From the NCBI RefSeq assembly GCF_003675875.1, contig NZ_RCDI01000001.1, positions 1 through 64,000 on the forward strand: a stretch of DNA of 64,000 nt, given 5' to 3'. Position 1 is the stretch's first letter. Every line of letters begins with the position of its first letter. This document shows, piece by piece, positions 1 to 64,000 of this stretch. A program made the position numbers and the translations under genes. The stretch is from Halostella limicola. GTDB taxonomy: Archaea > Halobacteriota > Halobacteria > Halobacteriales > Natronoarchaeaceae. The notes beneath the pieces are model-generated. The model was not told the origin of the DNA and did not search any database. It saw only the letters and a list, made by a program, of their open reading frames with translations.

Positions 1-8682: not shown

Positions 8683-11600
8683 GTGGCTCGAAAAGTGCGA
8701 GATAATATCACACCACAGATACGCAGACGAAGCGTGATGAAGGCGCTCGGCGCGGGCGTCGGGGCGTCGCTCGTCGGCGTCCCCGCCGCGGCCCGACCGC
8801 CGGACGCAGAGGGCGAGGACGCGTACTGGACCACCGGCGAGCAGTACGGGGCGGGCACCGTCCGGGACCACGGCGCGGACGACCCCTCGCGGGTCTGGTT
8901 CACGCTCTCCGAGGGCGCGCTGACGGGCGCGCGCTTCCCCCGCGTCGACCTGATGAACCTCCGGACCCTGGAGTTCGTGGTCGCCCAGCCGGACTCGGGG
9001 TACGTCGCCCGGACCTTCGAGGCCGACCGGACCGCCGAGTCGACGATCGAGCGGACCACCGAACCCGCGCGGGAGGACGCGCTCGTCTTCGAGCAGACGG
9101 TCAGCGACGCAGACCGGCGCTGGGAGCTCACCGTCGAGTACGCGGCCGACCCGGAGAACGACGCCCTGCTCGCGGACGTGCGGTTCCGGAGCCGCGGTCC
9201 CGAGACGTACGACGTGTACGCCGTCGCCGACACCGCGCTATCGAACAGCGGGCGGGGCGACGCGGCGAGCGTGGTCGACGACGGCGGCGGGAACGCGCTG
9301 GTGGCCCACGACAAGGGCGAGAACGACGACGCCGTCGTCCTCGACGAGGACGGGGAGTCGTACGACATCGCGGCGGCGATGACCGCCCGGCGCGGGTTCG
9401 ACTGGGCGAGCGTCGACGTGGCCGGCGGCGACGCGGTCGGCGCGCTGCTGGCCGACGGCGCTCCCGCCGACAGCTACGAGGACGCGTCGGGCAACGTCGC
9501 GCTGCTGGGCCGCCTCGGCGAGGGCGCGAGCGCGGTCGACGACACGGTGTCGCTCGGATTCGCCGAGGCGGGGGACACGGAGGCGGCGCTCGCCGCCGCC
9601 GGGGACGCCCACCGGAAGGGGTTCGGCGGGATCCGGGCGGCGTACGCCCGAACGTGGCGCGAGTACCTCGATTCGCTCGACGTCCCCGACGCCGTGCGCG
9701 GCGACCCCGACCTGCGCGAGCAGTACCGCTTCGCCGCGATGGTCGTGAAGGCCGTCGAGGACAAGACGTTCGCCGGCGCGGGGATCGCCAGCCCCTCCGT
9801 CCCGTGGGGAGAGGCGGTCGAGGCGAACGAGCCGAGCGACTACGGCTACAACTACGTCTGGTCGCGCGACCTCTACCAGTCGTTCACCGCGCTGGAGGCG
9901 ATGGGCGACGTGGAGAGCGCGGCCGACGCCGTCGAGTACCTGTACGGCTACCAGCAGGACGACGACGGCTTCCTCCCCCAGAACACGTTCCTCGACGGCC
10001 GGACGCGCTGGGGCGGCGAGCAGATGGACAACGTCTCGTTCCCGCAGGTGATGGCGTACCAGCTGAAGGAACGCCACGGCTACGGCTTCGAGGAGGCGGG
10101 CTACGGCTACGAGAACGTCCGCCGCTCCGCAGACTACGTCGTCGCGAACGGCCCGGACTCCGGTCAGGAGCGCTGGGAGGAGGAGTCCGGCTACTCGCCC
10201 TCCACCATCGCTGCCGAGATCGCCGGGCTGGCCGCCGCCGCGAAGCTCGCCGACGGCGAGGGCGAGCGCGCCGACGCGCTCGCGTACCTCGCGCTGGCCG
10301 ACGACTGGACGGAGCGCGTCGAGGACTGGACGGCGACCGAGGCCGGCACCGACGAGCACGGCGAGACGCCGTACTACGTCCGCGTCACCGGCGACGGCGA
10401 CCCGAACGACGACGACGAGCGGAGCCTGGCGAACGGCGGACCGACCCTCGACGAACGGAACATCGTCGATGCCGGGTTCCTCGAACTCGTCCGGCTCGGC
10501 GTCAAGTCCGCTGACGACGAGGTGGTGCGGAACTCGCTGTCCGTCGTCGACGACGCCATCCGCGTCGAGACGCCGCACGGCCCAGCCTGGTACCGCTACA
10601 ACGGCGACGGCTACGGCGAGCAGGGCGAGGGCGACGAGCACCCCGCGGGCGCGCCCTGGTCGCTCGACAACGAGGGGAAGGGTCGCCTCTGGCCCATCTT
10701 CACCGGCGAACGCGCAGAGTACGAGCTCCGGGCCGGCGACGCCGGCACCGACCTCGACCCCGGTTCGCTCCTCGAAACGATGGCCGGGTTCGCGAACTCC
10801 GGGCGGATGATCCCCGAGCAGGTGTGGGACCGGGAGGACCCCACCGACTACGGCTGGGAGTTCGGCGAGGGCACCGGGTCCGCGACGCCGCTGGTCTGGA
10901 GCATGGCGCAGTACGTCCGCCTCGCGCACGCGCTGGACGTCGGGGAGCCGGTCGAGACGCCGGCGCTCGTCCGCGAGCGCTACGCCGGGGGTGAGCGCCC
11001 CGAGGGCCCTTCGCTCTCGGTCGAGTTCCCCGGCGAGGTCGTCTCGGAGCGGACCGTCACGGTGACCGGCACAACCGACGGCGCGGAGGTCGTCGCGAAG
11101 ACGGCGACCGGCACCGTCCGCGCCGAACCGACGGACGGCGAGTTCTCGCTCGACGTGACGGTCGGCGACGGCGAGGCGACGATAACGGTCGTCGCGGCCA
11201 CCGACGGCGACGACGTGAGCGATGTCGGGACGACCGTCCGGCGGTCGACGGTCGCGTACGTCGACCTCGGCGAGGAAGTCGCCGCGTGGGACGACCCCGC
11301 GGGCGACGACCACGGTCCCGGGTCGTACACCTACCCGACGGCCGCCGAGTTCGTCGACGGCGCGTTCGACGTCGCGTCGTTCGAGGTCTACGAGACCGAC
11401 GACGCCTACCAGTTCCTCTACCGCCTCGCAGGCGACCTGACGAACCCGTGGGGCGGCGACGAGTTATCGCTCCAGACATTCCAGGTGTACTTCCGCGACC
11501 CGGCTGCCGACGGCGGGACGACCGACGCGCGGGAGGGCGTGCGGGCGTCCTTCGAGGCCCCGTACCAGCGCCGCCTCGTCGTCGAGGGGTTCGAGCCGCC

Positions 11601-11937
11601 GCGCGTCGAGGCCGCCGACGGGAGCACCGTCTCCGACGACGTGTCGGTCACCGGGTACCAGTCGGTCGACGCCGTCAAGATCGAGGTGCCGAAGGCCGCG
11701 GTCGGGAGCCTCGCGGAGCTCTCGCCGCTCCTGCTCGGACAGGACGGGTGGGGCCCGGGGCGCATCCGGACAGTCGACGCCGACCGCGCCGACTACGCCT
11801 TCGGCGGCGGCCGCGACGACGACGCCAACCCGAACGTCATCGACCTCGTGACGCCGGAGGGCGTCGACCAGTCCGAGGCGCTCGCCTACACCGCCGACGA
11901 GCGGGCGACGATCCCGTACCTGTCGCTGGAGCGGTGA
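8683..11937 (+). CDS. Secreted GH15 glucodextranase/glucoamylase-like enzyme with Tat signal
   Basis: This 1084-residue exoenzyme probably releases glucose from alpha-glucans outside the cell. The N-terminus has a Tat signal: RRRSVMK at about residues 16-22, then a hydrophobic stretch and an Ala-rich cleavage zone. A glucodextranase N-type domain (about 45-320) precedes the (alpha/alpha)6 catalytic domain. That domain shows YNYVWSRDLYQSF (about 388-400), RWEEESGYSPST with a likely acid Glu at 499-501, and MIPEQVWDRE with the likely base Glu712. After it come an Ig-like domain (about 785-850) and a C-terminal DOMON-like/glucodextranase-C module (from about 855). GTG at 8683 lies about 28 nt after TTATAA (8651-8656) and is the only start that keeps the full Tat peptide. 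Glucoamylase activity is the alternative. Confidence 0.88.
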   Translation: MARKVRDNITPQIRRRSVMKALGAGVGASLVGVPAAARPPDAEGEDAYWTTGEQYGAGTVRDHGADDPSRVWFTLSEGALTGARFPRVDLMNLRTLEFVVAQPDSGYVARTFEADRTAESTIERTTEPAREDALVFEQTVSDADRRWELTVEYAADPENDALLADVRFRSRGPETYDVYAVADTALSNSGRGDAASVVDDGGGNALVAHDKGENDDAVVLDEDGESYDIAAAMTARRGFDWASVDVAGGDAVGALLADGAPADSYEDASGNVALLGRLGEGASAVDDTVSLGFAEAGDTEAALAAAGDAHRKGFGGIRAAYARTWREYLDSLDVPDAVRGDPDLREQYRFAAMVVKAVEDKTFAGAGIASPSVPWGEAVEANEPSDYGYNYVWSRDLYQSFTALEAMGDVESAADAVEYLYGYQQDDDGFLPQNTFLDGRTRWGGEQMDNVSFPQVMAYQLKERHGYGFEEAGYGYENVRRSADYVVANGPDSGQERWEEESGYSPSTIAAEIAGLAAAAKLADGEGERADALAYLALADDWTERVEDWTATEAGTDEHGETPYYVRVTGDGDPNDDDERSLANGGPTLDERNIVDAGFLELVRLGVKSADDEVVRNSLSVVDDAIRVETPHGPAWYRYNGDGYGEQGEGDEHPAGAPWSLDNEGKGRLWPIFTGERAEYELRAGDAGTDLDPGSLLETMAGFANSGRMIPEQVWDREDPTDYGWEFGEGTGSATPLVWSMAQYVRLAHALDVGEPVETPALVRERYAGGERPEGPSLSVEFPGEVVSERTVTVTGTTDGAEVVAKTATGTVRAEPTDGEFSLDVTVGDGEATITVVAATDGDDVSDVGTTVRRSTVAYVDLGEEVAAWDDPAGDDHGPGSYTYPTAAEFVDGAFDVASFEVYETDDAYQFLYRLAGDLTNPWGGDELSLQTFQVYFRDPAADGGTTDAREGVRASFEAPYQRRLVVEGFEPPRVEAADGSTVSDDVSVTGYQSVDAVKIEVPKAAVGSLAELSPLLLGQDGWGPGRIRTVDADRADYAFGGGRDDDANPNVIDLVTPEGVDQSEALAYTADERATIPYLSLER

Positions 11938-11970
11938 CGCCGGCGGGAGAACGGTAGCCGCGAGAGCGCC

Positions 11971-13584
11971 TTACGCCCGCTTTCGGGCGGAGTCGAGGTC
12001 GATGTCGACCTCATCCAGTTTCTCTTCCCACTCCTCGCGTTTCTCCTGGTGGTCTTCGAGGAACTCCTCCATCAGCTCCGCGGCCTGTTCCTTGCAGCCG
12101 CCGCAGAGGCGCTCGCCGGTGACGCACTCGTCGTACACCTCCTTCGCGAACTCGTCGTCCTCGCCGGCGAGCAGGTAGGCGTACAGCTCGTAGACGGGAC
12201 ACTCGTCGGCCTTGCCGCCGAGTTCGCGCTGCTCCTCGGCGGTCTCGCGGCCGCCGGTCGTCGCCGCCTTCACCTTGTCGTAGCCGTCCTCGGGGTCGTC
12301 CAGCAGCGAGATGTGGCTGGCGGGGATCGAGGAGGACATCTTCCCGCCGGTGAGGCCAGTCATGAATCGGTGGTAGATCGAGGAGGGCGGCACGAAGCCG
12401 TAGCCGCCGTTGTCGATCTCGACCTCGCGCGCCAGTTCCTCCGCCGCCTCGCGGTCGAGCTCGAACGAGTCGACGTGGCCCTCGTAGACGCGCTTCTCGC
12501 CGTCGACGGCCTCGATCAGCGCGTCGAACGCCTCGTCGGTTGCCTGCCGGGCGAAAAAGCGCGTCCGGGGGCGGAGCGGCTCCTTGCCGGCCTCCGACAG
12601 CTTCTCGACCGCGGAGTCGCGGGCGTCGGAGGGCGCGACCTCCTCTAAGAGCCAGTCGGCGGCCTCGCCGCAGCGCGGCCGGTCGGGGTCCTCGGCGTAC
12701 TCCTCGCGGGCGTCGTACGCCCGCCGGAGGAGGACGCGCTCGGCGTCGTCGGCCTCGAAGCTCGCGAACGCCTCAGTCACCTTGAAGAAGCGCATCCGGG
12801 CGGCGAGGTCGCGAGCGAGGCGGACGTGCGGGTCCTGGTCCGGGCCGACCGGGATGACGGTCGGCTTCGGCTCGTCCAGTTGGGGGTAGAGGATGTCGGC
12901 CATCTGCGTGACGACGCTCTGCATGTGCGAGACGTCGGTCTCGCCGTCGAAGCCGTAGATCCCCTGGAACTCCGAGAAGCGCGCCTCGCTCCCCAGCTCG
13001 AAGGCGAGGTCCTGCACCTCGCGATTGCTGGACTGGCGGTACAGCGTCCCGTCCTCGGGGTCGAAGCCGAGCGCCAGCAGTGAGAGGACGTAGTCCCGGG
13101 CGTGCTCGTCGATCTCCGCCCACGACAGGCCGCGGGCGCTGTGCGCTTCGAGGTCGGCGATGAGCGCGTGCGCATCGCCCCCCTGCTCCTGATGCCAGAT
13201 GATCTCGTCGAAGACGAGCTTGTGGCCGATGTGCGGGTCGCCGGTCGGCATGAACCCGGAGAGCGCGGCGAACGGCTCGCCGTCGCGCATCGCGTCCGCC
13301 ACGGGGCGGTAGTCGCGGTGGCCGAAGATGACCCCGCGGCGCATCAGGTAGTGCGGGTCGGGCACCTTGGGGAGCACCTCGTCGAACTCCTCGATGCCGA
13401 ACTCCTCGAACAGCTTGCGGTAGTCGGAGACGTTGGAGGACCCCCAGGGGTCGAGAGCCACGCCGTCGACGGTTCCACCGTCTGCTCGAGGCGTCTTCGA
13501 CGCCTCCGTGTCCGCGCCGGCGGCCTCCGTTCGGCCCCCGTCCGGGCGGGCCTCCTCGTCGGCGTCGCGAGTCTCGTCAGTCAT
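11971..13584 (-). CDS. trpS: Tryptophanyl-tRNA synthetase, long form (first of two)
   Basis: This 537-residue class I synthetase charges tRNA-Trp. After an acidic, low-complexity N-terminal extension (about residues 1-42), the core has FMPTGDPHIGHK (HIGH motif, about 111-122) and GGKMSSSIP (KMSKS-type motif, about residue 412-420). A C-terminal segment has Cys pairs (CPVYELY, CVTGERLCGGCKEQ) that could bind a metal. ATG 13584 is preferred over longer frames because a TATA-like CCTTTTGCA lies about 27 nt upstream. Unlike the second trpS at 44101-45252, this gene shows no leader ORF. It lies downstream of endA on the same strand but has its own promoter. Confidence 0.95.
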   Translation of the reverse strand: MTDETRDADEEARPDGGRTEAAGADTEASKTPRADGGTVDGVALDPWGSSNVSDYRKLFEEFGIEEFDEVLPKVPDPHYLMRRGVIFGHRDYRPVADAMRDGEPFAALSGFMPTGDPHIGHKLVFDEIIWHQEQGGDAHALIADLEAHSARGLSWAEIDEHARDYVLSLLALGFDPEDGTLYRQSSNREVQDLAFELGSEARFSEFQGIYGFDGETDVSHMQSVVTQMADILYPQLDEPKPTVIPVGPDQDPHVRLARDLAARMRFFKVTEAFASFEADDAERVLLRRAYDAREEYAEDPDRPRCGEAADWLLEEVAPSDARDSAVEKLSEAGKEPLRPRTRFFARQATDEAFDALIEAVDGEKRVYEGHVDSFELDREAAEELAREVEIDNGGYGFVPPSSIYHRFMTGLTGGKMSSSIPASHISLLDDPEDGYDKVKAATTGGRETAEEQRELGGKADECPVYELYAYLLAGEDDEFAKEVYDECVTGERLCGGCKEQAAELMEEFLEDHQEKREEWEEKLDEVDIDLDSARKRA

Positions 13585-13697
13585 TACCGTAGCATCGCGG
13601 CGACACGTGCAAAAGGGGTTCGTTTTCGGGGCTTCGGGACGGCGACGTACCGACGCGTCCGGAGCACGAACCGGGACGGTGCATGCCGGGTCCCGAC

Positions 13698-14720
13698 CTA
13701 CGGCGTCAGTCGCTCGACCGACAGCCACCGCACCGAATCGCCGTCGCCGACCTGCGCGAACGTCATCGTCTTGCGGACGCCGTGGGCGAGGCGCACGTCG
13801 AGCGCCAGGTCCCGCGGGGCGAACGCGTACTCCGACGGGAGGACGCGGACGAGCCGTTCGGAGTGGCCCAGGTCGTCGACGCTCTCGACGTCGGCGTACG
13901 TCCGGAAGTCCGCGCCGAACTTGAAGCCGGTCTTGGGGACGACGCCGCGGTCCCGCAGGTCCGCGTACGCCCGGAGGCGGCGGTCGAACCGTTCGCCTTC
14001 GACGGCCCGGCCGCGCTCGCGGACGGCTTCGCGGGTGAGATCCAAGGCACCGCGGTCAGCGAGGTACGCCGCCTCGACGAGCGACAGCTGGAGCGCCTCG
14101 CGGTCCCCGTCCCGGCCGGCGAGCGGCTGGCCGTAGAACCCATGCTCGTGGAGGCGAGCCGGCGCCTCCCAGCAGACGACGCGGTCCGAGAGCAGGTCGA
14201 CGGGGACGCCCTCCGGGAGGTCGACCCCGCTGGTGCCGCCCACGTCCGGCCGGCCCGTCTCGAAGTACGTTATCTCGCTCTCCTCGTCGACGATGGCGAG
14301 CACGCAGTCGCCGAGCGCCGCTGCCGGGACGGACGCCCGCTCGCCCACGGCCCGCACCCGGTAGGCGACCTCGCCGTCGCCGGGCCCCTTGCCGCGGGGG
14401 TAGACGTGGAAGTCGGCGTCGCCGGGGTCCGGCACCCAGTCCTCGCGGGCCGGCGAGAGGTAGAAGCCCCGCTCCCGGAGGTCGGCGTACACCAGAAAGC
14501 GCACGCCGAAGCGCGGGTCGTCAACCGCCGCGAGGAACTTGCGGAAGCTCGCGCCGTCGACGGCGTCGAGGTCGCCCCGGAACAGGAGGTGGGCCGCCTC
14601 GACGCGCGAGAGCGCTATCTCGTTCCCGCCGAGCGGCCGACCGTAGCCCCGGGAGTCGTAGAACCGCTGGCGCGCGTCGCCGCCGACGCGGACGACGCCG
14701 TCCTGCAGATGTCCGTCCAT
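13698..14720 (-). CDS. endA: tRNA-splicing endonuclease (tandem homodimeric type)
   Basis: This 340-residue protein has two EndA-like repeats fused in tandem, the long alpha-2 form found in Euryarchaeota including haloarchaea. The first half is degenerate (FLVYADLRERGFYLSPA). The second half keeps the catalytic core: RAYADLRDRG, TGFKFGADFRTY, GHSERLVRVLP and VRKTMTFAQV supply the Tyr, His and Lys of the nuclease triad. It cuts bulge-helix-bulge motifs in pre-tRNA and pre-rRNA. ATG 14720 (MDGHLQDGVV) matches the family start; longer frames are shadow. Confidence 0.93.
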   Translation of the reverse strand: MDGHLQDGVVRVGGDARQRFYDSRGYGRPLGGNEIALSRVEAAHLLFRGDLDAVDGASFRKFLAAVDDPRFGVRFLVYADLRERGFYLSPAREDWVPDPGDADFHVYPRGKGPGDGEVAYRVRAVGERASVPAAALGDCVLAIVDEESEITYFETGRPDVGGTSGVDLPEGVPVDLLSDRVVCWEAPARLHEHGFYGQPLAGRDGDREALQLSLVEAAYLADRGALDLTREAVRERGRAVEGERFDRRLRAYADLRDRGVVPKTGFKFGADFRTYADVESVDDLGHSERLVRVLPSEYAFAPRDLALDVRLAHGVRKTMTFAQVGDGDSVRWLSVERLTP

Positions 14721-14866
14721 GGCAGGGGGTCGGCGTCGCGGGGGCAAAGGGCCTGCGGTAGCGAGCGCGAGACCCGCGAGACCCGAGCGCAGCGAGGATC
14801 TCGGAACGGGCGAGCGGGGACACGACCAGCGAGGTCCGAGAGGCGGGCGAACAGACCGCCCAGCGC

Positions 14867-15604
14867 TCACCGCGCCTCGCAGGTCCCGTCGAGACAGCGC
14901 CGGCCGCCGGTGTCAAACAGCGGCAGGCCGCAGGTGCACTCGCCGACGACCGTCCCCCCGGGGAGCGAGAAGCTCGCCTCGCAGTCGGGGTAGGCGTCGC
15001 AGCCGGCGAGCAGGCCGCCGCGGCGCAGGATCCGCAGGTCGTCGCCGCAGTCCGGGCAGTCCCAGGCGCGGTCGAACGCCGCCTTCACGGCGTCTTCGAG
15101 CGGGTCGCACTCGCGGTCGAGGCAGACGTCGAACGGCTGACCGCGCTCGACCCGAAGGCGGGGGCGACCGCAGTCGCAGCGCTCGTCGGTGACCGTCGCG
15201 CCCGCCGGGAGGCCGTGGCGCGCGCCGCAGCCGAGACACGAGACGGCGCCGCCGGTCCGGACCAGCGTCCCGTCGCAGTCGGGGCACTCGCCGACGGGTG
15301 TTCCGGCCTCGCTGGCGGGGTAGCGCGCGAACCCGTCCTCGGCGTGGGCGACGACCCGGAGGCGCTGGTCGCCGGCGCGGGCGTCGACCGCGAACCCCTC
15401 GTCGCGCGAGCAGGCGACGGCGTCCGCCCGGGTGAGCCACGCCACGGGCTGGTAGCCGTCGGCGTCGTGGACCAGCACGGTGTTGTCGGGCTTGACGACC
15501 ACGGTGACGCGGCCGCGGTGTTCCTCGCGGCGGTCGCCGTCGAAGACGACCGTGCAGTCGCCGGCCAGCACGCGGATCGGGTCGGTGGAGTCCGTCGCGG
15601 ACAT
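14867..15604 (-). CDS. NucS dimerisation-like domain fused to topoisomerase-type zinc fingers
   Basis: This 245-residue protein has two parts. The N-terminal part (about residues 8-90: IRVLAGDCTVVFDGDRREEH, later VVVKPDNTVLVHDADGYQP and WLTRAD) resembles the N-terminal dimerisation/DNA-binding domain of the mismatch endonuclease NucS. The RecB-like nuclease domain is absent. The rest carries several Cys clusters (CPDCDG, CLGCGARHG, CDCG, CPDCGDDL, CDAYPDCEASF, CTCG) like the zinc fingers at the C-terminus of type IA topoisomerases. It may bind DNA without cutting it. A TATA-like GTTTAAGTA about 26 nt before ATG suggests a leaderless mRNA. Confidence 0.75.
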   Translation of the reverse strand: MSATDSTDPIRVLAGDCTVVFDGDRREEHRGRVTVVVKPDNTVLVHDADGYQPVAWLTRADAVACSRDEGFAVDARAGDQRLRVVAHAEDGFARYPASEAGTPVGECPDCDGTLVRTGGAVSCLGCGARHGLPAGATVTDERCDCGRPRLRVERGQPFDVCLDRECDPLEDAVKAAFDRAWDCPDCGDDLRILRRGGLLAGCDAYPDCEASFSLPGGTVVGECTCGLPLFDTGGRRCLDGTCEAR

Positions 15605-15679
15605 GGACCGGGGTGGCCGCGGTTCGGTACTTAAACCCGAGGGACAGCACTATTGGCGGTGCGCGCCGTCGGTCAGGTC

Positions 15680-16336
15680 GTGTCTCCGAAGGCTGTGCTG
15701 TTCGACATGGACGGCGTGATCGTCAACTCCGAGGACTTCTGGGTCGAGCTCGAGACCGAGGAGATCCTGCCCGCCGCGGTCGAGGGCCAGGAGGTCTCGG
15801 AGGACGAGATCACCGGGATCAACTACCGGGAGATATACGACTACCTCGACGAGCGCTACGAGGTCTCGGTCGGCCGCGAGGAGTGGCTGGAGTACTACGA
15901 GTCCGCGGCCGGGGATATCTACGCGGAGAAGGTCGACCTGATGCCGGGCTTTCGCGACCTGCTCGCGGCCCTGCACGACCGCGGCCTGCGGGTCGCGGTG
16001 GTGTCGTCCTCGCCCCACGAGTGGATCGGGATGGTCACCGAGCGGTTCGGCATCGACGGCGAGTTCGACGCCGTGATCAGCGCCGACGACGTCGACGCCG
16101 ACAGCAAGCCCGAACCGGACGTGTACGAGCACGCCGCGAGGGAGGTCGGCGTCGACCCCGCGGACTGCATCGCGGTCGAGGACTCGAAGAACGGCGTAAA
16201 GTCCGCCAAGGCGGCCGGGATGACCGCGATCGGCTACCGGACCGAGACGAACGCCGAGATGGACCTCTCGGAGGCGGACGCGGTGGCCGACGGGGCCGAG
16301 GAGCTGCGTGAGGAACTGCTCTCGCGGACGGAGTGA
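15680..16336 (+). CDS. HAD-superfamily hydrolase, beta-phosphoglucomutase-like
   Basis: This 218-residue HAD phosphatase/mutase has motif I KAVLFDMDGVIVNSE at the N-terminus, motif II VVSSSPHEW, and the Lys and acidic motifs KPEPDVYEHAAREVGVDPADCIAVEDSKNGV. The cap domain is helical (C1 type). Family members act on sugar phosphates or related metabolites; the substrate is not clear. GTG at 15680 places the Asp nucleophile at the usual distance. TTG 15653 or GTG 15659 are in-frame alternatives. It is divergent from the NucS-like gene. Confidence 0.85.
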   Translation: MSPKAVLFDMDGVIVNSEDFWVELETEEILPAAVEGQEVSEDEITGINYREIYDYLDERYEVSVGREEWLEYYESAAGDIYAEKVDLMPGFRDLLAALHDRGLRVAVVSSSPHEWIGMVTERFGIDGEFDAVISADDVDADSKPEPDVYEHAAREVGVDPADCIAVEDSKNGVKSAKAAGMTAIGYRTETNAEMDLSEADAVADGAEELREELLSRTE

Positions 16337-16421
16337 CGCCCCTCGCACCGGCGAGACCGCGGCGGGGAACCGCCGCGCTCGCCGGCGACAGACGCCATCC
16401 GCGGAGCGTCGCGACCGACAG

Positions 16422-17582
16422 TCAGCCGAGGACCCGCACGAGGTACAGCGCGAGGTCCCCGTCGACGACGATCAGGTACGAGGCGAACCCGGCGGCGGGC
16501 ACCCACACCGATCGCGACCGCTCGTAGCCCACTCCGGCGGCGGCCGCGACGACCGTGAGGCCGACGACGTTGGCCACGAACGCCTCCGGGTACGACCGGA
16601 CAACGGACGCGCCGAGCACCGCGACCCCGACGACGAGGACGGCGACCGCCGCCGCGACGAGCGGCGTCACCTCGACGTCGACCACCCGCGGGAGGCGCCG
16701 GACGCCCCGCCCGACGAGGAACGCGGCCGGAAGCGAGACGAGGAGGACCGCCGCGGCGGTCGTCAGCGCCGATCCTGCGCCGGTGGCCGATGTTGCGACG
16801 GCCGTGGTTCGGCCGATCTCCCCGGAGACCCACGTCGTGACGCCGACGAGCGCCGCGACCACCGCAACCGCGACGGGCGGGCCCGCGCATTCGCGGAGGC
16901 TCTCCTGCACCGCGCCGTGGTACAGCACCCCCGACCCGGCCCCGACGAGTGCGCCGGGGACGACCACGCGCCACAGCAGCACGGACGCCGGTATCGACGA
17001 GGGGGCGACCCCACGGTCGAGGGAGACGAGGAGCGGATCGGCGGTGGCCGCGAACACCGCGATCACTCCCAGCCCGGCGAGCGCGGACGAGAGGGCCGTC
17101 GCTCCGGCAAGGAAAACCGCACTCGGGTCCGGCACCCCGGCGCGCACGTCGAACCCCCGCGCTTCGGCGTAGACGAACGCCGGCAGCGCCATCGCCACCG
17201 CGCCGCGGAGGAGCGACGTGACGACGTCGCCGGGGAGCGCCGGGAGGTCCATCGCCCCGTGCAAGACGTACCCGACGACGAGCAGGAACAGCGCCGTCGC
17301 CCCGCCAATCTGGACGAGTTCGTGGCGTTCGAGTCCGTCGGCCGAGTCTCGAAGGCGACGGACCGCGGCGTAGGCAGCGGCGAGGGTCGCCACGCCGAGC
17401 GACGCGTACACCGCCGCACCCACCAGTCGCGGGTCGAGGGGGACCGGCATCAGGTCGCGGAGAGCGCCTACGCTCGCTGCGGCGGCGGTCTCCAGAAGCA
17501 TCGACGCGAGCAGCAACAGGAAGAGCGCGCCGTACTCGCGCACTGGGAGGGCACCGCGGGCAGCGAGCGTCCGGATGACCAT
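16422..17582 (-). CDS. Multi-pass membrane protein resembling a degenerate CPBP (CAAX-protease-like) protein
   Basis: This 386-residue protein is strongly hydrophobic, with about 9-10 predicted membrane segments. Two segments resemble the CPBP/Abi glutamic protease family: GSGVLYHGAVQESLRE, where active members have EE..FRG, and GVGYERSRSVWVPAAG, which matches the 'GY.y.RTGSLW.P' motif. The catalytic Glu-Glu and His residues expected in active CPBP proteases are missing, so it may be a non-catalytic relative. The similarity is a motif-level impression only; the safe call is membrane protein of unknown function. Confidence 0.6.
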   Translation of the reverse strand: MVIRTLAARGALPVREYGALFLLLLASMLLETAAAASVGALRDLMPVPLDPRLVGAAVYASLGVATLAAAYAAVRRLRDSADGLERHELVQIGGATALFLLVVGYVLHGAMDLPALPGDVVTSLLRGAVAMALPAFVYAEARGFDVRAGVPDPSAVFLAGATALSSALAGLGVIAVFAATADPLLVSLDRGVAPSSIPASVLLWRVVVPGALVGAGSGVLYHGAVQESLRECAGPPVAVAVVAALVGVTTWVSGEIGRTTAVATSATGAGSALTTAAAVLLVSLPAAFLVGRGVRRLPRVVDVEVTPLVAAAVAVLVVGVAVLGASVVRSYPEAFVANVVGLTVVAAAAGVGYERSRSVWVPAAGFASYLIVVDGDLALYLVRVLG

Positions 17583-17654
17583 ACCGTCGGGTCGTTCGCA
17601 CCCGACAAAAAAGCGCAGATCGCCCCCAGTGTCGCCGCCGAGCGCGGCCCGCCG

Positions 17655-19997
17655 TCACTCGACGCGGACCGTCCGGCGCTCCTCGACGGGCACCGTCGGC
17701 AGGTCCGGGAACGCGACGCTGACGGTGAACTCCATCTCGTCGTCGCTCCCGCCGAACACGCCGACGGGGACGGTGAGTTCGTCGTCGAGGTAGCCCTCCG
17801 TCGTCGTCATCTCGACCCCGTTGACGGTGACGCGGAGGCCGGCCCGGGCCGCCCCGCCCGCGTTGCCGACCGTCACCTCGCGCATCTCGTTCTCGCCGCG
17901 CGCGACGGTCTCGGGGAAGTCGCCCCACTCGATCGAGACGGCCGGCAACTCGCCCGCGCTCTCGACGACGCGCTCGGCGACACCCTCCGAGAGGCCCGCG
18001 GCGGCGAGGCCGTCGACGCCGGCGGCGACGATATCGCCGGGCGTCTCGATGCCCTCCTTCGCGAGCTTGCTCGCGCGGCCGGCCCCGACGCCGTCGACCG
18101 CGGTGAGGCCCGCGGCGGCGTCGCCGACGCCGTTCTCGACGCGGGCCTCGACCCGGCGGGCGAGGTTGGCGGCGTGGGGGTCGGCGAAGCGCTCGAGGAA
18201 GGCCCGCAGCGCGGACAGCAGGCGGACGGCGTTCTGGCGGATCACCCACGCGTCGCTGCGCAGGTCGGCCGGCGTCGACCCCGTCATCGACGAGCGGAGG
18301 ATGGCGAGCACCTTCCGCGGGCCGGGGTCGAGGTCGCCGGCGTTCTGCCCCGTCAGCACCGCGTCGACCGCGTCGCGCTCCGACTGGCGCGCGCTGACGC
18401 TGTCGAACTCCGTCGCGCCCGCGACGGTCTGGAGGACGGCGTCGGTCGTGATCGACTCGCGCTCCGTGAGGGCGTGGAACCGCTCGGCGGTGGCGAGCCG
18501 GAGGTAGTACTTCGAGGCGAGCACGCCCAGCCCCGTCGCCTCCACGCCGAGGTTCTCGTCGGTCTCGACGAAGCCGCGGTCGACGAGGCGTTCGAGTTCG
18601 CCGCGCACCCGCTCGCGGAGGTTCTCGAAGTCGTACTCCGTCGGCTTGCTCTGGGCGCGGACGTAGTAGAACGTCGTCTCCAGCCACGTCATCACGTCGT
18701 CGAGGTCCTGGATGGTGCCCATCGCGATCTCGGCGTTGAGGTGCGCGTCTAAGTCTTCCGCGAGGCGGGACTCGATCTCCTTGCCGTCCCGCAGCAGCCG
18801 GCGGTACTTGTCCGCATCCGAGCGGTCGCAGACGACCCAGCCGAACCCCTCGTCGTCGTAGCCCGGTCGCCCGGCGCGGCCGAGCATCTGGAGCACGTCG
18901 AGGGGGCTCATGTCCACCTCGCCTTCGAGCGGGTCGTGGAGCTTCGTGTCCCGGATGACGACGCAGCGCGCGGGGAGGTTCACGCCCCACGCGAGCGTCG
19001 ACGTGGAGAACAGCAGCTGGATCCTGTCCTCCTTGAACCACTGCTCGACGAGGTCCTTGTCGTTCTTCGAGAGGCCGGCATGGTGGAAGGCGACGCCGTC
19101 GAGGACGGACTTCCGGAGCGTCTCGTTCTCCAGGCGCTTCGTCTCGGTGTGGAAGTCGTAGTCGCCGCGCGCGCCGACCGGGACGTCCCGTTCGGCGATC
19201 TCGTCGCGGGACTTCTTCGCCGCCTGTACGGTGTCCTGCCGCGAGGAGACGAACACGAGCGCCTGCCCGCCGTCGCGGATGTGCGGTTCGGCGAGGTCGA
19301 GCGCGCGGTAGAGCCGCCGGTACTTGTCCTCGAAGGGGTTGTCGCCGTGCGTGTACGTCTTCACCCCCGCCGTCAGGTCGACGGGGCGGTAGTCGTCGTC
19401 GAAGTCGAAGGTCGTCTCTGCCGGCGCGTCGAGCCACGCCGCAACGTCGTCGATGTTGGGCATCGTCGCCGACAGCGCGACGATCCGCGGGTCGCAGAGC
19501 CGGCGGAGGCGGGAGACGGTCACCTCCAGGACGCTCCCGCGGCGGTCGGAGTCGAGCAGGTGCACCTCGTCGATGACGCAGCAGTCCACGTCCGTGATGA
19601 AGGAGTAGCGCGGGGTGTCGTGCTTCCGGGTCGCGGAGTCGGCCTTCTCCGGCGTCATCACGAGGATGTCGGCGTGGCGGGCGCGCCGGGGGTTCAGGTC
19701 GCGCTCGCCGGTGACGACGTAGACGGAGTAGCCGAGGTCCTCGAACCCCTCCCACTCGCTCTCCTTCTCGTTGGTCAGGGCGCGCATCGGCGCGATGAAC
19801 AGGGCGGTGCCGCCGTCGCGGAGCGCCTTGCAGATGGCGAGCTCCGCGAGCGCGGTCTTGCCGCTGCCGGTCGGCGCGCTGACGACCACGTTCTCGTCGC
19901 CGTCGAGGATCGGTTCCCAGGCCTCGCGCTGCATCTCGTTGAACTCCTCGAACGCGAACGCGTCGGCGAACTCCGGGACCGTCTCGGCGACTTCCAT
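17655..19997 (-). CDS. Ski2/Hel308-like superfamily 2 helicase
   Basis: This 780-residue ATP-dependent helicase has motif I APTGSGKTAL (residues 41-50), Ia APMRALTNEK, motif II DEVH (143-146), motif III LSATMPN, motif IV FHHAGLSKNDKDLVEQW and motif VI QMLGRAGRPGYD. A winged-helix and ratchet region follow, with a helix-hairpin-helix (LTAVDGVGAGRASKLAKEG) near residue 635. The last 90 residues look like a beta-sandwich (VTVNGVEMTTTEG), an unusual tail. Hel308 proteins act at stalled forks, but this paralogue could also be an RNA helicase of the ASH-Ski2 type. It is transcribed leftward and ends 72 nt before the CPBP-like gene. Confidence 0.9.
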   Translation of the reverse strand: MEVAETVPEFADAFAFEEFNEMQREAWEPILDGDENVVVSAPTGSGKTALAELAICKALRDGGTALFIAPMRALTNEKESEWEGFEDLGYSVYVVTGERDLNPRRARHADILVMTPEKADSATRKHDTPRYSFITDVDCCVIDEVHLLDSDRRGSVLEVTVSRLRRLCDPRIVALSATMPNIDDVAAWLDAPAETTFDFDDDYRPVDLTAGVKTYTHGDNPFEDKYRRLYRALDLAEPHIRDGGQALVFVSSRQDTVQAAKKSRDEIAERDVPVGARGDYDFHTETKRLENETLRKSVLDGVAFHHAGLSKNDKDLVEQWFKEDRIQLLFSTSTLAWGVNLPARCVVIRDTKLHDPLEGEVDMSPLDVLQMLGRAGRPGYDDEGFGWVVCDRSDADKYRRLLRDGKEIESRLAEDLDAHLNAEIAMGTIQDLDDVMTWLETTFYYVRAQSKPTEYDFENLRERVRGELERLVDRGFVETDENLGVEATGLGVLASKYYLRLATAERFHALTERESITTDAVLQTVAGATEFDSVSARQSERDAVDAVLTGQNAGDLDPGPRKVLAILRSSMTGSTPADLRSDAWVIRQNAVRLLSALRAFLERFADPHAANLARRVEARVENGVGDAAAGLTAVDGVGAGRASKLAKEGIETPGDIVAAGVDGLAAAGLSEGVAERVVESAGELPAVSIEWGDFPETVARGENEMREVTVGNAGGAARAGLRVTVNGVEMTTTEGYLDDELTVPVGVFGGSDDEMEFTVSVAFPDLPTVPVEERRTVRVE

Positions 19998-20103
19998 CGT
20001 GTGGTTCGGGGGGTCCGGGGGTCAAATGCGTTTCCTTCTCGGAGGATAGCGGGGACGAGCGGAACCGAGGGACGGCGAGGAAGAACGCGGTCGGCCGCGG
20101 CGT

Positions 20104-21501
20104 TCAGTCGTCCGCGACCGCCTGCGCCGCGGCGCGGTCGAACATCCCGGACTCGACGCTGTAGCGGTAGTACGCGCCGAGGCCGACCGCGGCCGCGACG
20201 TTCGAGAGCGTCACGGCCCAGAAGACGGCGTGAACCCCCATGTCGAGCAGGACGACGCCGGCGACGGCGATCGGGAGGCGCAGGGCCCAGTACTGCAGCA
20301 GCGAGGCGACCATGCTCGTCCGGGTCCGCCGCGCCCCGTTGAACCCGGCGCGCAGGACGTACGTCGCGCCGATGGCCCAGTACCCGTACGCCAGGATCCG
20401 AAGGTAGTCGACGGTGAGACCGAGCGCCGCCTCGGAGACGTCGGGGACGAACACCTGCGTGAGCGACGCGGGGAACAGCCACTGGATCGCGCCGACGGCC
20501 GTGAGCGCCGCGGCGGCGATGCCGACGCCGACCCAGGTCGTCCGGCGCGCGCGGTCGGGCTGCTCGGCCCCGAGGTTCTGGCCGACGACGCTCTGGGCGG
20601 CCTGACTCAGCCCGGTGGCGGGGATGAACGCGACGCTCGCGACGCGCGCGCCGACGGTGTAGGCCGCCAGCCCCGCCGCGCCGCCGACGGTCGCGACGAT
20701 GCCGACGATGACGACCCTGACGCCGTCCTGCGCGAGGCGACGGGCGGACGACGGCGCGCCCACGTCGAGCAGTTCGCGGAACTCGTCGACCCTGAACGCC
20801 ACCGCCTCGCGGGTCAGCGTGAAGCTGTCGCGGAGGCCGAGCGCCATCGCCAGCGCGAGGACGAACCCCGCGGTGTAACCGGCGACGGTGGCGAGCGCCG
20901 CCCCCCGGATGCCGTAGCCGTCGATCGGCCCCAGACCGAAGATGAGGATCGGGTCGAGGCCGACGTTGACGACCACCGCGACGACGTTGACGTACAGCGC
21001 CGCGCGGGAGTCGCCCCAGCCGACGAAACCGCCTTCGAGCACGTCGCTCGCGGCCATCGGCACGAGCGCGAAGGCGTAGGTGGCGAGGTAGGTCACGGCC
21101 AGGGGCGCGACGTCGTCACCCGCACCGAGGAGGTCGACGATCGTCTCGGCGCCGGCGACCGCTGCGGCCGTCACGACGAGCGCCAGCGCGACGCCGACGG
21201 CGATCCCGTGGACGGCGATCCGGCGCGCGCCGGTGTACTCCTCGGCGCCGACGCGCTGCGAGACGATGACCTGCGTGCCGACGAGCGGCGCCATGATGGC
21301 GACGGAGGTGAGCATCGCCGTCACGGGGTAGTTCAGTCCCACGGCCGCGACGGCGTCCTCACCGATGCGGCCGACCCAGAAGGTGTCGACGACCTGTTGG
21401 ACGACTTGCACGAAGTTCTGGACCACGAGCGGGGCGGCGAGAAGGACGAGGGCCCGGGAGATCCGTCCATCGGTGATATCGTCCGGAGACGTATCCCACA
21501 T
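20104..21501 (-). CDS. MATE-family multidrug/cation exporter
   Basis: This 465-residue integral membrane protein has about 12 hydrophobic segments. It begins DITDGRISRALVLLAAPLVVQNFVQ, the typical MATE N-terminus, with the family repeat architecture (for example GLNYPVTAML and ATGLSQAAQSVVGQNLG). Such proteins export drugs or metabolites in exchange for Na+ or H+. ATG 21501 (MWDTSPDD) fits the family start; longer frames are unlikely. It is divergent from lipA, with 139 nt between the start codons. Confidence 0.92.
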   Translation of the reverse strand: MWDTSPDDITDGRISRALVLLAAPLVVQNFVQVVQQVVDTFWVGRIGEDAVAAVGLNYPVTAMLTSVAIMAPLVGTQVIVSQRVGAEEYTGARRIAVHGIAVGVALALVVTAAAVAGAETIVDLLGAGDDVAPLAVTYLATYAFALVPMAASDVLEGGFVGWGDSRAALYVNVVAVVVNVGLDPILIFGLGPIDGYGIRGAALATVAGYTAGFVLALAMALGLRDSFTLTREAVAFRVDEFRELLDVGAPSSARRLAQDGVRVVIVGIVATVGGAAGLAAYTVGARVASVAFIPATGLSQAAQSVVGQNLGAEQPDRARRTTWVGVGIAAAALTAVGAIQWLFPASLTQVFVPDVSEAALGLTVDYLRILAYGYWAIGATYVLRAGFNGARRTRTSMVASLLQYWALRLPIAVAGVVLLDMGVHAVFWAVTLSNVAAAVGLGAYYRYSVESGMFDRAAAQAVADD

Positions 21502-21640
21502 AGTTTTTGATAGTACAAGCCGGCGACCGCGAATACTTTCATACTTTCGGTGTCGAAAAATCGGCGCAGTCGCACGGCTGGCCGATCGGGCGTTGGGGAA
21601 TACACCACGTTTTTCACCGTATGGAACTTCAGGATCGACC

Positions 21641-22576
21641 ATGAGTCGCCTGCGGAAGCCCGACTGGTTGAAGATACAACCGCCGGCGGGACAGGAGTTC
21701 ACCGGGATCAAGGAGTCGCTGCGGGACCGCGACCTGCACACGGTCTGCGAGGAGGCGAACTGCCCGAACATGGGCGAGTGCTGGAGCGGCCGCGGCGGCG
21801 ACGGCGGCGGCACGGCGACGTTCATGCTGATGGGCGACTCCTGTACGCGCAACTGCGGCTTCTGCGACGTCGACACCGGCGGCGGCCAGCCGCTCGACCC
21901 GGACGAACCGGCCAACGTCGCCGGCGCCGTCGCGGAGATCGGCCTCGACTACGTCGTGTTGACCTCGGTCGACCGCGACGACCTCCCCGACCAGGGCGCG
22001 GGCCACTTCGCCGAGACGATCCGGGAGATAAAACGGCGCCACCCCGGCATCCTCGTCGAGGTGCTGATCCCCGACTTCCAGGGCGACCCCGACCTCGTCC
22101 GGAAGATAATCGACGCCGGTCCGGACGTCATCGCCCACAACGTCGAGACCGTCGAGCGCCTCCAGGGGACGGTGCGTGACCCCCGCGCGGGATACGATCA
22201 GAGCCTCCGCGTGCTCGAACAGGTCGGCCGGGAGTCCGACATCTACACCAAGACCTCGGTCATGCTCGGCCACGGCGAGTACGACCACGAGGTGTACCGG
22301 ACGCTCGCCGACCTCCGCGAGGCCGACGTGGACATCGTCACGCTGGGGCAGTACCTCCGGCCCTCGCGGGACCACCTGCCGGTGAAGTCATACGTCCATC
22401 CGGACAAGTACGAGACGTGGCGGCGCGTCGCCGAGGACGAACTCGACTTCCTCTACTGCGCCAGCGGGCCGATGGTCCGCTCCTCGTACAAGGCCGGGGA
22501 GCTGTTCGTCGACGCCCTGCTGCGGGAGGGCAAGAGCGTCTCGGAGGCGCGCGCCGAGGCCCGAACGGTCGGGTGA
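21641..22576 (+). CDS. lipA: Lipoyl synthase (radical SAM)
   Basis: This 311-residue enzyme inserts sulfur into protein-bound octanoyl groups. It has both cluster motifs: Cys36, Cys41 and Cys47 (VCEEANCPNMGEC) for the auxiliary cluster, and Cys68, Cys72 and Cys75 (SCTRNCGFC) for the radical-SAM cluster. The C-terminal VRSSYKA contains the Ser ligand of the auxiliary cluster. A TATA-like CGTTTTTCAC about 26 nt upstream indicates a near-leaderless start at 21641. The 2-oxoacid dehydrogenase operon, whose E2 is lipoylated, follows directly on the same strand, a sensible functional grouping. It has its own terminator. Confidence 0.96.
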   Translation: MSRLRKPDWLKIQPPAGQEFTGIKESLRDRDLHTVCEEANCPNMGECWSGRGGDGGGTATFMLMGDSCTRNCGFCDVDTGGGQPLDPDEPANVAGAVAEIGLDYVVLTSVDRDDLPDQGAGHFAETIREIKRRHPGILVEVLIPDFQGDPDLVRKIIDAGPDVIAHNVETVERLQGTVRDPRAGYDQSLRVLEQVGRESDIYTKTSVMLGHGEYDHEVYRTLADLREADVDIVTLGQYLRPSRDHLPVKSYVHPDKYETWRRVAEDELDFLYCASGPMVRSSYKAGELFVDALLREGKSVSEARAEARTVG

Positions 22577-22646
22577 GGCCGCGACGGCCGAGGAAACCGC
22601 CGCGGATCCGACGGCGGTCCCGCGACCGCTCCCGACCGATCGTCCA

Positions 22647-22684
22647 CCGATCCGCCCTGATCGGATCGATCGGTTCCAGTTTTT
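22647..22684 (+). terminator. Hairpin plus T-run after lipA
   Basis: A 6-bp stem CCGATC/GATCGG (22647-22652 and 22659-22664) is followed 15 nt later by TTTTT at 22680-22684 and AATTAATA. It lies 70 nt after the lipA stop and separates lipA from the pdh operon. Confidence 0.5.
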
Positions 22685-22774
22685 AATTAATACTCGACTA
22701 TTTCGTTCGTTCGTTTCACGTCTCCGGGTTCTTCCCCACGAGCTTGCGATGGCCTGGCAAGAATGGAGTTGATA

Positions 22775-22800
22775 GTAAATTATTTACGAAAATCATATAA
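22775..22800 (+). promoter_or_regulatory. pdh operon promoter with an upstream palindrome
   Basis: A perfect inverted repeat GTAAAT-T-ATTTAC (22775-22787) ends only a few bases before the TATA box ATCATATAA (22792-22800). A repressor bound there would overlap the BRE/TATA. The predicted start near 22823 leaves about 20 nt before the chosen GTG. No candidate regulator gene is adjacent. Confidence 0.6.
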
Positions 22801-22843
22801 CCCGAGCGATTGTCCATGCAGATATGCCAAGGTGGGTCCGACC

Positions 22844-23953
22844 GTGAGTACGCTACAGCACGATCCCCAGGACCGCGTACAGGTGCTGGACGACGCCGGG
22901 AGGGTACTCGACGACGCGGAGGTGCCAGACCTCTCCGACGAGGAACTGGTCGAGATGTACCGGGAGATGCGGCTCGCCCGGCGGTTCGACCAGCGGGCCG
23001 TCAGCCTGCAGCGGCAGGGGCGGATGGGTACGTACCCCCCGCTGTCCGGACAGGAGGGCGCGCAGATCGGGAGCGCCCACGCGCTCGACGAGGATGACTG
23101 GCTGTTCCCCAGTTACCGCGAGCACGGCGCGGCGCTGGTTCGCGGCCTCTCGCTGAAGCAGACCCTGCTGTACTGGATGGGGAGCGAGGAGGGGATGCAC
23201 ATCCCCGAGGACCTGAACGTCTTCACCTCGGCCGTCCCCATCGCGACGCAGATCCCGCACGCGACCGGCGCGTCGTGGGCGTCGAAGCTGAAAGGCGAGG
23301 ACCGGGCGTTCCTCTGTTACTTCGGCGACGGCGCGACCAGCGAGGGCGACTTCCACGAGGGACTGAACTTCGCCGGCGTGTTCGACACGCCGACGGTCTT
23401 CTTCTGTAACAACAACCAGTGGGCCATCTCGGTGCCCCGCGAACGGCAGACGGCGAGCGAGACGATCGCCCAGAAGGCCCACGCCTACGGCTTCGAGGGC
23501 GTGCAGGTCGACGGGATGGACCCGCTGGCCGTGTACAAGGTCACCCGCGAGGCCGTCGAGCGGACGAAAGACCCCGGGGCCGGCGAGTTGCGCCCGACGC
23601 TCATCGAGGCGGTGCAGTATCGCTTCGGCGCGCACACCACCGCCGACGACCCCTCCGTCTACCGCGACGAGGAGGAGGTCGAGCGCTGGAAGCAGAAGGA
23701 CCCGATCCCCCGGATGGAGACGTTCCTGAAGGAGACGGGACGGCTCGACGACGAGCGCATCGACGCGATCGAGACCGGCATCGAGGAGGACGTCGCCGAC
23801 GCCATCGACGCGGCGGAGTCGGTCGAACGGCCGGACCCGGAGGAGATCTTCGCGCACGTCTACGCGGACATGCCGAAGCGGCTCCAGGAGCAACTGGAGT
23901 ACTTCCAGCGGATCCGCGAAACGCACGGCGACGACGCCCTACTGGAGGAGTAA
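22844..23953 (+). CDS. pdhA: 2-oxoacid dehydrogenase E1 alpha subunit
   Basis: This 369-residue protein decarboxylates a 2-oxoacid using thiamine diphosphate. The ThDP motif is [18 protein letters not shown] with NNNQWAIS downstream, and the phosphorylation-loop-like [15 protein letters not shown] is present. It pairs with the next gene to form the E1 heterotetramer. Annotation as pyruvate dehydrogenase is by family. Haloarchaea oxidise pyruvate with a ferredoxin enzyme, so the true substrate may be a branched-chain or other 2-oxoacid. GTG 22844 starts [11 protein letters not shown]; an in-frame GTG at 22832 is possible. Confidence 0.93.
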
Positions 23954-23955
23954 CT

Positions 23956-24942
23956 ATGGCAGCAGAATCTCAAGACCTGACGCTCGTACAGGCGGTCAGA
24001 GACGGACTGGAGACGGAGATGGAACGGGACGACGACGTGCTCGTGATGGGCGAGGACGTCGGGAAGAACGGCGGAGTGTTCCGCGCCACCGAGGGGCTGT
24101 ACGACGAGTTCGGCGAGCACCGCGTCATCGACACGCCGCTCGCGGAGTCCGGCATCGTCGGCACCGCCATCGGGATGGCCGCGTACGGCCTGCGCCCGGT
24201 GCCGGAGATCCAGTTCCTGGGCTTCATCTACCCCGGGTTCGACCAGATCGTCTCCCACGCGGCGCGCCTGCGCACGCGGAGCCGCGGCCGGTACACCTGT
24301 CCGATGGTGATCCGCGCGCCGTACGGCGGCGGCATCCGCGCGCCCGAGCACCACTCCGAGTCGACGGAGGCCTTCTTCGTCCACCAGCCCGGCCTCAAGG
24401 TCGCCATCCCCTCGACGCCGTACGACACGAAGGGGATGCTGACCGCGGCCATCCGCGACCCCGACCCCGTCATCTTCCTCGAACCGAAGCTCATCTACCG
24501 CGCGTTCCGCGGCGAGGTCCCCGAGGAGTCCTACGAGGTGCCCCTCGGCGAGGCCGCCGTCCGCCGGGAGGGGAGCGACGTCTCGGTGTTCACGTGGGGC
24601 GCGATGACGCGTCCGACGCTGGAGGCCGCCGAGGACCTGGAAGGCGAGATCGACGTCGAGGTGGTCGACCTGCGCACGCTGTCGCCGCTCGACCGCGACG
24701 CCATCGTCGACTCGTTCGAGAAGACCGGCCGCGCCGCCGTGGTCCACGAGGCGCCCAAGACGGGCGGACTCGGCGCGGAGATCACGAGCATCATTCAGGA
24801 GGAGTCGCTGCTGTACCAGGAGGCGCCGGTCGAGCGGATCACGGGCTTCGACACCCCCTTCCCGCTGTACGCGCTCGAAGACTACTACCTGCCGGAGCCG
24901 GCGCGGATCAAGGACGGCATCCGCGACGCGGTCGAGTTCTAA
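23956..24942 (+). CDS. pdhB: 2-oxoacid dehydrogenase E1 beta subunit
   Basis: This 328-residue transketolase-like beta subunit has VLVMGEDVGKNGGVFRATEGL near its N-terminus, IQFLGFIYPGFDQI and PYGGGIRAPEHHSES in the middle, and EVVDLRTLSPLD in the C-terminal domain. It starts 2 nt after the pdhA stop, so the two genes are transcribed and probably translated together. Confidence 0.95.
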   Translation: MAAESQDLTLVQAVRDGLETEMERDDDVLVMGEDVGKNGGVFRATEGLYDEFGEHRVIDTPLAESGIVGTAIGMAAYGLRPVPEIQFLGFIYPGFDQIVSHAARLRTRSRGRYTCPMVIRAPYGGGIRAPEHHSESTEAFFVHQPGLKVAIPSTPYDTKGMLTAAIRDPDPVIFLEPKLIYRAFRGEVPEESYEVPLGEAAVRREGSDVSVFTWGAMTRPTLEAAEDLEGEIDVEVVDLRTLSPLDRDAIVDSFEKTGRAAVVHEAPKTGGLGAEITSIIQEESLLYQEAPVERITGFDTPFPLYALEDYYLPEPARIKDGIRDAVEF

Positions 24943-24967
24943 GGAGGTACGCGAAGGCTACTACACT

Positions 24968-26541
24968 ATGGTACGCGAATTCAAGCTTCCGGACGTCGGC
25001 GAAGGCGTCAGCGAAGGTGAGATCGTCCGATGGCTCGTCGACGAGGGCGACGCCGTCACCGAGGACCAGCCGGTCGCCGAGGTGGAGACCGACAAGGCGG
25101 TCGTGGAGGTGCCCGCGCCGGTCGACGGCACCGTCCGCGAGATCCTCGCCGACGAGGGCGAGATGGTCCCCGTCGGGAACGTGATCATCACGTTCGACGT
25201 GGAGGGCGAACCCGTCGAGGAGGAGACCGAAGGAGAGGCCGCCAGGGCCGCGTCGGGCGAGCCAGAGGCCGAGGCGGAGCCCGCCGGGGACAAGGGCGCC
25301 GAGACGGCCGTCGCCGCCGACGAGGAGACGGCGACCCCCGAGGGCCGCGTGTTCGCCGCGCCGAGCGCCCGGCGACTCGCCCGCGAACTCGGCGTCGACA
25401 TCGGCGCGGTCGACGGGAGCGGCCCGAGCGGCCGCGTCACCGAGCACGACGTGCGCGCCGCCGCGGAGGGCGGGTCCGAACCCGCCGCCGCGACGGAGGC
25501 GAGCGGAGCCGACGCCGGCGGATCGGCAGCCGGGTCGAAAGGCGCCGAGGGCGCACAGAGCGGCGACGGAGCGGCAGGCGGCGCCGGCGCGACCGCCGAG
25601 GCGAGCGGGGCGGCCGCCGGCGGCCGGCAGGTCGAGTCCGCCGACCGCGACCGGACGCTGGCCGCGCCCGCGACGCGGCGCATCGCCGAGGAGGAGGGCG
25701 TCGACCTGAACGCCGTCCCCGCCACCGAGGAGCGCGACGGCGAGCCGTTCGTCACGCCGGAGGCGGTCCGCGAGTACGCGCAGGCCCAGCAGGAGGCCCA
25801 GGCCGCGGACACCGAGGCGCTCGCGAAGCGCGCGGAGCCGGCCGAGCGCGAGGAGCGCGAGCCGTACCGCGGCATCCGCAAGACGATCGGCGACGCGATG
25901 GAGCGCTCGAAGTTCACCGCGCCCCACATCACCCACCACGACCAGGTGGTCGTGACCGACCTCGTCGAGACCCGCGGCCGCCTCAAGGAGAAGGCGGAGG
26001 ACCGGGGGATCAAGCTCACCTACATGCCGCTGATCATGAAGGCCGTCACGGCGGCGCTGAAGGAGTTCCCGGTCGTCAACGCCAGCCTCGACGAGGAGAA
26101 CGAGGAGATCGTCAAGAAGAACTACTACAACGTCGGCGTGGCGACGGCGACCGACGCCGGCCTGATGGTGCCGGTCGTCGACGACGTCGACGAGAAGGGC
26201 CTGCTCCAGATCGCCTCGGAGATGAACGAGCTGGTCCAGAAGGCGCGCGACCGCTCGATCGCCCGCGAGGAGATGCAGGGCGGCACGTTCACCGTCACGA
26301 ACATCGGCGGCATCGGCGGCGAGTACGCGACGCCGATCATCAACCACCCCGAGGTCGCCATCCTCGCGCTCGGGGCGATCAAGCAGCGCCCGGTCGTCGA
26401 GGACGGCGAGGTGGTCGCGCGACACACCCTGCCGCTGTCCCTGTCGGCCGACCACCGCATCGTCGACGGCGCGGACGCCGCGCGATTCACCAATCGCGTG
26501 AAAGAATACCTGAAGAACCCGGAGCTTCTGTTGCTAGAATA

Positions 26542-26542
<1 letters not shown>
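24968..26542 (+). CDS. pdhC: Dihydrolipoamide acyltransferase E2 with two subunit-binding domains
   Basis: This 524-residue E2 core protein has an N-terminal lipoyl domain with the lipoylated Lys43 in EVETDKAVVEV. An Ala/Glu-rich linker follows, then a peripheral subunit-binding domain (about 128-163: FAAPSARRLARELGVD, GSGPSGRVTEHDV). A second, similar one follows after another Ala/Gly-rich linker (about 231-275: LAAPATRRIAEEEGVD). The catalytic acyltransferase domain starts near residue 295 and ends with SADHRIVDG, which carries the active His and Asp. One binding domain is the more usual number. Its stop overlaps the lpd start by one base. Confidence 0.95.
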
Positions 26543-27993
<1,451 letters not shown>

Positions 27994-28082
27994 GGCTCCG
28001 TCCCACCGGGAAACAGTAACCCGCTCTTTCCCGCCTTCTGTCGCCGCTACACAGCCCCTCAACTCCTCGTTTTCCGTGGGTC

Positions 28083-28721
28083 CTACTCCCTCTCGTCTTC
28101 TTCCCCTTCGTCGCCCTCGCCGACGCCGGTGTCCACTACGTCCGTCTGGTCGACGCCGCCGTCGTCCGCGCCGCTGTCCAGTTCGGTCCCGGACTTCCCG
28201 GCGTCCTCGATGTCGGCGGACGATCCGGCCACGTCGGCCGCCTCGTCGCCGCTCGCGCGCGGAACGTCGTCCGTGTCGGCCCCCGCGACGTCCTCCACGT
28301 CGGCGGACGACCCCGCGACTTCGGCGGCTTCGTCGCCGGACGCGCCGGAGTCGTCGCCCGACTCTCCCTCGGCCGCATCGCCGAGGTCGACGCCGGTGTC
28401 GACCACGTCCGTCTGGTCGATCCCGGTGCCCCGGTCGCCGCCGAACGCCTCGCTCCCGCCGGACGACCCGCGCTGGGCGCGCGCCGCCGCGACGAACGCC
28501 CCGCCGGCGATGAGGCGAGCGAGGCCGCCCCCGACCTCGCCGCGGCGGAGGCGCCGGACGCCCTGCAGGAGGCTGACGGCGCCGACCGTGCCGAACAGGG
28601 TCCCAGACCGGGCGGCCCGCCGGACGGACCCCATCGCCGTCGAGAGGCCCGATCCGGTGTTCGCTTCGCCGCGCTCCGCTCCGTCGCCGCCGGACTCCGT
28701 GGTCGCGTCTACGTGGCTCAT
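28083..28721 (-). CDS. Acidic repeat protein with a short hydrophobic region
   Basis: This 212-residue protein is of unknown function. Residues 38-82 are basic and hydrophobic (TLFGTVGAVSLLQGVRRLRR, LARLIAGGAFVAAARAQR) and could associate with the membrane. The C-terminal half is very acidic and symmetrical: DQTDVVDTGV (102-111), SGDEAAEVAGSSADVED (128-144), SGDEAADVAGSSADIED (157-173) and again DQTDVVDTGV (191-200). The tail is EGDEGEEDERE. It lies between the lpd operon (convergent) and the doxX-like gene. Confidence 0.75.
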   Translation of the reverse strand: MSHVDATTESGGDGAERGEANTGSGLSTAMGSVRRAARSGTLFGTVGAVSLLQGVRRLRRGEVGGGLARLIAGGAFVAAARAQRGSSGGSEAFGGDRGTGIDQTDVVDTGVDLGDAAEGESGDDSGASGDEAAEVAGSSADVEDVAGADTDDVPRASGDEAADVAGSSADIEDAGKSGTELDSGADDGGVDQTDVVDTGVGEGDEGEEDERE

Positions 28722-28817
28722 GCGTCCCTAGCGACGAGCGCCACGCCCTAATTCGTGAGGAACGGTCCGAAAAGCGGTACGAAGCGGTCTACCGGGCAGT
28801 GCGTCCGCGCGGCCGGG

Positions 28818-29294
28818 TCAGGACCGGCGCTTCGCCGCCTCCTCCCGCCGCCCGACGCGGAGGAAGGCGAGCGCCGCGCCGAGGAGCGCGGCGTTTTTCA
28901 GGAACTGGAAGGTCTCCTGCTGTTGCTGCTCGGGGTCGTCGACGGCCCAGAAGTCGTGCATCAGCGGCGTCGTCGTGAGGAAAAACGACGCCACGGCGGC
29001 GGCGGCCGTCGCCGGCATGCGCCAGAGCGCGATCCCGACGCCGCCCAGGAGGAGGTTGGCGCTGCCCGCGGGCACGGACACGTTGGGGAACGGGACCCCC
29101 TTCGCCTCGGCGTACCCGATACGCTCGTCGAGGTTCCGGAAGTTGTCGATCGCCATGAACGCGAGGATGCCGCCGAACAGGGCGCGGCCCAGCCTGAAAA
29201 GCGGCGTCTTCACGACGGATTTCCGGTCGCGCTCGCTCGTCGATACCTCGACGTCTATCTCCCCCCGTCCGCTCTCTGCTGCCGAGTCGAGCAT
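28818..29294 (-). CDS. DoxX-family membrane protein
   Basis: This 158-residue protein has four predicted membrane helices: FRLGRALFGGILAFMAIDNF, ANLLLGGVGIALWRM, ATAAAAVASFFLTTT and FLKNAALLGAALAFLRV. The blocks GRALFGGILAFMAIDNFRN and PLMHDFW match the DoxX-like family of small quinone-linked or redox-associated membrane proteins. The N-terminal 30 residues are hydrophilic. The role is unknown. An inverted repeat lies over its likely promoter. Confidence 0.8.
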   Translation of the reverse strand: MLDSAAESGRGEIDVEVSTSERDRKSVVKTPLFRLGRALFGGILAFMAIDNFRNLDERIGYAEAKGVPFPNVSVPAGSANLLLGGVGIALWRMPATAAAAVASFFLTTTPLMHDFWAVDDPEQQQQETFQFLKNAALLGAALAFLRVGRREEAAKRRS

Positions 29295-29320
29295 GTCCGG
29301 TTCGACGGGCGCGACGTCCT

Positions 29321-29344
29321 TAGTCGTAGTTCAGGATACGACTA
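29321..29344 (-). promoter_or_regulatory. Inverted repeat over the doxX-like promoter
   Basis: TAGTCGTA (29321-29328) and TACGACTA (29337-29344) form a perfect 8-bp inverted repeat with an 8-nt spacer; flanking TCCT and AGGA extend it with one bulge. The TATA-like CGACTAAGGA of the doxX-like gene lies in the left arm, about 26 nt from the ATG. An operator is the simplest reading. Confidence 0.5.
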
Positions 29345-29513
29345 GAGGACGGCCGTAAGTGTACGATCGCGGGTATTTCGACGACGGAAGGTTCGCCGTC
29401 CGTGCCGAGGCGGCCGACGCGGCAGACCCTTCGAGAACGGCCGGTAACGACAGCCTGGATCGGTCAGAGCGTGGCCGCAAGCGGTCGAACGCGGGATCGC
29501 CCGACTCGTCGCC

Positions 29514-30329
29514 TCACTGCGTCGGGTTGTGTATCCCGGAGAGGCCGGAGGAGAGCAGTCGGCGGATGAGCACCACCATCCCGTTTTCGAGGCCGCGGGC
29601 GAAGATCGCCTGCTCGTGGGTCTCCCCGCCGCGCGCCGGGTAGAACGACCCGACGAGGAGCGTCTCCCGGTCGACGAGCATGATCCGGCTGATGGCGACC
29701 TCGGGTTCGTCGTCCTCCCCGACCAGCCAGTCGAGGCTGGTCTCGAACACGCTCGCGGCGGGGAGTTCCGACCGGAGTCGGTCGGCGATAGCCTGAGTCA
29801 GCCCGCCGAGGACGACGGTCACGTTCCGGTCCATCGCCGAGCGCAGCTGGTCGAACAACTCGTCGTCGAGGAGGTCCTCGTCCACGACGAGCAGAGCGAC
29901 TTCGGAGTCCGCCTCTTCGAGGAGGTCGTGCGTCCGCGACTCGATCGCGTCGTGGCCCATCAGGGACCACACCTCCTGTAGCTCCTCGTCTTCGGGGTCC
30001 GCCTCGCGGGATTCGGCGTCCTCGAGATGCGTCTCCAGCGTCTCGATGCGGGACGTGTACCGGTTCCGGAGGGTCTCCGTCGCCTCGTCGATCCCGACGG
30101 AACGGTACCGCTGAGGGCTCGTGTGCTGGACTTCGACCAGCCCCTGCGACTCCAGCACGCGCAAGGCGTCGTAGACGCGCGTCCGCGGGACGCCCGACAG
30201 CTCGTGGACGTCCTTCGCGGTTCCCCGCGATAGCTGCGTCAGCGCCATAAAACAGCGCGCTTCGTACTCTTGCAGGCCCAGCTCCTGCAGTAAACTAACC
30301 GCCTCTGATGTAGGATTTTGCTCTGACAT
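29514..30329 (-). CDS. TrmB-family transcriptional regulator
   Basis: This 271-residue regulator has an N-terminal winged helix-turn-helix (LLQELGLQEYEARCFMALTQ, SGVPRTRVYDALRVLESQGLVEV; about residues 10-75), the hallmark of TrmB proteins. A coiled-coil region (about 85-115) and a C-terminal effector domain (SEVALLVVDEDLLDDELFDQL onward) follow. TrmB regulators usually sense sugars or metabolites; no transport operon is adjacent, so the target is unknown. ATG 30329 (MSEQNPTSE) was chosen over longer frames as the family start. A TATA-like GGTATACAAA lies near 30393-30402. Confidence 0.88.
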   Translation of the reverse strand: MSEQNPTSEAVSLLQELGLQEYEARCFMALTQLSRGTAKDVHELSGVPRTRVYDALRVLESQGLVEVQHTSPQRYRSVGIDEATETLRNRYTSRIETLETHLEDAESREADPEDEELQEVWSLMGHDAIESRTHDLLEEADSEVALLVVDEDLLDDELFDQLRSAMDRNVTVVLGGLTQAIADRLRSELPAASVFETSLDWLVGEDDEPEVAISRIMLVDRETLLVGSFYPARGGETHEQAIFARGLENGMVVLIRRLLSSGLSGIHNPTQ

Positions 30330-30480
30330 GGCCCAACCACGCATTCGGAGGTCCGAACACGTCGACAGAGGGCCGTGAAGGGGAAAAGGATTTGTATACC
30401 GATACTCCTCCCTCACCAAACCGCTGGCATCGACGCGGCGTACCACCCGATAGCGGCTTTCCGCACCGAATCCCGAATTC

Positions 30481-30509
30481 ACTCAAATAATCACACAAGG
30501 TATTTGAGT
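30481..30509. repeat. 9-bp perfect inverted repeat
   Basis: ACTCAAATA (30481-30489) and TATTTGAGT (30501-30509) are separated by 11 nt. The arms are AT-rich, unlike the surrounding DNA, so an operator half-site pair is plausible. The centre-to-centre spacing of 20 nt is two helical turns. Confidence 0.65.
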
Positions 30510-30532
30510 AGACAGCGGATACACACAAGCGG

Positions 30533-30590
30533 CGTGCATCGTCACGGCCCAACCACGACGATGCACGTCGGCTGCCACCTTCGGTGGCAG
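30533..30590. repeat. Two adjacent perfect hairpins
   Basis: An 11-bp stem CGTGCATCGTC/GACGATGCACG (30533-30543 and 30557-30567, loop 13 nt) is followed 4 nt later by CTGCCACC-TTC-GGTGGCAG (30572-30590). Read leftward, they lie downstream of the wHTH gene at 30760-31074 and could act as its transcript end. There is no T-run. Confidence 0.6.
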
Positions 30591-30759
30591 TTTCGCGCTA
30601 GTGAACACTTACTGCGGCAGTCCGAGGCAGCTATATTCCCGCACCGACAGCGGCAACGCGGTGGATCGCTCGCGAAGCCGCTGAAAAGGAGCCGATCGAT
30701 TCCGCGACTGTCGACGTCGGCGATGCCTCGTCCGCCCTGTACGTCCGCTATACCGGAGG

Positions 30760-31074
30760 TTACACCCAGCCGGTGGGAACCTTTGACCGGTTCGCCTCGA
30801 TGAGTTCGAGCAGCGGCCGGATCTCGTCGAACCGGGGCCCTTTGACGACCTCGTTTTCGTCCCTGTGCCACTCGACGAACCCGTATTCCTCGAGTTTGGG
30901 GAGGTGAACGTGGTGCATCTTGACCAGTTCCCGCTCCGCCTCCGTCATCTCCCACGGCTCGCTCGTGATCTCTCCGGGGTCCTGCGGGTTGTGCTCCATG
31001 AGGCGAACGAGCAACCGCCACCGCTGGACGTCCGCGACGGCGTCGAAGAATTCGTCGACCGGCAGCGTAGACAT
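30760..31074 (-). CDS. Small winged-helix DNA-binding protein
   Basis: This 104-residue protein is like many one-domain haloarchaeal regulators. DAVADVQRWRLLVRLMEHN, VKMHHVHLPKLEEYGFVEWHRDENEVVKG and IRPLLELIEA give the ArsR/DUF7344-like pattern of helices and wing. Its target is unknown. It is divergent from another DUF7344-like gene at 31318. A palindrome between its TATA-like element and start could be an autoregulatory site. Confidence 0.75.
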   Translation of the reverse strand: MSTLPVDEFFDAVADVQRWRLLVRLMEHNPQDPGEITSEPWEMTEAERELVKMHHVHLPKLEEYGFVEWHRDENEVVKGPRFDEIRPLLELIEANRSKVPTGWV

Positions 31075-31089
31075 GGTAACAGGTAGCGT

Positions 31090-31103
31090 TTACGGATACG
31101 TAA
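31090..31103 (-). promoter_or_regulatory. Palindrome at the wHTH gene start region
   Basis: TTACG-GATA-CGTAA lies 16-29 nt upstream of the ATG at 31074, between it and the A/T-rich CCTTTTTCAC element (31109-31119) that probably serves as its promoter. Confidence 0.4.
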
Positions 31104-31317
31104 GACGCACCTTTTTCACGTTCTCGCGTTGTTTTGATTAACCGAGTAACAGGAACGTTGCGCTCGGCTCGCCGCGTCGGCGTATCACTCCCTGTTGGGG
31201 GTCGTTCTCCGGATTTCCGTCCGGCAGCGGGCCGTCTTCGCTGTCGCGTCTCCGCGAGCGCCGGTACCAAAATGCTTTGGCGGTATCGGGATGGGGCGCG
31301 CAACCGATTTCCTTTGC

Positions 31318-31659
31318 ATGAACCAGAAAGCGCGGAACGTCGCGGACGGCGCGGTAGAGACGGACGCGCTCTTCGAGGTCCTGTCGCGCGAGCGCCGCCG
31401 GTACGCGCTCTACTGCCTCCAGCGGTACCGGAACCCGATGGCGCTCGCCGACCTCGCGGACGAGGTCGCCCGGATGGAACACGACGCGCGGAGCGTCGCC
31501 GCGGTTCCCGAGGAGGAGGTGAAGTCCGTCTACATGAACCTCTACCACACCCACGTCCCCAAGATGGCGGACGCGGGCGTCGCCGAGTACGACCAGGACG
31601 GCGATGCGGTCCGGCTCACCCACGAGTTCTCGACGCTCGATCTGGAGGCGTTCGTCTGA
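31318..31659 (+). CDS. DUF7344-type winged-helix protein
   Basis: This 113-residue protein contains LFEVLSRERRRYALYCLQRYRNPMALADLADEV, the standard DUF7344 helix-turn-helix opening seen in many haloarchaeal regulators. YMNLYHTHVPKMADAGVAEYD and a short wing follow. It is predicted to bind DNA; the target is unknown. ATG 31318 is chosen; an in-frame ATG at 31291 would add nine residues. It is divergent from the wHTH gene and precedes pheA on the same strand, but with its own spacing of 86 nt. Confidence 0.8.
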   Translation: MNQKARNVADGAVETDALFEVLSRERRRYALYCLQRYRNPMALADLADEVARMEHDARSVAAVPEEEVKSVYMNLYHTHVPKMADAGVAEYDQDGDAVRLTHEFSTLDLEAFV

Positions 31660-31745
31660 GCGCGTCGGGCCGTCTCCGGCCGACGCGAGGGAGTCCGTTG
31701 CGGACACCAGAGTCCTTTTGACGGTGAGGCGAGCATGAACGAGCG

Positions 31746-32552
31746 ATGAAAGCAGTCACCCTCGGGCCGGAAGGGACGTACTCACACCGCGCAGCGAGCG
31801 CCGTCGCCGACGCGGTGGAGTTCCGCGAGTCGGTCGCCGGCATCGTCGGGGCCGTCGCGAGCGGGAAGTACCCCCGCGGTGTCGTGCCCATCGAGAACAG
31901 CATCGAGGGGAGCGTCACGGAGACGCTCGACGCGCTCGCCGACAACGAGGTCGCGGTCGTCAGGGAGATCGTCACGCCGATCCGCCACGGCCTGCTCGCG
32001 CAGGGCTCGGAGTTCTCCGTCGTCGCCAGCCACTCGCAGGCGCTCGCCCAGTGTCGGGACTACCTGGAGCGGGAGTACCCCTCCGCGAAACTGGAGGCCG
32101 TCGCGAGCACGGCCCGCGGCGTCCAGCGCGCCCGGGAGGACCCGACCGTCGCCGCCATCGGTCACCCCGACAACGCGGGCGAGGACCTGCAGGTGCTCGC
32201 AGAGGACATTCAGGACCGCACCTCCAACGCGACCCGCTTCTTCGTCCTCGCGCCGATGAGCGACCGCTCGGAGGCCGGCGGCAAGAGCTCCCTCATCGTC
32301 TACCCGAACGCCAACTACCCCGGCCTCCTGCTGGAACTGCTCGAACCGTTCGCCGAGCGCGACATCAACCTCACGCGGGTGGAGTCCCGTCCCAGCGGCG
32401 AGCGCCTCGGCGACTACGTCTTCCACATCGACGTCGCCGCGGGCCTGTACGAGCAGCGCACGCAGGAGGCCCTGGAGGTGCTCGAAGCCATCGCCGAGGA
32501 GGGGTGGGTCCGCCGCCTCGGCTCCTACGACAGCGAGCACGTGCTGTACTGA
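31746..32552 (+). CDS. pheA: Prephenate dehydratase
   Basis: This 268-residue enzyme converts prephenate to phenylpyruvate in Phe synthesis. The dehydratase domain starts VTLGPEGTYSHRAA and holds PIENSIEGSV and the catalytic-site motif SNATRFFVL. The C-terminal ACT domain (KSSLIVYPNANYPGLLLELL, NLTRVESRPSGE) is the Phe-binding regulatory module. It is monofunctional: no chorismate mutase is attached. A TATA-like TCCTTTTGAC sits 28 nt upstream of ATG, with no leader ORF, in contrast to pheST. Confidence 0.96.
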   Translation: MKAVTLGPEGTYSHRAASAVADAVEFRESVAGIVGAVASGKYPRGVVPIENSIEGSVTETLDALADNEVAVVREIVTPIRHGLLAQGSEFSVVASHSQALAQCRDYLEREYPSAKLEAVASTARGVQRAREDPTVAAIGHPDNAGEDLQVLAEDIQDRTSNATRFFVLAPMSDRSEAGGKSSLIVYPNANYPGLLLELLEPFAERDINLTRVESRPSGERLGDYVFHIDVAAGLYEQRTQEALEVLEAIAEEGWVRRLGSYDSEHVLY

Positions 32553-32584
32553 AGGTTTTTGGCCGCCGGCGCGGGAGGGTCTGT

Positions 32585-33037
32585 ATGCCACTCGCGCACG
32601 GCGACGACGCCCCCGAGGTAGCGGCTCCCAACCAGGACGGCGAGACGGTCCGGCCCGACTTCGCGTCGCCGACCGTCGTCTACTTCTACCCGAAGGACGG
32701 CACGCCCGGCTGTTCGACGGAGGCGCGGCAGTTCCAGGCGGAACTGGAGAGCTACCGCGACGCCGGCGTCGACGTGTACGGCGTCTCGGCCGACACCGTC
32801 GCGGACCACCGCGAGTTCGCCGACGACGAGGGCCTCGACTTCGACCTGCTCGCCGACCCGGACGGCGAGGTGGCGGACGCGTTCGACGTCGACCGGCGCT
32901 CCGGCGGCGTCACCGAGCGCACCACGTTCGTCCTCGCGGACGGCGAGGTGCACGACGTCTACGAGGGCGTCGACTCGGACGGGCACGCCCGCGAGGTGCT
33001 CGGCGACCTGCTCGACGACGGCCTCGCGAGCCTCTGA
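32585..33037 (+). CDS. bcp: Peroxiredoxin, BCP/PrxQ type
   Basis: This 150-residue thiol peroxidase has the peroxidatic Cys in FYPKDGTPGCSTEARQF (about residues 34-50). The resolving Cys five residues later, found in many PrxQ proteins, is replaced (GCSTEAR), so it looks like a 1-Cys variant. ATG 32585 lies 26 nt after the TATA box AAGGTTTTTGG, which sits immediately behind the pheA stop. This indicates a separate leaderless transcript. Confidence 0.93.
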   Translation: MPLAHGDDAPEVAAPNQDGETVRPDFASPTVVYFYPKDGTPGCSTEARQFQAELESYRDAGVDVYGVSADTVADHREFADDEGLDFDLLADPDGEVADAFDVDRRSGGVTERTTFVLADGEVHDVYEGVDSDGHAREVLGDLLDDGLASL

Positions 33038-33131
33038 TCCCGACCGCCGGCGGCCCGCGGCGGCGCGAGGTTTAAGCCCGCGAGCGTGCTAGCGTCGCAC
33101 AGGGCACGCGGTACCGCCCGGGGGGACAATC

Positions 33132-33566
33132 ATGCAACCCAATCCGTTCGACGATTTTCAGGAGATGCTCGACAGGATGAGTAAACAGGCCGAGGAGGGG
33201 CTGCTCCGCGGTGCCGGCGCCGGCACTGACCTGCGGAGCGTCCCAGTCGACGTGATGGAGGACGACGACGAGTACGTGGTGACGGCGGACCTGCCGGGGT
33301 ACGGCACCGACGAGATAGAGCTCACGGTGTCCGACGACCGTCTCAGCATCGAGGCGAGCACCGCCGAGGAGGTAGAGACGGAAGACGAGGAGGACGGGAT
33401 GCAGTACCACCGCCGCGAGCGACGACAGCGCTCGGTCAGCCGCACCGTCCGGCTCCCCGGCGAGGTCGACGAGGAGTCCGTATCGGCGACGTACGCCAAC
33501 GGCGTGCTGACGATCACCCTGCCGAAGCGGGGCGACGAGGGGGGACGCCGGATCCGGATCGAGTGA
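33132..33566 (+). CDS. Small heat-shock protein, Hsp20/alpha-crystallin family
   Basis: This 144-residue chaperone has the alpha-crystallin domain from about residue 38 (VPVDVMEDDDEYVVTADLPG) to YANGVLTITLPKR, which contains the conserved A-x-x-x-NGVL-x-I motif. The C-terminal RRIRIE stands in for the IXI tail. A TATA box GGTTTAAGCC lies at 33071-33080 and a GGGGGG tract lies about 9 nt before ATG, so it probably has a short leader and SD-like site. Confidence 0.93.
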   Translation: MQPNPFDDFQEMLDRMSKQAEEGLLRGAGAGTDLRSVPVDVMEDDDEYVVTADLPGYGTDEIELTVSDDRLSIEASTAEEVETEDEEDGMQYHRRERRQRSVSRTVRLPGEVDEESVSATYANGVLTITLPKRGDEGGRRIRIE

Positions 33567-33609
33567 CGGTTCGGTCACTTTTATTGTATTCCGCGGCGGA
33601 GACGTCCGC

Positions 33610-33804
33610 ATGGACACCGACATCGCGCGCCGGTACACGGAGACCGAGCGGGCGTCGCTGGCCGCGATCGCGGTGACGGTCACCGTCCTCTCCTGGTTTC
33701 AGACCTCCGTCAGCGGCGCTTCGCGGGTTCTGACGGCCGTTCTCGCCGGGGCCGCGGCGCTCGTCGGCGCCGCGCTCGCCCTGCAGATGCGCAAAGAGCG
33801 GTGA
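33610..33804 (+). CDS. Small two-helix membrane protein
   Basis: This 64-residue protein has two hydrophobic segments (SLAAIAVTVTVLSWF and VLTAVLAGAAALVGAALAL) and a basic C-terminus MRKER. A strong TATA element CACTTTTATTGTATT is 26 nt upstream, so it is expressed from its own leaderless transcript. The function is unknown. Its stop lies 4 nt from the convergent leuS stop. Confidence 0.75.
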   Translation: MDTDIARRYTETERASLAAIAVTVTVLSWFQTSVSGASRVLTAVLAGAAALVGAALALQMRKER

Positions 33805-33808
33805 TCGA

Positions 33809-36475
33809 CTACTCCTCGATGTCGATGGCGGGGCGACCGGGCTCGGCCTTCCGCGCCGTCTCGTCGTCGGCCTCTTCGGCCCGGACGACCCGGACCGGGG
33901 CGTCGAACTCGCGCTCGACCAGCCACGCGGCGGCCACGAGAGCCGCGTGCTCCTCGTCGGGGGACAGCGTCATCGACAGCGCCTCCCGCTCCTCCTGCAG
34001 GTCCTGCCCGTAGGACGCGGCGGCGTCGCCCTGCTCACGGATCTCGGACTCCTGCATCAGCTCCGAGATGAGGTTCTCGGCGTCGCTCTCGACTGCGATC
34101 CCGAGTGCCTCGAACTTCCAGTCGGGCGTGACGACGATGTCGATCCGCTCGGGGTCCTCGATGCCGGCCACCTCGACGATCTGGCGGACGTCCTCGCGGG
34201 TGTTCTCCACCAGGTTGCGGCGCTTCCGGACGGTGTCCCGGTCGACGTCGGCGCTCGGCCACGCGGCCTCCGCGACGAAGCCGTCCCCGCCGAGTTCGTC
34301 GTACAGCTCCTCGGCCAGGTGGGGGACGACCGGGGCCAGCAGGCGGACCGCGACGTCGAGGCCGCGCTCGAACGTCTCGGCGTGCGGGTCCGCGAAGTCG
34401 CGGTACTGCCGCAGCGTCGCGACCAGTTCCTGCGCCTCCCGGAGCGCGACGTTGAACGTCAGGTCGTCGTACTCGTCGGTGGCGACGGCGACGGCCGCGT
34501 CGATCTCGTCGGCGACGTACTCCGCGACGGGGTCGCGGTCGCCGTCGACGTCATCGGGGTCGAACTCCTCGACCAGACCCTTCAGCCGGGTCAGGAACCG
34601 GTTGGTCGAGCGGACGCCCTCCTCGCTCCAGTCGAAGGCGCGCTCGGGCTGGGCCGCCTGCATGATGAACAGGCGAGCGGTGTCCGCGCCGTACTCCTCG
34701 ACGATGCGCTGCGGGGAGACGACGTTGCCCTTCGACTTGGACATCTTCTCGCCCTCCAACTGGACCATCCCCTGGGCCAGCAGGTTCGTGAACGGCTCGC
34801 GGTGCTCCAGTCCCTCCTCGTCGGCCAGCACCTTCGTGAAGAACCGCGAGTACAGCAGGTGCATCACGGCGTGCTCGATGCCGCCGACGTACTGGTCGAC
34901 CGGCATCCAGTCGTTCGCCCGCTCCAGTTCGAACGGCGCGTCGTCGAGGTCCGGGGAGACGTACCGCAGGAAGTACCACGAGGAGTCGACGAACGTGTCC
35001 ATCGTATCCGTCTCGCGGACGGCGTCCGCGCCGCAGTCGGGACAGGTCGTCCGCTTCCACTCCTCGGCGGCGTCCAGCGGGTTCCCGGTCGTGTTGACGA
35101 ACTCCGGCAGTTCCACCGGCAGGTCCTCATCGGGGACCGACACCGGACCGCAGTCGTCGCAGTGGACGATCGGGATCGGCGTGCCCCAGTAGCGCTGCCG
35201 GGAGATGCCCCAGTCGCGCAGGCGGTACTGGGTCGCTTCCTCGGCGCCCTCCGTGTCCGCGGTGATGCGCTCGCGGGCCGTCTCGCTGTCCAGCCCGGAG
35301 TACTCGCCGGAGTTGACGAGCACGCCGTCGTCGGTGAACGCCCCCTCGGAGACGTCCGGCGCTTCGGGATCCTCGCCGTCCGCCGGTTCGGGGGCGATCA
35401 CGGGCACGATGTCGACGCCCATCTTCGACGCGAAGGCGTGGTCGCGGTCGTCGTGGCCGGGGACGCCCATCAGCGCGCCGGTCCCGACGTCCGAGAGGAC
35501 GAAGTCCGCGACGAAGACGGGGATCTCCTCGCCCGTCACGGGGTTGGTCGCGACGAGATCCGTCTCGACGCCGTTGGGCTCGTCGCCGTCGGGGTCGGCC
35601 TCGTGGTGGACGAACTCGTGGACGTCGTCGTCTTCCTCGACCAGTTCCTCGGCGATGGGGTGGTCCGGGGCCAGCGCGAAGAAGGTCGCGCCGTGGACGG
35701 TGTCGGCCCGCGTCGTGAACGCCTCTACCGTTCCGTGGCGCTCGGGGTCGTCGGCGTCGCCGATGGCGAACGGCAGGCGGGTGCCGTACTGCCGGCCGAT
35801 CCAGTTGCGCTGCATCTGGCGGACGGAGTCCGGCCACCCCTCCAGCTCGTCGATATAGTCGATCAGTTCGTCGGCGTACTCCGTGATCTTCAGGAACCAC
35901 TGGTCCAGTTCGCGCTGCTCGACGGGGGTGTCACAGCGCCAGCACAGCTCCGCGTCGCCCTCGACCTGCTCGTCCGCGAGGACGGTCTCGCAGTTGGGAC
36001 ACCAGTTGACCTCGGCGTCGCGGCGGTCGACCAGCCCGGCCTCCCGGAAGCGGGCGAACAGCCACTGGTTCCACTTGTAGTACTCCGGCGTGCAGGTGGC
36101 TATCTCCCGCTCCCAGTCGTAGCCGAAGCCCATCGACTCCATCTGGCCCTTCATCGTGTCGATGCAGTCGAAGGTCCAGTCGCGCGGGTTCGTGTCCCGC
36201 TCCTTCGCGGCGTTCTCGGCCGGCAGGCCGAACGCGTCCCACCCCATCGGGTGGAGCACCTCGTCGCCGCGCATCCGGCGGTAGCGGGCGTACGCGTCCG
36301 TGATCGTGTAGTTCCGGACGTGGCCCATGTGGAGCTTGCCGGACGGGTACGGGTACATGCCGAGGACGTACGTCGGGTCCTCGGCGTCGTCCGGCGTCCG
36401 GTACACGTCCGCGTCGTCCCACGCCGCCTGCCAGCGGGACTCCACCGCCGCGTGGTCGTATTGCTCGTCGCTCAT
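33809..36475 (-). CDS. leuS: Leucyl-tRNA synthetase
   Basis: This 888-residue class I synthetase charges tRNA-Leu. The N-terminal YPYPSGKLHMGHVRNYT (HIGH at 49-52) runs straight into the WDAFGLPAENAA segment, and KMSKS is at about 577-581. A CP1 editing domain lies between (TRADTVHGATFFALAPDHP). Zinc-site Cys pairs CPNCETVL and CWRCDTP follow the HIGH region. The overall layout and length are those of bacterial-type LeuRS rather than the longer archaeal/eukaryal one. ATG 36475 (MSDEQYDHAAV) is preferred; a TATA box is at 36507-36518. Confidence 0.96.
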   Translation of the reverse strand: MSDEQYDHAAVESRWQAAWDDADVYRTPDDAEDPTYVLGMYPYPSGKLHMGHVRNYTITDAYARYRRMRGDEVLHPMGWDAFGLPAENAAKERDTNPRDWTFDCIDTMKGQMESMGFGYDWEREIATCTPEYYKWNQWLFARFREAGLVDRRDAEVNWCPNCETVLADEQVEGDAELCWRCDTPVEQRELDQWFLKITEYADELIDYIDELEGWPDSVRQMQRNWIGRQYGTRLPFAIGDADDPERHGTVEAFTTRADTVHGATFFALAPDHPIAEELVEEDDDVHEFVHHEADPDGDEPNGVETDLVATNPVTGEEIPVFVADFVLSDVGTGALMGVPGHDDRDHAFASKMGVDIVPVIAPEPADGEDPEAPDVSEGAFTDDGVLVNSGEYSGLDSETARERITADTEGAEEATQYRLRDWGISRQRYWGTPIPIVHCDDCGPVSVPDEDLPVELPEFVNTTGNPLDAAEEWKRTTCPDCGADAVRETDTMDTFVDSSWYFLRYVSPDLDDAPFELERANDWMPVDQYVGGIEHAVMHLLYSRFFTKVLADEEGLEHREPFTNLLAQGMVQLEGEKMSKSKGNVVSPQRIVEEYGADTARLFIMQAAQPERAFDWSEEGVRSTNRFLTRLKGLVEEFDPDDVDGDRDPVAEYVADEIDAAVAVATDEYDDLTFNVALREAQELVATLRQYRDFADPHAETFERGLDVAVRLLAPVVPHLAEELYDELGGDGFVAEAAWPSADVDRDTVRKRRNLVENTREDVRQIVEVAGIEDPERIDIVVTPDWKFEALGIAVESDAENLISELMQESEIREQGDAAASYGQDLQEEREALSMTLSPDEEHAALVAAAWLVEREFDAPVRVVRAEEADDETARKAEPGRPAIDIEE

Positions 36476-36573
36476 CTGTTTGTGTACGATTCCGCGGGTC
36501 GGCGTCCTATACCTTTTCATCCGACAGTGGCGCGGTCGTCGCGGCGGGCGACGGACCACCCCCTGCCCGTGTC

Positions 36574-37464
36574 TCAGACTTGGTCCGCGTAGACGCTCGC
36601 GACGGCGTCGGCCACCGCCGCCCAGTCCCCGCGGACGGCGGGGGACTGCTCGATCTGGACGCCGTTGCCCGCCGCCGTGAGCCGGTTGACGACGTTCTCC
36701 GGCGAGTCGCCGGCGTACGCGCCGTCCGCGTCGGCGAGGTAGGCGTCGTGGCCGGTCTCGGCGGCGATCGCGTCGCGAACCTCGACCTTCAGCGACGCCG
36801 GCGCGCCGCCGCCGACGGCGACGCCGCTCCCGGAGAAGCCGTGGAAGCTCACCGCGTGGGCGAACCCGCGGTCAACGATGCGTCCGAGCTTCGGGAACGA
36901 CCGCGGGTGAAGCGCCGTCGAGGTGACGTGCCAGCGGTCGTACGCGCCGCCGACGTCGTTGTAGCCGGCGCAGGACCACTCCGTCGCGCCGAGGGCGTCC
37001 GCGACGCGGGCGGCCTGCTCGTCGGTCGGGTGCTCGATCCAGCCGCCGTGCGGCGCGCAGGCGACCAGGTCGGCGCGGGCGCGCTCGCGGAGGGTCTCGA
37101 CGTACTCGTCCGCGTCGGCGGCGGCCTCGCGGGTGTCGTACTCGGGATGGACCGCGAAGGGGAGCGCGACCCCCTCGGTGCCGTCCCTGATGCCGAGCCT
37201 GTCGAGGCCGGCGTCGTCCACCAGCGCCGTCGCCCGCCGGTCGCAGGCGCCGGCGACCGTGAAGAGCCCGCAGTCGAAGGTCCCGCACGTCCCCCGGGGG
37301 CCGAGGCGGACCTGCTCGCCGACGCTGACGCCGAGGGCCGCGAGCAGCGAGCGGGAGAGCTTGCAGCGCTCGGCCTCGCCGCGGAGGGCGTCGTCGCCCG
37401 AGTGGGCGGCGATGGTGAGTTCGGTCGTCCCCTCCTCCGTCGCGGCGGCGTTCGACGCGCTCAC
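36574..37464 (-). CDS. Poly-gamma-glutamate hydrolase family protein (phage-type YjqB/DUF867-like)
   Basis: This 296-residue protein has the metal-site pattern of the PghP/DUF867 family: ACAPHGGWIEHPTDEQAA (His and Glu ligands), HVTSTALHP and HAVSFHGFSGSG. Family members cleave gamma-linked polyglutamate and occur in phages and bacteria. An N-terminal extension of about 110 residues (CGTFDCGLFTVAGACDRR) is also usual in longer homologues. The function in this organism is unknown; degradation of extracellular polyglutamate would be one option, but no signal peptide is seen. Confidence 0.8.
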   Translation of the reverse strand: MSASNAAATEEGTTELTIAAHSGDDALRGEAERCKLSRSLLAALGVSVGEQVRLGPRGTCGTFDCGLFTVAGACDRRATALVDDAGLDRLGIRDGTEGVALPFAVHPEYDTREAAADADEYVETLRERARADLVACAPHGGWIEHPTDEQAARVADALGATEWSCAGYNDVGGAYDRWHVTSTALHPRSFPKLGRIVDRGFAHAVSFHGFSGSGVAVGGGAPASLKVEVRDAIAAETGHDAYLADADGAYAGDSPENVVNRLTAAGNGVQIEQSPAVRGDWAAVADAVASVYADQV

Positions 37465-37573
37465 GCCCGTTCCGAACGGACTCCAGCGACTTCAGTGTCC
37501 GGCGTTCCGGACGCCTCCGGTTCGCCGGTGCTCTCACCACAGGGTTATCCGCGTAGACCTCCTTTGTGTATAA

Positions 37574-38173
37574 ATGGCAGACGACAAAGCGGGCCGAGAG
37601 AAGCAAGCGCAAGACGAGGAGAAACGCCAGCGGAAACGCGACCTCGCCGCGGACCTGGAGCGCGGCGACGAGACGGAGCCGCCGGTCGACGAGCGGGAGC
37701 TCGGCGACTTCGAGTCCGAACTCGAAGCGGTGGAGTTCCCGGCGACGGGAGCCGACGTCGTCGCGGCGGTCGGCGACCGGGAGGTGGAATCGAGCGAGGG
37801 GACCTACGACGTCGGGGAACTGCTCCCGGACGCGCACGCCGAGACCTTCGACGCCCCTGCCGCCGTTCGCGAGCGGGTGCAGCGGCCGACGATCGCCGCG
37901 GCCATGAAACGGATCGTCGAGGCCGTCGAGACGCTTCCGAACGCGGAGCTGCGCGGGTCCCAGCGCGACGCCTACGAGAAGACGCTTCGGGAGCTCAAAG
38001 CGATCGACGCGGACGACGACGACGAGGGGGTCAGGGTCATCAGCGACTGGGTCGTCGAGCGGATCCGCGACAAGGAGAAGCTCCCGGGGTCCCGAGCGGT
38101 GCGCCGGGAGGCGGCGAAGTTCTGCCGGTCGAACGGGTACGAGGTCCGAAACGACGAGTGGCTGGGCATCTGA
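37574..38173 (+). CDS. Acidic haloarchaeal protein (DUF5789-like)
   Basis: This 199-residue soluble protein is unusually rich in charged residues. The part FPATGADVVAAVGDREVES to YDVGELLPD (about 56-85) resembles the haloarchaeal DUF5789 family. The N-terminal 40 residues are a charged helix with KAGREKQAQDEEKRQRKRD. The C-terminal region repeats helical, Asp-rich text (DADDDDEGV). I do not know its role. A TATA-like GGGTTATCCG precedes the ATG by about 26 nt. Confidence 0.6.
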   Translation: MADDKAGREKQAQDEEKRQRKRDLAADLERGDETEPPVDERELGDFESELEAVEFPATGADVVAAVGDREVESSEGTYDVGELLPDAHAETFDAPAAVRERVQRPTIAAAMKRIVEAVETLPNAELRGSQRDAYEKTLRELKAIDADDDDEGVRVISDWVVERIRDKEKLPGSRAVRREAAKFCRSNGYEVRNDEWLGI

Positions 38174-38221
38174 CAGCGAGCGGTCACGGGAGTCGGGCTC
38201 CGGTCGGCGGAACGGCGCGCC

Positions 38222-39208
38222 CTACGCCTGGACGATGTCGAAGGGGTGGCCGTTGCCCGCCTCCTTCGCCTCCTCGTAGACGACGCGGGCGGCGGCGACG
38301 TCCTGGATCGCGAGTCCCGTCGAGTCGAAGACGGTGACCCCGTCGTCCGCGGTGCGGCCCTCCTTCTCGCCGGCGACGATCTCGCCGATCTCGCCGTGGA
38401 TGTCGTCGTCGCCGATCGTCCCCTCGCCCCACGGGACGTTGACCTCGCCGGAGTGGGTGCACTGCTCGTGGTCGTCGATGACGAGCTTCGCGGAGAGCAA
38501 CACCTCGTCGTCGAGCTCCTGCTTGCCCTCGGCGTCGGCGCCCATCGCGTTGACGTGGGTGTGTTCGCCCAGGTCCGACAGCGAGACGATGGGGTCGCGG
38601 ACGGGCGTCACCGTCGACAGCACGTCGCAGGACGCCGCCTCGGCGATGGAGCCCTCGCGGACGGTGAAACGGTCCTCGAACTCCGCGCGGAAGGCGTCGA
38701 TCCGGTCAGCGTCCTTGTCGGCGACGACGACCTCGTCGATGGGTCGCACCTCGGCGATGGCCTCCAGCTGGGTGTACGACTGGACGCCGGCCCCGACGAT
38801 GCCGAGCGTCGTCGCGTCCTCGACGGCGAGGTGATCGGTCGCGACGGCGGCGGCCGCGCCGGTCCGCTTCATCGTCAGCGTCGTCCCGTCCATCACGGCG
38901 AGCGGGTACGCCGTCTCGGGGTCGGAGTAGATCATCGTCCCCATGACGGTCGGCAGGTCGTGGTCCTCGGGGTTGTCGGGGTGGACGTTCACCCACTTGA
39001 CGCCCGCGGCGTCCCAGTCGCCGGCGTCCATGTAGGCGGGCATCGACCGGAAGTCCCCGTTGTACCGCTCCAGTTCGATGTAGGACTTCGCCGGCATCTG
39101 TACGTCGCCGCGCTGGTACGCCCCGAACGCGTCCTCGACCGCCCGGATCACCGCGTCCATCCGCGCGTTCTCGTCGACCGCGTCGCTGTTTAGCAGCAGC
39201 GTGTCCAT
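38222..39208 (-). CDS. Alanine dehydrogenase/ornithine cyclodeaminase family protein
   Basis: This 328-residue enzyme is of the OCD/mu-crystallin family. It has the substrate-binding block KSYIELERYNGDFRSMPAYM with VKWVNVHPDNP, and the NAD motif LGIVGAGVQSYTQLEAI (about residues 131-147). The archaeal alanine dehydrogenases of this family carry the same arrangement, so reversible alanine deamination is the likeliest activity; ornithine cyclisation is the alternative. ATG 39208 (MDTLLLNSDAV) lies 26 nt after a TATA box ACTAAGTATT, so it is preferred to the longer ATG. Confidence 0.88.
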   Translation of the reverse strand: MDTLLLNSDAVDENARMDAVIRAVEDAFGAYQRGDVQMPAKSYIELERYNGDFRSMPAYMDAGDWDAAGVKWVNVHPDNPEDHDLPTVMGTMIYSDPETAYPLAVMDGTTLTMKRTGAAAAVATDHLAVEDATTLGIVGAGVQSYTQLEAIAEVRPIDEVVVADKDADRIDAFRAEFEDRFTVREGSIAEAASCDVLSTVTPVRDPIVSLSDLGEHTHVNAMGADAEGKQELDDEVLLSAKLVIDDHEQCTHSGEVNVPWGEGTIGDDDIHGEIGEIVAGEKEGRTADDGVTVFDSTGLAIQDVAAARVVYEEAKEAGNGHPFDIVQA

Positions 39209-39390
39209 GACCGACGGTTTCACGCGGCAATACTTAGTTGAACCGAAACGACGGGGGTCCGGAACAGGCGCAGATCGCCGACGAGAGCCGTCGCTGTGCG
39301 GTGATACGCGATAAAAGAACGGATCGTCGATCGGCGAGCGGTGCGAGACGGGAAGCGGTGGGGGTGGGTGCGGCTACTCGTGACCGGCGC

Positions 39391-41079
39391 TTACATCGCG
39401 CCGCCCATGCCGCCCATACCGCCCATGCCGCCGCCCATACCGCCGGGGCCGCCGGCACCGCCGGGACCTTCGTCACCGCCGTCGTCGGGGTCGACCTGAC
39501 CGCCGGAGAGGTCGCCCGCGGCGATGACGTCGTCGATGCGGAGGATCATCACGGCCGCCTCGGTGGCGGACTCGATGGCCTGGGTCTTCACGCGGAGGGG
39601 TTCGACGACGCCCTCCTCCTCCATGTCGATGATGTCGCCGGTGTAGGCGTCGAGGCCCGCGGCCGTGGCGCCGCCGTCGTGCTGGCTGCGCAGGTCCACG
39701 AGGGAGTCGATGGGGTCGAGGCCGGCGTTCTCGGCGAGGGTGCGCGGGTTGATCTCCAGCGCGTCGGCGAACGCCTCGACGGCGAGCTGCTCGCGGCCGC
39801 CGACGGAGTCGGCGAACTGGCGCAGCTGCAGGGCGAGCTCCGTCTCGGGCGCGCCGCCGCCGGGCAGGACCTGCCCGTCCTCGAGGGTGACGCGGACGAC
39901 GCCGAGCGAGTCCTCGATGGCGCGCTCGACCTCGTCGACGACGTGCTCGGTGCCGCCGCGGAGGATGAGGCTGACGGACTTGGCCTCTTCGACGTCCTCG
40001 ACGAAGATGCGCTGGTCACCGCCGATGTCCTTCTGTGCGACGCTGCCGGCGAAGCCGAGGTCGTCCTCCTCGATGTCGTCGAGGTTACCGACGACGCGGG
40101 CGCCCGTCGAGCGGGCGAGCTTGTCGGCGTCGCTGGACTTCACGCGGCGGACGGCGATGATGCCTTCCTGCGCGAGGTAGTGCTGGGCCATGTCGTCGAT
40201 GCCGTCCTGCGCGAAGACGACGTCGGCGCCGACGTCGGCGAGCTGGTCGACCATCTCCTTGAGCTGCTCCTCCTCCTGGTCGAGGAACTGCTGGAGCTGG
40301 TCGGGGTCGGTGACGTTGACCTCGGCGTCGATCTCGGTCTCCGCGACTTCGAGCGCGTCGTCGAGGACGGCGACGTTGGCGTCCTCCACGAAGTAGGGCA
40401 TGTTCTCGTGGACGCGCTCCTTGTCGACGATGACGCCCTCGACGAGCTCCGAGTTCTCGATGGAGCCGCCGACGACCTTCTCGACCTTGATGTTGTCAGT
40501 GTCGATGCCGTCGTCGTCGGCCACGGAGCGGACGGCGTCGACGACGAGTTCGGCGAGCAGGTCCTTCGCGGACTCCGCGCCCTTGCCGGTCATCGCCGTG
40601 GCGGCGATCTGCGTGAGGATCTCGGTGTCGTCCTCCGAGACGTCGATGGCGATGTCCTCGAGGATCTCCTTTGCCTCCTCGGCGGCCTGACGGTACCCCT
40701 GGGCCAGCGTGGTGGCGTGGATGTCCTGGTCCAGCAGGTCCTCTGCCTGGCTGAGGAGTTCGCCGGAGACGACGACGGCGCTCGTCGTGCCGTCGCCGAC
40801 CTCGTCCTCCTGCGTCTCGGCGACCTCGACGATCATGTTGGCCGCCGGGTGCTCGATGTCCATCTCCTTGAGGATGGTCACGCCGTCGTTCGTGACGACG
40901 ACGTCGCCCGTGGAGTCCACGAGCATCTTGTCCATCCCCTTCGGGCCGAGCGTCGTTCGGACGGCCTCGGAGACCGCCTGCCCGGCGGTGATGTTCATCG
41001 ACTGTGCGTCTTTCCCGGAGGTACGCTGGCTGTCCTCCGAAAGTACAATAAGCGGCTGGTTGCCCATCTGCTGCGCCAT
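39391..41079 (-). CDS. thsA: Thermosome (group II chaperonin) subunit
   Basis: This 562-residue archaeal chaperonin subunit forms an ATP-driven folding cage with itself or related subunits. It has the ATP-binding [22 protein letters not shown] at the N-terminus, the catalytic GDGTTS and the C-terminal Gly-Met repeats [12 protein letters not shown] of haloarchaeal thermosomes. ATG 41079 ([10 protein letters not shown]) is the family start. A strong TATA box TTTTATATAG at about 41106-41115 precedes it, with a perfect palindrome next to it. It is transcribed downstream of the KH gene but from its own promoter. Confidence 0.97.
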
Positions 41080-41114
41080 AATCAAGCAATAGGTTGATTG
41101 TGATTCTATATAAA

Positions 41115-41126
41115 AGTACCGGTACT
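41115..41126 (-). promoter_or_regulatory. 12-bp palindrome flanking the thsA TATA box
   Basis: AGTACCGGTACT is a perfect palindrome that directly abuts the TATA box of thsA, in the position of the BRE. It could be an operator for a heat-shock regulator or a modified BRE. A second inverted repeat, ATCAA/TTGAT, lies between TATA and ATG (41082-41099). Confidence 0.5.
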
Positions 41127-41200
41127 GTTCCCGGAGACCACCGCACAGGGGGCCGTGGCATGCCGTCACAAGCCCCGCCGAGAGGAGGGTTTAAGTGACC

Positions 41201-41749
41201 CTATCCGGGGAACTGGTGGTACTCCATCCCCTGACGCTTGAGCTCGTTGTGCTTGCGCTCGAGGAACGAGTACACCGACCCGTGGGGCGCGCCGTCGAGG
41301 ATCATCTCGGCGGCTTCGCGGACGATCTCGACCTGCTGGGGGTTGCCGATCACACCCAGCGTCGACCCGTAGATGACGACCGATGCGCCGGTGAGCTCCT
41401 CCATCAGCTCGCGGGTCCGGCCGTTCTCGCCGATGAGGCGGCCCTTCTTGCGCTTCAGGTCGGTCTTGTTGCGGGCCGCCGCGTCGATGTCGACGAGGTC
41501 GAACATCATCATCTCGTCGTCGAGCAGGGTCATCGCCACCTCCGGCTTGAAGCCGCGACCGATGGCTCTGACGATGTCCGGCCCCTTCAGCCCCAGAATG
41601 GGGTCGCCCGTCTTGTCGATGCTGACCGAGCCGTTCTCGGAGTCGATGTCGAGTCGTACCTCGGCGCGGTTCTCGATCTCTCGCATCGTCTCGCCGCCCT
41701 CGCCGATGAGCACGCCGATGCGGTCCTGCGGAATCTTCACGTGCTGCAT
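41201..41749 (-). CDS. KH-domain RNA-binding protein (Pno1/Dim2-like)
   Basis: This 182-residue protein has two KH domains: KIPQDRIGVLIGEGGETMREIE (GxxG = GEGG) and KGRLIGENGRTRELMEELTG (GENG). The match is to the archaeal homologue of the eukaryotic small-subunit assembly factor Pno1/Dim2. In many haloarchaea this gene lies next to eif1A and rio1; here those genes lie 3.7 kb away, with mfs, the ArsR-like gene and trpS2 between. A TATA-like CCTTAAACC lies 26 nt upstream. Confidence 0.9.
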   Translation of the reverse strand: MQHVKIPQDRIGVLIGEGGETMREIENRAEVRLDIDSENGSVSIDKTGDPILGLKGPDIVRAIGRGFKPEVAMTLLDDEMMMFDLVDIDAAARNKTDLKRKKGRLIGENGRTRELMEELTGASVVIYGSTLGVIGNPQQVEIVREAAEMILDGAPHGSVYSFLERKHNELKRQGMEYHQFPG

Positions 41750-41797
41750 GCAGAGGAGTAGGCGATGTGGCGGTTTAAGGGTTCGGCCCCGCGGCTC

Positions 41798-43105
41798 TCA
41801 GGCGGTCGCGCCGGGGTCGATCGACACCTCGTCGACTGCTGGCAGGCGACGGAGCGAGGGGACGGCGACCCAGTACGCCGCGAGCGCCGCCATGAACGCG
41901 CCGCCGGCGCCGACGACCGGCGCGGGCCCGACGACGCCTGCGAGGGCGCCGCCGACGAGCGCGCCGACCGGCGTGGCGACCATCGAGGCGCTCCCGAGGA
42001 CACTGCTCACCCGGCCGACCAGTCCGTCAGGGACGCCCGCCTGTACAAGCGCCGCGAGGAGGACGTTCACCACGCCGACGGGGACGAACGCCAGACCGAA
42101 CAGCGCGGCCGTGACGGGAAACGGGCCGGCGGCGACCGCCCCGGACCACAGCGCGCCGGAGACGGCGAAGCAGGCGACCGAGAGCCGGCCGAACGGGTAG
42201 TCCTCCAGCGCCGAGGCGACGAGCGCGCCGACGAAGTTGCCCGCGGCGAACGCCGCGGCGAGGACGCCGTACGCCCCCGCGCCGCCGACCGTGTCCGCGA
42301 ACGCCGGGAGCGTGGCGAACGTCGCGCCGGCAGCGAAGTTGACGAACGCCGCCCCGGCGACGACGAACGCGAGGACGGACCCCCGAAGCACCGCGACGCC
42401 CTCGCGGAGATCGGCGAGGTACGCCGACTCGTCACCGGCGGGACCCTCCCCGCCGTCCGCGACGGCGGTATCCCCGTTCTCCGTCGCGGCGACTCCCTCG
42501 TCGGTCGTTCCGCCGTCACTCGTCCCGTCGTCCACGGGCGGCATCGACAGGGTGGCGAACAGCGCCGCGGCGACGGCGAACGTGACGACGTCGGCGAGAA
42601 ACAGCGTGACCGCGCCGGCGAGCGCCACGAGCACCCCGCCGACGGCGTTGAACACCGCGTCCGCCCCCTGATAGGCCAGCGAGAACGCCGAGTTCGCCCG
42701 GACGAGTTCGTCGTCGTCGAGGATCCGGGGGAGCGCCGCCGCCTGCGCCGGGTAGACGAACTGGTTCAGCAGGGACAGCACCGGCATCACCGCGAGAACT
42801 AGCCACACCGAGAGCGCGTCGAGCGCGGCCGCCAGCGGGACGACGAGCACGAGCACCCCCTGTGCCGCCTGCGTGCCGACGAGCACCCGCCGGAGGTCCC
42901 AGCGGTCGACAAGCGGCCCGAACAGGAACTGCAGCGCCGCCGGGCCCATCGTCAGGAAACCCGCGATCCCGGAGTACAGAGGGTCGTCCGTGAGGTCGTA
43001 CACCAGCCACATCGCGGCGACGAAGTAGACGCTGTCGCCGGCGTTGGTCACGAGCCGGCCGGCGAACAGCCGCGCGAAGTTCCCGTTTCGGAGAAGCGAT
43101 CGCAT
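41798..43105 (-). CDS. Major facilitator superfamily exporter
   Basis: This 435-residue membrane protein of the MFS has about 12 helices. It begins FARLFAGRLVTNAGDSVYFVAAMWLVYDLT, as in the EntS/DUF-type MFS_3 exporters. A charged, low-complexity loop (GTSDGGTTDEGVAATENG, around residue 205) separates the halves. Export of a drug or siderophore-like compound is the usual role; the substrate is unknown. ATG 43105 is chosen because the TATA-like GATTATGTTTATG lies 26 nt upstream. An ArsR-like regulator and a 20-bp palindrome lie just upstream. Confidence 0.86.
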   Translation of the reverse strand: MRSLLRNGNFARLFAGRLVTNAGDSVYFVAAMWLVYDLTDDPLYSGIAGFLTMGPAALQFLFGPLVDRWDLRRVLVGTQAAQGVLVLVVPLAAALDALSVWLVLAVMPVLSLLNQFVYPAQAAALPRILDDDELVRANSAFSLAYQGADAVFNAVGGVLVALAGAVTLFLADVVTFAVAAALFATLSMPPVDDGTSDGGTTDEGVAATENGDTAVADGGEGPAGDESAYLADLREGVAVLRGSVLAFVVAGAAFVNFAAGATFATLPAFADTVGGAGAYGVLAAAFAAGNFVGALVASALEDYPFGRLSVACFAVSGALWSGAVAAGPFPVTAALFGLAFVPVGVVNVLLAALVQAGVPDGLVGRVSSVLGSASMVATPVGALVGGALAGVVGPAPVVGAGGAFMAALAAYWVAVPSLRRLPAVDEVSIDPGATA

Positions 43106-43153
43106 ACGAGACGGGTCGGCGGCGCGCCGCATAAACATAATCAGAACTACATT

Positions 43154-43173
43154 TCTGTTTCGCGCGAAACAGA
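43154..43173. promoter_or_regulatory. 20-bp perfect palindrome upstream of the MFS promoter
   Basis: TCTGTTTCGCGCGAAACAGA is fully self-complementary and lies 20 nt upstream of the TATA-like element of the MFS gene, between it and the ArsR-like gene stop. A second, shorter inverted repeat CAGAA/TTCTG overlaps its left arm (43142-43157). This is the classic position and shape of a repressor or activator operator for the adjacent regulator. Confidence 0.7.
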
Positions 43174-43213
43174 TGCGATCTTCTGTTCGATATCCGACCG
43201 GTAGACGGCGGCG

Positions 43214-44068
43214 CTACGCCGGACGCCGCTTCACGTCGGTCACGTCGCCGTCGGCGTCCACGTCCACGGCGAGCTCCTCGTCGCCGTAGCGGACGTACAC
43301 GCGCGCACGAGGCGGGTCCGTCGAGACGAGCTCGTGCCGGCTGGAGACGATCCAGTCGAGTTCCCACAGCGGCGTCTCCCGGAGGTCGACGCCGTGGTCG
43401 TAGTGAAACGCGACCACCGCAGGGTGGTCGAGCACCACCGCGCCGACGACGGAGTACGAGGAGAAGACGCACCGGTCGCACTCGTGGGTCACGGCCGGCG
43501 GGTCGTCCTCCGCCGACAGGTCGGGCGCGAGCGCGGTTCGGAGCCGGCCGAGACAGCGCGGACAGAACCCGGCGAGGTGCTGGGGCATCTGCGTCCGCAC
43601 CCAGCGGTCGAACACGTGCGGCAGCTCTTCGGGCTCGTACGCGTCGACGATCCCCGGCGGCACGTCGTACTCGGTGATCGCGGCGCCGCAGTTCGCGCAG
43701 CCGATCCGGGCGCGCTCCTCGCGGTACGACGCTTCGAGCGGGCCGCCGCACTCGGGACAGGCGCCGTCGACCGGGACGGGGTCGACGGTCGTCTCGCGGG
43801 TGTACGCCCCCGCCAGTACCGCCCCGATCGCCTGATAGCCGGCGTAGCGGAGCGCGTACCCGCCCTCCGTCTCCCGGACGAACGCGCCGACGAGCTTGCC
43901 GAGGTGGTAGTTGAACTGGCCGCTGTCGCTCACGCCGGAGCGTTCCCGCAGCTCCGAGAACGAGAGGGCGTCGTCCTCGGCGTCCCAGAGCGCCCGCAGG
44001 ATCCCGAACCGCGTCTCGTTCGCGAGCAGGGAGAAGGCCTCCTCCGGGGAGCGGATGTCGTCGTCCAT
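43214..44068 (-). CDS. ArsR-like HTH regulator with zinc-ribbon region
   Basis: This 284-residue regulator has an N-terminal winged helix (LLANETRFGILRALWDAE, SELRERSGVSDSGQFNYHLGKLVG, about residues 14-60), typical of haloarchaeal ArsR-family proteins. Four CxxC pairs follow (CPECGG, CANCG, CPRCLG, CDRC), so a metal-binding or ligand-binding domain is likely. It probably controls the next gene, the MFS exporter, through the palindrome between them. A TATA-like TTCAAGTGC is 26 nt before the ATG. Confidence 0.8.
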   Translation of the reverse strand: MDDDIRSPEEAFSLLANETRFGILRALWDAEDDALSFSELRERSGVSDSGQFNYHLGKLVGAFVRETEGGYALRYAGYQAIGAVLAGAYTRETTVDPVPVDGACPECGGPLEASYREERARIGCANCGAAITEYDVPPGIVDAYEPEELPHVFDRWVRTQMPQHLAGFCPRCLGRLRTALAPDLSAEDDPPAVTHECDRCVFSSYSVVGAVVLDHPAVVAFHYDHGVDLRETPLWELDWIVSSRHELVSTDPPRARVYVRYGDEELAVDVDADGDVTDVKRRPA

Positions 44069-44100
44069 GCGCGACCGCTCGGCGCGGCCGCACTTGAACG

Positions 44101-45252
44101 CTACCCCAGCGGGTCCGGGCGTAGCCGCTCGCGTTCGTCCGCCGTCAGCCGGTACGGTTCGAGTTCGTCACGGAGGTCGCCGAGCGCCTCGCGGCGGCGC
44201 TGATGCGCGTCGAGGAACTCGGCGATGCGGTCGATAGCGTGCGCTTTCATCTCCCCGGAGAGCAACTCGCCGGAGCGGTACTCGCGGGCCAGCCGCGCCA
44301 CCTCGGCGTCGTCGTCCTCGAAGAAGGCGCGGAGGTACCGGAAGGCGACGTCGACCTCCGGGTCCCCGCCGTGCTCGCGGTGCTCGGCGAGGCTTTCGCG
44401 CCCGCCGGAGTAGGCGTGTCTCTCGACCTTGCGCTCGACCGTCTCGTGGTCGTCGGTGAGGTAGATCGACGGCGCGTCGTCGGAGCTGCTCATCTTCCCC
44501 GGGCCCGTCAGTCCGGGGAGGAACTTCGAGAGCAACGCGCCAGGCTTTCGCACGTCGTACTTCTCCTTCGCGGCCACGTCGCGACACACCCGGACGTGGG
44601 GGTCCTGGTCGACGGCGATGGGGACGAGCGTCGGGTGCTCGCCGTGGACGAGTTGCGGCAGGAGCAGGTGCGTCGCCTGCATCGCCGGGTAGAACGAGGT
44701 CCCGACGTTCCCCGGCTCGCCGTAGGTGGCGTCGACCGTCGCCTGCGTGATGTCGCTCGCGAACGACGCGGCGTGCGGGTAGAGCGCGCCGGCGTCGGCG
44801 GTGTCTATCACGATCCGCGTCCGGTCGGGGTCGAACCCGACCGCGAGCAGGTCTCGCAGGTTCTCCCGGAGATGCCCGCGGACCTCGTCGAACGAGAGGC
44901 CCCTGGTGAAGTACTTCTCGTCGTCCGAGACGGGGACGTACACGTGCGCGCCCGTCCGCTCCTGCAGGTGCTTCGCGAAGTAAAAGGGGAAGACGTGCCC
45001 GATGTGGAGGGGGCCGGACGGCCCCAGTCCCGTCACTATCGAGTGCGTCTCGCCACGCTCCGCGGCGGCGAGGAACGGGTCGAGGTCCCGCTCCGCGTAG
45101 AACACCCGACGGCGCACCAGCGGGTGAGGCGGGTCGGGGAAGCGATCGATCTGGTCGTCGGTCAGTTCGTCGGCGCCGAAGCGGTCGAGGAGCTTCTCGT
45201 AGTCGAGTTCCCCCTCGACGTCGTACGGCGTCACTGTGGCGTCGGCTGTCAT
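44101..45252 (-). CDS. trpS: Tryptophanyl-tRNA synthetase, short form (second of two)
   Basis: This 383-residue class I synthetase has HIGH at 83-86 (GPSGPLHIGHVFPF) and the KMSKS-type motif GPGKMSSSDDAPS at about residue 245. It lacks the acidic N-terminal extension of the copy at 11971-13584 and is a distinct paralogue. ATG 45252 (MTADATVTPY) is the family start. It is preceded by a 169-nt leader containing a mini-ORF with Trp-Arg-Trp, which the other trpS lacks. One paralogue being constitutive and the other inducible is a plausible reading. Confidence 0.95.
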   Translation of the reverse strand: MTADATVTPYDVEGELDYEKLLDRFGADELTDDQIDRFPDPPHPLVRRRVFYAERDLDPFLAAAERGETHSIVTGLGPSGPLHIGHVFPFYFAKHLQERTGAHVYVPVSDDEKYFTRGLSFDEVRGHLRENLRDLLAVGFDPDRTRIVIDTADAGALYPHAASFASDITQATVDATYGEPGNVGTSFYPAMQATHLLLPQLVHGEHPTLVPIAVDQDPHVRVCRDVAAKEKYDVRKPGALLSKFLPGLTGPGKMSSSDDAPSIYLTDDHETVERKVERHAYSGGRESLAEHREHGGDPEVDVAFRYLRAFFEDDDAEVARLAREYRSGELLSGEMKAHAIDRIAEFLDAHQRRREALGDLRDELEPYRLTADERERLRPDPLG

Positions 45253-45337
45253 GCTGTGGTGAGGTCGTAGCTGCAAGGCTGGTCGGACGGCGGTGCGCGA
45301 GAGAAAGCGAGTGAGCGCCGGCCGCCCGGGCGACGGG

Positions 45338-45421
45338 TTACGCCGCGCCGGCCGCGCCGCCGACACTGTCCGCTCCCCGGAGCCGACGCCAGCGCCAAGC
45401 CGAGACGGGAGCGGAACGCAT
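45338..45421 (-). CDS. Putative Trp-containing leader peptide of trpS2
   Basis: This 27-codon ORF starts with ATG at 45421 and ends with TAA. Codons 9 and 11 are both TGG in the context AWRWRR; two Trp in 27 codons is a strong excess for such a rare residue. A CGCTTTTTTGCG TATA-like element is centred 26 nt upstream of the ATG, predicting a leaderless start. The Trp codons lie between two segments (45407-45415 and 45369-45377) that are perfect 9-nt complements. This matches the pheST leader design. It is not shown to be translated. Confidence 0.62.
   Translation of the reverse strand: MRSAPVSAWRWRRLRGADSVGGAAGAA
45369..45415 (-). repeat. 9-nt inverted repeat bracketing the Trp codons in the trpS2 leader
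   Basis: The minus strand reads TCCGCTCCC at codons 3-5 (45407-45415) and GGGAGCGGA at codons 15-18 (45369-45377), with both TGG codons (45395-45397, 45389-45391) in the loop. An 11-bp direct repeat GCGCCGGCCGC (45315-45325 and 45345-45355) flanks the leader stop and offers GC-rich alternative pairings. Confidence 0.65.
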
Positions 45422-45445
45422 CGCGTTAGCGTAGTCGATGCCCGC

Positions 45446-45451
45446 AAAAAA
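45446..45451 (-). promoter_or_regulatory. trpS2 promoter T-tract/TATA
   Basis: On the minus strand a run of six T in CGCTTTTTTGCG lies between the rio1 stop and the leader ORF. Its centre is 26 nt from the leader ATG. It could also act as the rio1 terminator. Confidence 0.6.
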
Positions 45452-45465
45452 GCGTTTCGAGGTCC

Positions 45466-46326
45466 TTAGTTCCCGCGGGGGTCCGCGTTCTTCCGGACGT
45501 ACGCGAGCAGGTCCTCGCCGGAGACGTCGAGGCCCTGCCGGGCGAAGAAGTTCGCGACGTTCTCGCAGTCGCGTTCGAGGAAGTCCTCGGCGTTCGGGTG
45601 GTGGATAGTGACGGCCTGCCCGACGTCGATGACGACGAGGTGGCCGTCGTAGACGACGACGTTGTACTCCGAGAGGTCGCCGTGGACGAGGCCGGCGTCG
45701 TAGAGGCGGCGGACGTACTCCCGGAGCACCTCGTACGCCGTCTGGGGGTTCTCGACGTGGACCTCGCCGAGGCGCTTCGCGCGCTCGCCGTCGTGGCCGA
45801 GAAACTCCATCACGAGGGCGTTGCGCTCGACGGCGATGGGGTCGGGGACGCGGACGCCGGCCTTCTGGGCGCGCTTGAGGTTGGCGAACTCCTTTTTCGT
45901 CCACGCGAGCACGACCCGCTTCTTGTCGCCGCCGAGGTCGTCGATGCGGGGGTCGCCGACGAGGTAGTCCCGCATGTCCCGGAAGTCGCTGGCGTTGATC
46001 CGGTACACCTTGATCGCGACCTCGCCGCCGCTGCCCAGCGCGGCGTAGACGTTCGCCTCCTTGCCGGTGGAGACGGGGCCGCCGAGTGCGTCCACGTAGC
46101 CGTCCTGCACGAGCTTGTAGAGGGCGGCGAAGGTCGCGTCGTCGAACACCGACGCCTCGACCTTGAAGCGCTCGCTGTTTTTGATCTTCTTGCGGAACTC
46201 GTCGAACTCGCGGTCGCGCTCGCGGGCGATCTCGTCGGCCTCCGTGTCGGAGACGTCGAGTTCCTCCCACTCGTCGCCCGGCGCGTCGGCGTTGTCCTGG
46301 TCGACCAGTTCGAACTCGCCGGTCAT
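45466..46326 (-). CDS. rio1: RIO1-type serine/threonine kinase
   Basis: This 286-residue atypical kinase is involved in small ribosomal subunit maturation. The nucleotide-binding part is GGPVSTGKEANVYAALGSGGEVAIKVYRI, the catalytic loop is LVHGDLSEYNVVVYDG, and the metal-binding Asp is in VVIDVGQAV. The N-terminal 35 residues are acidic. It is the second gene of an eif1A-rio1 pair 67 nt apart on the minus strand. Confidence 0.95.
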   Translation of the reverse strand: MTGEFELVDQDNADAPGDEWEELDVSDTEADEIARERDREFDEFRKKIKNSERFKVEASVFDDATFAALYKLVQDGYVDALGGPVSTGKEANVYAALGSGGEVAIKVYRINASDFRDMRDYLVGDPRIDDLGGDKKRVVLAWTKKEFANLKRAQKAGVRVPDPIAVERNALVMEFLGHDGERAKRLGEVHVENPQTAYEVLREYVRRLYDAGLVHGDLSEYNVVVYDGHLVVIDVGQAVTIHHPNAEDFLERDCENVANFFARQGLDVSGEDLLAYVRKNADPRGN

Positions 46327-46393
46327 CGTGGCACCGCCGTCGCCGGATCGCCCGCTGGTCGGTTATGGGGGCGCGGCGTCGACATAGTGAAAA

Positions 46394-46678
46394 TTACTGG
46401 ATGTGGCCTTCTTCCCGGAGCTGGTCGGCTTCCTGCTTCTCGTAGCGCCAGGTGATGTCGGCCTTCTCGTCCTGCCAGTCCCACGGCTCGACGAGCACGA
46501 CGTCGTCCTCGCGGATCCAGATCCGCTTTTGCATCTTGCCCGGGATCCGGGCCGTTCGCTCCGTCCCGTCCGCGCAGCGGACCTTGACGCGGTTCGCGCC
46601 GAGCATGTTGGTTACTGTCGCGAACACCTCGTCGTCGTCTGGCATGCGGAGGTCTTTGCGTCCCTCGTTGTCGCTCAT
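46394..46678 (-). CDS. eif1A: Translation initiation factor aIF-1A
   Basis: This 94-residue OB-fold factor contains [25 protein letters not shown], then [29 protein letters not shown], the signature of archaeal eIF1A. It helps place initiator tRNA on the small subunit. It precedes rio1 on the same strand. A TATA box GTTTAAAAGC lies about 28-30 nt upstream, back to back with the promoter of the small membrane protein gene. Confidence 0.97.
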
Positions 46679-46770
46679 AGGCGTTACAAGGCGCGGGAGG
46701 CTTTTAAACCCGCTGGACCTCCCGGAGAAATATCGCCGTCTTTTAAGTCCCGACCGCCGTCAGGGTGGCT

Positions 46771-46959
46771 ATGCTCGAGAAACTCGGCGCGATCGGCGTC
46801 CTCGGTATCGTCGTCATCCTCGGCGGCCTCGGCCTCATCGCGTGGGCTGACCCCGTCGTCGCCGCGGGGATGGCGCTGGTGCTTTTCGGCTTCGGCCTCA
46901 CGGTGAAAGCGCTCGTCAGCAACCTGCTCTCGTCGTTCGGCATGGGCGGGATGATGTAG
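46771..46959 (+). CDS. Small two-helix membrane protein (DUF7470-like)
   Basis: This 62-residue protein has two hydrophobic helices (IGVLGIVVILGGLGLIAWA, GMALVLFGFGLTVKALVSNLL) and ends in the Gly/Met tail FGMGGMM. Similar small proteins are common in haloarchaea. The function is unknown. The TATA box TTTTAAGTCC at 46741 predicts a start at the ATG 46771. Confidence 0.7.
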   Translation: MLEKLGAIGVLGIVVILGGLGLIAWADPVVAAGMALVLFGFGLTVKALVSNLLSSFGMGGMM

Positions 46960-47040
46960 GACGGCCGGAACGAGCACCTGAAGGCTCCTTTTCCTCGCCA
47001 GCGGCGAACGCTTTTGATCGCCTCCGTCGAACCCGGTCGC

Positions 47041-47526
47041 ATGGAGAAGGTCTCGATCGACGACGTGGAGCCGAGCACGTTCGACCCGGAGAACCGGACG
47101 CACGACCGCCGCGGCCTGACCGAACCGCTGAACGCGTCGAACGTCGCCGTCGCGCGGTACGTCCTCGAACCCGGCGAGCGGTTCAGCGGCGCGCTCCACG
47201 CCCACGCGGACCAGGAGGAGATATTCCTCGTCGTCGAGGGGGAGGCGACGTTCCGGACGAGAGACGGCAAGGTCACGGTGGGCGAGAGCGAGGCGGTCCG
47301 GTTCGCCCCCGGCGAGTTCCAGACCGGCGGCAACGAGGGCGACGACCCGGTCGTCGCGTTCGCGCTCGGCGCGCCGAAGGAGACCGAAGACGTGCGGATC
47401 GCCCGGATCCCGGGCGTCGGCGACGTCGCCTGCCCGGACTGCGGGCACGACGAGATGCGCATCCCGGACGAGGAGGGCGACCCGCTCGTCTGTCCGGAGT
47501 GCGGCGGGGAGTTAGCGGTCGAGTGA
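47041..47526 (+). CDS. Cupin protein with C-terminal zinc ribbon
   Basis: This 161-residue protein has a cupin-2 fold: HAHADQEEIFLVVEGEATFRTRDGK and the second motif region FAPGEFQTGGNEG, with His and Glu as likely metal ligands. The C-terminal 40 residues form a zinc ribbon CPDCGHDEM...CPECGG. It may be an enzyme or a metabolite-binding protein. The TATA CGCTTTTGATC 26 nt upstream fits a leaderless start at 47041. It is convergent with tyrS, with 5 nt between the stops. Confidence 0.85.
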   Translation: MEKVSIDDVEPSTFDPENRTHDRRGLTEPLNASNVAVARYVLEPGERFSGALHAHADQEEIFLVVEGEATFRTRDGKVTVGESEAVRFAPGEFQTGGNEGDDPVVAFALGAPKETEDVRIARIPGVGDVACPDCGHDEMRIPDEEGDPLVCPECGGELAVE

Positions 47527-47531
47527 CGGCG

Positions 47532-48518
47532 TCAGGACCGCAGTTTGTCGCGGCCCGGCTCGATCAGGCGGTCGAGGTAGTCTGCCAGCGCCGACTTCGC
47601 GTCCGCCGGGTGGAGTTCGCCGCTCTCCAGGTCGTCCGCGAGCGTCTCGTAGTCTTCGTACTCCAGATCGCCGCCGTACTCGTCGGGGCGCTCCACGACG
47701 ACCTCCTCGAAGCGCGGGAACACGTGGTACTCGAAGATCTGGAGGACGGGGTTCTCGCGCTCGTTGCCCTCGTCGTCGGGCTCCGGGTCGCGCGTCGGGG
47801 GGCAGTACGCCGAGTTGACCTTCTCCTCCAGGTCCTCGGCGGAGTCCTCCATCGAGATGGTGACGCCCTCGCTGCTCGACATCTTCCCCTCGCCCGTCGT
47901 CAGGTCGGCGAGGATGGGCGTGTGGAGGCTCGTCGGCGAGTCGTAGCCCAGTTCCGGGAGGTTCTCCCGCGCGAGCATGTGGACCTTCCGCTGGTCCAGC
48001 CCGCCGACCGCGAGGTCGACGTCGAGGTACTCGATGTCCAGCGCCTGCATTAGCGGGTAGACGACGTGGCTCACCTTCGCCGTCTCGCCGCTCTGGATCT
48101 CGGCCATCGCGCGCTGGGCGCGGTTCAGCGTCGTCTCCACCTGCAGGGCGTGGAGGTCCAGTTCGTAGTCCTCGTCCGTCTGGTACGAGGAGCCGTAGAC
48201 GAAGTCCGTCCGGTCCTCGTCGAGGCCGTACGCGATGAACTGCTCCTGCATCCTCTCGGCCGTCTCGCGGATCTCCTCGAACGTGCCCTTGTCGTTGAGG
48301 TAGGCGTGCACGTCCGCGAGCAGGACGGTGACCTCGAAGCCCGCCTCCTGCAGGTCGATGAGCTTGTTCGCGGTCAGCATGTGACCGATGTGGAGGACGC
48401 CGGAGGGCTCGTAGCCGACGTACGCCCGCTTGCCCTCGGGGTCCTCGGCCATCGCCTCCACCTCGTCCTCCGTGACCACCTCGGCCGCGTTCCGGGTGAT
48501 CAGGTCGTACGTGTCCAT
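47532..48518 (-). CDS. tyrS: Tyrosyl-tRNA synthetase
   Basis: This 328-residue class I synthetase of archaeal TyrRS type has the HIGH motif in GYEPSGVLHIGHMLTANKLIDLQ and the KMSKS-type motif in EGKMSSSEGVTIS. Tyr-site residues lie in GSSYQTDEDYELDL. ATG 48518 (MDTYDLITRN) is preferred because the TATA-like TCTAAACCC lies 26 nt upstream. In contrast to pheST and trpS2 it has no leader ORF. Confidence 0.95.
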   Translation of the reverse strand: MDTYDLITRNAAEVVTEDEVEAMAEDPEGKRAYVGYEPSGVLHIGHMLTANKLIDLQEAGFEVTVLLADVHAYLNDKGTFEEIRETAERMQEQFIAYGLDEDRTDFVYGSSYQTDEDYELDLHALQVETTLNRAQRAMAEIQSGETAKVSHVVYPLMQALDIEYLDVDLAVGGLDQRKVHMLARENLPELGYDSPTSLHTPILADLTTGEGKMSSSEGVTISMEDSAEDLEEKVNSAYCPPTRDPEPDDEGNERENPVLQIFEYHVFPRFEEVVVERPDEYGGDLEYEDYETLADDLESGELHPADAKSALADYLDRLIEPGRDKLRS

Positions 48519-48582
48519 ACCGCCACGGAGTCGGAGCGAGGGTTTAGAGCCTACGGTGTTCACCCGAGCGGGAAGAAGGTCG

Positions 48583-50562
48583 CTAGTCGGACTCGCCGCG
48601 GTCCGCCCGGTGCTCGCTGATGAGGCGGTCGAGCTCCTCGGCCTTGCGCTCCTTGCGCCGCTCCTCCGCGCGGTCCTCCCAGTCGTCGATGACGGCCTCG
48701 ACCTCGTTCTCGCGTGCGACCGCGAGCTCGTCGACCTCCTGCATGGTCACGTCGTCGGCCGGGCCGACCGGGATCTCGTGCTCGAACAGGATCTCGTCGG
48801 CGACGTCGGAGAGGTCGCCGCCGCTCTTGAGGACGACGCGGGGGTTCACCTCGGCGAGCTTCTCGGCAGTGCTCCGGCCCGCGCCGCTGGCGTCGCGCAG
48901 GTAGACCACGTCGTCCTCGGCGAGGCCGTACGCCTCGTCGGCGGCTTCGAGCGCGCCCTTGGTGAACTTCTCGACGGGCTTGACCGGGACGAGGTTCTTC
49001 TTCTCGGCGGCCACGTCGGAGAAGTTCGAGTGGTCGAGCTTCCACAGCTCCTTGAGCCGGTCGAGCTTCCCCTGAAGCTCCTCGTTGCGCTGGCGCTCTG
49101 TTTCGAGTTCGCGTTCGAGGCGCTCGGTCTCGCGTTCGAGGCGAGTCACCTCGCGGTCCTTGCGGACCTCGCGGCGTTCCTCGCTCCGGGCGGCGTCGAG
49201 TTTCCCCTCCAGTTCGTCGATGCGGGCGTCTTTCTCCTCGACGGTGTCGTTCAGGTCCTCGACGTGGTCCTGGAGGCGTTCGACCTGCCGTTCGAGGTCG
49301 CGGATGCGCTTCTCGTCGTCGGTGAGCTCGCGCGGGGTGTGCTCGGTGGTCTCCTCCTCGTCCTCGTCGGTCTCGGTGAGGTCGTCGATGACGGTCTCGA
49401 CGGACTCCTCGCCGGCGAGGACGCGGGCGGTGATCTCGCCGCGGTCCATCCGCGGCGGCACCTTCCGGGCGATGCGCTCGAACTGGTCCCGATGGTCGTC
49501 GAACGCGAACAGCGCCGCGGCGACCGCGTCGCGCTCGTGGTCGTTGTCGTAGCCGACCTCGCGGGTGCGGTGTTGCTTCTCGTCGACCGGGAGGTCGGAG
49601 ACGGGCGCCCACGCCGCGGCGTCGAAGCTCCGGCGGATCTTCTCGACGGTCTCGGGCATCGGCGTCACGTCCGCGGCGACGAGGATCGGCCGGCCGCGCT
49701 CGACGATCCACTCGATCACCTCGGCGGTGTCGGCCGTCCGGGTCGACAGCACGTCGAGGACGTTGCCGTCGAGGTCGACGACGCCGACGGCGGTGGTCGT
49801 GCCGGGGTCGATGCCGACGAGGACGTGGTCGCGGCGCTTGGCGAGCGGGCGGAACTCGATGCCGTCGCGGCGCACGCGCTCGATCTCGGTCCGGGTGTCG
49901 CCGTTGCGGCCGCGCGAGACGGGGATGTCCTGAGGTCGGGCCTTCACGCGGAAGACGGCGTTCGAGTACCCGCCGTACTTCTCCGTGACGTCCATCTCGT
50001 ACTCCAGGCCCGCGTCGTCGAGTTCGGACTCGACCTCGCGGGCGCGACTGCGGACCGCGCCGTGGATCCGGCGGGTGTAGCGGTCCTGGCTCCATCCGCC
50101 CTTGCCGGTCGAGCGGCCGCGGGACACCTTCACCTCGGTCGTGTCCGTGAACGCGGACACCTCCTGCCCGACGTTGCGGGCGGCGAGGCGGGCCGCGGCC
50201 TCCGCCTCTTTCATCGGGTCCTTCCCGTACGGGACGCCGTGCCGGCTGGCGACCCGGGAGAGCGGCTCCGGCTGCTCCGCGCCAGTGACCTGAACGAGCC
50301 GCGTGCCGTCCGGGAGCGCTCCCAGGAAATGCACGAGCGCGTCCTTGTCCTCTGCGAGTTCGTACATGTTGTCGGTCGCGACGATGTCGGGCTCCTCGCT
50401 CTCGATGAGGCGACGGAGCTTCCGGTAGGTCACCACGTCGCGGTCGATCGAGTCGCCGTCGAAGACGACCAGCGCGTAGGAGGGAGCGTCGCCGCGGACG
50501 TCGCCGCTCTGCACGTCGACGCCGAATACGACCGTGTCCAGAGCACTCGTGCGGGTACTCAC
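48583..50562 (-). CDS. DUF460 protein: RNase H-like domain with coiled coil
   Basis: This 659-residue archaeal protein is of the DUF460 family. Residues about 245-350 contain a RNase H-like core beginning VLVGIDPGTTTAVGVVDLDG. A long charged coiled coil runs from about 410 to 505 (LERQVERLQDHVEDLNDTVEEK). The C-terminal region (DRLKELWKLDHSN onward) is a second globular domain. It may act as a nuclease or RNA-binding factor; the activity is unverified. GTG 50562 lies about 26 nt after TATA CTTTATAGT. Confidence 0.85.
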   Translation of the reverse strand: MSTRTSALDTVVFGVDVQSGDVRGDAPSYALVVFDGDSIDRDVVTYRKLRRLIESEEPDIVATDNMYELAEDKDALVHFLGALPDGTRLVQVTGAEQPEPLSRVASRHGVPYGKDPMKEAEAAARLAARNVGQEVSAFTDTTEVKVSRGRSTGKGGWSQDRYTRRIHGAVRSRAREVESELDDAGLEYEMDVTEKYGGYSNAVFRVKARPQDIPVSRGRNGDTRTEIERVRRDGIEFRPLAKRRDHVLVGIDPGTTTAVGVVDLDGNVLDVLSTRTADTAEVIEWIVERGRPILVAADVTPMPETVEKIRRSFDAAAWAPVSDLPVDEKQHRTREVGYDNDHERDAVAAALFAFDDHRDQFERIARKVPPRMDRGEITARVLAGEESVETVIDDLTETDEDEEETTEHTPRELTDDEKRIRDLERQVERLQDHVEDLNDTVEEKDARIDELEGKLDAARSEERREVRKDREVTRLERETERLERELETERQRNEELQGKLDRLKELWKLDHSNFSDVAAEKKNLVPVKPVEKFTKGALEAADEAYGLAEDDVVYLRDASGAGRSTAEKLAEVNPRVVLKSGGDLSDVADEILFEHEIPVGPADDVTMQEVDELAVARENEVEAVIDDWEDRAEERRKERKAEELDRLISEHRADRGESD

Positions 50563-50606
50563 ACCGCCGGGTAGGGGAGGGACGACTATAAAGAACCGGG
50601 CGGCGG

Positions 50607-51536
50607 CTACTCCCCGCCGGGGTAAGGGATCTCGACGGTCCGGCCGTCGTCCGGGACGAACGCCTCGCCGTCGAAGGCATCCCGGGCCTGCGCCTCGTGG
50701 TCGGAGACGTCGTTGGCGTACCGCGTGGAGATGTGGGTCATCGCGAGGCGTTTCGCGTTCGCCCGCGAGGCGATCTCGCCGGCCTGTCTGGCGGTCGAGT
50801 GGCCGGTCTGGCCGGCGCGCTCGGCGCGGTCCTCGGCGAACGTCGCCTCGTGGATCAGCAGGTCGGCGTCTTCGGCGACCTCGACGGTCGTCGCGGTCGG
50901 CCGGGTGTCGCCCGTGTAGACCACCTTGCGGCCTGGGCGGGGGTCACCGACGACCTGCTCCGGGCGCACGACAGTCCCGTCATCCAGTTCGACGGGGTCG
51001 CCGTCGTGCAGTCGCGAGAACTTCGGCCCGACGGGGACGCCGAGTTCCTCGGCCTTCTCGCGGTCGAACCGGCCCTTGCGGTCGTCCTCGACGAGCGCGT
51101 ATCCGAGCGCCGTCGTGCGGTGGTCCACCTCGAAGGCGCGCACCTCGTAGTCGGACTGGGAGAGCGCGACGTCGCCGTCGCCGACCTCGTTGATCCGGAC
51201 CCGAAACGACGGACGAGTGTTGGCCGCGTAGAGCAGGTCCTTCACCCCGGAGCGCGTCCCCTTCGGCACGTGGATGGCGAGCGGGTCCTCCCGGTCGTTG
51301 AAGTCGAGGGTCTGGATCAGGCCGGGAAGTCCCAGCACGTGGTCGCCGTGGAGGTGCGTGATGAAGAGATGAGAGATGGCAAAGCCCGTCCCGAAACGCA
51401 TCATCTGGCGCTGGGTCCCCTCGGCGACGTCGAACAGCAGCCGGTCCCCCTCCCGGTTGACCATCAGGCTGCTGGGGTTGCGCTCCGTCGTCGGCACTGC
51501 CCCGCTGGTCCCGAGAAAGGTAACGCGCATCGTCAT
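50607..51536 (-). CDS. rnz: Ribonuclease Z
   Basis: This 309-residue metallo-beta-lactamase enzyme trims the 3' end of tRNA precursors. The metal site HLHGDH is at residues 61-66 (THLHGDHVLGLPG). The later signature blocks VYTGDTRP, HEATFAEDRAERAGQTGHSTARQAGE and MTHISTRY match short-form RNase Z. The N-terminus MTMRVTFLGTSGAVPT is typical; a second ATG at 51530 is equally possible. Confidence 0.96.
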   Translation of the reverse strand: MTMRVTFLGTSGAVPTTERNPSSLMVNREGDRLLFDVAEGTQRQMMRFGTGFAISHLFITHLHGDHVLGLPGLIQTLDFNDREDPLAIHVPKGTRSGVKDLLYAANTRPSFRVRINEVGDGDVALSQSDYEVRAFEVDHRTTALGYALVEDDRKGRFDREKAEELGVPVGPKFSRLHDGDPVELDDGTVVRPEQVVGDPRPGRKVVYTGDTRPTATTVEVAEDADLLIHEATFAEDRAERAGQTGHSTARQAGEIASRANAKRLAMTHISTRYANDVSDHEAQARDAFDGEAFVPDDGRTVEIPYPGGE

Positions 51537-51682
51537 TGGCGTACCCTCGGCTCCGCTCCTGTAAACTCGTTCGGAATTCGGTCGGCGGAGGCGGGCGATC
51601 GACGAGTCCGCGCCGACGCGCGGGCGATCCCAACGGCCCGGAACCGACCGATTCTTACCCCTGACGGGACTACCGGGTGGTG

Positions 51683-52681
51683 ATGGACGCGCCGCTGTGG
51701 ACCGACACCTACGCCCCCGACCTCGCCGACCTGCCGCAGGACGACGTGCGCGAGTACCTGCAGAAGGCGGTCGACGAGCCGCTGAACCTCGTCGTCCACG
51801 GGCCGAAGGGCAGCGGCAAGACCGCCGCCGTGCGGGCGCTCGCCCGCGAGGTCCACGACGACCCCGACAACGACCTCGTCGAGATCAACGTCGCGGACTT
51901 CTTCGACCGGACGAAAAAGGAGATCAAGAACGACCCGCGCTTCGCCTCGTTCCTCGACGGCCGGAGCGGCATGGCGAAGCGGGACATGATCAACCACGTC
52001 CTCAAGGAGTCCGCGAGCTACGCCCCCGTCTCCGGGACGTACAAGACGGTCGCCCTCGACAACGCCGAGGGCATCCGCGTCGACTTCCAGCAGGCGCTTC
52101 GCCGCGTGATGGAGCGCCACCACAAGACGACGCAGTTCGTCATCACGACCCGGCAGCCGACCAAGCTCATCCCGCCGATCCGGTCGCGCTGCTTCCCCGT
52201 CCCGATGCGCGCGCCGACCGACGACGAGGTCGTCGCCGTCCTCGAAGGCATCGTCGAGAGCGAGGGCGTCGACTACGACGCCGACGGACTGGAGTACGTC
52301 GCCGGCTACGCCGACGGCGACCTCCGGCGCGCGATCCTCGCCGCCCAGACCACCAGCGAGGCCGAGGGCGAGGTCACGATGAACGCCGCCTACGAGACGC
52401 TCGGCGAGGTCGGCGCGGACGACCGGGTGAAGGAGATGCTGGACGACGCCGAAGCCGGTGAGTTCACCGACGCCCGGAGCACGCTGGACGACCTGCTCGT
52501 CGACGAGGGGTTCAGCGGCGAGGAGGTGCTCGACGACGTCCTCCGAGTCGCCCGCTCGCGCTACGGCGGCGACCGCCTCGCCGAGCTCCACCGCCTCGCC
52601 GGCGAGATCGATATGGATCTGGCCGAGGGGACGAACGACAGGCTGCACATCTCGCACTTGCTCGCGGAGATAGGGCGGTAA
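51683..52681 (+). CDS. rfcC: Replication factor C small subunit (second, altered Walker B)
   Basis: This 332-residue AAA+ clamp-loader subunit has the Walker A motif GPKGSGKTAA (residues 40-49). Walker B, normally DEAD, reads DNAE (residues 126-129). The RFC-box SRC is present (S168-C170, RSRCFPV). The LVEINVADFFDRTKKEI insertion is not seen in typical RfcS. Haloarchaea keep such a divergent small subunit beside a normal one; its ATPase activity may be reduced. ATG 51683 is chosen; a TATA-like ATTCTTACCC is 26 nt upstream. Confidence 0.87.
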   Translation: MDAPLWTDTYAPDLADLPQDDVREYLQKAVDEPLNLVVHGPKGSGKTAAVRALAREVHDDPDNDLVEINVADFFDRTKKEIKNDPRFASFLDGRSGMAKRDMINHVLKESASYAPVSGTYKTVALDNAEGIRVDFQQALRRVMERHHKTTQFVITTRQPTKLIPPIRSRCFPVPMRAPTDDEVVAVLEGIVESEGVDYDADGLEYVAGYADGDLRRAILAAQTTSEAEGEVTMNAAYETLGEVGADDRVKEMLDDAEAGEFTDARSTLDDLLVDEGFSGEEVLDDVLRVARSRYGGDRLAELHRLAGEIDMDLAEGTNDRLHISHLLAEIGR

Positions 52682-52869
52682 GCGGTCATCGGTTGGTCAT
52701 CGGGCGGTCTACACCTTTTTGTACCAGACCACGGCCAGACGCCCCGTGACCTGATGCAGTGCCGCGGGGCGGCCGAGGCGGGTGCGCGACGACCCCTCCC
52801 GCGACTCGCGACGTCGCCTGTTCGTTTCACCGCCACCACACTTATCAGAAACATCTGCGAAGGCGAACT

Positions 52870-52929
52870 ATGCCGAAAGCAGGCCGCCAGTACCCCCGTC
52901 GGCTGTCACGCCCGAGAGGCAGCGAATGA
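52870..52929 (+). CDS. Possible 19-codon leader ORF overlapping the next start
   Basis: ATG at 52870 lies about 28 nt after a TATA-like ACACTTATCAGAA and reads MPKAGRQYPRRLSRPRGSE. It ends with TGA that overlaps the ATG of the following gene (ATGA at 52926-52929). Its codons are Arg/Pro-rich. It could be a translational coupling leader or a chance open frame. Confidence 0.3.
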   Translation: MPKAGRQYPRRLSRPRGSE

Positions 52930-53333
52930 CGGACGGTATCGCCACGACCGGGTCGGATGACGTATCGCTCCCCGACCGACTGGAACGGGTCGGAGTCGTC
53001 GTCGGGGCGACGCTCCTGCTCTCACTGCCGATGGGAGTCGTCGGATCCCATCTCCTCGCCGCCGGACAGCCAGCCTGGGTGGCGGGACCTCTGGTGTTCG
53101 CGCCCGGACTCGCCGTCGGTATTCTCGCCGCGACGGACCGAATTCCGGTCCCGTACGGTCAGATATGGTCGTTCTCGCTGGTGAGCTGGTTCGCGACGCT
53201 GGTACTGCTCAGCGTCGCGGGCTCGAACCAGCTGACGGCCGACCGCGACGTCGTTCTCGCGTCCTGGCTCGCCGGACTCCTCGTCGGCGTCGCCGTCGCC
53301 GGTCGCCGCGAACTGCGCGACCGCCTACTCTAA
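52926..53333 (+). CDS. Membrane protein of unknown function
   Basis: This 135-residue protein has four hydrophobic segments (VGVVVGATLLLSLPMGVV, WVAGPLVFAPGLAVGILA, WSFSLVSWFATLVLLSV, ASWLAGLLVGVAVAG) and a short charged N-terminus. I do not recognise the family. It overlaps the convergent tRNA methylase by 9 nt. The T-run CTTTTTG around 52713-52719 upstream is a possible rfcC terminator. Confidence 0.75.
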   Translation: MTDGIATTGSDDVSLPDRLERVGVVVGATLLLSLPMGVVGSHLLAAGQPAWVAGPLVFAPGLAVGILAATDRIPVPYGQIWSFSLVSWFATLVLLSVAGSNQLTADRDVVLASWLAGLLVGVAVAGRRELRDRLL

Positions 53334-54377
53334 CACCAGCACGTGCCGCGTCAGCGACCGGTGGACGCGGCGCTCGAACGACGACTCTATCTCCCAGCCC
53401 GCGTCGCGGGCGACGCCGGCCCACGAGCGGTCCGCGACCATGACCGTCCGGGGCGCGAGCCGCCGCGCCTCCGATAGCGCGCCGGCCACCAGGTCGTCCA
53501 GATCGTGGGTGGCGATCTTCGACTGGCGACCGTAGGGAGCGTCGAAGACGACCCCGTCCACGGTCCACGACCGTGGGCTCGACGAGCTACGCTCGTCGGC
53601 GTCGACCGAGCCGTCGGGGAACGGCAGGCGAGTCGCGTCGCCGCGGACGATCCCGAACTCGGCGCCGTCGCCGAGGAACGCGCGCAGGTTCTCCCGGCTT
53701 CCCCGGACCATGCGCCGCTGGGCGTCGTTCCCGAGGACGCGCGCGCCGACGAGGCCCGCCTCGATGAGGACGCCGCCGGTGCCACACATCGGGTCGAGGA
53801 CGGTGCGGCCGGGGGCGGCCCCGGCGACGTTCGCGAGAGCGCGCGCGAGCAGCGGGTCCATGCTCCCGGGCTGGAAGAACGGCCGGTTCGTCGGCGTGCG
53901 GTCGCCGTAGTCCCGAACGCTCTCGGCGGTTAGCCACCCGAGGTAGCAGACGTCGGCCGCCTCGGCGTCGGCGTCGCCGGACGGCTCGCCGCGGGCGAAG
54001 AGGGCGCGGAGCTCGTGGTCGGGGTCGTCGAGGTCCACGTCGAACCCGCGGTCGACGAGGACGCCGCCGAGTTCCCGCTCCACGGCCTGCGTGTCGACGC
54101 CCGAGCTCCCCCGAACGTCGCGGGCGCGGACGGCGACCGTGCCGTCCCGGTCGAGCGACGACGCCGAGAGGAGGGCGCGAGCGCCGGCGACCGACGCGTC
54201 CGACCGCCCGAGCACCTCGCACGCGCGGTGGGTGTAGGCGAGCGTCCGCACACGGTCGGGGGCGAGCGCCGACGCCGTCGCGAGTCCGGGGCCGACGACG
54301 GAGACGCCGGTCGCCGCGCTGGCCGCCTCCCGCGCCGCGAACGCGTCGTCTTCGCCGCCGAGTTCCAGAACGTACAC
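53325..54377 (-). CDS. trmG10: tRNA (guanine-10-N2)-methyltransferase, Trm-G10 type
   Basis: This 350-residue enzyme has an N-terminal THUMP region (about 60-165) and a C-terminal Rossmann methyltransferase. SAM-binding text is GRTVLDPMCGTGGVLIEAGLVG, and the catalytic motif is FDAPYGRQSKI, where D-P-P-Y is the usual form. The archaeal enzyme makes m2G or m2,2G at tRNA position 10. A Trm11-like activity is the alternative. Its stop overlaps the end of the membrane-protein gene. Confidence 0.9.
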   Translation of the reverse strand: MYVLELGGEDDAFAAREAASAATGVSVVGPGLATASALAPDRVRTLAYTHRACEVLGRSDASVAGARALLSASSLDRDGTVAVRARDVRGSSGVDTQAVERELGGVLVDRGFDVDLDDPDHELRALFARGEPSGDADAEAADVCYLGWLTAESVRDYGDRTPTNRPFFQPGSMDPLLARALANVAGAAPGRTVLDPMCGTGGVLIEAGLVGARVLGNDAQRRMVRGSRENLRAFLGDGAEFGIVRGDATRLPFPDGSVDADERSSSSPRSWTVDGVVFDAPYGRQSKIATHDLDDLVAGALSEARRLAPRTVMVADRSWAGVARDAGWEIESSFERRVHRSLTRHVLVLE

Positions 54378-54489
54378 GCGAGAGCGTCCGAGAGGCGGAA
54401 CAATCAGCGTGTTGGTTCGTCGCCGCCGACGGTTTAAGCGGCGTCCGCGGCGTGTCTCATAGGATACCTGTCAGCTTTCGGCACCAACC

Positions 54490-54520
54490 TTTATAAACCT
54501 TAAATACGTCTTTTAAGTCG
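54490..54520 (+). promoter_or_regulatory. tbp promoter with several overlapping TATA-like boxes
   Basis: TTTATAAACC (54490-54499), TTAAATACG (54500-54508) and TTTTAAGTC (54511-54519) follow one another before ATG 54525. The first is 27-30 nt from the ATG, the standard distance. The cluster may allow autoregulation of TBP. Confidence 0.6.
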
Positions 54521-54524
54521 ATAT

Positions 54525-55085
54525 ATGGCTGATCCCAAGGAAACCATCAATATTGAAAACGTGGTGGCCTCGACGGGAATCGGACAGGAACTGGATCTCC
54601 AGAGCGTTGCGATGGACCTGGAGGGGGCCGACTACGACCCCGAGCAGTTCCCCGGACTCGTCTACCGCACCCAGGACCCGAAGTCTGCCGCGCTGATCTT
54701 CCGCTCGGGCAAGATCGTCTGTACCGGCGCGAAGTCGACCGACGACGTCCACGAGAGCCTGCGGATCGTCTTCGACAAGCTCCGCGAACTGGAGATCAAC
54801 GTCAACGAGGACCCGGAGATCGTCGTCCAGAACATCGTCACGAGCGCCGACCTCGGGCGGAACCTGAACCTGAACGCGATCGCCATCGGGCTCGGGCTGG
54901 AGAACATCGAGTACGAGCCCGAGCAGTTCCCCGGTCTCGTCTACCGCCTCGACGAGCCGGAGGTCGTCGCGCTCCTGTTCGGCAGCGGGAAGCTCGTCAT
55001 CACCGGCGGCAAGAAGCCCGAGGACGCCGAGCACGCGGTCGACAAGATCGTCTCCCGGCTCGAGGACCTCGGCCTGCTGGAGTAA
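54525..55085 (+). CDS. tbp: TATA-box-binding protein
   Basis: This 186-residue general transcription factor has two imperfect direct repeats, each with EQFPGLVYR and FRSGKIVCTGAKS or FGSGKLVITGGKK (about residues 8-90 and 98-182). The acidic tail LGLLE is typical of haloarchaeal TBPs. It binds TATA boxes and recruits TFB and RNA polymerase. Haloarchaea often carry several TBPs, and this is a normal-length, intact one. Confidence 0.98.
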   Translation: MADPKETINIENVVASTGIGQELDLQSVAMDLEGADYDPEQFPGLVYRTQDPKSAALIFRSGKIVCTGAKSTDDVHESLRIVFDKLRELEINVNEDPEIVVQNIVTSADLGRNLNLNAIAIGLGLENIEYEPEQFPGLVYRLDEPEVVALLFGSGKLVITGGKKPEDAEHAVDKIVSRLEDLGLLE

Positions 55086-55124
55086 CATCGGCACGCACAA
55101 CTCGGCGGGGTCGTAACGCCCGGT

Positions 55125-55496
55125 ATGAACGCTCTCGCGCAGTTGGACCCGACCGCCGGAACGCCGGTCGCCGTCCTCGGCACGTTTCTCGCCGCCGTCG
55201 CGTTCTACTCGCTCACCGCCCACATCGCCGCGCGGTACGTGCTGGGCGACGTGCGAGCGCGGCGCGCGCTGCTGGTCGGCGTCGTCCCGGCGATCGTCTC
55301 GATCCTGCTCCAGCGGTACGGACCCGCGGTCACCATCGCGGTGACGCTGCTCGCCGACTTCTTCGCCATCCGGGGCGCGTACCGACTCGGGAACCGGCTT
55401 GCGGGGCTCGTCGCTCTCGCTCACTACACCGTGACCGTCATCCTCGGGATCACGGTGTACAACCTGATCGCGCTGCTCGGCACCGCGCCCGCCTGA
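55125..55496 (+). CDS. Multi-pass membrane protein, conserved in haloarchaea
   Basis: This 123-residue protein has four hydrophobic segments (VAVLGTFLAAVAFYSLTAHI, ALLVGVVPAIVSILL, GPAVTIAVTLLADFFAI, TVTVILGITVYNLIALLG) and few charged residues outside RYVLGDVRARR. It follows tbp on the same strand after 39 nt. The function is unknown. Confidence 0.7.
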   Translation: MNALAQLDPTAGTPVAVLGTFLAAVAFYSLTAHIAARYVLGDVRARRALLVGVVPAIVSILLQRYGPAVTIAVTLLADFFAIRGAYRLGNRLAGLVALAHYTVTVILGITVYNLIALLGTAPA

Positions 55497-55503
55497 CCTC
55501 GCG

Positions 55504-56361
55504 TTACTCCACCAGACGCTCGATCTCGGTGACGAGGATGCCGCTCGCGCCCTGCTCTTTCACCTTCGTGATCGTCTCGAACACGTCGCGCTCGTCGACC
55601 ACCGCGTGGACGGCCACCTTCTCGTCGCCGTTCTCGTCGGCGATGTCCATCACGGTCGGGCCGCCGAGCCCGGGGATCACGTCGCGCACGTCGTCTAAGC
55701 CGTCGCGCGGCACGTTCATCATCAGGTAGCGCTTGCCGTCCGCGGAGAGGACGGACTGGAACGCCGTCTCGGCCTGCTCGACCTTCGGGTCGTCGAGCAC
55801 GTCGTCGCGGGCGATCAGGTGGACCGAGCTCTGGAGCACCTCGTCGATGATGGCGAGGTTGTTCACCTTCAGCGTCGTCCCCGTGGAGGTGATGTCGATG
55901 ATGGCGTCGGCCATGTCGACGTGCGGAGTGAGCTCCGTCGCGCCGGTGACTTCGACGATGTCGGGCGAGACGCCGGTCGTCTCGAAGTACGTCCGCGCGA
56001 CGTTCGGGAACTCCGTGGCGACGGTGCCGCCCTCCAGGTCGTCGACCGAGTCGATGCCGCCGTCCCGCGGCGCGGCGAGGACGAGGCGACAGCGGCCGAA
56101 CTCCAGGTCGAGCAGTTCGACCACGTTGTCGGGGTCGGCCTCGCGGACCTGGTCGAGTCCGGTGATGCCCACGTCCGCCGCACCGTCGCTGACGTACTCC
56201 GGGATGTCGGCGGCCCGGGCGAACAGCAGGGTCACGTCGGGGTCGACGGTGTCGGCGTACAGCTTCCGGTCCGCGCCGTCGACGACGTGGAGGCCGGCGC
56301 GTTCGAGCAGCTCGATGGACGGGTCGTGCAGACGGCCCTTGTTGGGCACGGCGATGCGCAT
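55504..56361 (-). CDS. hisG: ATP phosphoribosyltransferase (long form)
   Basis: This 285-residue enzyme makes phosphoribosyl-ATP, the first step of His synthesis. It starts [19 protein letters not shown] and contains the PRPP-binding signature [13 protein letters not shown]-like [17 protein letters not shown]. The C-terminal 75 residues ([21 protein letters not shown]) form the regulatory ACT-like domain where His binds. ATG 56361 is the family start. A TATA-like CCGAAAACC lies about 28 nt upstream, with no His-rich leader ORF. Confidence 0.96.
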
Positions 56362-56399
56362 GGGCGGTCCGACGGGACCCGCGAGGAACTGGTTTTCGG

Positions 56400-56978
56400 T
56401 TAGGCGTACGCGGCCTCGACGAGCGCGAAGGTGACGTAGATCTCGACGAACGCGGCGACCGCGAGGACGAGCCACGCGGCGGCGACGAACCCGAGGGTCC
56501 GGCGCCACTCGTCGCGCGTCATGACCGACGACCGGCGGCCGGCGACGCGGGCTGCCGTCCGCGCGACGAGGCGGAAGGCGACCGCGCTGGCGGCGAACAG
56601 CGCCGGAAGTTCGAGGACGCCGTGGGGCGCGATGGCGAGGACGACGAACCCGAGCCCCTCCTGTGCGGCGGCGACGGCGCCGACGTACCCGAGCAAGATC
56701 CCGTTACCGAGCAGACCGACGGCGGTGATCAGCCCGAGCGTGAGCGCGCCGAGCAGGAAGACGACGAACGCCCGCGTGTTGTTGACGAGCAGGAACGACA
56801 CGGACGGGTCGGACGGGAACACGCTCTGCCCGGAACCGAGACCGACCCTGGCGAACAGGTCGATCCCCCGCTCGGCGATGGCGACCCCGCCGACCGTCCC
56901 CAGGGCGAAGAGAACGATCGAGAAGAGGACGTACGACCGGTGTTCGCGGGCGGCGACCCGAAGCCACTGGAGGGACAT
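56400..56978 (-). CDS. Stage II sporulation protein M-like membrane protein
   Basis: This 192-residue membrane protein of the SpoIIM/DUF95 family has about five helices. The conserved part is [40 protein letters not shown], with [20 protein letters not shown] after it; the PHG.LE motif is characteristic. Archaeal members are widespread and not linked to sporulation. ATG 56978 follows the TATA CGTTTATCCC by about 26 nt. Confidence 0.85.
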
Positions 56979-57086
56979 ACCGCCCCTGAGGGCGGCGCGG
57001 GGGATAAACGTCGGTCGTTCGGGCGCGGCGGGCCGGACGAACGCGTCCCGACACATTGACGCGGGAGGCCGGGAAACGTGGCGAGC

Positions 57087-58385
57087 ATGACGACGACCCT
57101 GATAGCGGGCGGACAGGTGCTGCACCCCGACCTGACGGTGACGCGCGCGGACGTCCTCGTGGACGACGACAGCGGCGACATCGTCGCGGTCGGCGAGGAC
57201 GTCGACGCCGACCCGGACGAGCGCCTCGACGCGAGCGACGGGCTGGTGATCCCCGGCCTCGTGAACGCCCATACGCACGTCGCCATGACGCTGCTGCGGG
57301 GGTACGCCGACGACAAGCCGCTCGACGCCTGGCTGCGGGAGGACATCTGGCCGGTCGAGGGCGCGCTGACCGCCGAGGACGTCCGCGCCGGCGCGGAGCT
57401 CGGCCTCGTCGAGATGATCAAGTCGGGCACGACGGCGTTCGCGGACATGTACTTCGAGGTGCCGGAGATCGTCGACGCCGTCGACGAGGCGGGACTTCGG
57501 GCCAGAGTGGGCCACGGCGTCGTCACGGTCGGGAAGGACGAGGACGCCGCAGTCGCCGACTTCGAGGAGTGTCTGGAGGTCGCCGCGGAGTACGACGGCG
57601 CGGCCGACGGGCGAGTGTCGACGGCCGTGATGCCCCATAGCCTCACGACCGTCGCCGACGAGTACCTCGTCGAGTACGTCGGCAAAGCCCGCGAGCGCGG
57701 GATCCCGCTGCACTTCCACGCGAACGAGACCGAGGACGAGGTCGACCCCATCGTCGACGAGCGCGGCGAGCGCCCGCTCGCCTACGCCGACGACCGGGAG
57801 ATGCTGACCGGCGAGGACTTCCTCGCCCACGGCGTCCACGTCGACGAGTCGGAGATCGACCTGCTCGCCGAGCGCGGCAGCGCGGTCGTCCACTGCCCGG
57901 CGTCGAACATGAAGCTCGCGAGCGGGATCGCGCCGGTCCAGCGCATGCTCGACGCGGGCGTGACGGTCGCGCTCGGCACTGACGGCGCGGCGTCGAACAA
58001 CGACCTCGACCTGTTCGACGAGATGCGCGACGCCGCGATGGTCGGGAAACTCGCCGCGGACGACGCCAGCGCCGTCCCCGCCGAGGCCGTCGTGGAGATG
58101 GCGACCCGCGGCGGCGCGGCCGCCCTCGGCGTCGACGGCGGCCGGATCGAACCCGGCGCGAACGCCGACCTCGCGGTGCTCGACCTCTCCGCGCCCCATC
58201 TCACGCCGCACCACGACCTCGTGAGTCACCTCGCCTACGCCGCGACCGGGAGCGACGTCCGCCACACCGTCTGCGACGGCCGCGTGCTGATGCGCGACCG
58301 CGAGGTGCTGACGCTCGACGAGGACGCAGTCAGGGAACGCGCCGAGCGGCACGCCGCCGAGGCCGTCGAGCGCGCGAGCGAGTAG
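57087..58385 (+). CDS. dadD: S-adenosylhomocysteine/5'-deoxyadenosine-type deaminase
   Basis: This 432-residue amidohydrolase deaminates adenosyl compounds such as SAH, MTA or 5'-deoxyadenosine. Metal-binding motifs are VNAHTHVAMTLLRGYADD, HFHANETEDE, HGVHVDESE and GTDGAASNND, which fit the MtaD/DadD family. Archaeal members generally act on 5'-deoxyadenosine and SAH. ahcY lies about 1.1 kb downstream on the same strand, which ties the region to recycling of SAM products. The exact substrate preference is not readable. Confidence 0.85.
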   Translation: MTTTLIAGGQVLHPDLTVTRADVLVDDDSGDIVAVGEDVDADPDERLDASDGLVIPGLVNAHTHVAMTLLRGYADDKPLDAWLREDIWPVEGALTAEDVRAGAELGLVEMIKSGTTAFADMYFEVPEIVDAVDEAGLRARVGHGVVTVGKDEDAAVADFEECLEVAAEYDGAADGRVSTAVMPHSLTTVADEYLVEYVGKARERGIPLHFHANETEDEVDPIVDERGERPLAYADDREMLTGEDFLAHGVHVDESEIDLLAERGSAVVHCPASNMKLASGIAPVQRMLDAGVTVALGTDGAASNNDLDLFDEMRDAAMVGKLAADDASAVPAEAVVEMATRGGAAALGVDGGRIEPGANADLAVLDLSAPHLTPHHDLVSHLAYAATGSDVRHTVCDGRVLMRDREVLTLDEDAVRERAERHAAEAVERASE

Positions 58386-58626
58386 GTCGGGGCGACGGGA
58401 CCGGCGGGTCCGGCTCGTCGACAGGGTCGGGATCGGGTTCGCGCACCCTCGTTGCGGAAATAACCCCTGTCTCGCTCGAGTCTCTGACGACGGCAGTTGA
58501 ACTCGCAGAGGAGTTTTTGAACGTTCTAACGGTTTCTGAACCTGTCTATCGACCGGTCGAACGAAGGGTGAACGGACTGAACGGGAGGGGGGGTTTATTC
58601 TCAACAGGGGTCATGTCTGGGTCGTG

Positions 58627-59271
58627 ATGAACCGCAACAGACTCTTCGCACTGGTCGGCGTCGTCGTGCTGGTGCTGTCGGCCTTCGGGCCGGCAGTCGC
58701 CGCGGCGGACGCCTCGACCGCGAGCGCAGACGCGTCGTACTCCGTTTCCGCACTGAACGAGACGGACGACAACGAGACCGTCAACGACTCCGAGGAACTC
58801 AACGAGTCCGACGACAACGAGACCGTCGACGACAACGAGACGGTCAACGACTCCGACGAGCTCAACGAGACCAACGAGACGGTCAACGAGACGAACGAAA
58901 CCAACGAGACGGAGAACGGCACCGACGCGTTCGGGCTGCAGGTGAACGCCTTCATCGAGAGTCTGAACGACACGAACCAGACGGGCCCGCGCGGGCTCCT
59001 GATCGCGGACTTCGTGGTCTCGAACAACCCGGGTAACGCGCCCGACCACGCTGGCCCGCCGGCTCACGCCGGCCCCGGCGGTGACGACAACGAGACCGAC
59101 GACCGTCGCGGCGCGCCCGAAGACAGGGGCAACGACGGCGACCAGGGTCCGCCCGAGCACGCCGGTAACGACGGCGACGACGCCGACGACGGCGAAGAGG
59201 AAGAAGAAGACGGTGACGACGAGGAAGAGGGCGGTCCCGGCAACGGTAACGGGAACGCCAACGGTCACTAA
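58627..59271 (+). CDS. Secreted, sequon-rich acidic protein
   Basis: This 214-residue protein has a Sec signal peptide (MNRNRLFALVGVVVLVLSAFGPAVAAADA) and then Asp/Glu/Asn/Thr-rich, low-complexity text. I count 16 N-X-S/T sequons, mainly NET repeats between residues about 42 and 115 (LNETDDNETVNDSEE and so on). The C-terminal third is Gly, Asp and His rich (PDHAGPPAHAGPGGDD, PEHAGNDGDD) and ends GNGNGNANGH. It is probably exported and heavily N-glycosylated, perhaps cell-surface. No lipobox or S-layer anchor is seen. ATG 58627 is chosen; the GTG at 58624 would add one residue. Confidence 0.8.
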   Translation: MNRNRLFALVGVVVLVLSAFGPAVAAADASTASADASYSVSALNETDDNETVNDSEELNESDDNETVDDNETVNDSDELNETNETVNETNETNETENGTDAFGLQVNAFIESLNDTNQTGPRGLLIADFVVSNNPGNAPDHAGPPAHAGPGGDDNETDDRRGAPEDRGNDGDQGPPEHAGNDGDDADDGEEEEEDGDDEEEGGPGNGNGNANGH

Positions 59272-59483
59272 GCGGTAACTCACACCCCCCCATCCACCCC
59301 ACGTCCGGGTCGCTCTACCCCACCCCCTGCGACCCGGCTCACCCCTGACGCCGGTCCCCGCTCACCCCACCTCCACACCCCACCCCCTTTTCCACCCCCT
59401 CACCCGGTCACTGGCGAGACTCGTCGCAGCCGAGACCGAGAAGGTTCGGTAGCGTTTTCCCGCCGGTCGCCCTCTTGGCGTAC
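59272..59483. other. C-rich intergenic region with hairpin
   Basis: These 212 nt after the secreted-protein gene are strikingly C-rich and G-poor on the plus strand for about 130 nt (for example CACACCCCCCCATCCACCCC). They contain a perfect 9-bp stem CCGGGTCGC/GCGACCCGG at 59305-59313 and 59329-59337. The T-run CTTTTCC near 59387 is weak. The end holds the ahcY promoter CGTTTTCCCG at about 59452-59461. No ORF is supported. Confidence 0.6.
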
Positions 59484-60770
59484 ATGACAGAGGGCTACCC
59501 CCCTATCAGCGAGCAACTCGACGACGTAGCGACCGCTCGCGAGGACGGCCGACGCAAGATGGACTGGGCGCGCCAGCACATGCCGATCCTCGACGCGCTC
59601 CGCGAGGAGTACGTCGACGAGCAGCCGTTCGCGGGCGAGCGCATCGGCATGGCGATGCACGTCGAGGCGAAGACCGCGACGCTCGTCGAGCTGTTCGCCG
59701 AGGGCGGCGCGGAGGTCGCCATCACCGGCTGCAATCCGCTGTCGACCCACGACGACGTGAGCGCGGCGCTCGACGCCCACGACAACATCACGAGCTACGC
59801 CAAGCGCGAGGTCGACGACGAGGAGTACTACGCCGCCATCGAGGCGGTCATCGACCACGAGCCGACCGTCACGGTCGACGACGGGATGGACCTGGTCGCC
59901 GCGATCCACGAGGACTACCCCGAGCTCATCGACTCCATCGTCGGCGGGTGCGAGGAGACGACCACGGGCGTCCACCGCCTCCGCGCGATGGACGAGGACG
60001 GGGCGCTCGAGTACCCCGTCTTCGCCGTCAACGACACGCCGATGAAGCGCCTGTTCGACAACGTCCACGGCACCGGCGAGTCCTCGCTGGCGAACATCGC
60101 CATGACGACGAACCTCTCGTGGGCCGGCAAGAACGTCGTCGTCGCGGGCTACGGCTACTGCGGCAAGGGCGTCGCGAAGAAGGCCGCCGGCCAGAACGCG
60201 AACGTCATCGTCACCGAGGTCGAGCCCCGCCGCGCGCTGGAGGCGCACATGGAGGGCTACGACGTGATGCCGATGGCCGAGGCCGCCGAGGTCGGCGACG
60301 TGTTCATCACGACGACCGGCAACCGCGACGTGGTCACGGAGGACCACTTCCCGAAGATGAAAGACGGCGTCCTGCTCGCTAACGCCGGCCACTTCGACAT
60401 CGAGATCGACCTCGACGCGCTCTCGGACCTCGCCGTCGACGAACGCGAGGCCCGCGACGGCGTCCACGAGTACGAACTGGAGGACGGCACCCGCCTCAAC
60501 GTCCTCGCCGAGGGTCGGCTCGTCAACCTCGCCAGCCCCATCGCGCTCGGCCACCCCGTCGAGGTCATGGACCAGAGCTTCGGCGTTCAGGCCGTCGCCG
60601 TGCAGGAACTCCTAGAGAACGGCGACGCGTACGACGCCGGCGTCCACGAGGTGCCCGACGAGCTCGACCGCGAGGTCGCCGAGATCAAGCTCGACGCGGA
60701 GGGCGTCGAGTACGACGAGCTGACGGGCGAGCAGCGCGAGTACATGGACTCCTGGCAGCACGGAACGTAA
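59484..60770 (+). CDS. ahcY: Adenosylhomocysteinase
   Basis: This 428-residue enzyme splits SAH into adenosine and homocysteine. It has the substrate block SSLANIAMTTNLSWAGKNVV and the NAD motif VVAGYGYCGKGVAKKAAGQNANV. VTEVEPRRALEAHMEG and DVFITTTGNRDV are the cofactor-site family blocks. ATG 59484 is chosen since the TATA-like GCGTTTTCCC lies 26-28 nt upstream; in-frame codons before it do not match the family. It lies downstream of the SAH-type deaminase, so the two branches of SAH disposal are close together. Confidence 0.96.
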   Translation: MTEGYPPISEQLDDVATAREDGRRKMDWARQHMPILDALREEYVDEQPFAGERIGMAMHVEAKTATLVELFAEGGAEVAITGCNPLSTHDDVSAALDAHDNITSYAKREVDDEEYYAAIEAVIDHEPTVTVDDGMDLVAAIHEDYPELIDSIVGGCEETTTGVHRLRAMDEDGALEYPVFAVNDTPMKRLFDNVHGTGESSLANIAMTTNLSWAGKNVVVAGYGYCGKGVAKKAAGQNANVIVTEVEPRRALEAHMEGYDVMPMAEAAEVGDVFITTTGNRDVVTEDHFPKMKDGVLLANAGHFDIEIDLDALSDLAVDEREARDGVHEYELEDGTRLNVLAEGRLVNLASPIALGHPVEVMDQSFGVQAVAVQELLENGDAYDAGVHEVPDELDREVAEIKLDAEGVEYDELTGEQREYMDSWQHGT

Positions 60771-60855
60771 GCGGCCGGTTCGCCGGCTCGGAGCGCCGGC
60801 GGACGAGAACGCTTCCCGGCCCGCAGTTCGCATTCAGCGTACCGACGCGGAGTCG

Positions 60856-61644
60856 CTACTCACCGCCGTCGTCGGCGCCGTACGCGGTGAACACCAGGCT
60901 CCCGTCGTCGAGCCCGACGATGCAGGTCCGCGTCGGCGTCGTCTCGCCGCCCCTCCGGCGCTCCGCGCAGCGGCCGGTCCACCGCCAGCCCGACTCGATA
61001 GACGGGAGCGCCGCCGACTCGATGTGTTCGACCGCATCGTCCGCGTACGCGTCGCGCCACGGCCGCCCGACCAGTTCGTCGGGGTGGTAGCCGAGCCGCG
61101 TCGCGTACACCCGGTTGACGAACCGGAAGTCGCCGTCCGGACCGGCGACCGCGATGCCGTCGCGGGCCGCCTGTACGCCGACGAGAAGTCGCTGCAGCGC
61201 CCTCGTCGCCCGGCGGGGTTCAACCATCCCCCGGATGCGGCGCCGCAGGAGGGCGTCGGCCGCCGGAGCGTCCCGCGACAGGAAGTCGGTTCGCTCGTCG
61301 TCGAGCACCGCCTCGGTGAGCGCCGGGGCGGGGTCGTTCGCGTGGAGCAGAAACGGGACCTCCGGGTCGCGTTCGCGGAGGTCGTCGAGGAACTCCGTGG
61401 CCGTCACGTCCCCCAGTTCGTCACCGCTGACGACGCAATCCACCTCACCGACGTGACAGAGCGCAGCGGCCGAGGTTCCCGTGACCGGGGTGAACTCGTC
61501 GTCGCCGAGAGCGGCTTCGATATCGGCGAGGCCGCTCTCGTCGCCGTCGACGCAGAGTACGGTGACCGGCGACGCCGAAGCGTCTGGATCCGGGACCAGC
61601 CGCTCCAGCCCGGTGGCTCGTCTCACGGGTTCCTCCCGGCGCAT
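60856..61644 (-). CDS. Receiver-like (no phospho-Asp) plus PAS domain protein
   Basis: This 262-residue protein has an N-terminal response-regulator-like domain (about residues 27-130). It starts VTVLCVDGDESGLADIEAAL, but the site where Asp is phosphorylated reads VDCVVSGDELG (Gly in place of the usual Asp), so phosphorylation may be lost. The C-terminal part (about 145-262) is a PAS domain (GVQAARDGIAVAGPDGDFRFVNRVYATRLGYHPDELVG) without a kinase core. It is transcribed after the HalOD1 gene with 55 nt between, probably as one operon. Confidence 0.75.
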   Translation of the reverse strand: MRREEPVRRATGLERLVPDPDASASPVTVLCVDGDESGLADIEAALGDDEFTPVTGTSAAALCHVGEVDCVVSGDELGDVTATEFLDDLRERDPEVPFLLHANDPAPALTEAVLDDERTDFLSRDAPAADALLRRRIRGMVEPRRATRALQRLLVGVQAARDGIAVAGPDGDFRFVNRVYATRLGYHPDELVGRPWRDAYADDAVEHIESAALPSIESGWRWTGRCAERRRGGETTPTRTCIVGLDDGSLVFTAYGADDGGE

Positions 61645-61699
61645 CGGGCGCCGAGGCCGGGCGCGCCGTCCGTGCCGCGTGCGGTGTCGGTCCCGACCA

Positions 61700-61942
61700 T
61701 TACCCCTGCGAGCCCGCCTCGGCGACGGAAACGGTCCCGTCGCCTCGCACTTCGACGACGTGGCCCGCGTACTCGAACCGGGCGCACGCGCCCGGAGCGT
61801 CCAAAACCGTTTCGAGCGCGTCCGGGTCGACGGTCCGATACAGCGGCGGCAACTCGTTCGGGGAGGTACCGACCGCGTCGGCGACCGCCTTCACGACGCG
61901 CGTCACCGCGCCCTCGTCGCGAGCGAGCGTAGTTCGTTCCAT
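61700..61942 (-). CDS. HalOD1-type output domain protein
   Basis: This 80-residue protein has the pattern AVTRVVKAVADAVGTSPNELPPLYRTVDPDALETVL and ARFEYAGHVVEVRGDGTVSV, which is the haloarchaeal HalOD1 output domain. Such domains usually sit at the end of signalling chains. ATG 61942 (MERTTLARDEG) is chosen; a TATA box TTATACATATAG at 61984-61995 predicts a start near 61963. Confidence 0.75.
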   Translation of the reverse strand: MERTTLARDEGAVTRVVKAVADAVGTSPNELPPLYRTVDPDALETVLDAPGACARFEYAGHVVEVRGDGTVSVAEAGSQG

Positions 61943-62093
61943 GTCGTCCACGACGACGACCGGACGTGCAATGCCGTTACTTTCTATATGTATAACCCCA
62001 CCCCCGCGTGGGCGCAATAACGATTAGGGACATCACCCGTTGAGGGCCTGAGCGGCCCCGGAAGTAATTATCGTACAGTCCGTACCGTCGGCA
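61943..62093. promoter_or_regulatory. Divergent promoters of the signalling cluster
   Basis: TTATACATATAG (minus, 61984-61995) serves the HalOD1 gene, and AAGTAATTATCG (plus, about 62062-62073) serves the sensor gene, whose ATG 62094 lies 26 nt downstream. The two boxes are about 75 nt apart, back to back, so one regulator could control both. Confidence 0.65.
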
Positions 62094-64000
62094 ATGACTC
62101 CGCCAGAGATCCCGTCGACGGTGGACGTCGGCGTGGGGCTCACACAGGCGATGCAGCCGGGAGAGCCGTTTCCCGCGGTCGCCGGGATGCTGTTGTTCGG
62201 ACTTGTCGGTATGGTCGTCAAGGGTGACCCGGAGAGCGCCATCGCGACCCTGACGCGGAAAGTAGAGCAGATCCGGGCCGGGGACTACGACGTCGACCTG
62301 TCCATCGACCGGGACGACGAGGTCGGCCGCCTGTACGAGGCGGTCGACGCGCTCGTGAACACCCTCCGGGCGCGGGAGCGGGCGCTCCGGCGGCAGCGAC
62401 GGCTCCTCCGGGCCGAGCGCGAGCGCGCGTCGTCGCTGTTCGAGAACACGACCGACTGCGTGGCCCACGTGGACCTGACGGACGACGACGTGCTGGTCCG
62501 GGAGGTCAACGAGCGGTTCGAAGAGGTGTTCGGCTACGACGGTGAGGCGATCGAGGGCGAGTCGATCATCGACCTCGTCGTGCCGGAGGGCAAACTCGAG
62601 GAGTCGCGGGAGATGCGCCGAGAGATCCGAAAGGAGGAGAACGCCATCGACCGGGAAGTGGTGCGGGAGACGGCCGACGGGACCGGCAACTTCCTGTTCC
62701 GGTTCGTCCCCATCAACGGGGACCGGACGGGACCGCCCGACGAGGGGTACGCCGTCTACACCGACGTCACCGAGCGCAGGGAGCGCGAGCGCGAACTGGA
62801 GCGCTACCGGGAGTACACCGACCACGTCCTCGACGCCGTCGACGACGTGTTCTACGTGCTCGACGCCGAGGGGAACGTCCGGCGCTGGAACGAGCGACTG
62901 AACGGGGTCACCGGGTACACGGACGAGGAGATAGAGGGGATGCACGCCGCCGACTTCTTCGACGACCCCGATCGGGAACGGGTCGCGGAGGCGGTCGAGA
63001 CGGCGTTCGAGACCGGGCGTACCCGCATCGAAGCGTCCTACCGGACCAAGGACGGTGAGCGCGTCCCGCACGAGTTCGTCGCGACCCCGGTCACGGATCC
63101 GGAGGGGGAGCCGATCCTAGTCGGGATCGGTCGCGACATCACGGAGCGCAGGGAGCGCGAGCGCGAACTCGAACTCAAGGACAGGGCGATCGAGGCCGCC
63201 CCGATCGGCATCACCATCACGGAGGGCGAGGACGGCGACAACCCGATCGTCTACGCGAACGAGGGGTTCGAACGGGTGACCGGCTACGCCGAGGAGGAGG
63301 CGCTGGGGCGCGACTGCCGGTTCCTGCAGGGCGAGGAGACGGCGGACGCGCCGGTCGAACGGCTGCGCGAGGCGATCGAGGCCGACGAGTCCGAATCGGT
63401 CGAGCTCCGCAACTACCGGAAGGACGGAACGGCGTTCTGGAACCGGGTGAGCGTGGCGCCGGTCGAGGACGAGGCGGGCGAAGTGACCCACTTCGTCGGG
63501 TTCCAGGAGGACGTCACGGACCGGAAGGAGAAAGAGCGCAGGCTGCGCGAGCGCGAGCGCGAACTCGAACGCCACAGGGAGTACACCGACGAGATCCTGG
63601 ACGCCATCGACGACGTGTTCTACGTGCTCGACGCCGAGGGGCACTTCCGCCGCTGGAACGAGAGCTTCACCGAGGTGACGGGGTACGACGACGAGGCGGT
63701 GGCCGAGATGAACGCCGCGGAGTTCTTCGAGGAGTCCGACCGCGAGCGGATCTGGGAGGCGACCGCGACGGCGTTCGAGACGGGGAGCGAGCGCGTCGAG
63801 ACGGAACTGGTGACGAACGACGGGGAGCGGATCCCCTACGAGTTCATCGGGACGGCGCTCCGCGACCCCGACGGGAACCCGGTGCTCGTCGGCGTCGGCC
63901 GCGACGTCTCGGAGCGCAAGGAGCGCGAGCGAGAACTCGAACGGTACGAGACGATCATCCAGGCGGTCGGCGACCCGGTGTACGCCCTCGACGGGGAGGG
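62094..64000 (+). CDS. Multi-PAS/LOV sensor protein (incomplete, runs off the right edge)
   Basis: At least 635 codons are inside the window without a stop. There is one hydrophobic segment at about 27-43, a HAMP-like segment (about 45-95, QIRAGDYDVDLSIDRDDEVGRL), and then PAS domains at about 116-230 and 240-360. A LOV-type domain at about 363-480 follows, a PAS at about 497-610, and the start of another at 618. The LOV motif reads GRDCRFLQGEE with Cys408; NYRKDGTAFWN and VTHFVGFQEDVT supply the flavin-contacting Asn and Gln positions. A kinase domain may lie beyond the edge. ATG 62094 is leaderless from the TATA about 26 nt upstream. Confidence 0.8.
   Translation, partial: MTPPEIPSTVDVGVGLTQAMQPGEPFPAVAGMLLFGLVGMVVKGDPESAIATLTRKVEQIRAGDYDVDLSIDRDDEVGRLYEAVDALVNTLRARERALRRQRRLLRAERERASSLFENTTDCVAHVDLTDDDVLVREVNERFEEVFGYDGEAIEGESIIDLVVPEGKLEESREMRREIRKEENAIDREVVRETADGTGNFLFRFVPINGDRTGPPDEGYAVYTDVTERRERERELERYREYTDHVLDAVDDVFYVLDAEGNVRRWNERLNGVTGYTDEEIEGMHAADFFDDPDRERVAEAVETAFETGRTRIEASYRTKDGERVPHEFVATPVTDPEGEPILVGIGRDITERRERERELELKDRAIEAAPIGITITEGEDGDNPIVYANEGFERVTGYAEEEALGRDCRFLQGEETADAPVERLREAIEADESESVELRNYRKDGTAFWNRVSVAPVEDEAGEVTHFVGFQEDVTDRKEKERRLRERERELERHREYTDEILDAIDDVFYVLDAEGHFRRWNESFTEVTGYDDEAVAEMNAAEFFEESDRERIWEATATAFETGSERVETELVTNDGERIPYEFIGTALRDPDGNPVLVGVGRDVSERKERERELERYETIIQAVGDPVYALDGE

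Follow-up and report, generated by a model that had tools for sequence, protein, structure and literature searches.

The question raised by this locus is whether a short open reading frame (ORF) with two closely spaced Trp codons, found ahead of the second tryptophanyl-tRNA synthetase (TrpRS) gene of Halostella limicola, is the leader of an attenuator. Codon-sensing attenuation is a textbook form of bacterial regulation, as in the E. coli trp system, and an earlier note on the 64,000-nucleotide stretch analyzed here (the window) had read the ORF in these terms. Our analysis supports that reading. We assign a probability of roughly 80% to the leader being a ribosome-mediated attenuator of the auxiliary TrpRS gene; leader translation, ribosome stalling, the direction of the response, and termination are what we infer from in-frame Trp codons, mutually exclusive folds, a promoter of the leaderless type, and a switch to Ser codons ahead of serS. 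The earlier reading missed the two hairpins, the pyrimidine tract, the other genes under the element, and the absence of a bacterial U-run terminator.

Translation of the minus strand bore out a 27-codon ORF whose 9th and 11th codons are TGG, and the leader indeed measures 169 nt from the first base of the mini-ORF to the trpS2 ATG at 45252 (Table 1). The downstream gene, which in the proposed model would be the one regulated by the Trp-codon leader, was assigned to NCBIfam NF008927 (548.7 bits; cut-off, 478) and also matches PF00579. On the other side, a RIO-type kinase gene has its stop at 45466, and the BRE and T6 box lie just past its end. The frame of the leader ATG extends further upstream, to a GTG at 46270, so the ATG is not its earliest start codon, and it is the promoter, not the ORF boundaries, that sets the limits of the 27 codons. 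Two Trp residues within three codons are not rare in one genome, since they occur in 6 of the 221 short ORFs of the window, and under a Markov model of the 169-nt leader such an ORF has a P value of about 4e-4. The significance of the WxW mini-ORF comes from conservation and not from the single genome. A covariance model of the whole element (R1) found the trpS2 leader as its sole match in this genome, the runner-up scoring 15.8 bits (E = 0.04). The long trpS at 11971 and all other genes of this genome are thus without the element.

Table 1. Features of the trpS2 leader region, with positions in the window
Feature	Position	Strand	Details or basis
Leader transcript promoter (predicted)	45446..45459	-	From sequence; BRE CGAAA 45459-45455, TATA-like T6 45451-45446
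Leader ORF, 27 codons, MRSAPVSAWRWRRLRGADSVGGAAGAA	45338..45421	-	Translation; ATG at 45421, stop TAA 45340-45338
Putative regulatory codons Trp9-Arg10-Trp11 (TGG CGC TGG)	45389..45397	-	In hairpin 1 loop; codon 9 at 45397-45395, codon 11 at 45391-45389
Arm A, TCCGCTCCC (hairpin 1, 5' side)	45407..45415	-	Within leader codons 3-5; pairs with arm B
Arm B, GGGAGCGGA (hairpin 1, 3' side; alternative partner of tract)	45369..45377	-	Folding, swap test, covariation
Hairpin 2 (arms C:D), AGTGTCG...CGGCGCT	45314..45367	-	RNAalifold; leader stop TAA in apical loop
Conserved pyrimidine tract, CACTCGCTTTCTCTC, directly 3' of hairpin 2	45299..45313	-	Candidate termination site
trpS2, auxiliary TrpRS, 383 aa	44101..45252	-	HIGH and KMSSS motifs
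Whole attenuator-like RNA element, ~127 nt	45295..45421	-	Covariance model R1, 85.2 bits, E = 8e-28

Among the 392 Halobacteriales genomes searched, trpS2 was present in 148, belonging to 46 of 95 genera. Upstream DNA was taken for 150 trpS2 matches, and 148 remained once a broken fragment (L022) and a distant paralogue (L023) had been left out. The leader element precedes trpS2 in 144 of these 148 orthologues, across dozens of genera, and its common parts are a start codon (ATG in 116 leaders, GTG in 28), a pyrimidine-rich arm, in-frame TGG, an arm GRGAGCGGACAGT or a covarying form of it, and the tract GCTC[AC]CTCCGYT. Loss of the TGG codons had been named beforehand as an outcome that would refute the proposal; at least one in-frame TGG is present in all 144 leaders, and at least two are present in 135, the loop holding one Trp in 9 leaders, two in 95, three in 36, and four in 4. 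Trp makes up 24.5% of the loop residues in frame versus 0.2 to 0.7% in the other frames. When the start was picked blind to Trp in 71 scored non-redundant leaders, 153 of 177 TGG triplets fell in frame and 69 leaders had at least one, both failures being leaders whose chosen start was a GTG within the stem. The codon between the Trp residues is variable (Arg, Gln, Pro, Cys, Ser, or His), and arrangements such as WW, WPW, WCW, and WRWRW keep TGG in frame with the start codon despite indels. A scan of the named genomes gave two relatives only. Four trpS2 genes (L085, L092, L128, and L147) lost or never had the leader and have instead an AT-rich box near their own start, which suggests that they are expressed from leaderless transcripts without Trp-codon control. 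Separately, trpS2 is split into two frames in one genome (G046, C9:85572-86710, L021) and is broken in another (G045, C39, L022), which is consistent with a dispensable auxiliary enzyme.

The position of the promoter indicates where translation of the leader may begin. In Haloferax volcanii, 72% of protein-coding transcripts are leaderless, and the haloarchaeal promoter consensus is CGAAA/TTWT/WW (PMC4983044). Upstream of the leader ATG we found the T6 box that the earlier note had described, with its center at 27.5 nt and not at 26 nt, together with a WW element (TA) at 45433-45432; the arrangement agrees with that consensus, in which a haloarchaeal leaderless gene has BRE/TATA near -34/-27 and WW near -10 relative to its start codon. 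The mean profile of 73 non-redundant leaders has A/T maxima at -36 to -34, -30 to -25, and -12/-11 of the leader start, and none of these maxima is seen upstream of the trpS2 start codon. Since the promoter lies at the canonical haloarchaeal distance from the leader start, the leader ORF is probably leaderless and translated from the very 5' end.

The leader RNA is predicted to form two hairpins, the first of which encloses the Trp codons in its loop, while the second pairs AGUnUCG with CGnnGCU immediately 5' of the tract. RNAalifold on an uncurated alignment (A1) found hairpin 2 but not hairpin 1, misaligned starts being the probable cause, and a curated alignment (A2, 47 sequences) was used for both. 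In A2, 89.8% of the cells of the two hairpins are paired versus 81.0% in shuffled controls, 125 cells are changed on both sides versus 44.7, and covariation is 0.339 versus 0.177, with slid controls at or below 0.110. In particular, changes on both sides affect 7 of 9 pairs in hairpin 1, where 94.3% of cells are paired, and 6 of 11 pairs in hairpin 2. When arms from different species are combined, each hairpin loses about 4 kcal/mol of stability (-19.5 versus -15.2 ± 0.26 kcal/mol for hairpin 1, and -19.9 versus -16.0 ± 0.29 for hairpin 2). Furthermore, the reading frame of arm B differs between lineages, or the arm falls past the stop codon, so that arm B is conserved as RNA. The tract (GCTC-CT, with C, T, and C nearly invariant) lies 56 to 61 nt from the arm B core in 138 of 143 leaders. 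In several leaders (L013, L155, L156, and others) hairpin 1 is rebuilt, with a stem CTGTCCGCTGGCG/CGCCAGCGGACAG or a similar form that takes in a Trp codon. A group with arm B GCCAGCGG (L013, L015, L091, L117, L133, L139, L155, L156, L161, and L166) has a hairpin 1 of about 13 bp with the Trp codons in its 5' arm. As regards the leader stop codon, 92 of the 144 leaders have it in the apical part of hairpin 2, and the others have it either before hairpin 2 or in the hairpin 1 loop.

Arm B has a second possible partner, positions 45310-45302 within the tract. When the full leader was folded, hairpin 1 formed in 92% of 143 leaders and the arm B:tract helix in 8%; after deletion of everything 5' of arm B, which imitates a ribosome sitting on arm A and the Trp codons, the helix with the tract formed in 98%. 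It comprises 8.2 expected pairs versus 5.5 to 6.1 in shuffles, part of which is accounted for by purine/pyrimidine composition. Folding and compensatory change support the mutual exclusivity of the structures, but arm B and the tract show only a weak coevolution signal: the swap test gave -11.32 versus -11.02 ± 0.11, and a GUG/CAC association (P = 6e-4) is uncorrected for phylogeny and has at most four cases behind it. Such weakness follows from a nearly constant tract and from G-U pairs that tolerate changes in arm B, and we treat the helix as likely, supported mainly by retained complementarity rather than by proven covariation.

On this basis, it is possible to hypothesize the following sequence of events. 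Transcription would start at or beside the leader ATG, and a ribosome would load onto the nascent mRNA at its 5' end. With plentiful Trp-tRNA, it would clear the Trp codons and terminate, so that hairpin 1 (arm A with arm B) and hairpin 2 form and the tract stays single-stranded; transcription would then end at the exposed tract, and the most likely mechanism is U/C-tract termination with the help of FttA/aCPSF1. If Trp runs short or TrpRS is inhibited, so that little charged tRNA-Trp is available, the ribosome would stall on Trp9 or Trp11 and cover arm A, arm B would pair with the tract and extend hairpin 2, and the polymerase, with the tract hidden, would read through into trpS2.

The controlled step is, in our interpretation, probably premature termination at the tract. 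No long U-run is present there, with at most three consecutive U residues in this window, and classical intrinsic termination is therefore unlikely. Termination by FttA/aCPSF1 has been described in archaea (PMC11616081, PMC8716108), with the proposal that the factor and coupled ribosomes compete for the polymerase (PMC8116511; PMC11616081). It is the obvious candidate for this step, although it acts as a terminator in general and is not known to serve as the output of any codon-sensing leader. The same features would also suit control of mRNA stability by the same sensor, the exposed tract being cut by a nuclease and the sequestered tract protecting the mRNA: the tract alternates between a single-stranded and a paired state, it has no long U-run, and FttA/aCPSF1 is itself a ribonuclease (PMC11616081), so that cleavage and termination are hard to separate. 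We nevertheless consider this alternative unlikely, as the fixed spacing of the tract, right after a 5'-leader hairpin and ahead of the coding region, is reminiscent of an early decision on termination and no known haloarchaeal nuclease site was identified.

Bacterial leader ORFs often act on translation, and the lack of a bacterial-type terminator in this leader would agree with a leader ORF and folding that govern initiation at the trpS2 start codon. That start codon, however, lies outside both structures, a median of 44 nt past the tract, and its accessibility is 0.50 versus 0.56 in the two states, which disfavors its occlusion. Since it is about equally accessible in both, control more probably acts on transcription or RNA stability, and we regard translational control as improbable.

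The other genes that the element precedes bear on whether it senses codons. A generalized covariance model (R2), applied to the 392 Halobacteriales genomes, matched in 177 of them, covering 55 of 95 genera; in a phylum-wide sample every match was to Halobacteriales, and the element was not found outside this order. In genomes absent from the trpS2-positive set, the element precedes the long TrpRS gene trpS1 (L206, L208-L213, L215, L216, L224, L238-L242, and L246), with leaders such as MVSTSTDRWRWRWQ; the trpS1 of L206 is 80% identical to the window gene at 11971. Once, it is found ahead of trpD (L225, TIGR01245), with the leader MLSAFRSWSWRWYRSGKRTVS. In two genomes of one genus (G170 and G193; L222 and L223), which carry their main serS elsewhere, the element precedes a second, auxiliary serS (TIGR00414, 434 bits), and the leaders (MESTSRSRSQSSFWEVDS) have Ser codons in place of Trp. 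The genes behind the Trp leaders (trpS2, trpS1, and trpD) thus serve the synthesis or charging of the same amino acid, as serS does behind the Ser leaders. That the loop codons change along with the synthetase under control is, of the independent signs of codon sensing, the strongest; the codon rule is loose for acetyltransferase leaders, and the Ser case comes from one genus only. An untranslated structured RNA, either protein binding or riboswitch-like, in which WRW is a by-product of conserved RNA sequence, would account for the conservation of arm B, AGT, and tract in any reading frame. It is very improbable in view of TGG codons that vary in arrangement and stay in frame through indels, Ser codons that replace Trp ahead of serS, a promoter at the leaderless distance from the leader start, and the lack of an Rfam match. 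A functionless chance mini-ORF, conceivable in this window from its six comparable short ORFs, is refuted by the compensatory changes and by the presence of the leader in 144 of 148 orthologues, and has a negligible probability.

Compared with known systems, the haloarchaeal leader resembles bacterial trp attenuators in its short leader ORF, its tandem or near-tandem Trp codons (in-frame in 144 of 144 leaders), the hairpin over these codons, the mutually exclusive downstream pairing, and the Trp gene downstream. Different from them, it is archaeal, its leader ORF is apparently leaderless, and in place of a GC hairpin with poly-U it presents hairpin 2 followed by a mixed C/U tract; moreover, the antiterminating pairing appears to mask the tract and extend hairpin 2 instead of destroying a hairpin. 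The lack of a poly-U terminator and the other domain of life set the element apart from the classical attenuator family. An antibiotic-resistant TrpRS gene of S. coelicolor is attenuated. Attenuators of the trp type belong to trp operons of Corynebacterium and Streptomyces, and in Streptomyces Trp-codon attenuators have been predicted both for these operons and for trpS2, including that of Streptomyces avermitilis (PMC1262725). As in Halostella, an auxiliary TrpRS gene is there placed under a Trp-codon leader, but these attenuators are bacterial and have poly-U terminators, and the likeness drawn here is one of architecture. T-box riboswitches, which are untranslated and bind tRNA directly, sense tRNA charging upstream of synthetase genes, as the haloarchaeal leader would do. 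Over 45000-45800, Rfam covariance models gave nothing up to E = 1, be it a T-box, Trp_leader, or another described leader family.

In the open-licence literature searched, we found nothing on point about archaeal attenuation, haloarchaeal Trp leaders, or Halobacterium trpS2, and attenuation goes unmentioned in a 2021 review of how transcription and translation are coupled in archaea (PMC8116511); novelty is thus provisional. We give about even odds to a widespread class of haloarchaeal ribosome-mediated attenuators that would combine leaderless leader ORFs, FttA-type tract masking, no bacterial terminator, and re-targetable codons, the re-targeting (Trp for trpS2, trpS1, and trpD; Ser for auxiliary serS) being part of this joint reading. 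If true, ribosome position on the nascent mRNA would control transcription in archaea, and the element would make coupling and FttA termination in archaea accessible to genetics in living cells and provide an amino-acid-responsive switch for haloarchaeal genetics.

The wider scan also returned matches of other kinds. Nine matches of about 20 to 31 bits (L247-L253, L256, and L257), with no leader ORF or matching gene behind them, were rejected as chance. Two degenerate copies (L243 in G189 and L254 in G202) are followed by no synthetase gene in the stretch examined, and a third Ser leader (L221) lies ahead of a broken serS copy. The element is also found ahead of GNAT acetyltransferase genes (L219:1001-1723, L220, L244:1001-1766, L245, and L207), whose leaders are mostly without Trp codons and have no obvious common codon. 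Finally, a class I methyltransferase gene, present in two near-identical copies in G189 (L217:1001-2123 and L218), carries the element with the leader MVSVSYLMRWLTFWEADS.
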